DNA from: an uncultured Mucilaginibacter sp.
Lineage (GTDB): Bacteria; Bacteroidota; Bacteroidia; Sphingobacteriales; Sphingobacteriaceae
Length of the DNA: 33,984 nt
Assembly (NCBI GenBank): GCA_903915155.1
Contig: CAIWRU010000194.1
Span: 1-33,984 of the forward strand
Direction: 5' to 3'
The position numbers and the translations under genes are program-made. Each line of letters begins with the position of its first letter. The first letter of the stretch is position 1. Positions 1 to 33,984 of the stretch are shown one piece after another. The notes beneath the pieces were generated by a model. It was given only the letters and a program-made list of their open reading frames with translations. It did no database searches and was not told the DNA's origin.

Positions 1-6
1 ACTCAT

Positions 7-888
7 TTAATTTTTATCCTCCGGCTTAAACTTCCACCTGCGGTGCGACCATAACCAATATTGAGGCTCTCTTTTTATCATTATTTCTAAATACTTTATA
101 TATGAAGCCGTTATTTCATAAGGGGTGGTTTCTTTAGGGCTTTCCGTTAAAGGTATAAAAGTACAGGTATAATGACCTCTTTTAACACATTGTACATCGC
201 AAAATATAACAACCGGATTGGTTAATTTGGCCAGTTTTTCAATCCCCAAAAAAAAGGCAGTTGGCTGGTTCATAAAGGTGGTAAAGTAAGTAGCTTCATG
301 CTGAACAGGTGTTTGGTCGGCAACCAGGGCCGTAATAGTTACTTCATGCCTGTGTTGTACTACTACACGTGCTATATTCTTCATGGCTACCATTACACTC
401 CCAAAACGCGAACGCATGCTTATAAAAAACTTGTCAAAGATATCGTTAGTCAGCGGCTTATAAACAACTATTAGTTTCTTATCTGTATGAATACTCAACC
501 GCAGGTTCGACATTTCCCAGTTACCATAATGGCCCAGCGCGGTAATAACGCTTCGGCCCTGCTCCAAATAACTATCAAGCACTTCGGGGTTTGTGGCTAT
601 GAACCGCTTGCATATGGCGCTTTTTGATACAGTTATCATTTTTACTGTTTCCACCGTAAGGTCGGCCAGGTATTTAAAATATTTCTTTTCTATAATTCTG
701 CGCTCTTCTTCTGTTTTTTCAGGAAAGGAATTACGCAAGTTTTCCTGCACAACCTTACGGCGATAACCTACTATATAATAGATGACAAAGAATACAACAT
801 CGGATATGAGGTATATAAACCAGAATGGCAATAACGACATAAGGTATAAAAAGAACGCACCTAATCTTGAAACCCCTTTATTTATCAT
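7..888 (-). CDS. Lysophospholipid/lipid A acyltransferase (LpxL/HtrB family)
   Basis: Inner-membrane acyltransferase of the LpxL/HtrB family, expected to add a secondary acyl chain to lipid A or a related lipid. From the chosen start (ATG 886-888) it has 293 residues, normal for the family. A hydrophobic N-terminal segment lies at about residues 10-40. The family HX4D/E catalytic motif is seen as H120-YGNW-E125, followed by DQTP (191-194) and a C-terminal WLWSHRRWK motif (278-286), which is highly typical of Bacteroidota members. The frame stays open upstream to 957, but that would add 23 residues overlapping the divergent WbqC gene; homologues begin near the chosen Met. A TAAGTTTG box 24 nt upstream supports this start. 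Family is certain; the exact acceptor is not known. Confidence 0.9.
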   Translation of the reverse strand: MINKGVSRLGAFFLYLMSLLPFWFIYLISDVVFFVIYYIVGYRRKVVQENLRNSFPEKTEEERRIIEKKYFKYLADLTVETVKMITVSKSAICKRFIATNPEVLDSYLEQGRSVITALGHYGNWEMSNLRLSIHTDKKLIVVYKPLTNDIFDKFFISMRSRFGSVMVAMKNIARVVVQHRHEVTITALVADQTPVQHEATYFTTFMNQPTAFFLGIEKLAKLTNPVVIFCDVQCVKRGHYTCTFIPLTESPKETTPYEITASYIKYLEIMIKREPQYWLWSHRRWKFKPEDKN

Positions 889-896
889 TATTTTTG
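867..896 (+). promoter_or_regulatory. Promoter of the WbqC-family gene
   Basis: TTG at 867-869 and TAttTTTG at 889-896 are separated by exactly 19 nt, matching the Bacteroidota -33/-7 consensus. Transcription would start near 901-903, giving a leader of about 27 nt to the ATG at 929. Confidence 0.65.
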
Positions 897-911
897 CCCA
901 ATTTTCGTGTA

Positions 912-939
912 CAAACTTAAAAAAATATATGATTGCAAA
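912..939 (-). promoter_or_regulatory. Promoter of the acyltransferase gene
   Basis: Read on the minus strand, TAAGTTTG (912-919) matches the -7 consensus exactly. TTTG (936-939) lies 16 nt upstream, shorter than the usual 19. The predicted start near 907 gives a leader of about 19 nt. The -33 element lies inside the divergent WbqC coding sequence, so the two promoters are interleaved. Confidence 0.5.
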
Positions 940-1543
940 CGGTGTTGTTTTACCCATGCTTTATCTGCCGCCGGTTGAATATTTTATGGCGCTTAATAAA
1001 TACAAACCCGGTATTTTAATTGAGCGTGATGAGCATTTCCCAAAGCAAACTTACCGCAACCGCGCAAACATCTGTTCGCCCGATGGCATATTGGGGCTTA
1101 CGGTTCCTGTTATGAAGGGATCAAAAAACCACACCGGTGTTAAGGATGTAAGGATCAGCTATGAATTTAACTGGCAACGATTGCACTGGATGAGCCTGCA
1201 GGCCTGCTACCGCCGTTCGGCCTATTTTGAATATTATGAGGACGATTTTGCCCCGTTTTATGAAAACAAGGAAATCTTTTTGTTTGATTATAACGAACAA
1301 TTGCTGCAACTGCTGTTAAAGCTCGCGAAAATAAAAACGCCCCTCTCCTACACCGAAACTTACGAGGCAGAATATCCCGGGCTTACCGATCTGCGATCTT
1401 CCATTAATCCCAAAAAAGAGAGTAATATTGACCAAAAACCCTATTTCCAGGTTTTTGAGGAAAAGAACGGATTTTTGAGAAACCTTAGTATTGTCGACTT
1501 ACTATTCAATCAGGGGCCGCAAACGGGGAATTATTTGGTTTGA
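929..1543 (+). CDS. WbqC-family protein
   Basis: A 204-residue WbqC-family (PF08889 type) protein. This family is found in surface-polysaccharide loci and in Bacteroidota housekeeping contexts; its biochemical role is unsettled. Typical features are an N-terminal VVLPMLYLPPVEYFMAL stretch (residues 6-22), the KQTYRNR motif (39-45) and a WQRLHWMSLQACYRRSAYFEYY segment starting near residue 82. The ATG at 929 is chosen because family members begin just before this N-terminal stretch. A start at 782 would add 49 residues of antisense acyltransferase sequence with no family resemblance, and the promoter lies at 867-896. It diverges from the acyltransferase with a 40-bp gap. Family confident, function not. 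Confidence 0.85.
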   Translation: MIANGVVLPMLYLPPVEYFMALNKYKPGILIERDEHFPKQTYRNRANICSPDGILGLTVPVMKGSKNHTGVKDVRISYEFNWQRLHWMSLQACYRRSAYFEYYEDDFAPFYENKEIFLFDYNEQLLQLLLKLAKIKTPLSYTETYEAEYPGLTDLRSSINPKKESNIDQKPYFQVFEEKNGFLRNLSIVDLLFNQGPQTGNYLV

Positions 1544-1584
1544 TAATTCTTTCCACATTCATTTCACTTTACTAAAAATATTAG

Positions 1585-1592
1585 TAAATTTG
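1585..1592 (+). promoter_or_regulatory. -7 element immediately before the Y-family polymerase gene
   Basis: TAaaTTTG matches the Bacteroidota -7 consensus. Only 3 nt separate it from the GTG at 1596. TTTC at 1562-1565 sits near the -33 position and is an imperfect match. If used, the transcript would start at or just after the annotated GTG, so either the mRNA is leaderless or translation starts at the in-frame GTG at 1635. Confidence 0.45.
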
Positions 1593-1595
1593 TAA

Positions 1596-2876
1596 GTGAA
1601 CCAAAACTCCATCCAGGTAAAAGCCGAACCCCGCGTGCTATTTGTTGATATGAACAGCTTTTTTGCCAGTTGCGAGCAACAGGTAAACTTTTGGCTGCGC
1701 AACCGCCCTGTTGGGGTTTGTGTGTACACCGGCAAATATGGTTGCGTAATATCGCTATCAACCGAAGCAAAAGAACGCGGGTTAAAAGCCGGGATGCGCC
1801 TGAATGATGTAATGGCCGCCTGCCCTGATTTTATCCCGGTTGAAAGCAACCCCGCCCGCTACCGCGAATTCCATAAAAAAATAATCCATGTACTTAAGCA
1901 ATATTGCAATGATGTTGTGCCGAAAAGCATTGATGAAGCTATCATTAACCTAACCAATTACGATCATACCGATCCGCTTACCATTGCGCGCCGGATAAAG
2001 CGGGATATTTTAACCAACGTGGGCGATTGGCTGGAATGCTCGGTAGGTATTGCGCCTAATGCTTTTTTGGCTAAGCTGGCATCGGTGCGTGGTAAAAAAA
2101 CAGGTGGGCTGATGATGATAACCCCGCAAAACATTGATGACGTACTAAGTGGCCTTAAACTGGGCGACCTGCCGGGCATTGGAGCCAATATGTCGTACCG
2201 GTTAGAACGCAGCGGGATCAATACACCGTTGGAAATGCGTTATGCCACCCCCCAACGCCTAAAGGCTATTTTTAAAAGTATTGATGGTATTTACTGGCAC
2301 TACCGGCTCAATTTTATCGAAACCAACATTGTAGCGCATGATTACCATGGCATGCAATCCATGCGGCAAATATCAGCGGAAAAAAGAAAAAACATAGAAT
2401 ATATAGAGCAGCTGTTCATGACGCTATGCCTTACACTTGAAAAACGCATGGTACATCATAAATTCTATTGTAAATCCATCGGCTTTACCGCGCGATATGA
2501 AGATGGCACCCGCTGGGATGATGGATTTCCCATTACCCTGCCCGTGCAGGATGCCGTTAGCCTGATGCGCATGATACGCCTGCGAATGGAGAAATTTGAA
2601 GCGAAAACAAATAGCGGCCCCATTTTAAACACTCATATTGATAGCATGAGAGTGGCTGTTACTAATTTTGTAAATACCGGGAATATGTTTTACAGTTTGT
2701 TTGAAGATATTGAACGGAAAGATATAGCGCTAAAAACCATGTACGAGATAAAAAATAAATTTGGCGCAGATAAAATTATCAGGGCGATGGAAATGACTGA
2801 CGGTAAGGTAATTAAGGATGTTATAGGTTTCGGTTCAGTTAAAGATTTGACCGACCTGGATTATAAAACCGAATAA
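1596..2876 (+). CDS. dinB: Y-family (translesion) DNA polymerase, DinB/Pol IV-like
   Basis: Error-prone polymerase for bypass of DNA lesions. The 426-residue protein shows the catalytic carboxylates of the family: D18 in FVDMNSFF and D113/E114 in SIDEA. F23 lies at the steric-gate position. A helix-hairpin-helix region (GDLPGIGANMSYRL, about 193-206) is followed by a little-finger region ending near residue 400. The length suits Pol IV. The start shown is GTG 1596; another in-frame GTG at 1635 would begin with LFVDMNSF and is plausible because the -7 element sits at 1585-1592. The motif reads DMNSF rather than the common DMDCF, as in a Bacteroidota subgroup; I cannot place the subfamily further. 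No LexA-like box was recognised. Confidence 0.85.
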   Translation: MNQNSIQVKAEPRVLFVDMNSFFASCEQQVNFWLRNRPVGVCVYTGKYGCVISLSTEAKERGLKAGMRLNDVMAACPDFIPVESNPARYREFHKKIIHVLKQYCNDVVPKSIDEAIINLTNYDHTDPLTIARRIKRDILTNVGDWLECSVGIAPNAFLAKLASVRGKKTGGLMMITPQNIDDVLSGLKLGDLPGIGANMSYRLERSGINTPLEMRYATPQRLKAIFKSIDGIYWHYRLNFIETNIVAHDYHGMQSMRQISAEKRKNIEYIEQLFMTLCLTLEKRMVHHKFYCKSIGFTARYEDGTRWDDGFPITLPVQDAVSLMRMIRLRMEKFEAKTNSGPILNTHIDSMRVAVTNFVNTGNMFYSLFEDIERKDIALKTMYEIKNKFGADKIIRAMEMTDGKVIKDVIGFGSVKDLTDLDYKTE

Positions 2877-2933
2877 AATTTAAAATATTTTTTCTTATTA
2901 GGCAATAATTCTGTTGTAACGGAGTTTTTACAT

Positions 2934-2957
2934 ATGAAAACAATAAAACATCTATGA
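2934..2957 (+). CDS. Seven-codon mini-ORF overlapping the lipoprotein start (candidate leader peptide)
   Basis: ATG at 2934 begins a 7-residue ORF (MKTIKHL) whose TGA (2955-2957) overlaps the ATG of the glycoside-hydrolase lipoprotein at 2954 in an ATGA arrangement. A GGAG at 2921-2924 is well placed for the mini-ORF, whereas no ribosome binding site is visible for the downstream ATG. This suggests translational coupling. The other reading is a frameshifted original N-terminus, but the downstream frame already has a complete lipoprotein signal. Confidence 0.35.
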   Translation: MKTIKHL

Positions 2958-4564
2958 CACAGAAAACAACCCGAAACTCTCGTTTCAGCAGACGCTTGTG
3001 CGTACTCGCGACTGCTGCCGCCCTTTTTGCAAGCTGTAAAAAGGACGCCCAGGCACCGGCCAGTGCACTAAAATTAGACACTGCCTCAACTTCATTATCT
3101 GCGGCCGCGTCAGTAGCAACAACTACACCCTTAAGAAACATGTTTGGCGTAAACACCTTTGCATGGGACTTCTTTGGCTCCAACCCTTCAACTATCGATC
3201 CTACTAAATGGGGATTAATGAAGACTTTTAGCGGGGTAAGACATTACCTTGATTGGAGTTCCCTCGAATCTGCACAAGGACAGTACAGTTTCAACCCGGT
3301 AATTAATGGCAGCTGGAATTTGGATGCCATTTATTCGACCCTAAAAAACAACAACATGACGGCCCTGGTTGATATCAAGACCTGCCCCAGTTGGTTCCTG
3401 GCCAGCTTCCCGGCAAATCTGCAGGATTCAGAAGATGTAACGGCTCCCTACGGCTCAAACCTTAGCGACCCGGCTTCTTATATCCTTGTGGGTAAAGTGG
3501 CTTTCCAGTTTGCGGCAAGATATGGCTCGAATACTGCGGTTAATAAAAGTTTATTATCAGTAGATAAAACCCCGCGCTGGGCAAACGATGTGGTAAATAC
3601 TGTTAAAGTTGGCCTCAACACCGTAAAATATGTGGAGGTTAACAACGAACCTGATAAATGGTGGAAAGGCCCTGCTACCAAACAAACTGCGCAGCAATAC
3701 GCAGCCAACATGTCGGCATTTTATGATGGCAACGTGGGCAAGATGGGTAAAAACGTAGGTATAAAAAATGCCGACCCAAATATGCAGGTAGTAATGGGCG
3801 GCCTTTGTAATTTACCAAATGCCATACAATGGATAAAAGACATGGTAACTTGGTGCGCCCAGAACCGTGGTTACAAAGCCGACGGCAGCGTTAACCTTTG
3901 CTTTGACGTGATCAACTACCATAACTATAGCAGCGGCAGCAACGTTGGCGCGGCTCCCGAACTGTCAAACGCAGCAAGTGAAGCTGATGCATTTTCAGCA
4001 GAAGCCAAAACCATAGCCGGTAACCCCCAGGTTTGGTTAACCGAAAATGGCTATGATATTAATTCCGGAAGCCCCCTGCGTGCTCCCGCCATTGGAGGTA
4101 AATCAGCTCTATTGGTTCAGGCCGATTGGATATTAAGATCATCGTTACTGTATATAAAACATGGCATCTCGCGCCTGTTTTTTTACCAGATGTATGATAA
4201 CGCTCCCGGCAACAGTGTCCAGTTTTCAACATCAGGCTTAATGGCAAGCAGCAGTTCCCGCAGGCCGGCTGGCAATTATATACATGAAGTTTCAGCTTTG
4301 ATGGGCGATTATACTTATGTAAAAACATTAAGCTCAAGCCCAATGGTAGATCAGTATACCAATGGCACCAAAACTATTTGGGTGCTGTGGATGCCTACTG
4401 CCAAAGGCGCGACAGCTACTTATTATCTTAACGTGGGCGCAAAAGCAGCAACCCTGTATACATTAAACCCAAGTGTGCCTACAATTAATAAGGCCACTAA
4501 AACTACAACGAGCAATGTGCTTAGTGTAGCCGTAAGCGAAACACCTGTTTTTGTGAGTAATTGA
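2954..4564 (+). CDS. Lipoprotein with clan GH-A-like glycoside hydrolase fold
   Basis: A 536-residue predicted lipoprotein with a basic N-terminus, hydrophobic core (about 15-26) and lipobox LFASC with Cys28, so probably anchored in the outer membrane. A low-complexity Ser/Ala/Thr linker (about 33-58) precedes the catalytic domain. Clan GH-A hallmarks are visible: VEVNNEPDKWW with candidate acid/base E232, and VWLTENGYD with candidate nucleophile E364, plus INYHNY near 320-325. A C-terminal beta-rich segment (about 450-536) probably completes the fold. I cannot assign the GH family; GH39- or GH5-like relatives are possible, so the substrate is unknown. It is not beside a SusC/SusD pair. A strong terminator-like hairpin follows. 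Confidence 0.75.
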   Translation: MTQKTTRNSRFSRRLCVLATAAALFASCKKDAQAPASALKLDTASTSLSAAASVATTTPLRNMFGVNTFAWDFFGSNPSTIDPTKWGLMKTFSGVRHYLDWSSLESAQGQYSFNPVINGSWNLDAIYSTLKNNNMTALVDIKTCPSWFLASFPANLQDSEDVTAPYGSNLSDPASYILVGKVAFQFAARYGSNTAVNKSLLSVDKTPRWANDVVNTVKVGLNTVKYVEVNNEPDKWWKGPATKQTAQQYAANMSAFYDGNVGKMGKNVGIKNADPNMQVVMGGLCNLPNAIQWIKDMVTWCAQNRGYKADGSVNLCFDVINYHNYSSGSNVGAAPELSNAASEADAFSAEAKTIAGNPQVWLTENGYDINSGSPLRAPAIGGKSALLVQADWILRSSLLYIKHGISRLFFYQMYDNAPGNSVQFSTSGLMASSSSRRPAGNYIHEVSALMGDYTYVKTLSSSPMVDQYTNGTKTIWVLWMPTAKGATATYYLNVGAKAATLYTLNPSVPTINKATKTTTSNVLSVAVSETPVFVSN

Positions 4565-4597
4565 TACGACGCGCGACAACTATTACAGTAAAATATT

Positions 4598-4640
4598 TAA
4601 TAAAAGCCCTAACGCTCAACTTGAGTTGGGGCTTTTATTA
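4598..4640 (+). terminator. Rho-independent terminator after the lipoprotein gene
   Basis: Arms 4598-4613 and 4625-4640 pair over 16 bp with one G-T wobble around an 11-nt loop. The 3' arm ends GGGGCTTTTATTA. The stem is AT-rich on its outer side and could work in both directions. Confidence 0.8.
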
Positions 4641-4655
4641 TCCGCCTAAAAACGC

Positions 4656-4663
4656 TACTTTTG
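4656..4663 (+). promoter_or_regulatory. -7 element of lepA
   Basis: TActTTTG matches the Bacteroidota -7 consensus and ends only 7 nt before the lepA ATG. No convincing TTG is found 19 nt upstream, where the terminator arm lies. The implied leader is 0-3 nt. Confidence 0.45.
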
Positions 4664-4670
4664 CGCTTCA

Positions 4671-6458
4671 ATGGAGCACATTCGTAATTTTTGTATTATA
4701 GCGCATATCGACCACGGCAAAAGTACTTTAGCCGACAGGTTATTAGAATATACCAACACCATTACCCAACGCGAATCGCAGGCACAATTGCTTGACGATA
4801 TGGACCTTGAACGCGAGCGCGGCATCACCATAAAAAGCCATGCCATACAAATGGATTATGAGCTTAATGGCCAAAAATATATCCTTAACCTGATAGATAC
4901 ACCGGGCCACGTTGACTTTTCGTACGAAGTATCGCGTTCCATAGCTGCCTGCGAAGGTGCACTGCTTATTGTCGACGCTGCACAGGGTATACAGGCGCAA
5001 ACCATATCAAATCTTTATTTGGCTTTGGAGAATGACCTGGAGATAATCCCTGTGTTGAACAAAATGGACCTGCCCGGCGCTATGCCTGAGGAGGTTAAAG
5101 ACCAGATAGTAGAGCTTATAGGCTGCAAACGCGAAGACATACTTGCTGCATCTGGTAAAACAGGTATGGGCGTACATGAGATTTTAAGTGCCATAGTTGA
5201 AAGGGTACCCCATCCTGTCGGAGACCCTGAAGCACCGTTACAAGCATTGATATTTGATTCTGTTTTTAACTCGTTCCGTGGTATTGTGGCCTATTTTAAG
5301 GTGGTGAACGGCGAGATACGCAAAGGCGATAAGGTAAAATTTTTCGCTACAGAAAAGCAATATATTGCGGATGAAGTTGGCACACTAAAGTTAAAACAAT
5401 CGCCAAGGGATGTTATAAAAACCGGCGATGTGGGCTATATCATATCAGGTATAAAAGAAGCCAGGGAAGTTAAGGTTGGAGATACCATCACCCGTGTTGA
5501 CCGCCCATGTGCCGAAGGTATACAGGGTTTTGAGGAAGTAAAACCAATGGTATTTGCCGGTATTTACCCGGTTGATACCGAAGATTACGAAGAGTTGCGC
5601 GATTCAATGGGCAAACTGCAATTGAACGATGCTGCCTTGGTTTTCGAACCTGAATCATCAGCAGCTTTGGGCTTTGGTTTCCGTTGCGGTTTCTTGGGTA
5701 TGCTGCACATGGAGATCATCCAGGAACGTTTGGAACGCGAGTTCGATATGACGGTGATCACTACGGTACCCAACGTGTCGTACATCGCTTATACCACCAA
5801 AGGCGTACCAATAACAGTAAACAACCCCTCCGATCTTCCCGACCCAAGCAGGATAGATTATGTGGAGGAACCTTACATAAAAGCTACCATCATTACAAAA
5901 TCTGAATTTGTAGGGCCGGTAATGTCGTTGTGTATCCAAAAACGTGGTTTTATCAAAAATCAATCGTACTTAACATCCGACCGTGTTGAGCTGATATTCG
6001 AGATGCCAATGGGCGAAATAGTTTTCGATTTTTATGATAAACTGAAAACGATATCTAAAGGCTATGCCTCGTTTGATTATCACCAGATAGGTTATCGTCA
6101 GTCGGATTTAGTGCGTTTGGATATCCGTTTAAATGCGGAACCTGTCGACGCTTTATCATCATTAATATTCCGCGGTAACTCTTATGACTTCGGTAAAAAG
6201 ATATGTGAAAAGCTGAGGGAATTAATACCCCGCCAGCAATTCGAAATAATTATACAGGCATCTATCGGCGCTAAAATTATCGCCCGTGAAACGGTAAAAG
6301 CCCTGCGCAAGGATGTAACGGCCAAATGTTACGGCGGTGACATATCGCGTAAGCGTAAGCTGTTGGAAAAACAGAAAAAAGGCAAAAAACGCATGCGCCA
6401 GGTAGGTAATGTGGAGATCCCACAATCGGCGTTTATGGCAGTGTTGAAACTGGATTAG
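4671..6458 (+). CDS. lepA: Elongation factor 4 (LepA), ribosome-associated GTPase
   Basis: Translational GTPase that acts on the ribosome (back-translocation or initiation fidelity in published work). The 595-residue length is normal for the family. G1 AHIDHGKST (11-19), the RGITI switch (50-54), DTPGH (76-80) and NKMD (130-133) are intact. The LepA-specific C-terminal domain is present, with [16 protein letters not shown] followed by a basic KKGKKRMRQ stretch. The start is fixed by the [20 protein letters not shown]-terminus typical of the family. It has its own promoter element behind the upstream terminator. The stop codon TAG is the first triplet of a GC-rich inverted repeat that fills the gap to folD. 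Confidence 0.97.
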
Positions 6459-6552
6459 CCCCCAGCCCCCTAAAGGGGGAGTTTTTGATTGGGATGGCTA
6501 AAGAAATATATTTATTAAACTATTATTCCCCCTTTAGGGGGTTAGGGGGCTA
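6456..6552. repeat. GC-rich inverted repeat filling the lepA-folD gap
   Basis: The left arm (6456-6481) contains CCCCCTAAAGGGGG and the right arm (6526-6552) is its near-perfect reverse complement, containing CCCCCTTTAGGGGG. Each arm is itself palindromic at its core. The left arm includes the lepA stop codon and the right arm ends one base before the folD ATG. The 44-bp AT-rich interior holds a promoter-like pair. From memory, such CCCCCTAAAGGGGG elements recur between genes in several Bacteroidota genomes. Confidence 0.8.
6484..6514 (+). promoter_or_regulatory. Candidate folD promoter inside the inverted repeat
   Basis: TTTG (6484-6487) and TATATTTA (6507-6514, one mismatch to TAnnTTTG) are separated by 19 nt. 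The predicted start near 6519 would place the whole GC-rich right arm in the folD leader. Confidence 0.4.
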
Positions 6553-6553
6553 A

Positions 6554-7435
6554 ATGGAGCTTTTAGACGGAAAATACGTATCAGAAAAACTTAAAGTTGA
6601 AATTGCCGAAGAAGCGGCTAAAATACTAGCTGAAACCGGCAGGCAGCCGCATTTGGTGGCAGTTTTAGTTGGCCACGACGGCGGCAGCGAAACCTACGTA
6701 GCCAGCAAGATAAAAAACTGCGAAAAGGTTGGGTTTAAATCTACTTTGGTTAGATATAAAGATACCGTAACCGAAGATGAACTGCTGCAAAAAGTAGCCG
6801 AACTGAATGCCGACGCTGATATTGACGGGATCATTGTTCAGCTCCCCCTTCCTAAACACATCGACCCTGAAAAAGTAACCGAAAAGATCGACTATCGCAA
6901 AGATGTAGACGGCTTCCATCCGGTTAACCTGGGCCGTATGCAGCGCAACCTACCATCATTTATCCCTGCTACCCCCTACGGCATTACCCTAATGCTAAAG
7001 GAATACAATATCGAAACATCGGGCAAGCATTGCGTTGTTGTTGGCCGAAGTAATATAGTAGGCTCGCCAATGAGTATTCTGATGGCGCGAAACACCTACC
7101 CCGGCAATTGCACGGTTACCCTTTGTCACAGCCGTACACCAAATATTAAAGACTTTACCCTTGATGCCGATATACTGATAGTAGCCATCGGCAAAAAGAA
7201 TTTTATTACTGCCGATATGGTAAAACCAGGCGCAGTGGTAATTGACGTTGGCATGAATCGTGAAACCTCAACCACAACCAAATCCGGCTTTAAATTGTAT
7301 GGCGATGTTGATTTTGAGAATGTGGCGCCAAAAACATCGTGGATAACACCTGTGCCCGGCGGTGTTGGGCTAATGACCATTATTGGATTATTAAAGAACA
7401 CATTGGCATCGGCCAAAAAAGAGGTATATAAGTAA
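6554..7435 (+). CDS. folD: Bifunctional methylenetetrahydrofolate dehydrogenase/cyclohydrolase
   Basis: Interconverts 5,10-methylene-THF, 5,10-methenyl-THF and 10-formyl-THF in one-carbon metabolism, using NADP. The 293-residue protein shows the YxxxK catalytic motif (Y48, K52), the QLPLPKHID segment, [13 protein letters not shown], the nucleotide-binding [14 protein letters not shown] motif and C-terminal [11 protein letters not shown]. The MELLDGK start is typical of Bacteroidota FolD. There is no classical ribosome binding site because the upstream bases belong to the GC-rich repeat. The small ABM-domain gene follows after 26 nt and may be co-transcribed. Confidence 0.96.
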
Positions 7436-7461
7436 CTCAACGTTAACGTAAATCATAGGAA

Positions 7462-7788
7462 ATGACAAGTATTTCTGTTGAAAACAACTACTTAACATTA
7501 ATCAATGTATTTACGGTAGCCCCGGAAAATCAGAAAAAACTGGTTGATCTGCTCATATTGGCAACTGAAGAAAGCGTGGTAAAAATAACCGGCTTTATTT
7601 CATCAAGCCTCCACAAAAGTCTCGATGGAACTAAAGTTACCATGTACGCCCAGTGGAGAAGTATTGAAGATTATCAAAATATGCGGAACAATCCCACCGC
7701 ATCACCTTATCTTGAGGAAGCATTAAAGATCGCAACTTTTGAGCCGGGAATGTACAAGGTGGTTAAAACATTCCTTCCGGCAATTTGA
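7462..7788 (+). CDS. Small ABM-domain (antibiotic biosynthesis monooxygenase-like) protein
   Basis: A 108-residue protein of the dimeric alpha/beta-barrel ABM superfamily. It shows the usual order: an N-terminal beta strand (LTLINVFTVAPENQKKLVDLL), a GFISSSLHKSLDG strand-turn, a MYAQWRSIEDYQNM strand-helix, and a helix with final strand near FEPGMYKVVKTF. AGGA at 7457-7460 is a fair ribosome binding site. It lies 26 nt after folD. ABM proteins range from quinol monooxygenases to heme-degrading enzymes and proteins with no known activity; nothing in the sequence decides between them. No signal peptide is seen. Confidence 0.75.
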   Translation: MTSISVENNYLTLINVFTVAPENQKKLVDLLILATEESVVKITGFISSSLHKSLDGTKVTMYAQWRSIEDYQNMRNNPTASPYLEEALKIATFEPGMYKVVKTFLPAI

Positions 7789-7940
7789 TGAGCTATTTTT
7801 CCAATTATTTATTATATTTCCCCAAAACCGGTTATGTGAATGTATTGATAGTAGATCGGCAAAAAAAATTCAATCATTGCGCCCTTAACATCATAGACAA
7901 CTCCCGCACCGGTTGGTGTGGTAAAGAATAGTATTAAAAA

Positions 7941-10232
7941 ATGAAAGGAACATCATTTATTATCTTATGCCTATTGATGTTTCTTTTTCCCAACGTTTAT
8001 AGCCAGCAAGTATATTTCCCAAAAAAGGCACTGTCGGATACCGCTTCATTAAAAAAATTCATACCTGTATTAGCTAATGCCATAATTGAAAAACTTGAAG
8101 CAATACCTAAAACAGACCGTGACGGCGAATTTTATGGCAGTTTGTTCGCCGTTCAAACCATAGCCCAACAATATGATAAAAGCTTGGAAAGCATAGATAG
8201 CCTCAGGTCTTTTATGACCAGATCTCTCCATGTATTGAAAGAAGATAGTTATGGCTACCTAAGTATATATGATACCTATAACCATATAAAGCTGTTACAA
8301 AAAGGCGGGGACAAACGTTCGGATATTGATATTTTAAAATGGGCATTACCAATAACACTTAACTCATTTAACGGGCAGGCATTAGTTTATGCTGAAGAAC
8401 CATTTTCGCACGATAATGATGAGATAGAGGAAGAGTGGCAAAAAAAACTAAGTGTAGTAAAGGCGAGAACAAATGACAGCTTGTTTTTGGATTCGGCAAT
8501 TATGTTTTCACAAGCCTATTTGCAATATGTTGTTTATAAACCCTTTTTAGCTGAAGCAAAGAAAATTGTATTTGATTTAGATAAGGCAAATTTTATAATA
8601 CAGGACAGTGTAATGATCACCATGCGTGATGGGGTAAAACTAGCTGCGGTAATTGTACGCGACCGAAAATTCCCAGACCCACAGCCTGTAGTAATGATGA
8701 GTACTATTTACGCCAGTAATGATGAGGTATTTTCAGCAAAACAAATAACAACTCATGGGTATGTCGGTATTATATTAAATATACGCGGTAAATACGTTTC
8801 TGATGTCCGGATAGAACCTTGGGAGCATGATGCCAATGATTTATATGATGCCATAGACTGGATCAGCAAACAGGGTTGGTGCAATGGTAAGATTGGCATG
8901 TATGGAGGCAGTTACCTGGGATTTACCCAATGGGCAGCAACCAAAAAACTACACCCTGCTTTAAAAACCATAGTACCACAGGCTGCCACAGCACCAGGTA
9001 TAGACTTCCCCAGGCATAACGGCATTTTTACAACATATAATTATAGCTGGCTCAGCAGTGTAACTCATGACAAATTAAATGGGCTTCAATTTTTGTTTGA
9101 TTCGGCCGCGCATTGGACGTCCCTGTACAATAAATGGTATATAAGCGGAAAAGCTTTTAATAACATTGATACTATTGATGACAAGCCAAATGCCATCTTT
9201 CAAAAGTGGTTAAAGCACCCATTATTTGATAAATATTGGCAAAGCACTATCCCCTATCAGCATGATTTTAGTAAAATAAATATCCCTGTTTTAACCATAA
9301 CGGGATATTATGACGGGGAACAATTAGGATCTCTATACTATTACAAACAACATCACCAATGGAATGCTTCGGCAAACCACTACCTGGTAATTGGCCCATA
9401 TGACCACGCGGGGGCAGGAAGCGGCTATATTCAGCCTATTTTGGGTGGTTATACGCTTGACGATGTAGCTAATATAAATATTGACAGCCTGATATATCAA
9501 TGGTTTGATTATACGCTGAAAGGCGGAAAGAAACCCAGCCTATTACAAGATACTGTTAATTATGAAGTAATGGGTGCCAATAGGTGGGTGCATGTGCCCT
9601 CGCTCAAAAAAGCAAGTAGTAGCTTTCTCGATCTTTATCTAACTAACACTAAACAAGGAAAGTACTATAAGCTGGCTACACAAAAAACAGGAGGCAGTGT
9701 TTCTCAGAATGTAGATCTTTCTGTCCGCAAAGAGCGGAATGTATCATATAGTTTAAATACCTCGGGTGTTTTAACCGACTCATTAAGCGCTGACGATACG
9801 ATAAGATTTATATCTGATATTCAGAAGGGTGATTTTATAATAGCAGGCTCGTTTATAGCGAATTTATCTGCTTCTGTTAATAAAAAAGATATGGACATTG
9901 CAATTACATTAACTGTTCAACAGCCCGATGGCAAATATTTGAATTTATTCGGGGTATTTGGAAGAGCCAGTTATGCTAAAGATCACAGTAAAAGAAATTT
10001 ATTAAAACCAGGCGTGAAGGAAAATATTCCCGTTAGCGGCCCCTTTACAAGTGTAAAAGTATTAAAAGGCAGCCGGCTGATAGTATCGATCTCGGTAATA
10101 TATGGTCAATATGCCGAAATTAATTATGGCACAGGAGCTGATGTTGCAACTGAAAATATAAAAAGCGCCAAACAGCCATTACAAATTAATTGGTATGGCG
10201 ACTCCTTAATACAAATACCGATAAATAAGTAA
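7941..10232 (+). CDS. Secreted CocE/NonD (peptidase S15-like) hydrolase with extra N-terminal domain
   Basis: A 763-residue serine hydrolase of the CocE/X-Pro dipeptidyl-peptidase group, which cleaves esters, acyl derivatives or peptides. A signal peptide (about 1-21, ending NVYSQQ) predicts export. The alpha/beta-hydrolase domain starts near residue 220 (VMITMRDGVKLAAVIVRD). The catalytic triad is visible: S324 in GMYGGSYLG, D458 in GYYDGEQLG and H489 in GPYDHAG. The PepX_C jelly-roll domain covers about 540-763. Residues 22-215 form an additional, largely helical N-terminal region not needed for the core fold. The gene is alone on its strand and convergent with the Rieske gene 10 nt away. 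Substrate unknown. Confidence 0.88.
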   Translation: MKGTSFIILCLLMFLFPNVYSQQVYFPKKALSDTASLKKFIPVLANAIIEKLEAIPKTDRDGEFYGSLFAVQTIAQQYDKSLESIDSLRSFMTRSLHVLKEDSYGYLSIYDTYNHIKLLQKGGDKRSDIDILKWALPITLNSFNGQALVYAEEPFSHDNDEIEEEWQKKLSVVKARTNDSLFLDSAIMFSQAYLQYVVYKPFLAEAKKIVFDLDKANFIIQDSVMITMRDGVKLAAVIVRDRKFPDPQPVVMMSTIYASNDEVFSAKQITTHGYVGIILNIRGKYVSDVRIEPWEHDANDLYDAIDWISKQGWCNGKIGMYGGSYLGFTQWAATKKLHPALKTIVPQAATAPGIDFPRHNGIFTTYNYSWLSSVTHDKLNGLQFLFDSAAHWTSLYNKWYISGKAFNNIDTIDDKPNAIFQKWLKHPLFDKYWQSTIPYQHDFSKINIPVLTITGYYDGEQLGSLYYYKQHHQWNASANHYLVIGPYDHAGAGSGYIQPILGGYTLDDVANINIDSLIYQWFDYTLKGGKKPSLLQDTVNYEVMGANRWVHVPSLKKASSSFLDLYLTNTKQGKYYKLATQKTGGSVSQNVDLSVRKERNVSYSLNTSGVLTDSLSADDTIRFISDIQKGDFIIAGSFIANLSASVNKKDMDIAITLTVQQPDGKYLNLFGVFGRASYAKDHSKRNLLKPGVKENIPVSGPFTSVKVLKGSRLIVSISVIYGQYAEINYGTGADVATENIKSAKQPLQINWYGDSLIQIPINK

Positions 10233-10242
10233 TGTGCATTTA

Positions 10243-10581
10243 TTACCTGAATGCTTGCTTTATTTTCTCCCAAAAACCGGTAATACCAATATACAACCCA
10301 TCATCTTTTATTTCAATAGGATATGATTCTATATAATCATTTTGGCCCTCGGTACCTTTGCCTGTTGCCAAATCATACGAAAAACGGTGTATGGGGCAAA
10401 CTATTTTGGAATGCTCGCACCACCCATCGCTCAAATCCCCGCCGGCATGCGGACAGATAGCTGATAGCGCGTAAAGCTTCCCCTCATAATTTACCAGGCA
10501 AATACTTTTTCCTCCTGCTTTAATTCTTTTTATAAAAGGTTCATCTGCCGGCTGCACACCGGGTATTTTATACCAATTCAT
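10243..10581 (-). CDS. Rieske [2Fe-2S] ferredoxin-like protein
   Basis: A 112-residue cytosolic Rieske protein. The cluster ligands are plain: C43-P-H45 and C62-P-I-H65. Its size fits a stand-alone Rieske ferredoxin or NirD-like subunit rather than a membrane-bound Rieske subunit, since there is no transmembrane segment. It starts 8 nt after the stop of the lipoprotein gene upstream on the same strand, so the two are probably co-transcribed. No oxygenase or nitrite reductase large subunit is nearby, so the electron partner is unknown. Confidence 0.88.
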   Translation of the reverse strand: MNWYKIPGVQPADEPFIKRIKAGGKSICLVNYEGKLYALSAICPHAGGDLSDGWCEHSKIVCPIHRFSYDLATGKGTEGQNDYIESYPIEIKDDGLYIGITGFWEKIKQAFR

Positions 10582-10589
10582 AAAGTTGT

Positions 10590-11354
10590 TCAGAAATCTA
10601 TTTTCAGGTTCATCACATTCGGGTTCTTCATCACTTCATCCATGTCAGTTACCAGCGTAACGTGTTTCCTGTCGGCCGAGAGAATGGCTTTGGAGTTGTT
10701 TATTTTTTTCACAGGCTTTGCGAAGTTCAGCACAATTTTATAGGGCATATCTATCAGCATAGCTTTAGCCATCGCAAGTGTCGATCCTGTTTTCTTTAAA
10801 AACGCGTTAAATTTCGCTTTATCAATTATGCGGTAAAATTTGTGTGGAGTTATCTCGTAATTATAATAGTCTTCTCCTGCTATTAACTGCTGTGCATCAA
10901 AGCGCTTTGCTTCAGTATTATTTTTTGCCAGCGCATTCAATTGGTTATTCATCGATATTTTCGAGATATGCTGCAGGTAATATTGCAGATCAGAAGCATT
11001 TTTCGCCACATGGTTAACACTCACCTTCATAATGCTTTTATTCAGGTTCATTTTTACGGTGAGGTTGCTGCTTTTAGCCATATTTATCTCATCCAGGTTC
11101 ATTTTTATCTGGGTGCTATCGGGTAAAGCGCTGTAAAAATTAAGGGTGGTATCCTTCACCATCGCAAACTGCGGGGTCGCTCGTACTGAATCAGACATCA
11201 GGTTCATAAGTACCGATACCGCGCGGCTCATATCGAAACCATACACTACATTAACGGAACCATCGGCCTTAAAATCGTAATGTTCCTCAATATCCACGCA
11301 TGAGCTGAAACATATCAGCACCAAAAATCCAATGATGAGGTAGATTTTTTTCAC
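10590..11354 (-). CDS. Conserved lipoprotein of unknown function
   Basis: A 254-residue predicted lipoprotein starting at a GTG (11352-11354). The signal peptide ends in CFSSC with Cys19 as the lipidated residue. The mature part begins DIEEHYDFKADGSVNVVYGFDMS, a start that looks like the beta-rich lipoproteins widespread in Bacteroidota with no assigned role. No catalytic motif is seen. It heads an apparent two-gene unit with the Rieske gene (8-nt gap). The region upstream carries A-rich repeats and no clear consensus promoter. Confidence 0.75.
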   Translation of the reverse strand: MKKIYLIIGFLVLICFSSCVDIEEHYDFKADGSVNVVYGFDMSRAVSVLMNLMSDSVRATPQFAMVKDTTLNFYSALPDSTQIKMNLDEINMAKSSNLTVKMNLNKSIMKVSVNHVAKNASDLQYYLQHISKISMNNQLNALAKNNTEAKRFDAQQLIAGEDYYNYEITPHKFYRIIDKAKFNAFLKKTGSTLAMAKAMLIDMPYKIVLNFAKPVKKINNSKAILSADRKHVTLVTDMDEVMKNPNVMNLKIDF

Positions 11355-11389
11355 TTGTAGAAATTTTAAGTAATAATAACTATTATATA

Positions 11390-11553
11390 GCTAAAAGTCA
11401 AAAGCTTAAAGCGAAAAGTAAAAAAAAGCTTAAAGCAGAAAGTCCAAAGGCTAAAGCGAGTTTAGAATTAATGACGGCAATAAACCAATGTTAATGTAAA
11501 AATATGCTCCAATATATTTGCTTTGGTCTTTCTGCTTTCAGCTTTAAGCCTAA
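11390..11553. repeat. A-rich 24-bp direct repeats with an inverted partner
   Basis: Two 24-bp units (11400-11423 and 11424-11447) share about 20 positions and begin with AAAAGCTTAAAGC. Degenerate partial copies lie on both sides (from 11390 and up to 11459). A related copy in inverse orientation lies at 11528-11553, just before queE. Together they occupy much of the 216-nt gap between the divergent lipoprotein and queE genes. Confidence 0.65.
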
Positions 11554-11558
11554 AAAGG

Positions 11559-11566
11559 TACTTTTG
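11559..11566 (+). promoter_or_regulatory. -7 element of queE
   Basis: TActTTTG matches the -7 consensus and ends 4 nt before the ATG at 11571. TTTC (11536-11539) lies near the expected -33 position. Transcription would start about at the start codon, implying a leaderless mRNA. Confidence 0.45.
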
Positions 11567-11570
11567 CAAA

Positions 11571-12194
11571 ATGGCACACCAGATACCGGATGACGGCACA
11601 TTGCTTCCTTTAATGGAAGAGTTTTATACCATACAGGGCGAAGGATTTCATACCGGCAAGGCAGCATATTTTATTCGTTTAGGCGGTTGCGATGTGGGCT
11701 GCCACTGGTGCGATGTAAAAGAAAGCTGGGACGCCGAACTGCACGCACTTACCGCTGCCGATACTGTTGTGGAGCATGCTTCGCAATATCCTTCAAAAGC
11801 TGTAGTGGTGACCGGCGGCGAGCCATTGATATATAACCTTGATTACCTTACTGCGCAATTACAGCAAAAAGGCATTAAAACTTTCATCGAAACATCAGGC
11901 GCTTATCCCCTTTCGGGTAACTGGGACTGGATATGTTTATCACCAAAAAAGTTCAAAGGGCCTACTATGAGCGTTGCCGAAAAAGCCGACGAACTTAAGG
12001 TGATCGTATTTAACAAATCAGACTTTGAATGGGCCGAACAACATGCCAAACTGGTAGGGCCAAACTGCAAATTGTATTTGCAGCCTGAATGGTCTAAATC
12101 AAAAGAAATGACCCCAATGATAGTTGAATATGTAATGAATAATCCTCATTGGGAAATATCATTACAAACACATAAGTATTTAAATATCCCTTAA
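11571..12194 (+). CDS. queE: 7-carboxy-7-deazaguanine synthase (QueE)
   Basis: Radical SAM enzyme that forms 7-carboxy-7-deazaguanine from 6-carboxytetrahydropterin on the path to queuosine. The 207-residue protein shows FYTIQGEGFHTG (19-29), the CX3CX2C cluster motif (C40, C44, C47) and VVVTGGEPL. The start at 11571 (MAHQIPDDG) is chosen over 11523 because the 16 extra residues are encoded by repeat DNA and because the -7 element lies at 11559-11566. The other queuosine genes are not in the window. Confident assignment. Confidence 0.94.
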   Translation: MAHQIPDDGTLLPLMEEFYTIQGEGFHTGKAAYFIRLGGCDVGCHWCDVKESWDAELHALTAADTVVEHASQYPSKAVVVTGGEPLIYNLDYLTAQLQQKGIKTFIETSGAYPLSGNWDWICLSPKKFKGPTMSVAEKADELKVIVFNKSDFEWAEQHAKLVGPNCKLYLQPEWSKSKEMTPMIVEYVMNNPHWEISLQTHKYLNIP

Positions 12195-12234
12195 TAAGTG
12201 TAACTTAGAATGCAAATAATCGTATCAGTTAAGG

Positions 12235-14133
12235 ATGAGAATTGTTCTCCTGTCGTTTCTATTAATATTTGTATCGGTTTGCACTTACGCACAGGCGCAG
12301 TATTCAACTACCGACCGTGAGGCTATTAAGCACTACGCCCTGGCAAACGAGGCTCTGGACGAACGTGAATATGATGTGGCCTCGTCAGAATTATTAAAGG
12401 CTATAGAAAAAGACCCTAAATTTGTTGAAGCACATTTACAATTAGCTGATGTTTTACATGTACTTAAGCAAAACAAACTTTCTATTGAAGAATACCGGAA
12501 GGTAATAGCCATAAGCCCTGATTTTAGCCGGGCAGTTTACCTTAAATTAGGCGAAGCAGAAATAAGGAACGCAGAGTATGTGATAGCCCAACAACACCTG
12601 CAAAAGTATCTTACATACCCCAATATCCAGGATAAGGATATTTATTTGGCAAAGAAATTACTTAGGGATTGTGATTTTAGCATTGAAGCCATTCAACACC
12701 CGGTTTCGTTTAAACCCATTAACGTAGGCCCCGAAATTAATACGGGAGATGATGAATACCTGCCTGTCGCCACCGCCGATGAAAGCGAATTGATATTTAC
12801 CCGAAAAATAAATAATAACGAAGATTTTTATAAAAGTGTTAAGCTAAACGGGAAATGGCAAACGGCGACCTACCTAAGTAATAATATAAATACACCTAAT
12901 TATAACGAAGGAGCCCAATCCATATCGGCAGATGGTAAATATTTGTTTTTTACGGGCTGCAACCGCCCCGACGGCCTGGGCAGGTGCGATATTTATATAG
13001 CTAAAAAACAAGGCGATGGCTGGGGTAAACCCTATGACCTTAACCCACCCGTTAATACATCGGGTTGGGAATCGCAGCCATCAATAAGTGCCGATGGGCG
13101 TACACTATACTTTGTCAGTAACCGCAAGGGCGGCTATGGAGGTTATGATATATGGAAATCAACCGTTACCGATAAGGGATGGAGTGAGCCGGAAAACCTG
13201 GGGCCCAATATCAATACATCTTCCGACGAGCAGTCGCCATATATACATGCTGATGATAGCACGCTGTATTTTTGCTCGAACGGATGGCCGGGGCTTGGCG
13301 GCATGGATCTTTTTGTAAGTCATTTGGGTAAGAATGGCCAATGGCAGAAACCACAAAACCTGGGCTACCCTATCAACTCAAGCGGCGATGAAAACGGGCT
13401 TACTGTAACCGCCAGCGGCCAATACGCATTTTTTGCATCGAACAACCTGAATGGTTTTGGGGGTTATGATATTTATTATTTCGAACTGCCTGAAAACATT
13501 AGGCCGCATGTGGTAACTTATGTAAAAGGCGTTGTAATTGATGCCGTAACCAAGCAACCGCTGGAAGCATCAGTGGAGATCATCGACCTTGAAAAAAATA
13601 AATCTGTTTACCAAGACAACAGTTCACCCGAATATGGCGACTTCTTGGTTACATTGGCTGCAGGTAAGAATTACGGGCTGAATGTATCAAAAGATGGATA
13701 CCTATTTTACTCGGCCAACTTCTCGCTTTTAGGCCATGAGGCTAGGGAGCCTTATTTGCTGACCGTGGAATTATCGCCTATCGAAGTTGGCAACAAAGTG
13801 GTGTTGAATAACATATTTTTCGACACCAATAAATTTGATCTAAAGCCAGACTCAAAAGCCGAGCTACAAAAACTGATTGACTTCTTAACCCTTAACCCGT
13901 CGGTACATATCGAAATTTCAGGACATACTGATAATGTCGGCAACGATCTGGCTAACAAAGTACTGTCCGAGAACAGGTCGAAATCGGTATACCAATACTT
14001 AATTACAAACGGCATAAACGCTGCGAGGCTGGTTTATAAAGGCTATGGCGAAACACAACCTATTATGCCTAACACAAGCGATGAGAACCGGGCCAAAAAC
14101 AGGCGTACCGAGTTTAAGATCATTTCGAAATGA
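12235..14133 (+). CDS. PorE-like OmpA-family protein (TPR, propeller, carboxypeptidase-regulatory, OmpA domains)
   Basis: A 632-residue exported protein with the domain order described for the T9SS component PorE: signal peptide (about 1-20), TPR repeats (about 25-130), WD40/PD40-like propeller (about 150-420, with repeats such as SADGKYLFF and SADGRTLYFVS), a carboxypeptidase-regulatory-like domain from residue 429 (YVKGVVIDAVTKQPL) and an OmpA_C peptidoglycan-binding domain from about 525 with GHTDNVG (from 563) and NRRTEF. PorE is a lipoprotein; here no good lipobox is seen because VSVC lacks a small -1 residue. Such proteins have several paralogues per genome, so it may not be PorE itself. 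AAGG lies just before the ATG. The T9SS adhesin cassette follows about 2 kb downstream. Confidence 0.82.
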   Translation: MRIVLLSFLLIFVSVCTYAQAQYSTTDREAIKHYALANEALDEREYDVASSELLKAIEKDPKFVEAHLQLADVLHVLKQNKLSIEEYRKVIAISPDFSRAVYLKLGEAEIRNAEYVIAQQHLQKYLTYPNIQDKDIYLAKKLLRDCDFSIEAIQHPVSFKPINVGPEINTGDDEYLPVATADESELIFTRKINNNEDFYKSVKLNGKWQTATYLSNNINTPNYNEGAQSISADGKYLFFTGCNRPDGLGRCDIYIAKKQGDGWGKPYDLNPPVNTSGWESQPSISADGRTLYFVSNRKGGYGGYDIWKSTVTDKGWSEPENLGPNINTSSDEQSPYIHADDSTLYFCSNGWPGLGGMDLFVSHLGKNGQWQKPQNLGYPINSSGDENGLTVTASGQYAFFASNNLNGFGGYDIYYFELPENIRPHVVTYVKGVVIDAVTKQPLEASVEIIDLEKNKSVYQDNSSPEYGDFLVTLAAGKNYGLNVSKDGYLFYSANFSLLGHEAREPYLLTVELSPIEVGNKVVLNNIFFDTNKFDLKPDSKAELQKLIDFLTLNPSVHIEISGHTDNVGNDLANKVLSENRSKSVYQYLITNGINAARLVYKGYGETQPIMPNTSDENRAKNRRTEFKIISK

Positions 14134-14139
14134 TAACGA

Positions 14140-14577
14140 TTATTTTATTTGTCCTAAATGATGCTGCATATGCCTAACGTAATCAGCAGCGAGCCACTCA
14201 ACCGTGTGCAGTTGCATTGTGTTCTTATTATTGTCGCACACTGCGGTTAATCTATCAGCCGGGTAATCGCTCAATACGCGCATGATCTGCCTGTTAAGTA
14301 GTATCCAAAGGTCTAGCAATTCCTTTATGTCTGCATCCTGATAATGCGCCGCAGCCACCCACTCATCCTGTTCATAAATCAGTTTAAAATTTTCCTCGTA
14401 AGTGCAGCGGACAAAACGTTGCAGGTTGATCTGCGCGCTATCTATCAGGTGGCCTATTATTTCTTTCTTCGACCATTTAGCAGGCGCTGGTCTTGTTTCC
14501 CAGTCTATTGAGTCCTGATCTGTTTTCAGGAAATTGCCGATAGCATTTGCAAGATTTTGAAGTGTGTCTGTTATCAT
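14140..14577 (-). CDS. DinB_2/YfiT-like four-helix metalloprotein
   Basis: A 145-residue protein of the DinB/YfiT four-helix superfamily (unrelated to polymerase DinB). Three histidines suit the usual metal site: H43 in KKEIIGHLIDSA, and H136 and H139/H140 in the C-terminal RHMQHHLGQI. Superfamily members include thiol-dependent S-transferases using bacillithiol or mycothiol; which applies here is unknown. It is convergent with the OmpA-family gene (6-nt gap) and divergent from the SpmAB gene across a 69-nt region with a 7-bp inverted repeat. Confidence 0.82.
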   Translation of the reverse strand: MITDTLQNLANAIGNFLKTDQDSIDWETRPAPAKWSKKEIIGHLIDSAQINLQRFVRCTYEENFKLIYEQDEWVAAAHYQDADIKELLDLWILLNRQIMRVLSDYPADRLTAVCDNNKNTMQLHTVEWLAADYVRHMQHHLGQIK

Positions 14578-14601
14578 ACCTAAAGTTATAATTAACTACC
14601 C

Positions 14602-14625
14602 GATAATTATTAAAAAACAATTATC
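14602..14625. repeat. Inverted repeat between divergent genes (operator-like)
   Basis: GATAATT (14602-14608) and AATTATC (14619-14625) are perfect 7-bp arms, 10 nt apart, in the middle of the divergent region between the DinB_2 and SpmAB-like genes. No regulator is identified. Confidence 0.35.
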
Positions 14626-14646
14626 TTCAAAACTTTAATCATATCA

Positions 14647-15885
14647 ATGGTTTTAAATTATATCTGGATAATATTTTTTCTTATCGCTTTTATTATAGGC
14701 CTTATCAGGCTTATATTTTTTGGCGATACCGATATATTCCGAATGATGGCTGAAGGAACTTTTGAGTCGGCGCAATCGTCAGTTATGACTATTGCCCTTC
14801 CACTGGTGGGCATTATGTCAATGTGGTTAGGTATCATGAAGATAGGCGAAAAGGCTGGTGCAGTAAATCTCCTTTCCCGGATAGTAGGTCCATTTTTCAA
14901 CAAACTTTTCCCCGAGGTACCCAAAAACCATCCTGCTGTGGGGCAAATGATGCTAAACTTTTCGGCTAATTTGTTAGGGCTTGACAATGCCGCTACACCT
15001 TTTGGCCTAAAATCTATGGAGAGTTTGCAGGAGTTGAATAAGGATAAAGACACCGCATCCAATTCGCAGATCATGTTTTTGGTGCTGCATGCTTCGGGTT
15101 TAACTATTTTACCTATAGCCATAATTGCACAGCGGGCCATATTCCATTCGAAAGACCCGACAGATATTTTTATACCCTGTATTGTAGCAACTTATGTGGC
15201 TACACTTGCAGGTTTACTGGTGGTATCCATCAAACAAAAAATAAACTTGTTTGACAAAGTGGTACTAAGCTGGCTGATAGGCATTACCGCGTTTATGGGT
15301 TTACTGGTATGGTATTTTGCTTATTTTCTTGATAAAGCACAGATAAGTGCCTATTCAGGCGTTTTCAGCAACTTTATATATCTAGCCATACCAGTAATAT
15401 TTATTTTAGGCGGTATACGCAAAAAAATAAATGTTTTTGAGGCCTTTATTGAAGGCGCAAAAGAAGGTTTTGAAGTTTCGATCAAAATAATCCCCTACTT
15501 GGTGGGGCTGCTGGTTGCCGTAAGCTTGTTCAGAACAAGCGGGGCGCTTACGTACCTGGGCGATGGCTTTAAATGGATCTTTGGCCATTTTAATATGGAT
15601 ACCCGGTTTGTTGATGTGTTGCCAATTGCTTTTTTACGCCCGCTTAGCGGTTCAGGGGCACGTGCGCTGATGCTTGATAATTTAAAAATATTTGGCCCTG
15701 ATAGCTTTATTGGTCATATGTCGAGTGTATTGTATGGCACAGCCGACACTACATTTTATATTGTTGCCCTATACTTTGGTATTGTAAATATTAAAAAAAC
15801 TCGTTATACCATACCCGCCATGCTTATTGCCGACCTTGCGGGAATAATAACCGCCATATTGGTTTCCTACCTCTTTTTTGGCTAA
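14647..15885 (+). CDS. SpmA-SpmB fusion membrane protein (nucleoside-recognition/Gate domain)
   Basis: A 412-residue polytopic membrane protein in which homologues of Bacillus SpmA (N-terminal half, about 1-210) and SpmB (C-terminal half, about 230-412) are fused. The SpmA half contains NFSANLLGLDNAATPFGLKSM and the SpmB half contains RPLSGSGARALMLD and YGTADTTFYIVALYFG. Each half has several hydrophobic helices. In Bacillus these proteins affect spore-core dehydration, but Bacteroidota do not sporulate, so the role here, perhaps transport, is unknown. It is a single gene with its own leader, followed by a 204-nt gap. Confidence 0.85.
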   Translation: MVLNYIWIIFFLIAFIIGLIRLIFFGDTDIFRMMAEGTFESAQSSVMTIALPLVGIMSMWLGIMKIGEKAGAVNLLSRIVGPFFNKLFPEVPKNHPAVGQMMLNFSANLLGLDNAATPFGLKSMESLQELNKDKDTASNSQIMFLVLHASGLTILPIAIIAQRAIFHSKDPTDIFIPCIVATYVATLAGLLVVSIKQKINLFDKVVLSWLIGITAFMGLLVWYFAYFLDKAQISAYSGVFSNFIYLAIPVIFILGGIRKKINVFEAFIEGAKEGFEVSIKIIPYLVGLLVAVSLFRTSGALTYLGDGFKWIFGHFNMDTRFVDVLPIAFLRPLSGSGARALMLDNLKIFGPDSFIGHMSSVLYGTADTTFYIVALYFGIVNIKKTRYTIPAMLIADLAGIITAILVSYLFFG

Positions 15886-16020
15886 AATCGCACCCTTTTC
15901 CAACCCTTTCCATTTATTTCAAATGGTTTATGTCTGCTTTGTGTAACAAGCAGCTGTACTTTACCGTATAAAAAGCCATTTATTGTAATCTGCATGGCAC
16001 TATTACAACACTTTACTTTT

Positions 16021-16042
16021 TTCGCATTATATTCGCATTATA
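16021..16042 (+). repeat. Perfect 11-bp tandem duplication in the adhesin leader
   Basis: TTCGCATTATA occurs twice in direct tandem (16021-16031, 16032-16042), about 50 nt before the adhesin ATG and within the 204-nt non-coding stretch 15886-16089. That stretch also holds a short CCATTT/AAATGG hairpin (15910-15926). I saw no exact TAnnTTTG promoter there. Confidence 0.6.
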
Positions 16043-16089
16043 AGTTATTGAATGATACGCTACCTACGGAGGCACTACGACGATCTTCT

Positions 16090-19000
16090 ATGAACAGAAT
16101 CCTTACAAAAAGCTTGCTTTCATTAATCATACTGCTCACATTTGCATTCACACCAGTAATTGCACAAACAATTACTATGGGTACTATCGATGCAGGCCCA
16201 TATGGCAAAGGCTCAACCATAGCTATTCCGTTCCATGTTAGTGACCCATCAGGTTCTATACAGCTAAATAATGTTTACAGCCTTTATTTATGCAATGCTT
16301 CAGGTACGGCAGTAACAGGTACAGCAGCGGCTACCATAACAAACTTTTATGGCACTTTTTTTAACTATACAGTACCAAACACTTTGGCGGCGGGAACTTA
16401 CACGTTCATTGTAAAATCCTCGAACCCGGCGGTAACAAGTAATGTATCAAATACTTTTACAGTATCAGCCATAACCGGTTCAGCAGCTGCCGCAACCTGC
16501 CCTTCAACCCAGATAGGTAATGCAAAATACCCCGAAGTTTATGGTACGTGCAGTGGTGTAAACAATTCCACATACACTTTCACCAATGCATCGGCTGGCG
16601 CCGCACCTGCTACGGCCACATTTTTTAACGAATTAACGCAGGCAACCGAAGCCACTAACCAGGCCCTTGCCCCTAGCTATAATTTTATTGCTAAAGCTGC
16701 CAACTACACAGTTACCATCAGGTCTGTAAACGCTAATAACGCAGTTAGCACTTACGCTTACCAGCTGATAAACAACGTAGTAAACTCTTCAATAGGTGCT
16801 ACAGGTAACCCTTCGGTTTGTATTGAAAGCGGCAGCGCACCGCTCACTTATAATATAGATGCTTCATCGGGTACGGGTATACAATATAATTATCCGGGTA
16901 ATACCTATACTTTTAGCTGGGGCGACGGTTCGCCAAACAGTGTTTACACCTTGTACCAAATAGAAGCGCTTAACGGAAAAATAACCCATCTATTTACAAA
17001 ATCATCGTGTGGTGTAAAATCAAATAATAATGACAACGCATTCGAGATAGATTTCCAGTCGGGAAACGCTTATTGCGGCAAGATCGGTTCTGCGCCCAGC
17101 AACTATGCCAGGATATTTATAGCCCCGTTAAACTCATTTACCGGCCCGGTAACCGCTTGTACAGGCACGCCGGTATCGTTTATTAACACATCGGTTCCCG
17201 GCCCCGACCCTAACGCGACTGCCAGTACCTGTAATAACAATCCGAATGCATTATATACCTGGTCGGTTGATGGTACGCCCGTTCAACTCAATTATCATAT
17301 AGGCACAAATTTCGTTTACACATTTACCGAAGGCGTACATACCGTTAACCTGCATTTACAAAATCCGGGGCCTGCCTGTGCGCCGACAGATGTTCAGCAA
17401 ACCATTTGTATCCAGGATCCGCCCAAACCAAGTTTTACCTTACTGCAATCATCAGTGTGTATTGGCGGCGGACCGGTTTCACCAACCAATACATCGGTTA
17501 TCGATTCAAAATGTAATACCAATAATACTTACCAGTGGACGGTTACCCCATCAACAGGCGTAACCTTTAATGCTACGGTTGCCAACCCACAATTCACATT
17601 CACAAATATTGGCGTATACCAGATAGGCTTAACCGTAACTACTGCGAGTTGCGGCCCTGTTACAGCGCCTGCACAAACTTTAACTGTTAACAGCACCCCG
17701 GTAGCTGTATTATCGGCCGACTTTTCGGCTTGCGGTAATAATCAAACTTTAAAATTCAATGCTAACGCCACCAATAACCCCACTTATACCAACCTAAGCG
17801 GGACTGCGGTTGACGCGGCAACAACTTACACCTGGAATATTACAGGCGGTACTTATAGTTTTGCACCCGGTTTTACAGCAAACAGCAAATACCCGAGCAT
17901 TATATTTAATGATTATGCTACTTATACGGTAACTGTAACTCAACAAAATAACTGCGGCAGCACTACCTCGCTCCCGCAGCACATTACTTTTCAAAAGGCA
18001 CCAACAGTTAGCGCCGGCAGCGATTTTCAAATATGCGCTACTCAAACAGCGCAATTAAACGGGCAGGTTACCGGCGCGGGCGTTACCAATTATCAATGGA
18101 CTGGCGGCACAGGAACATTTAGCCCAAATGCCAATGCGTTGAATGCAACTTACCAACCTTCAGCTGCTGAAATAACCGCCGGAACCGTTACTTTAACCTT
18201 AGAAGCGACCACATCTGTAGCAGCTCCATGTAATTTGATAACCAGCCCGGTAACTATAACTATAGCCCCTGTTGACGTAATAAACAGTAAGTTGACCGCA
18301 TCGGTATGTAGTAAAACAAATTTTAATTATAAGATTACTTCACCCGATGCTTCGGCCACATTTACATGGACAGCCGCACTGGTTTCAGGTAATGCTACGG
18401 GTTTCTCAACTTCGGGCAGTGGCACGACCATTAACGATGTAATTGTCAATACCGATCCTAATGCCAGCACCAATGCCGTTATAGCGTATATAATTACACC
18501 TACCAATGCACATGGCTGCCCGGGAGTCCCATCTACTTTGAGTGTTACAGTAACCCCATTACCATTAATTACTGCAACAGCTGCAAACGCAAGCATATGC
18601 AGTAATGAAGCAGCTAATATTACGCTAACCAGCTCAATTACCGGCACAAACTATACCTGGACAAGTACTGCGCCTGCACAGGTTACAGGCAATACAAATA
18701 ATGCCATTGCCTCAAACGTTACCAGCATCGGCGATATATTGATAAACAACGGCACTACCCCGGCAACTGTTACTTATACGGTTACCCCCGTTAGCACTAC
18801 AGGCTGTACAGGCGCACCGGTTAAAGTATCAGTTATTGTGCAACCTACGCCAATAGTTGCCAATGCAGGCTCAAATGCTTCCATATGTAATGTAACATCT
18901 TTTGTATTGCAGGGCAATTCACCTGCACCGGGCACCGGAAAATGGACTGTAACACCCAGCGCAGGCATCACTTTTACTGATGATACATCGCCTACTTCAG

Positions 19001-21285
19001 GCGTTAACGGTTTGGTACCGGGCAATACGTATCAATTCACATGGACCATTACTTCGGCACCGGGATGCAGCAATTCAAACCCTGTTAACATAACTGTTAA
19101 CGCGCCTACTATAGCGGGCACAACATCAACACCCGACCAATCGATTGTTTGCGCAGGCAGCAATAGCGGCGAAATTGTCCTGAGCGGTAGTTTAGGCACA
19201 GTTGTTAACTGGGAAACATCAATCGATGGTGGCGTTACCTGGGCACCTGTTACACCGGTAAACAACGGCACAACCTTATTTTATGTAAACCTAACGCAAA
19301 CAACAGAATACCAAGCGATTTTACAAAACGGAAAATGTAGTGTTCAAACCAGTACCCCAACAACAGTAACGGTTAATCAACCAGCAGTAACGGCTTATGC
19401 CGGGCCTGCTCAATCATTATGTAACGTTACATCGTATGTAATGCAGGGGAATGATCCGGGAACTTTTGCGGCCAGTTGGACACAAATATCAGGACCGCCT
19501 GTTACTTTCTCCGATCCGACAAAATATAATGCCACCATTAGCAATTTACAGGGTGGGAATGTGTATACTTTTAAATGGACCATCCAAGCAACCAGTCCAT
19601 GTGCATCCAGCGAGAATGAAGTTGTAATAACTGATGCCGCCGACGTGATACCCAGTTTTACTGTTGATAAAACTGATTTTTGCGGCAACCAGAATGTTAC
19701 TTTCACCAATACATCAAATAACCAGACAGGTGCATCATTTTCATTAGATTTTGGCGATGGCACACCACCATCGAGCAGTGTGAATCCGCAGCACGTTTTT
19801 GCTGAAGACCCGGCCGGAAAAGATAAAACTTACCAGGTTACCCTTACTGTTTTAAATAATTGTGCCGCACATCAGCCGGCCACCCAGGCTATAACGGTAA
19901 GGCCGGGAACACCTGATGCAGAAATAAACCCGGCACCATTATCGGGTTGCGGCCCTACTACTTTTACTGTCCAAAATTTGTCGAAGGGCGATAATGACAC
20001 CTATACATTTTATGTAAAAGATGCGCAGGGGAACGACAAAATTACCCCTATAACTAAAACAGATAAAACCTCAGTATCATTTACGCTGAGTTCGCCTATC
20101 GACGCTAATTATACTTTTTATATGACGGCTACCAACAAATGTGGTACCGTTAACACATCGCCTGACATTATTATCCCAATGGCGCCTGCAGATATTGCAG
20201 CGATAATCAGCAGTTCGGATAATAAGATAGATTGTTTTCCTTTTACAGCTACATTAATAAATGCCAGCGGGGGCAGTTCCTATTCATACACCATAACTAA
20301 CCCCGATGGTACAACTACAAAAATACCGGCGGTTAGCGGTACGCAGCCGTATGAGTTCCCTAAACCCGGGACTTATACCATACAATTATTCGCCACAGAT
20401 GCGTGTTCAATAAATGTACCGTCAAATGTGCTAACCTACACGCTTTACCCGCCGCCTGCACCCGATTTTACATCAGCAATTGATTGTGGCGACATGGCTA
20501 CATTTACAAATACAACTGTCGACCCTAATAATTTATATACTTACAGCTGGAATTTTGGCGATGGCAGCAGCCCAAGCCCCAACCCTATCCATCAATATAC
20601 TTATGATCCGAAGCATACTGATTACAAGGTTACGCTAACGGCTACGAATACCTCAACAAATTGCACAAACAGCATAAGCCACGATATAACCGTCACTCCT
20701 TTGTTAACTTCGGAATTTGAAGTGTTACCGGCTACAACCATCAGCATACCTGATTACCATTTCAATTTTGTCGACAAAAGCAGTGGGCCGCCAACATCAT
20801 GGTTATGGGATTTCGGCGACGGGCAAACATCAACCGAGCAAAATCCGGGGCATACCTATGCTTATGGCAGTGTAGGCGATCACATAGTTACTTTAACTGT
20901 GTCAAAAAACTCGTGCTCAACATCGGCATCATCGCAAACGGTAACCATAACCGGTATACCAGGGCAGCTTTATTTGCCAAACGCATTTATTCCTGATAGC
21001 CGCTCGGCCGGGCTGCATGTATATATGGCTAAAGGTGCCGGTATTAAAACCTGGCTGCTCCAGATATTTAACAATTACGGTCAATTACTTTGGCAAACCA
21101 CCAAACTTGATGCTAATGGATCGCCGGTTGAGGGATGGGACGGTACCTTCCAGGGTGCGCCGCTACCACAGGGAGCGTATACCTGGCAGGCATCGGCAAC
21201 ATTTATAAATGGTTCGGAATGGAAAGGTATGTCATATAATAATTCATTGCCCAAACGAACAGGCACAGTAAATTTAATACGCTAA
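16090..21285 (+). CDS. Giant PKD/Ig-repeat cell-surface protein with T9SS type B sorting domain
   Basis: A 1731-residue secreted protein, probably an adhesin. The start at 16090 gives a normal signal peptide (MNRILTKSLLSLIILLTFAF..., cleavage after PVIA); the frame is open back to 15994 but the extra 32 residues do not look like a leader. PKD repeats are seen near residues 275 (FSWGDG), 1218 (SLDFGDG), 1485 (YSWNFGDG) and 1571 (WLWDFGDG). Between them are PKD-like/Ig-like repeats with one conserved Cys each (for example SDFQIC, SNASIC, AQSLC). The last about 100 residues (from 1628, YLPNAFIPDS, through GWDGTFQGAPLPQGAYTW to the C-terminal GTVNLIR) match the gliding-motility-associated (CHU_C, TIGR04131) sorting domain. 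The PorP/SprF gene follows at once. The ligand is unknown. Confidence 0.88.
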   Translation: MNRILTKSLLSLIILLTFAFTPVIAQTITMGTIDAGPYGKGSTIAIPFHVSDPSGSIQLNNVYSLYLCNASGTAVTGTAAATITNFYGTFFNYTVPNTLAAGTYTFIVKSSNPAVTSNVSNTFTVSAITGSAAAATCPSTQIGNAKYPEVYGTCSGVNNSTYTFTNASAGAAPATATFFNELTQATEATNQALAPSYNFIAKAANYTVTIRSVNANNAVSTYAYQLINNVVNSSIGATGNPSVCIESGSAPLTYNIDASSGTGIQYNYPGNTYTFSWGDGSPNSVYTLYQIEALNGKITHLFTKSSCGVKSNNNDNAFEIDFQSGNAYCGKIGSAPSNYARIFIAPLNSFTGPVTACTGTPVSFINTSVPGPDPNATASTCNNNPNALYTWSVDGTPVQLNYHIGTNFVYTFTEGVHTVNLHLQNPGPACAPTDVQQTICIQDPPKPSFTLLQSSVCIGGGPVSPTNTSVIDSKCNTNNTYQWTVTPSTGVTFNATVANPQFTFTNIGVYQIGLTVTTASCGPVTAPAQTLTVNSTPVAVLSADFSACGNNQTLKFNANATNNPTYTNLSGTAVDAATTYTWNITGGTYSFAPGFTANSKYPSIIFNDYATYTVTVTQQNNCGSTTSLPQHITFQKAPTVSAGSDFQICATQTAQLNGQVTGAGVTNYQWTGGTGTFSPNANALNATYQPSAAEITAGTVTLTLEATTSVAAPCNLITSPVTITIAPVDVINSKLTASVCSKTNFNYKITSPDASATFTWTAALVSGNATGFSTSGSGTTINDVIVNTDPNASTNAVIAYIITPTNAHGCPGVPSTLSVTVTPLPLITATAANASICSNEAANITLTSSITGTNYTWTSTAPAQVTGNTNNAIASNVTSIGDILINNGTTPATVTYTVTPVSTTGCTGAPVKVSVIVQPTPIVANAGSNASICNVTSFVLQGNSPAPGTGKWTVTPSAGITFTDDTSPTSGVNGLVPGNTYQFTWTITSAPGCSNSNPVNITVNAPTIAGTTSTPDQSIVCAGSNSGEIVLSGSLGTVVNWETSIDGGVTWAPVTPVNNGTTLFYVNLTQTTEYQAILQNGKCSVQTSTPTTVTVNQPAVTAYAGPAQSLCNVTSYVMQGNDPGTFAASWTQISGPPVTFSDPTKYNATISNLQGGNVYTFKWTIQATSPCASSENEVVITDAADVIPSFTVDKTDFCGNQNVTFTNTSNNQTGASFSLDFGDGTPPSSSVNPQHVFAEDPAGKDKTYQVTLTVLNNCAAHQPATQAITVRPGTPDAEINPAPLSGCGPTTFTVQNLSKGDNDTYTFYVKDAQGNDKITPITKTDKTSVSFTLSSPIDANYTFYMTATNKCGTVNTSPDIIIPMAPADIAAIISSSDNKIDCFPFTATLINASGGSSYSYTITNPDGTTTKIPAVSGTQPYEFPKPGTYTIQLFATDACSINVPSNVLTYTLYPPPAPDFTSAIDCGDMATFTNTTVDPNNLYTYSWNFGDGSSPSPNPIHQYTYDPKHTDYKVTLTATNTSTNCTNSISHDITVTPLLTSEFEVLPATTISIPDYHFNFVDKSSGPPTSWLWDFGDGQTSTEQNPGHTYAYGSVGDHIVTLTVSKNSCSTSASSQTVTITGIPGQLYLPNAFIPDSRSAGLHVYMAKGAGIKTWLLQIFNNYGQLLWQTTKLDANGSPVEGWDGTFQGAPLPQGAYTWQASATFINGSEWKGMSYNNSLPKRTGTVNLIR

Positions 21286-21291
21286 GTGAAA

Positions 21292-22320
21292 ATGAAGAGA
21301 CTAACAGCCTGTGTTTTATTTTTGGTGATGATATGCCTGCGTGTATCCGCGCAAGACCACCTTTTTTCACAGTTTTTTAATTCGCCTGTTTATTTAAACC
21401 CGGCGCTTAACGGACAGTTCCAGGGCGATTTTCGCATGAATATGAGCTATCGCAACCAGTACACCACATCGGGCAACAATTCAAACTACCTAACAGCTTC
21501 TATTGATTATAACGTACCCAGATTTGGCGGTGGCGTGGGGCTTATGTTCTCGCGCAGCAGCGAGGGCAACGCTTTTCTTAATTCAAACAGCATAGCGGGT
21601 ATATACTCCTACAGCGTAGGTTCTGATCAGTATGTATTGTCGTTCGGTTTACAGGCGGGTGTATCAAACCGTAGTATCGACTATAGTAAACTTGTATTTG
21701 ACGACCAGATAGACCCTGTATTTGGCGTACTGCCTGGTGTTCAGTCGTCGGCTGACGCGTTACAGTTTAACAGCAAGTATTATTTTGATTCGGGGGCTGG
21801 TATAAACCTTGTGATAGGTGATTTTATGGCTGGCGGCGCTTTGCAGCACCTTAACGGGCCAAATACTTCATTCACCGGTACTCCTACCAAAATACCTATC
21901 CGCGGCACAGGCTATTTAACCTACCGTTTCGATCTGAACAAAGACGACAATATCGACGATGACCAAAAATCGTATTTTATACCTTCGGTAGTTTTATATA
22001 AGCAATCTACTTCCTCATCCATTGCGGCAGGTATTGAGTATAAGCACCATGCTGTAAGTGCTGGATTGTGGTATCGAAATGGCGGTGCGCAAGGGCCGAG
22101 TGCGGTTGTGTTAACATTGATATTCGACATATTTGTAAACAAGGAAACCGGCGAGAAATTTAAGTTTGGCGTAAGTCATGATGTACCGGTTTCGGGGTTA
22201 AATTATGGCAATACCAGCGGCAGCAGCGAAGGCAGCATCAACTACCAAACCATAAACCCTTACCGTGTTGATGATTACCAAAAGTTTGAGGGCGCAAGGC
22301 GCTGTTATGATTTTTATTGA
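21292..22320 (+). CDS. PorP/SprF-family type IX secretion outer-membrane protein
   Basis: A 342-residue beta-barrel protein of the PorP/SprF family. The signal peptide ends VSA|QDHLFSQFFNSPVYLNPAL; QD..FSQF...P.YLNPA is the hallmark start of mature PorP/SprF proteins. Family members work with T9SS substrates carrying type B sorting domains, SprF being required for SprB display. The gene starts 6 nt after the stop of the PKD protein (ATG 21292; an in-frame GTG at 21286 directly follows the stop and could serve instead), so the pair is surely co-transcribed. This pairing is the main reason to read the locus as an adhesin cassette. Confidence 0.9.
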   Translation: MKRLTACVLFLVMICLRVSAQDHLFSQFFNSPVYLNPALNGQFQGDFRMNMSYRNQYTTSGNNSNYLTASIDYNVPRFGGGVGLMFSRSSEGNAFLNSNSIAGIYSYSVGSDQYVLSFGLQAGVSNRSIDYSKLVFDDQIDPVFGVLPGVQSSADALQFNSKYYFDSGAGINLVIGDFMAGGALQHLNGPNTSFTGTPTKIPIRGTGYLTYRFDLNKDDNIDDDQKSYFIPSVVLYKQSTSSSIAAGIEYKHHAVSAGLWYRNGGAQGPSAVVLTLIFDIFVNKETGEKFKFGVSHDVPVSGLNYGNTSGSSEGSINYQTINPYRVDDYQKFEGARRCYDFY

Positions 22321-22335
22321 TATTATTACTAAGGA

Positions 22336-22737
22336 ATGAAGGATTACGCTCGCGAAAAAAGAGAGAAAAAGAAAGCCGCTATAAAAGTGATATGGATAAT
22401 AGCCTTGTTAGGAGTTATTTTTTTAGTGATCGTATCGCGTTTTGCTATGGCAGGCAGTGATGATACTTATAACGGTGGCCCCACCAATGATGATATTTAT
22501 GCAATGGCGAAAAGATTTGTGAGGCCAACTATAAAAACTATCAACCCTGAGTTCCAAACATCGGGCTATAATTTAAAAATGGCCCGCGATTCAGTCTACG
22601 TAATACGTTCATATGCGGAAACCAAAGATGATTCGGGCGAAAGTGAAAAAACAAACTTTGAGATTGTTATAAAATATAAAGGTGGGCCGATAGCTATTAA
22701 AGATAACTGGGAGTTACTAAACCTTCACGAAGATTAA
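22336..22737 (+). CDS. Small single-pass membrane protein, unknown function
   Basis: A 133-residue protein with a strongly basic N-terminus (KREKKKAAIK), one transmembrane helix at about 16-38, and a soluble domain of about 95 residues outside the cytoplasm by the positive-inside rule. That domain contains DDIYAMAKRFVRPTIKTINPEFQ and alternating strand-like segments. It starts 15 nt after the PorP/SprF gene with AAGGA directly before the ATG, so it is likely the third gene of the adhesin operon. I do not recognise a family. Coupling to secretion or assembly of the adhesin is inference from position only. Confidence 0.7.
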   Translation: MKDYAREKREKKKAAIKVIWIIALLGVIFLVIVSRFAMAGSDDTYNGGPTNDDIYAMAKRFVRPTIKTINPEFQTSGYNLKMARDSVYVIRSYAETKDDSGESEKTNFEIVIKYKGGPIAIKDNWELLNLHED

Positions 22738-22740
22738 GAT

Positions 22741-22774
22741 AAAAAAAACAGACCGGAAGAAAAATCTGCCGGTC
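22741..22774 (-). terminator. Terminator for the minus-strand tolC-fusion transcript
   Basis: On the minus strand a 6-bp stem (GACCGG at 22769-22774 pairing with CCGGTC at 22751-22756, 12-nt loop) is followed by TG and a run of eight T. The run lies on this strand only, so it ends leftward transcription, about 165 nt after the fusion gene's stop. Confidence 0.6.
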
Positions 22775-22937
22775 CGTATCAATCACGTTAAACAACCACC
22801 TCTAACCAAAGAAGTATCTTAAAAAATCACTAATTGTAAACCTATTTATTCTTAAGACACTCAAATTTACCAATTAGTTTAGCGGTTGTATATTTGTAGC
22901 AGCCTTTTTACCATAGGCTGACTTTACCATCTATAAA

Positions 22938-23825
22938 TCAGGCAACCTGGGCTAAACCAACCCCTGCTCCTATTACCAGCGCATCTTCAAGCGCGCCGAT
23001 TATGGGGTCGATAACAGATGTATTTTTAACAATGCTTTTGCGCAGAAGAAAACTAATATAAGTTGATGCCACCGCCGAAACGGCCCAATTAATGTACCTG
23101 CAAGTACATTGTACAGTCAATTGGTATTCTATTGGCATACCCATCTGAAATTTCAGTAACTGGTAGCTTAATCCCAGTAACCTTAAAGTATTATCGTGGG
23201 TATTAACAACGCTGTTATATTGTACCGTTAAGCGTTGCACATCTATCTTTTCTACAAACCCCTGTTTGTTTTGAGCTGTGGTTTCGTCAAGTTGCTGTTT
23301 AAGTTCCTTAATATTGGCATCCAATAACCTGATTTGTTCAGCATTAACTAAAACCTGGTAATAGGCTTTGGTAACATTTACATTAACTTCTATCCTAGAT
23401 CGGGTGTAATTACGTGCCGAAAGCTCTTTATATGTTTTTGAAGCCTTAACCCCTACTAAATAAGTTCCGTCAAATAATAATTGGTTCAATCCCAGACCAA
23501 ACGTGTTATTGTATTTTTGGTAGATACTAAAGGATTGAAAACCGCCTTTTCCATTAGGAAAAAGAATGGTTGGCACCTTTAGGTAATCCTGGAAATTCAC
23601 ACTGCCATTAATTTGCGGCAAACCGCTGGCTATGGTTTCTTTTACCTTGTATTCAGCGCTTTGCACATCAAGTTTGGAATTCACTACCGAATCCTGGTGT
23701 TCATAGGCGTAGTTAATACAATCCTGTAAACTAAGGTTGTATATACTATCTTTTGGCACTTGCTGAGCATAGCTATTTATAGCTATGATGCAAAGCAATG
23801 TTATTAAGTATGTTATTTTTCTCAT
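22938..23825 (-). pseudogene. Truncated tolC-like outer-membrane efflux gene fused to a foreign membrane-protein tail
   Basis: The first about 238 residues are a TolC-family outer-membrane factor: signal peptide (1-20), LSLQDCINYAYEHQDSV, and helical segments through YQLLKFQMGMPIEYQLTVQ. TolC proteins of this type run to about 440-480 residues; here the second half is missing. From about residue 243 the frame continues into about 52 unrelated residues (YINWAVSAVASTYISF..., DPIIGALEDALVIGAGVG) that resemble, from memory, the C-terminus of DUF4126-type small membrane proteins. The joint (about 23090-23115) lies in a palindrome-rich stretch. Upstream is a TetR gene, an order usually followed by HlyD and AcrB pump genes, which are absent. 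Most likely a deletion fused two genes, and the product is unlikely to form a working channel. Confidence 0.75.
23085..23124. repeat. Nested inverted repeats at the tolC fusion joint
   Basis: AATGTAC (23091-23097) and GTACATT (23104-23110) form a 7-bp palindrome with a 6-nt centre. A further GTAC follows at 23111-23114, and outer arms CCAATT (23085-23090) and AATTGG (23119-23124) flank it. The structure coincides with the point where TolC similarity ends. Confidence 0.6.
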
Positions 23826-23897
23826 AGTGTGATATATGTGTTGTATTAGTTTTATTCAAATTTCATTTATTAATTAACAGCCCTATGTCAACAGCTT

Positions 23898-24509
23898 TTA
23901 TTCAGGGTTTGCATTTTTGTATTGATCGAGCAGCTTATAGCCTTTCAGGGTACATATCCCATAATTAAAATGCTCCAAAAACTGGTATTGTACCTTCCAG
24001 GTGTTAAATTCCGATATAGGAAACAATGTGGTATCAAAACCCAGTTCAACCTGCATTACCCGCATTTTTGCCAGTATTCGTACATCGATGTCGGGCCTTA
24101 TGTATCCCTGTTTCATTCCTTTGGTTAATAACTCTTCAAGTGTACGAATTAGGACATCAGCCTTAAAACCCTGGAACTGTTTCCATGCGTCAGGATGATA
24201 TTTCTGCATATCGTGTATAACAACAGGATTAATACGCGAGAATATATCTTCTGAGCATTTCATCATATTTATCATCTCCTCTATCACATTGCCAGATCTT
24301 TTTATAATATCGTTTATCTGATCTTCGTCTTCTTTCAGCTTTTTCTTAACCAGCTCAACAACCAATTCATTCTTATCCTTAAAAAAATGATAAATGGTTT
24401 TCTTCGATATGCCAAGGTGTTTGGCAATATCATCCATTGTTACGCTTTTTATGCCGGCCTTTAAAAAAAGCTCTTCGCCACCTTCTATTATTCTTTCTGC
24501 TGGTATCAT
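23898..24509 (-). CDS. TetR-family transcriptional regulator
   Basis: A 203-residue TetR regulator. The N-terminal helix-turn-helix is clear (VTMDDIAKHLGISKKTIYHFFKDKNELV, about 23-50) and is followed by a helical ligand-binding region. The start ATG 24507-24509 has GGAG 10 nt upstream. It reads toward the tolC-like gene 72 nt away, the usual order for TetR-controlled RND efflux operons. Its own promoter holds a 7-bp inverted repeat that brackets the -33/-7 spacer, so autorepression is likely. With the pump deleted, its remaining target is probably itself and the tolC remnant. Confidence 0.9.
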   Translation of the reverse strand: MIPAERIIEGGEELFLKAGIKSVTMDDIAKHLGISKKTIYHFFKDKNELVVELVKKKLKEDEDQINDIIKRSGNVIEEMINMMKCSEDIFSRINPVVIHDMQKYHPDAWKQFQGFKADVLIRTLEELLTKGMKQGYIRPDIDVRILAKMRVMQVELGFDTTLFPISEFNTWKVQYQFLEHFNYGICTLKGYKLLDQYKNANPE

Positions 24510-24523
24510 TTTACACTCCGCCG

Positions 24524-24554
24524 CAAAACTATGGAAACATTTTTAGATTTCAAA
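24524..24554 (-). promoter_or_regulatory. Promoter of the tetR gene
   Basis: On the minus strand TTTG (24551-24554) and TAgtTTTG (24524-24531) are separated by exactly 19 nt, a full match to the Bacteroidota consensus. The leader is about 10 nt. Confidence 0.75.
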
Positions 24555-24561
24555 GTTTCCA
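24532..24561. promoter_or_regulatory. Probable TetR operator
   Basis: TGGAAAC (24532-24538) and GTTTCCA (24555-24561) are perfect 7-bp arms separated by 16 nt. One arm abuts the -7 box and the other abuts the -33 box, so binding would block the polymerase. The half-sites are about two helical turns apart centre to centre. Confidence 0.6.
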
Positions 24562-24651
24562 AAATAAAAATAGTTTTACACAATTGGTGAATATTTTATA
24601 GTTCCCAATTTAAGCCGCTAACCGCAAACTTAAAACTGCAAACTCTTTTAT

Positions 24652-24659
24652 TACCTTTG
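24652..24659 (+). promoter_or_regulatory. -7 element of purB
   Basis: TAccTTTG ends 14 nt before the purB ATG; the predicted leader is about 8-10 nt. Upstream, GCAAACT occurs twice 14 bp apart in an A-rich stretch similar in character to the repeats before queE. Confidence 0.45.
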
Positions 24660-24673
24660 TAAAAAAATCAACT

Positions 24674-26017
24674 ATGTCGCTTTCTCCACTTTCGGCCATA
24701 TCACCTATCGATGGCCGTTATCATACCGCAACTGCTGAATTATCCGGCTACTTTTCAGAATACGCTCTTATAAGGTATCGTGTATTTGTTGAAATTGAAT
24801 ACTTTATAGCTCTATGTGAACATCCGTTGCCACAGTTACAGGATTTTGATAAAAAACTGGCAAAAAAGTTACGCGGCATTTATGAAAATTTTAGCGAAGA
24901 GGATGCGCAGCATATAAAAGATATTGAAAAAACCACCAATCATGATGTAAAAGCCGTTGAATATTTTATAAAGAAAGTGTTTGATGAACTAGGCATTGCG
25001 GAGTATAAGGAATTCATCCATTTTGGCCTAACCTCGCAGGATATAAATAACACCGCTATCCCCTATAGCTTTAAAATGGCGCTGCAGGATATTTATTATC
25101 CGGCGTTAGATGGCCTTATCGATATATTAAAAAAATACGTGGCCGAATGGGATAAAATACCCATGCTGGCGCATACACATGGTCAACCGGCATCGCCTAC
25201 CCGCCTGGGCAAGGAGATACAGGTTTTTGTTGAGCGTTTGGAAAACCAAATTAAATTGTTAAAACAGGTGCCTTACTCGGCAAAATTTGGCGGGGCGACA
25301 GGTAACTATAACGCGCATAATATTGCATATGGCGATATTGACTGGAAAAAATTCGGCAACCATTTTGTGAATGATGTTTTGGGATTGAGCCGCTCGCAGT
25401 TCACTACGCAAATTGAGCATTACGATAATTTTGCCGCGCAGTGCGATGGATTAAAAAGAATAAACAACATCCTTATCGACCTTGACAGGGATATGTGGAG
25501 CTATATCTCCATGAACTACTTTAAACAAAAGATAAAGGCCGGCGAGGTTGGCTCATCGGCTATGCCGCATAAGGTTAACCCTATAGATTTTGAAAATTCA
25601 GAGGGTAATTTGGGTATAGCTAACGCGATGTTTGAACATTTGGCTGCTAAATTACCGGTATCGAGATTGCAGCGCGACCTTACAGATTCAACCGTGTTGC
25701 GTAATATAGGCGTACCTGTGGGGCACACGCTTATCGCGATGAAATCAACGGTAAAGGGATTGAATAAACTGCTGCTTAATGAAACTGCTATAAGCGCGCA
25801 CCTTGATGCTAACTGGGCAGTAGTTGCCGAGGCTATACAAACCATCTTGCGCCGCGAGGGCTACCCTAATCCTTATGAAGCATTAAAAGAGCTTACACGC
25901 ACCAATACACAGGTGAACGCGGTAACCATTGCTGAGTTTGTTGATACGTTGAATGTGAGTACTGCGGTTAAGGAGGAGATTAAAAAAGTTACTCCAGCCA
26001 ACTATACGGGGATTTGA
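24674..26017 (+). CDS. purB: Adenylosuccinate lyase
   Basis: Cleaves adenylosuccinate and SAICAR in purine synthesis. The 447-residue length matches the long, E. coli-like class. The N-terminus MSLSPLSAISPIDGRY is typical. HTHGQPASP starts at residue 167 (H169 as general-acid candidate) and the fumarase/aspartase signature GSSAMPHKVNP starts at 293, placing the catalytic serine at about 295. It is transcribed from its own promoter, divergent from tetR. No other purine genes are adjacent. Confidence 0.96.
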   Translation: MSLSPLSAISPIDGRYHTATAELSGYFSEYALIRYRVFVEIEYFIALCEHPLPQLQDFDKKLAKKLRGIYENFSEEDAQHIKDIEKTTNHDVKAVEYFIKKVFDELGIAEYKEFIHFGLTSQDINNTAIPYSFKMALQDIYYPALDGLIDILKKYVAEWDKIPMLAHTHGQPASPTRLGKEIQVFVERLENQIKLLKQVPYSAKFGGATGNYNAHNIAYGDIDWKKFGNHFVNDVLGLSRSQFTTQIEHYDNFAAQCDGLKRINNILIDLDRDMWSYISMNYFKQKIKAGEVGSSAMPHKVNPIDFENSEGNLGIANAMFEHLAAKLPVSRLQRDLTDSTVLRNIGVPVGHTLIAMKSTVKGLNKLLLNETAISAHLDANWAVVAEAIQTILRREGYPNPYEALKELTRTNTQVNAVTIAEFVDTLNVSTAVKEEIKKVTPANYTGI

Positions 26018-26087
26018 GACGTATTTACAACATAGTCATTACCCCGTCATAACAACTAGATAGTGTGCTTTAAATCAAAAACCTGTT

Positions 26088-26095
26088 TAAATTTG
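26088..26095 (+). promoter_or_regulatory. -7 element of the Nfu-type gene
   Basis: TAaaTTTG lies 27 nt before the ATG at 26123. The -33 position has no clear TTG. The leader would be about 22 nt. Confidence 0.4.
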
Positions 26096-26122
26096 TTAAA
26101 GAAATATTAAAGAGATATAAAG

Positions 26123-26674
26123 ATGAATATCAACGTATATACTGAATCGACCCCGAACCCGGCAACTATGAAGTTCATTGTGAACAAGTTGCTGATAAAC
26201 GGCAGTGCCGATTTCGCGACTAAGGAAAGTGCTGAAAAGTCGCCATTTGCTAAGGAATTATATAAATTTTCATTTGTTAACGGTGTTTTCTTCGCCAGCA
26301 ACTTTGTAACGGTTACCAAAACCGAAGGCAGCGAATGGGATGATCTGTTGCCTATATTAAAAGAGTTTGTTAAGGGTGCTGTCGAAGCTGAATTGGTTGT
26401 ACAATCGGAAGAACAGCCCGAAGCCGGTAATTTTGAGGGCAGCGATATTGAAGTAAAGATACAGCAGATATTGCATGATTATGTTCGCCCGGCTGTTGAA
26501 TCAGATGGTGGCGCTATTACCTATAAAGCATTTGACGAAGGTGTGGTTACCGTTGAGCTGCGTGGTTCATGCAGTGGTTGCCCGTCATCAACTGTTACTT
26601 TAAAAGCTGGTATTGAGAATTTGCTTAAACGCATGGTGCCTGAAGTTACCGAGGTAGTTTCGGAAGAATTATAA
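26123..26674 (+). CDS. Nfu-type iron-sulfur cluster carrier protein
   Basis: A 183-residue Fe-S cluster carrier that passes clusters to apoproteins. The N-terminal Nfu_N domain (INVYTESTPNPATMKFI, 3-19) is followed by an acidic linker (about 93-108) and the C-terminal NifU domain with VRPAVESDGGAI (121-132) and the cluster-binding pair C150-SG-C153. Domain order and length match bacterial and mitochondrial Nfu1-like proteins. It stands alone and ends in a Rho-independent terminator. Confidence 0.93.
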   Translation: MNINVYTESTPNPATMKFIVNKLLINGSADFATKESAEKSPFAKELYKFSFVNGVFFASNFVTVTKTEGSEWDDLLPILKEFVKGAVEAELVVQSEEQPEAGNFEGSDIEVKIQQILHDYVRPAVESDGGAITYKAFDEGVVTVELRGSCSGCPSSTVTLKAGIENLLKRMVPEVTEVVSEEL

Positions 26675-26709
26675 TTATTAAGATTACACCGATTTATAGT
26701 TTTTGATTG

Positions 26710-26742
26710 CACCGATTGTTTGAAAAAATGATCGGTGTTTTT
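26710..26742 (+). terminator. Terminator after the Nfu-type gene
   Basis: CACCGAT (26710-26716) and ATCGGTG (26731-26737) form a 7-bp stem followed by TTTTTATTT. A second CACCGATT at 26687-26694 could pair with the same 3' arm to form an alternative, longer-looped hairpin. Confidence 0.8.
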
Positions 26743-26766
26743 ATTTGCATATAATTTTGATTTTGC

Positions 26767-26774
26767 TAACTTTG
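26767..26774 (+). promoter_or_regulatory. -7 element of the DUF763 gene
   Basis: TAacTTTG ends 5 nt before the ATG at 26780. It is embedded in GCTAACTTTGTTAGC (26766-26779), whose arms GCTAAC and GTTAGC overlap the box and could be an operator. The leader would be almost absent. Confidence 0.45.
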
Positions 26775-26779
26775 TTAGC

Positions 26780-27322
26780 ATGAAGCGTTCGGGAAGTGCT
26801 GACCTGCCTTTGCATTATGGCTATGTACCTGTTTGGCTTGCCGAACGAATGGCGAAGCTGGGCTTGGCTATTGTGGAGAATATTTTGATTGATTATGGCA
26901 AAGACGACCTGCTGCGCCGCCTAAGCGACCCGTTTTGGTTCCAGAGCCTCGGTGCGGTGATGGGGATGGATTGGCATTCATCGGGTATTACTACCTCAGT
27001 TATGGGGGCATTAAAACGGGCGGTTAATCCGCATAGCAAAGAACTGGGAATTTATATCTGCGGTGGGAAAGGTAAATATTCCAAACAAACGCCCGATGAA
27101 CTGATAAAAATAAGCGAACGCACCGGTCTTGATGGCGACCACCTGGTAAAATGCAGTAAACTAAGCGCTAAGGTTGATAATACCGCCATACAAGATGGCT
27201 TCCAGCTATATACCCATAATTTTATTTTGAGCGATACCGGTAAATGGGCAGTTATACAACAAGGCATGAGCGACAAAAGCCGTATGTATCCTTATCCTTT
27301 TTTATCTGCGGATTATACTTAG
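26780..27322 (+). pseudogene. DUF763 protein, C-terminally truncated
   Basis: The first about 165 residues are an excellent DUF763 match: MKRSGSADLPLHYGYVPVWL, RRLSDPFWFQSLGAVMGMDWHSSG, YICGGKGKYSKQTP, AKVDNTAIQDGFQLY and WAVIQQGM. Full-length DUF763 proteins continue past this point with an ARRYHW-type motif and have well over 300 residues. Here the similarity stops after SDKSRM (about nt 27288) and an unrelated 11-residue tail follows to the stop. The ORF overlaps the 3' end of the convergent CLC gene by 71 bp. The best reading is a deletion removing the C-terminal half. The start at 26780 is standard for the family; the frame is open to 26735 but the -7 element sits between. Confidence 0.8.
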
Positions 27323-28727
27323 ATACTTTTTGGTAGAAATACCCCCGCCGCTTATTGGCATCGGATAACGAGTGTTCGCCGGCAAAATATCCGCCTAATA
27401 TCTTAGGCACCGCAATGCGCTGGGCGCTGTAGATGCCTGAATTTCCACTGAAAAAATATGCCGTAAAACACGCTATCGCAAATAGCAGCGCGTGTTCGCC
27501 GCCAAAAAGTTCGATGCCCATAAATGTGCAGGCCAGTGGGGTATTAGTGGCGCCGGCAAACACAGCTATAAAGCCTAAAGCAGCAAACAGGCTCACAGGT
27601 GCGTTAAGTACCCCAGATAAGGTATTTCCCAATGTTGCTCCAATATAAAATAAGGGGGTTACTTCTCCCCCTTTAAATCCTGTACCTAAAGTAAGCGTAG
27701 TGTAAATAGTTTTCCAAAGCCAGCTCCAGGTATCGGCCCCGCCCGCATTAAATGCAGAGGGAATGGTGACGGCCCCGGGATATTGCGCATCAACCCCTAA
27801 ACTTAAATAATCGGGCTTGCCGATGAGGAAAGTTAGGCCAATTATGATCAATCCACCAAAAACAGGTATCAGCCATTTTATAATGAATATTTTGTTGAAT
27901 ACGGCCTTGATCTCATGCACCATGATGGCGAACAGGTAACTGGTCAAACCAAAAGCGGCGGAAGCAACGATAACCTTAACTATTAAAAGTAGATCAATGG
28001 GTAAATAACCGGATAAAAAATATGGAGCCGGTGCAGTTACAGCAATGTGATAAGCGGTATGGTGAACGTGCCATGCAGCAACGGTTATATCGCCAATAAA
28101 GCTAGCGATGAGCGCGGGCAACAAAGCATCGTATTTAATGCGGCCTATGGTTAGTACTTCTATAGCGAATATGGCCCCGGTTAGTGGCGTTCCGAATACG
28201 GCACCAAAGCCAGCGGCAATGCCAGCGGTAAGCAGCATACGTGTATCATCAACATTTAATTTAAACCATTTGCTAAATAAGGCGGCTATGCTGCCCCCTA
28301 TTTGTACGGCTGTGCCCTCTCGCCCGGCGGAGCCGCCGAATAAATGTGTAATGACTGTGGTTATGAGTATTATTGGGCCCATGCGCGCAGGTACACCCGC
28401 GCCGGGCTCATGGATCTCGTCCATGATAAGGTTATTGCCTTTTTCGGCCGACTTGCCTGCCCATTTATAAATAAAATAGATAAGCACCCCGGCAAGCGGC
28501 AACAGGTACAGCAACCAGGTGTGCGTAAATCTGAAATGAATAGCGGTAGTAAGCAGCCATAAAAACAAGGCAACCATGCTGCCTATGGCAATTGCAACGG
28601 GTGCCACCAATACAGTCCACCGAATAAGATATTTAACTATGCCGTAGTGTTCCGCGGAGAAAAGCTGTTTTTTCAATTGACCAGGATACTGTGATAATTT
28701 TATTAAGATACTGTTGAATATTTTCAC
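27252..28727 (-). CDS. CLC-family antiporter, probably fluoride/proton (CLC-F type)
   Basis: A 491-residue polytopic CLC protein starting at GTG 28725-28727. The gating-glutamate motif reads HLFGGSAGREGTAVQIG (E137), with GREGT instead of the GREGP common in chloride-type CLCs. GFGAVFGTPLTGAIFAIEV and GTGFKGGEVTPLFYIGATLG are also present. The canonical GSGIP serine motif is not conserved. These features, and above all a fluoride riboswitch in the leader, indicate a CLC-F fluoride/proton antiporter that expels fluoride from the cytoplasm. The last about 10 residues (YGFCRSCLVV) are antisense to conserved DUF763 codons, so the native C-terminus was probably altered when the two genes were joined. 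CLC membership is certain; ion choice is strong inference. Confidence 0.88.
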   Translation of the reverse strand: MKIFNSILIKLSQYPGQLKKQLFSAEHYGIVKYLIRWTVLVAPVAIAIGSMVALFLWLLTTAIHFRFTHTWLLYLLPLAGVLIYFIYKWAGKSAEKGNNLIMDEIHEPGAGVPARMGPIILITTVITHLFGGSAGREGTAVQIGGSIAALFSKWFKLNVDDTRMLLTAGIAAGFGAVFGTPLTGAIFAIEVLTIGRIKYDALLPALIASFIGDITVAAWHVHHTAYHIAVTAPAPYFLSGYLPIDLLLIVKVIVASAAFGLTSYLFAIMVHEIKAVFNKIFIIKWLIPVFGGLIIIGLTFLIGKPDYLSLGVDAQYPGAVTIPSAFNAGGADTWSWLWKTIYTTLTLGTGFKGGEVTPLFYIGATLGNTLSGVLNAPVSLFAALGFIAVFAGATNTPLACTFMGIELFGGEHALLFAIACFTAYFFSGNSGIYSAQRIAVPKILGGYFAGEHSLSDANKRRGYFYQKVSKYNPQIKKDKDTYGFCRSCLVV

Positions 28728-28743
28728 CTGGAATACTATTATA

Positions 28744-28764
28744 CCCTAAAGCTTGGCTTTAAGG
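28744..28764 (-). promoter_or_regulatory. Hairpin between the riboswitch aptamer and the CLC start (expression platform candidate)
   Basis: A 9-bp stem with one G-T wobble and a 3-nt loop lies 7 nt after the aptamer and 16 nt before the GTG. It has no T-run downstream, so control of translation or RNA stability is more likely than simple termination. The mechanism is inference. Confidence 0.4.
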
Positions 28765-28770
28765 TGATTT

Positions 28771-28822
28771 GCAGGCGTCATCAGCAAATGCGGTTTTTAA
28801 AAGGAAGACACCATTTCCTGCT
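28771..28822 (-). promoter_or_regulatory. Fluoride riboswitch (crcB RNA) upstream of the CLC gene
   Basis: Read on the minus strand, this segment has the conserved skeleton of the fluoride aptamer: GGAAATGGTGTCTTCC, then ACCGC, then GCTGATGACGCCTGC. P2 pairs GGAA (28815-28818) with TTCC (28803-28806). P1 pairs GGTGTC (28807-28812) with GACGCC (28774-28779), with one wobble. The CTGATG stretch is nearly invariant in the family. It lies about 45 nt upstream of a CLC-type transporter gene, the expected target. P3 is short here. Identified from memory of the consensus, not by covariance search. Confidence 0.82.
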
Positions 28823-28823
28823 G

Positions 28824-28852
28824 CTAATATACAAATAAATACATTTAACAAA
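28824..28852 (-). promoter_or_regulatory. Candidate promoter of the riboswitch-CLC transcript
   Basis: On the minus strand TATATTAG (28824-28831, one mismatch to TAnnTTTG) lies 17 nt after TTTG (28849-28852). Transcription would begin almost exactly at the 5' end of the aptamer. Confidence 0.45.
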
Positions 28853-28853
28853 A

Positions 28854-28884
28854 AATGCCCTTCGGCAAAACGCTAAAGGGCATT
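28854..28884 (-). terminator. Terminator of the peroxiredoxin-like gene
   Basis: A perfect 9-bp stem (28876-28884 with 28854-28862, 13-nt loop) is followed on the minus strand by a T-run (28850-28855). It separates the upstream gene from the riboswitch-CLC unit. Confidence 0.8.
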
Positions 28885-28909
28885 AACACTATAAATCAAA
28901 ACTAAAAAA

Positions 28910-29551
28910 TTAAGCTGATCGTTTACGGTTGTTAGCTAAAGCCGCTATGTAAACGTTCGAAATGATCTCTTTCGCGGGAAAGGCCGCTTCGAAACTGAGA
29001 TCGACATGATCGAAAACGATTTGGCGGTAGGAATCAAGCACGTAGGTTGCCAACAAAGGCGCATTTTCGTCGATTCCTGAAAACCTTCCCCAGGCCGGGC
29101 TATCTTCATCATACACTCTGAACTGCCGCGCTATCGCATTATCATTGTCATAATAAAAGTTCAACGACAAGTTATGTTCCCAGGCTTTTGCCTGCAGGCC
29201 GTCTTCTCGTTCGGGCGTAATTATCAATAGATTTCCACCGCTTGCTTTAATTTCGTGGTGGATAGCATTCAAGTTTTTTAACTGTTTCAGCCCGAAGTCT
29301 TTCCAATGATGCGAGTAAAAGCTTATAACCAGTGGTTTTTCTAACAGATGGCGCAACAGTACCGGCCCGTGGGTTTCGGAACCATTGTAAAATTGCTGCC
29401 AGTTTGCATAGGCCTTGTTTAGCGAAAGATCAGGTATAAGGTTTCCGGTTTTTACAGGGAACAATGGATTGTATGATTTAAACTCCAGGTCGTTGTCGGC
29501 GATGATTTCTGTTATATCAAAAAATGGGTATTTATTTATGGCTGTTAACAT
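28910..29551 (-). CDS. Cysteine-less peroxiredoxin/thioredoxin-fold protein
   Basis: A 213-residue protein with an AhpC/TSA-like thioredoxin fold: a GNLIPDLSLN start to the fold (about 36-45), the strand KPLVISFYSHHW (72-83), the helix GLKQLKNLNAIHHEIKASGG, the strand NLLIITPE, then FYYDNDNAIARQFRVY. Where peroxiredoxins have the Pxx(x)TxxC active site, this protein reads SHHWKDFG, and it has no cysteine at all. It therefore cannot be a classical peroxidase; a binding or structural role, or an unrecognised activity, is possible. It has its own terminator and a 408-nt non-coding stretch upstream. Confidence 0.7.
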   Translation of the reverse strand: MLTAINKYPFFDITEIIADNDLEFKSYNPLFPVKTGNLIPDLSLNKAYANWQQFYNGSETHGPVLLRHLLEKPLVISFYSHHWKDFGLKQLKNLNAIHHEIKASGGNLLIITPEREDGLQAKAWEHNLSLNFYYDNDNAIARQFRVYDEDSPAWGRFSGIDENAPLLATYVLDSYRQIVFDHVDLSFEAAFPAKEIISNVYIAALANNRKRSA

Positions 29552-29959
29552 GATTTTGTAATTATTTAATTCAAATGATTCTTAATAGGATGTTTTTTAG
29601 TCGGGATCAGGATGCAGACTAACAACAACGATTAAGGCCATAAATAACCCGGTAGTAGCTTATTAGATTGTTGCAGAGCGGGTTTTGCGGGTGATGATGC
29701 ATGATTTGAATTAATTAATAATAAAATGAGGTCAGTAATATTTAATGGGATGTCTGGGTTAAAACTTAAAGCTTTAACAACAAAAACACATGCACATTAT
29801 ACCTTTTTTAAACCCTTGAAGGTTTAAAAAATAGCGGGAGCTAAAGGTTATGTAATGCGATGACATAGTATTTATTAAGTATCTGATCCCAAATATATAT
29901 TAATTCCTATGGAATTAGTAGAATATTTTAAAATAATTGTATTAATAACTAATAATCAA
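29552..29959. other. 408-bp AT-rich gap without a confident gene
   Basis: Upstream of the peroxiredoxin-like gene and downstream of the DUF4395 gene. It holds a perfect 11-bp inverted repeat with a 6-nt loop (29804-29814/29821-29831, terminator-like, AT-rich), a TAATTCC/GGAATTA palindrome with a 3-nt centre (29901-29907/29911-29917), and a 33-codon ORF (29726-29827, +) with no visible ribosome binding site, which I do not call as a gene. No exact promoter consensus for the downstream gene was found. Confidence 0.6.
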
Positions 29960-30385
29960 TTATTTAAAAATAATTTTACCAGCAGAATAGACGTAACAGC
30001 CGGCACAGAAGCCGAAACATGATTCTAAAAAAGCGAAGAATAAGAGTATCCCTGAGAGGGAATACACGATAAGTTGCTGCTGGAAATAACCAGCGACAAG
30101 TATAGCCAGCGAAAACACCAGCCCTACCCCGGCAGCAAAACGTTTGGGCGCTCGGTCAACCGGTTTATTTTTGATTTTTAGTTGTTTAACAATGGCATCG
30201 CTTATGAAACCTAATAAGCTATACTTGCCAAGGTTGAATGACCTTAAGCTAAAATCTACCAACAGAAAAGCCATTATCAGCCAAAAGCCGTTTAGTAAAT
30301 AAACAATGGTTAGGATAAAAACAAAGAAAGCGGTTAAACGCGCTTTATTTTCGTTTATAGAGATAAAATCGACGGGGCATTCCAT
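29960..30385 (-). CDS. DUF4395 membrane protein
   Basis: A 141-residue membrane protein of the DUF4395 family. It begins MECPVDFISINENKARLTAFFV and has about four hydrophobic segments (about 17-45 as a pair, 84-101, 105-122). The family-typical C-terminal cysteine cluster is C123, C127 and C130 (CFGFCAGC), and a further cysteine is C3. RAPKRFAAGVGLVFSL is also characteristic. Members often lie near thioredoxin or sulfur-metabolism genes, and here the next gene upstream on the same strand is a 1-Cys peroxiredoxin, but a large palindrome lies between them. The function is not established; a redox role is inference. Confidence 0.8.
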   Translation of the reverse strand: MECPVDFISINENKARLTAFFVFILTIVYLLNGFWLIMAFLLVDFSLRSFNLGKYSLLGFISDAIVKQLKIKNKPVDRAPKRFAAGVGLVFSLAILVAGYFQQQLIVYSLSGILLFFAFLESCFGFCAGCYVYSAGKIIFK

Positions 30386-30397
30386 AGGATAGTTTTG

Positions 30398-30476
30398 AAC
30401 CAGGATTAAACAGATTTATGGGATTCATATTGTTATTTGCATCTTGCAAATAACATAAATCTGTTTAATCCTGGTT
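30398..30476. repeat. Large nested palindrome (22-bp and 11-bp arms)
   Basis: Outer arms 30398-30419 and 30455-30476 are perfect 22-bp inverted repeats (core CAGGATTAAACAG). Inner arms 30431-30441 and 30445-30455 are perfect 11-bp repeats around a 3-nt TCT loop. An 11-nt bulge lies on one side only. The element fills the gap between the peroxiredoxin stop (30482) and the DUF4395 start (30385). Similar AATCCTGGTT palindromes are, from memory, frequent intergenic repeats in Bacteroidota. There is no T-run, so it is not a standard terminator. Confidence 0.85.
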
Positions 30477-30481
30477 TTGTA

Positions 30482-31117
30482 TTATTTATTTGGCTGCGGT
30501 GTTGTCCGTAAATAAGGTTTTACCTGTGTAAAGCCTTTGGGAAACTTAGCCGGGATATCTTCTGTTTTTACAGCGGGTACCACAATTACGTCTTCGCCAT
30601 CTTTCCAATCGGCCGGGGTTGCTACGCTGTAGTTTGCTGTTAACTGTAATGAATCTATCACCCTTAATATCTCCTGGAAATTCCTACCAGTTGATGCAGG
30701 GTAAGTGATCATTAGTTTTATTTTTTTATCGGGACCGATAATAAACAAAGATCTTACTGTTGCGGTTAACGAGGCGTTGGGATGTATCATATCGTAAGCC
30801 AGAGCTATTTCACGGCTCTCATCGCCAATAATCGGGAAGTTAACTTCAACATTTTGAGTTTCGTTAATATCGTTTATCCAGCCTTTGTGCGATTCAACAG
30901 AATCAACACTTAACGCTACTACTTTAACATTACGCTTATCAAATTCTGCTTTTAATGATGCTGTTTTGCCTAGTTCGGTAGTACATACAGGTGTGTAATC
31001 AGCAGGGTGTGAGAATAATACTCCCCAGCTATTACCTAAATAATCGTAAAAGTCAATTTCGCCTTGCGAGGTTTTTGCTTTAAAGTTTGGTGCATCGTCA
31101 CCTAATCGTAAACTCAT
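30482..31117 (-). CDS. 1-Cys peroxiredoxin (Prx6 class)
   Basis: Reduces hydrogen peroxide and organic peroxides in the cytoplasm. The 211-residue protein carries the active site SHPADYTPVCTTELG with peroxidatic C45, no resolving cysteine, and the Prx6-class long C-terminal arm ending FPKGFTQVKPYLRTTPQP. The conserved segments VVALSVDSVESHKGW, FPIIGDESREIALAYDM and RSLFIIGPDKKIKLMITYPASTGRNF are complete. A TAcaTTTG element lies 58 nt upstream of the ATG. The nested palindrome and DUF4395 gene follow on the same strand. Confidence 0.94.
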   Translation of the reverse strand: MSLRLGDDAPNFKAKTSQGEIDFYDYLGNSWGVLFSHPADYTPVCTTELGKTASLKAEFDKRNVKVVALSVDSVESHKGWINDINETQNVEVNFPIIGDESREIALAYDMIHPNASLTATVRSLFIIGPDKKIKLMITYPASTGRNFQEILRVIDSLQLTANYSVATPADWKDGEDVIVVPAVKTEDIPAKFPKGFTQVKPYLRTTPQPNK

Positions 31118-31174
31118 GATATTTTAATTTTTAATGGTTGAATAAATGTATCGGCTAAATGAGGTTGTTGAAGG

Positions 31175-31182
31175 CAAATGTA
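31175..31182 (-). promoter_or_regulatory. -7 element of the peroxiredoxin gene
   Basis: TAcaTTTG on the minus strand matches the -7 consensus; the -33 position holds TTA instead of TTG. The leader would be about 52 nt. Confidence 0.45.
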
Positions 31183-31255
31183 GTAATTTAGTCTACTAAG
31201 TTAATAGGAATTTGTTTTATAATTACAATAAAAAGATAAATTAATTTAATAAAAG

Positions 31256-31325
31256 ATGCCATGCGGAGGTGGAAAGGCATGAGAGCTGGCCTTTACACTT
31301 ATGCTTCAACAAGCTCCAGCATGAC
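31256..31325. repeat. Palindromic intergenic repeat downstream of the molybdoenzyme gene
   Basis: Two imperfect hairpins lie here: ATGCC (31256-31260)/GGCAT (31276-31280) and ATGCT (31301-31305)/AGCAT (31318-31322). The second, read on the minus strand as GTCATGCTGGAGCTTGTTGAAGCAT in two overlapping parts, resembles a REP-like family widespread in bacteria (GTCATGCTGA...GAAGCAT). No T-run follows, so it is not an obvious terminator. Confidence 0.5.
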
Positions 31326-31326
31326 C

Positions 31327-33642
31327 CTATGCTATATGTTTCTTTATTTTAATGACGACAAATTTTGATGTCGGGGTGTTGCTTTTTTTAGCAACCGTAT
31401 CTATCGGGACCAGGACATTGGTTTCGGGGTAATAGGTTGCCGTGTTGCGTTCCGGGATGTTGTAGGGAACGATAACGAACAGCCGGGCTGCACGCTGGAT
31501 ACCGCCGTGGTGGTTGTAAAGGTCGACCGTATCCCCTGCTTTGAAGCCACCTTTTTTTATATCTTTTTCGTTCATGAATATTACCCGCCGCTCGTTGTGT
31601 ATGCCACGGTAACGGTCTTCCAAACCATAAATCGTAGTATTAAACTGGTCGTGGCTGCGGATGGTCATCATGATGTATTCATCATCAGCAAGTTTGTGTT
31701 CTGTTAATTCTGTTATACTGAAAGGTACTTTGCCACCCATATCAGCAGCAGTGAATTTACCCTCTCGGGGAGCATTGGGCAGGTAGAAACCTCCGGGCTC
31801 GCGCACACGCTTGTTATAATTATCAAAGCCGGGTACTACCTTTTCAATATCATCGCGTACAGCATCATAGCTGTTGGCAAACCTTTCCCAATCCACTACC
31901 GACCTATCGCCCAAAGTAGCTTTTGCCAGCCTGCAAATTATTTCGTTTTCGCTGATCAATTTATCTGATACTGGCTGTAGTATTCCCTTAGACATTTGGA
32001 TCACCCCCATCGAATTCTCGCAACTGATCAATTGTTCCTCGCCATTTATCATATCTTTATCGCTGCGCGCTAAGGTGGGCAGTATCAAAGCTTCCTCGCC
32101 ATGTACTAAATGACTCCTGTTCAATTTTGTTGAAACATGTACGGTGAGCTTCATTTTCCTCAAGCCATCAGCCGTATAATTGGTATCCGGCGTAGCCGAA
32201 AGGAAATTGCCCCCCATGGAGAAAAACACCTTCAGCTTATCTTCGTGCATTGCCTTTATGCTTTCCACTACATCAAAGCCATGTTCGCGTGGTGGTTCGA
32301 AACCGTAAATTTCCTTTAATTTGTCCAGTTGTTGCGGCGTTGGCTTATCAAATATTAGCATAGTGCGATTACCCTGTACATTGCTGTGCCCGCGAACCGG
32401 GCATAGCCCCGCGCCTAGTTTTCCTATAGCACCTTTGAGTAGGGTTAGGTTAACGATCTCCTTAATAGTATCCAAACCGTTTGTGTGTTGCGTTATACCC
32501 ATGGCCCAGCAAATGATTATGCGGCTTTTGTATTTCAGCATTTCGACGGCCTCGTGTATTTGCGTAATAGGTACACCGCAAGCTGCGGCTAACTCATCTA
32601 CATTATGCTTTTCAAGGCTGTGCAAAAATTCGGTATAGCCTATGGTGTTTTCGCGGATAAAATCGTGGTCGAAAATCTTACCCGGCTGGCTTTGCTCGGC
32701 ATCATATAGCAGCTTCTCAATCGCCTTTAGCAGCGCCATGTCACCGTTTATCTTCACTTGCAGGTATAAGTCGGCCAGTTTTGTAGTGATACCCAGTATG
32801 CCTTTTACATTCTGTGGGTTTTTAAAGCCCATGAGCCCGGCTTCATGCAGTGGGTTTATGGCGATGATTTTCGAGCCATTATCCTTTGCTTTTTGCAAAG
32901 CCGATAGCATACGCGGGTGATTGGTGCCGGGGTTTTGCCCCATGATGATGATGACATCCGTATCATAAAAATCATTCAGCGTAACCGTACCTTTGCCTAT
33001 GCCGATGGTTTCGCCCAAAGCTGAACCGGAAGATTCGTGGCACATATTCGAGCAATCGGGCAGGTTATTGGTGCCAAATTCGCGTACAAACAACTGGTAG
33101 GTAAATGATGCCTCGTTACTGGTACGGCCCGATGTATAAAACGCGGCCTCATTTGGTGACTTTAGGCTATTCAAATGACCGGCTATTTTTTTAAAAGCAT
33201 CGTCCCAACTGATGGGTTCATAATGCGTAGCGCCTTTGGGCAGGTACATCGGCTCGGCTATGCGGCCTTTTTTACCTATTTCGTAGTCGTTTAGTTTAGC
33301 CAAATCCTCTACCGAATTTTGGGCGAAAAACAAACCATCCAACTTTTTTAACGTAGCTTCTTCAGCAAAAGCTTTAGCACCGTTTTCGCAATATTCAGCA
33401 ATTGGCGAACGGTCGTCATCAGGGTCGGGCCAGGCGCAACTGGAACAATCGAAGCCACCTTTTTTATTCATGTTAAACAGGCCTTCCATACCGCGCGCAA
33501 AGCCGGCTTCGTGCAAAACATCGCCCAATGCTTCTGTTACTGCGGGTATGCCTGCCGCCCATGTTTTGGGTTCGGTTACTTTCAGGCCGAGTAATTCTTC
33601 CGGGTTTTCGGCGGCGGGTTGTTCTTTTACTTCCTTGCTCAT
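31327..33642 (-). CDS. FdhF/YdeP-family molybdopterin oxidoreductase
   Basis: A 771-residue molybdenum-cofactor enzyme of the FdhF/YdeP group, related to formate dehydrogenase H but of undefined substrate in most bacteria (YdeP is linked to acid resistance in E. coli). The N-terminal GGFDCSSCAWPDP (C66, C69) replaces the full [4Fe-4S] motif of classical formate dehydrogenases and is a YdeP hallmark. NMCHESSGSALGETIGIGKG (from 199, C201 as Mo-ligand candidate) and QNPGTNHPRML are intact. The C-terminal molydop-binding domain contains MTIRSHDQFNTTIYGLEDRYRG. There is no Tat signal, so it is cytoplasmic. It starts 2 nt after the stop of the DUF7009 gene, indicating coupling. No cofactor genes are in view. 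Confidence 0.92.
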   Translation of the reverse strand: MSKEVKEQPAAENPEELLGLKVTEPKTWAAGIPAVTEALGDVLHEAGFARGMEGLFNMNKKGGFDCSSCAWPDPDDDRSPIAEYCENGAKAFAEEATLKKLDGLFFAQNSVEDLAKLNDYEIGKKGRIAEPMYLPKGATHYEPISWDDAFKKIAGHLNSLKSPNEAAFYTSGRTSNEASFTYQLFVREFGTNNLPDCSNMCHESSGSALGETIGIGKGTVTLNDFYDTDVIIIMGQNPGTNHPRMLSALQKAKDNGSKIIAINPLHEAGLMGFKNPQNVKGILGITTKLADLYLQVKINGDMALLKAIEKLLYDAEQSQPGKIFDHDFIRENTIGYTEFLHSLEKHNVDELAAACGVPITQIHEAVEMLKYKSRIIICWAMGITQHTNGLDTIKEIVNLTLLKGAIGKLGAGLCPVRGHSNVQGNRTMLIFDKPTPQQLDKLKEIYGFEPPREHGFDVVESIKAMHEDKLKVFFSMGGNFLSATPDTNYTADGLRKMKLTVHVSTKLNRSHLVHGEEALILPTLARSDKDMINGEEQLISCENSMGVIQMSKGILQPVSDKLISENEIICRLAKATLGDRSVVDWERFANSYDAVRDDIEKVVPGFDNYNKRVREPGGFYLPNAPREGKFTAADMGGKVPFSITELTEHKLADDEYIMMTIRSHDQFNTTIYGLEDRYRGIHNERRVIFMNEKDIKKGGFKAGDTVDLYNHHGGIQRAARLFVIVPYNIPERNTATYYPETNVLVPIDTVAKKSNTPTSKFVVIKIKKHIA

Positions 33643-33644
33643 TG

Positions 33645-33984
33645 CTATTTTTTGGCTAGGGGGTTTGGATAATTATCGCTTTGGTCTTCGTCAACATTAT
33701 CAAGGCAGGTGAAATCCTTTTCTACCAGTAAATGCAATTCCTCATACCTGTTCTCAAAACCAATACGGTCGGTATCCAAAAGTTCCAATATCATTTTATG
33801 CGATATGCTTAAGGTGATCTTATTATCTATATAACTCGCAGTTAATACCTTTCCTTCAGTTAATTGTATTGCATAGATTAGTGAATGGCCGGGGAAGTTT
33901 ACATATTCCTCAAGGTAACCTTCCTTTGATAAAGTATCAACATCGCTGCGGGTAAGCCTGTAGCGCAACGAGTTACTTTTAATG
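33645..33984 (-). CDS. DUF7009-like small protein, 5' end beyond the window
   Basis: At least 112 residues, cut by the window edge. The frame stays open to the last base and reads IKSNSLRYRLTRSDVDTLS at its visible start; related proteins begin a few residues earlier with MKIRIKxNS. A TTG-initiated start at 33968 is therefore unlikely. Family-like features are the GYLEEYVNF segment, LLVEKDFTCLD and the C-terminal DEDQSDNYPNP. The TAG stop lies 2 nt before the ATG of the FdhF/YdeP gene, so the two form an operon. I recall this family next to molybdoenzyme genes in Bacteroidota, suggesting an accessory role, but no function is established. Confidence 0.78.
   Translation of the reverse strand, partial: IKSNSLRYRLTRSDVDTLSKEGYLEEYVNFPGHSLIYAIQLTEGKVLTASYIDNKITLSISHKMILELLDTDRIGFENRYEELHLLVEKDFTCLDNVDEDQSDNYPNPLAKK

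Follow-up and report, generated by a model that had tools for sequence, protein, structure and literature searches.

The window, that is, the whole stretch of DNA analysed here, comprises 33,984 nucleotides from an uncultured Mucilaginibacter sp. (contig CAIWRU010000194.1). It contains a fluoride riboswitch aptamer flanked by an AhpC/TSA-family gene (28910-29551, minus strand) and a CLC transporter gene (27252-28727, minus strand). The closest named locus is that of Mucilaginibacter sp. X5P1, which is 85% identical. The features of the region are as follows, each with the evidence on which it was placed.

28832-28839, minus strand: TTTATTTG, a weak candidate for a -7 box that departs from TAnnTTTG at one position; sequence.
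28765-28827, minus strand: fluoride riboswitch aptamer (RF01734); cmscan, 48.9 bits against a gathering threshold of 34, full model.
28802-28819, minus strand: P1 stem-loop, AGGAA 28819-28815 with UUCCU 28806-28802, loop AUGGUGUC 28814-28807; sequence and Rfam alignment.
28807-28812, minus strand: loop strand GGUGUC, complement of GACGCC 28779-28774; sequence.
28784-28791, minus strand: shortened second hairpin, GC-AUUU-GC; Rfam alignment.
28772-28777, minus strand: putative shared strand CGCCUG, of which CGCC can pair with the P1 loop or the whole with the start-codon strand; fold and conservation.
28743-28765, minus strand: inner hairpin ACCUUAAAGC / GCUUUAGGGU of the predicted sequestering stem, with no T-run after it; fold and terminator scan.
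28725-28730, minus strand: putative sequestering strand CAGGUG, including the GUG start at 28727-28725; fold and R-Y covariation in 55 class-A leaders.
27252-28727, minus strand: predicted fluoride/proton antiporter of the CLC-F type, 491 residues read from a GTG start; Pfam PF00654, PDB 6d0j, tree and motifs.

The whole window was searched against Rfam 15, and RF01734 was the single match at the gathering threshold (E 8.5e-11, model positions 1-64 of 64). No second RF01734 match was found elsewhere in the genome when the genome was searched. A preliminary description of this DNA had claimed a crcB (fluoride) aptamer in the minus-strand leader of the CLC gene, with the P1/P2 pairing and the core GCTGATGACGCCTGC. 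The full-length match above threshold on that strand bears this out; P1 is readable and the core was located at 28785-28771. As read from the sequence and the Rfam alignment, P1 has 5 pairs and the pseudoknot has 6, one of them G-U. In the ligand-bound state the GGUGUC strand of the loop is the pseudoknot partner, the pseudoknot being a feature of the RF01734 family. The second hairpin (28791-28790 with 28785-28784) has 2 pairs, compared with 4 in the Rfam model.

The pairing of a fluoride riboswitch with a CLC-F gene is in itself known and ordinary. PMC7266159 treats fluoride riboswitches preceding CLC-F (eriC) genes as established, and the window resembles that class in both its full-length crcB motif and its position before such a gene. 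It differs from the crcB motif model in its two-pair second hairpin and in a platform that appears to include the GUG start codon.

The CLC protein was compared with solved structures using phmmer. The best match was 6d0j, a CLC-F antiporter (E 4.4e-55, residues 44-440), while E. coli ClcA scored 6.4e-7. The genome has two CLC genes. A tree of 15 rows, consisting of the window protein, 11 chosen relatives, the 6d0j segment, E. coli ClcA and the other CLC of the genome, grouped the window CLC with 6d0j and the relatives at a support of 100/99 and left ClcA and the second CLC outside; three of the rows, these two and 6d0j, sit on long branches. The motifs GREGT and GNNL, without GSGIP, occur in the window protein, where the latter reads GNNLI, and in 11/11 chosen relatives. 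The same motif script found GREGP and GSGIP in E. coli ClcA, which served as a control. We take GREGT and the lack of GSGIP to be markers of CLC-F. From the 6d0j alignment Glu-ex, Glu-in and the conserved Tyr map to E137, E355 and Y433, the last of which presumably has a functional role in CLC-F. The two glutamates, which the window protein shares with the CLC-F structures 6d0j/6d0k/6d0n, correspond to E118 and E318 in the numbering of the solved protein given by PMC12035849.

It is barely conceivable that the gene encodes a chloride-type CLC that merely lies behind a fluoride switch. Such a protein might account for the NCBIfam result, in which only chloride-type models matched, far under their cut-offs, and for the motifs of the solved CLC-F, which has GREGV and GMNL where the window has GREGT and GNNL. 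Against this, the phmmer scores, the tree and the missing GSGIP all favor CLC-F, and the chloride-type assignment was rejected. The window CLC also differs from 6d0j in carrying extra N-terminal residues when read from the GTG. We infer that it is a CLC-F type fluoride/proton antiporter, with fluoride transport as its predicted activity. The preliminary description had noted GREGT in place of GREGP and the lack of GSGIP, and had argued that RNA and protein point independently to fluoride; the above-threshold aptamer and the placement of the protein away from the chloride type agree with that argument.

The region between the aptamer core and the start of the CLC gene was then folded. Nucleotides 28778-28716 fold into a single stem that encloses an inner hairpin; CGCCUG (28777-28772) pairs with CAGGUG (28730-28725) and 28765-28756 pairs with 28752-28743. 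The predicted energy is -17.1 kcal/mol (z -3.62), and 0/200 shuffles were equally stable. The sequence GGUG is present twice, once in the P1 loop (28812-28809) and once at the start codon (28728-28725). CGCC also lies in the pseudoknot-closing strand, so that pseudoknot and sequestering stem are mutually exclusive; the start codon is accordingly expected to be hidden in the absence of fluoride and accessible in its presence. When the aptamer strand was withheld from folding, the predicted probability that the window GUG is unpaired rose from 0.011 to 0.34. Mimicry of the GGUG in the aptamer loop, by the strand that contains the start codon, probably explains why that codon is GUG. The complementarity supports an explanation of the GTG start as belonging to a strand in competition for the pseudoknot strand of the aptamer. 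The preliminary description had noticed neither the complementarity nor the leader ORFs of relatives described below.

Related leaders were collected to learn how widely this stem is kept. RF01734 matches occurred in 182/301 sampled genomes of the family, and 175 exceeded the cut-off. In all, 230 loci were drawn from RF01734 matches, from a search by pattern, from homology to the CLC and from some own-genome searches; several of them are the same place twice. These were filtered for CGCCTRC-type aptamers using the P1 loop ATGGNGT plus the core GATGRCGCCTRC. The filter passed 164/230 loci, which reduce to 100 distinct leaders, 88/100 of them not picked by the sequestering pattern. The 66 loci removed were 33/91 of those chosen by RF01734, 19/80 of those from CLC homology and 14 others (own-genome loci without an aptamer and pattern-search loci). 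The window shares the 17-nt short form of the second hairpin with other leaders (24/100 distinct leaders, the window included). An exact TAnnTTTG, which we take to be the -7 box motif, lies no more than 35 nt 5' of P1 in 49/100 distinct leaders, compared with 2.4 expected from letter shuffles; the exact motif is absent from the window's own leader.

Among the 88 distinct CGCCTRC-type leaders not picked by the pattern, 81/88 have a stem of 6 contiguous pairs or longer, with three or more G-C pairs, between the pseudoknot strand and a downstream strand. In 20 trials with dinucleotide-shuffled downstream DNA, 7.0 leaders on average and 13 at most had such a stem. Three of the 7/88 leaders that miss the 6-pair rule (L080, L081 and L150) carry TTGTAGATG with a mismatch. 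Among the 33 RF01734 loci dropped by the filter, 15/33 have a stem of at least 6 pairs with two or more G-C among them, where letter shuffles gave a mean of 3.4 and a maximum of 7. In two of these 15, L044 and L075, its position is not clearly at the start. The 18/33 dropped loci in which the stem is absent are 15 loci with a CTCCTAC core, probably Pedobacter, together with L087, L090 and L093. Seven of the 33 have the core and were missed by the filter all the same (L038, L039, L040, L043, L044, L045 and L048); in L038, the only one of the seven inspected, the loop was responsible. In L088 a TAATG lies inside the core. With the stem in 15/33 dropped loci and not in 18/33, the platform is common and not universal, and the claim of conservation is limited to the CGCCTRC-type aptamers that pass the filter.

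The leaders fall into two classes. Class A, to which the window belongs, comprises 55 distinct leaders whose 3' strand has GGTG at its end; the class definition itself fixes most of the stem. At the free position the combinations were A-T in 22, G-C in 21, G-T in 10 and A-C in 2, that is, 53/55 paired; shuffles gave a mean of 44.9 and a maximum of 50. The window is the sole case among the 55 with a C-C mismatch at the seventh stem position, which makes its stem shorter than usual. In class B (44 distinct, with CLC) a stem of at least 5 pairs ends 0-17 nt 5' of the ATG in 41/44, a count that stands without a shuffle control; the gap is 1 nt in 22, 0 nt in 7 and 2-17 nt in the remainder. The accessibility of the GUG was predicted for class A with two models of the bound state. 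Withholding the aptamer altogether raised the mean unpaired probability from 0.010 to 0.599, with an increase in 55/55, while the freed GUG still stayed below 0.5 unpaired in 21/55. A cruder model blocked the pseudoknot bases only, which left the GUG able to pair with other aptamer bases; its effect was weaker (mean 0.031 to 0.213, higher in 47/55).

The stem might act on transcription rather than on translation. It would then be an intrinsic terminator or promote Rho-dependent termination, with fluoride as the anti-terminator, and we consider this improbable. Fluoride acts as an anti-terminator at the Bacillus cereus crcB gene. Transcriptional fluoride riboswitches couple a pseudoknotted aptamer to a downstream terminator, as described in PMC11077080. 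Several relatives have T-runs inside the stem, and in those a role in transcription termination may exist. The preliminary description had placed a hairpin without a T-run at 28744-28764, and this was recovered as the inner hairpin at 28765-28743. A simple consensus scan of 28600-29000 listed 0 terminator-like sites, although the same scan likewise missed what is probably the terminator of the gene upstream. In class A the 3' strand ends at the GTG and A-rich sequence follows in the leaders seen, and in class B the stem stops just short of the ATG in nearly every leader. A terminator needs no fixed position relative to a start codon, so the fixed position of the stem counts against one. An intrinsic terminator was rejected on the result of the scan. 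Control of translation is the reading that we prefer. It had also been suggested in the preliminary description, for a gene that starts with GTG and has no clear ribosome binding site, and is supported by the start-codon stem, its conservation and its covariation.

Within ~2.5 kb of a CLC there are 97 distinct leaders. These were sorted into 18 whose GTG frame runs on into the CLC (the window and 17 others), 27 in which the GTG lies no more than 500 nt 5' of a distinct CLC frame, 8 in which one or more other genes intervene, and 44 of class B.

The assignment of the start codon itself can be questioned. If the CLC starts further in, for example at TTG 28674, the GGTG strand would merely sequester; this is unlikely in our judgment. 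In the 27 relatives with a separate frame the GTG is 97-364 nt 5' of the CLC ATG and cannot be the CLC start, which means that the sequestering strand can exist apart from it. On the other hand the GTG frame does run into the CLC in the 18 leaders just mentioned, and there is no in-frame ATG near the beginning of the CLC in nine leaders besides the window (L065, L084, L111, L118, L119, L120, L127, L128 and L129). Close relatives keep CAGGTGAAAA in register in 6/7 aligned cases, supporting the GTG start at 28727; the seventh is L149, whose aligned segment was truncated, from a genome whose own leader L119 ends in TTTTGCAGGTG. The same GTG is the immediate start of a different gene in two leaders, L103 and L085, the one in L085 encoding a PAP2-family protein. 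A start further inside the CLC was rejected on the register kept by relatives and the missing ATG in the nine leaders.

In the 27 relatives with a separate frame, the GTG opens a leader ORF of 34 to 93 codons. The end of this ORF falls -29 to +13 nt from the CLC ATG in 26/27; in the exception, L134, it comes 85 nt early. Stop/start overlaps at the CLC ATG are frequent (ATGA, TAATG and ATGACTGA), arrangements typical of coupling. L098, L102, L123 and L126 are leader-ORF cases. Of the 19 among the 27 that were not picked by the pattern, 18/19 fit the arrangement in which the ORF ends near the ATG. In class B, L080 has an ATG-started leader ORF that ends in an ATGA overlap. Similar ORFs precede other genes. 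The GTG frame is 16 codons long in L050, L054 and L056, where an overlapping ATG frame (GTGAATG) of 35 codons ends 20 nt before an enolase gene; in L055, which is one base shorter, the GTG frame itself reaches the vicinity of the enolase gene. The fit is looser in L193 and L161, where the ORF ends 111 nt and 16 nt, respectively, 5' of the next gene. The window has no separate uORF, its GTG ORF being the CLC itself.

There is a small chance, somewhat above that of the two previous alternatives, that the leader ORFs are chance open frames and that the CLC starts independently at its own ATG. The leader peptides are not conserved beyond close kin, and leader lengths differ by non-multiples of three. 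Chance is not rare for single short leaders, as shuffled leaders match the real one with a probability of 0.0015-0.32 each over the 26 fitting leaders. The leaders are also related to one another: they cluster into 4 groups at 60% identity, into 9 at 65% and into 14 at 70%, and hence are far from 27 independent cases. The early end in L134 and the +16 to +111 nt before other genes are likewise what chance frames would allow. What speaks for translated ORFs is the narrow range in which 26/27 of them end, many at stop/start overlaps; of the alternative frames in these 27 leaders, two per leader, 5/54 remain open up to 15 nt or less from the ATG. A stem covering a distant GTG would moreover be pointless if that GTG were untranslated. 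A conserved leader peptide was considered and rejected; beyond close kin the leaders share an open frame and where it ends, but neither sequence nor length. Translational coupling of the leader ORF to the exporter is probable in these relatives, judging from their sequences.

The model that we favor is a fluoride-activated riboswitch acting on translation of the CLC-F fluoride exporter, which we hold to be very probable. Without fluoride, CGCCUG (28777-28772) would pair with CAGGUG (28730-28725), the GUG would be held in the stem with its inner hairpin, and translation would be off. With fluoride, the pseudoknot would be stabilised and would capture CGCC, and the stem could not form. Ribosomes would then initiate at the opened GUG independently of a Shine-Dalgarno sequence, as may be expected in Bacteroidota. 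In relatives with a leader ORF, ribosomes finishing that ORF would be delivered to the exporter's ATG by coupling. The window lineage would represent a simpler form in which the ORF is continuous with the exporter. In this scheme we infer the binding of fluoride, the direction of the switch, the effect on translation and the transport of fluoride. The broader picture for Mucilaginibacter and its relatives is likely, if less secure than the switch itself: the start codon would mimic the aptamer loop, and in many of these bacteria a leader ORF with an unconserved peptide would serve only to ferry ribosomes to the exporter start, having been kept open as its sequence and length drifted, while in the window lineage it is continuous with the exporter. 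Bacteroidetes mRNAs lack classical Shine-Dalgarno sequences according to PMC7366714, and covering the start codon would be a natural way of switching for such mRNAs.

Several known systems invite comparison. The Pseudomonas syringae fluoride riboswitch exerts its control through the 3' strand of the aptamer, the same logic as proposed for the window, and the translational fluoride switches of P. syringae and Burkholderia pseudomallei have Shine-Dalgarno sequences. Both are proteobacterial, unlike the window, and serve as translational controls in PMC13273304, in whose main text "bacteroid" has 0 occurrences. The leader ORFs of the relatives resemble the uORF of Mycobacterium tuberculosis ppe2, which is controlled by a B12 riboswitch and has a stop that overlaps the next start, with termination-reinitiation as the main route (PMC11260477). 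The case there is experimental and ours is drawn from sequence. The ppe2 system is a B12 OFF-switch whose uORF has a Shine-Dalgarno motif, whereas the relatives would have a fluoride ON-switch, and the window differs further in its fused form with no separate uORF. Bacteroides TPP riboswitches have another aptamer; that they 'regulate transcription or translation', and hence that translation control occurs in Bacteroidota, is claimed by a title cited in PMC7366714. The translational TPP riboswitch of E. coli tbpA also has a GUG start codon (PMC11487190), but there the ligand turns translation off and a Shine-Dalgarno sequence is present, unlike in the window.

In the open-licence literature, with subscription literature mostly outside the search, we found no riboswitch work on Mucilaginibacter, no fluoride riboswitch with PAP2 and no paper joining a fluoride riboswitch to the Shine-Dalgarno sequence in Pseudomonas syringae. 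The platform is not treated in the titles and opening abstract lines of papers on fluoride riboswitches and Bacteroidetes, and the available part of PMC8814607 has nothing on it.

What goes beyond the known pairing, as far as sequence comparison can tell, is a start codon that appears to imitate the aptamer loop, together with leader ORFs in relatives that appear to be coupled to the exporter. An odd-looking GTG start gains a reason. Enolase is a classic target of fluoride, and in relatives enolase and phosphatase-like genes sit behind the same kind of switch. For control through a coupled ORF, 26 natural leaders are at hand for testing (4 to 14 groups among the 27, depending on the identity cut). 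The result is a concrete, testable model in which a riboswitch would control translation without a Shine-Dalgarno sequence by covering the start codon itself.

The CLC gene that follows the fluoride aptamer is flanked by the following features.

28910-29551, minus strand: AhpC/TSA-family gene, upstream of the aptamer
28882-28850, minus strand: TGCCCTT/AAGGGCA hairpin followed by TTTTTT, read from the sequence
26735-27319, plus strand: DUF763 gene, Pfam profile match

An AhpC/TSA-family gene adjoins CLC in 7/80 named CLC loci. These seven loci belong to close relatives, apparently in genomes with the fused GTG form, where the GTG frame is continuous with CLC. The hairpin and T-run between the AhpC/TSA-family gene and the aptamer look like a terminator for the upstream gene. 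The hairpin was not reported by the terminator scan, perhaps owing to its long loop. Since a terminator here would close the upstream gene, transcription of the fluoride aptamer probably starts from a separate promoter.

The DUF763 and CLC genes lie tail-to-tail with overlapping ends. DUF763 is single copy in this genome, and the Pfam match covers profile positions 1–165 of 319 only. DUF763 matches were obtained in 44/61 searched genomes of the genus, 40 of the 44 being full length. Because a DUF763 match was sought and was absent from the flanks of the 80 named CLC loci, the second half of the gene was probably lost here through rearrangement.

Among relatives, a G+C-rich sequestering stem, in which the aptamer pseudoknot strand pairs with the strand holding the start codon, was found in 0/15 leaders with a CTCCTAC aptamer core (L004-L007, L009, L010, L012, L017, L022, L023, L026, L030, L031, L033 and L073). 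By eye, these have just a weak A+T-rich hairpin ahead of the ATG.

In eight distinct leaders, an enolase-like gene separates the fluoride aptamer from CLC: L055 (743-2017), assigned by Pfam, and L050, L054, L056, L071, L079, L161 and L193, assigned by eye. PAP2-like or calcineurin-like phosphoesterase genes follow the aptamer in L085 (PAP2) and L161 (phosphoesterase), both Pfam-checked, and in L103 and L081, assigned by eye. In L071, probably from a Pedobacter, the sequestered GTG starts a 182-aa ORF encoding a membrane-like protein. This protein had no Pfam match at 0.001; it resembles PAP2 by eye and is possibly a truncated copy.
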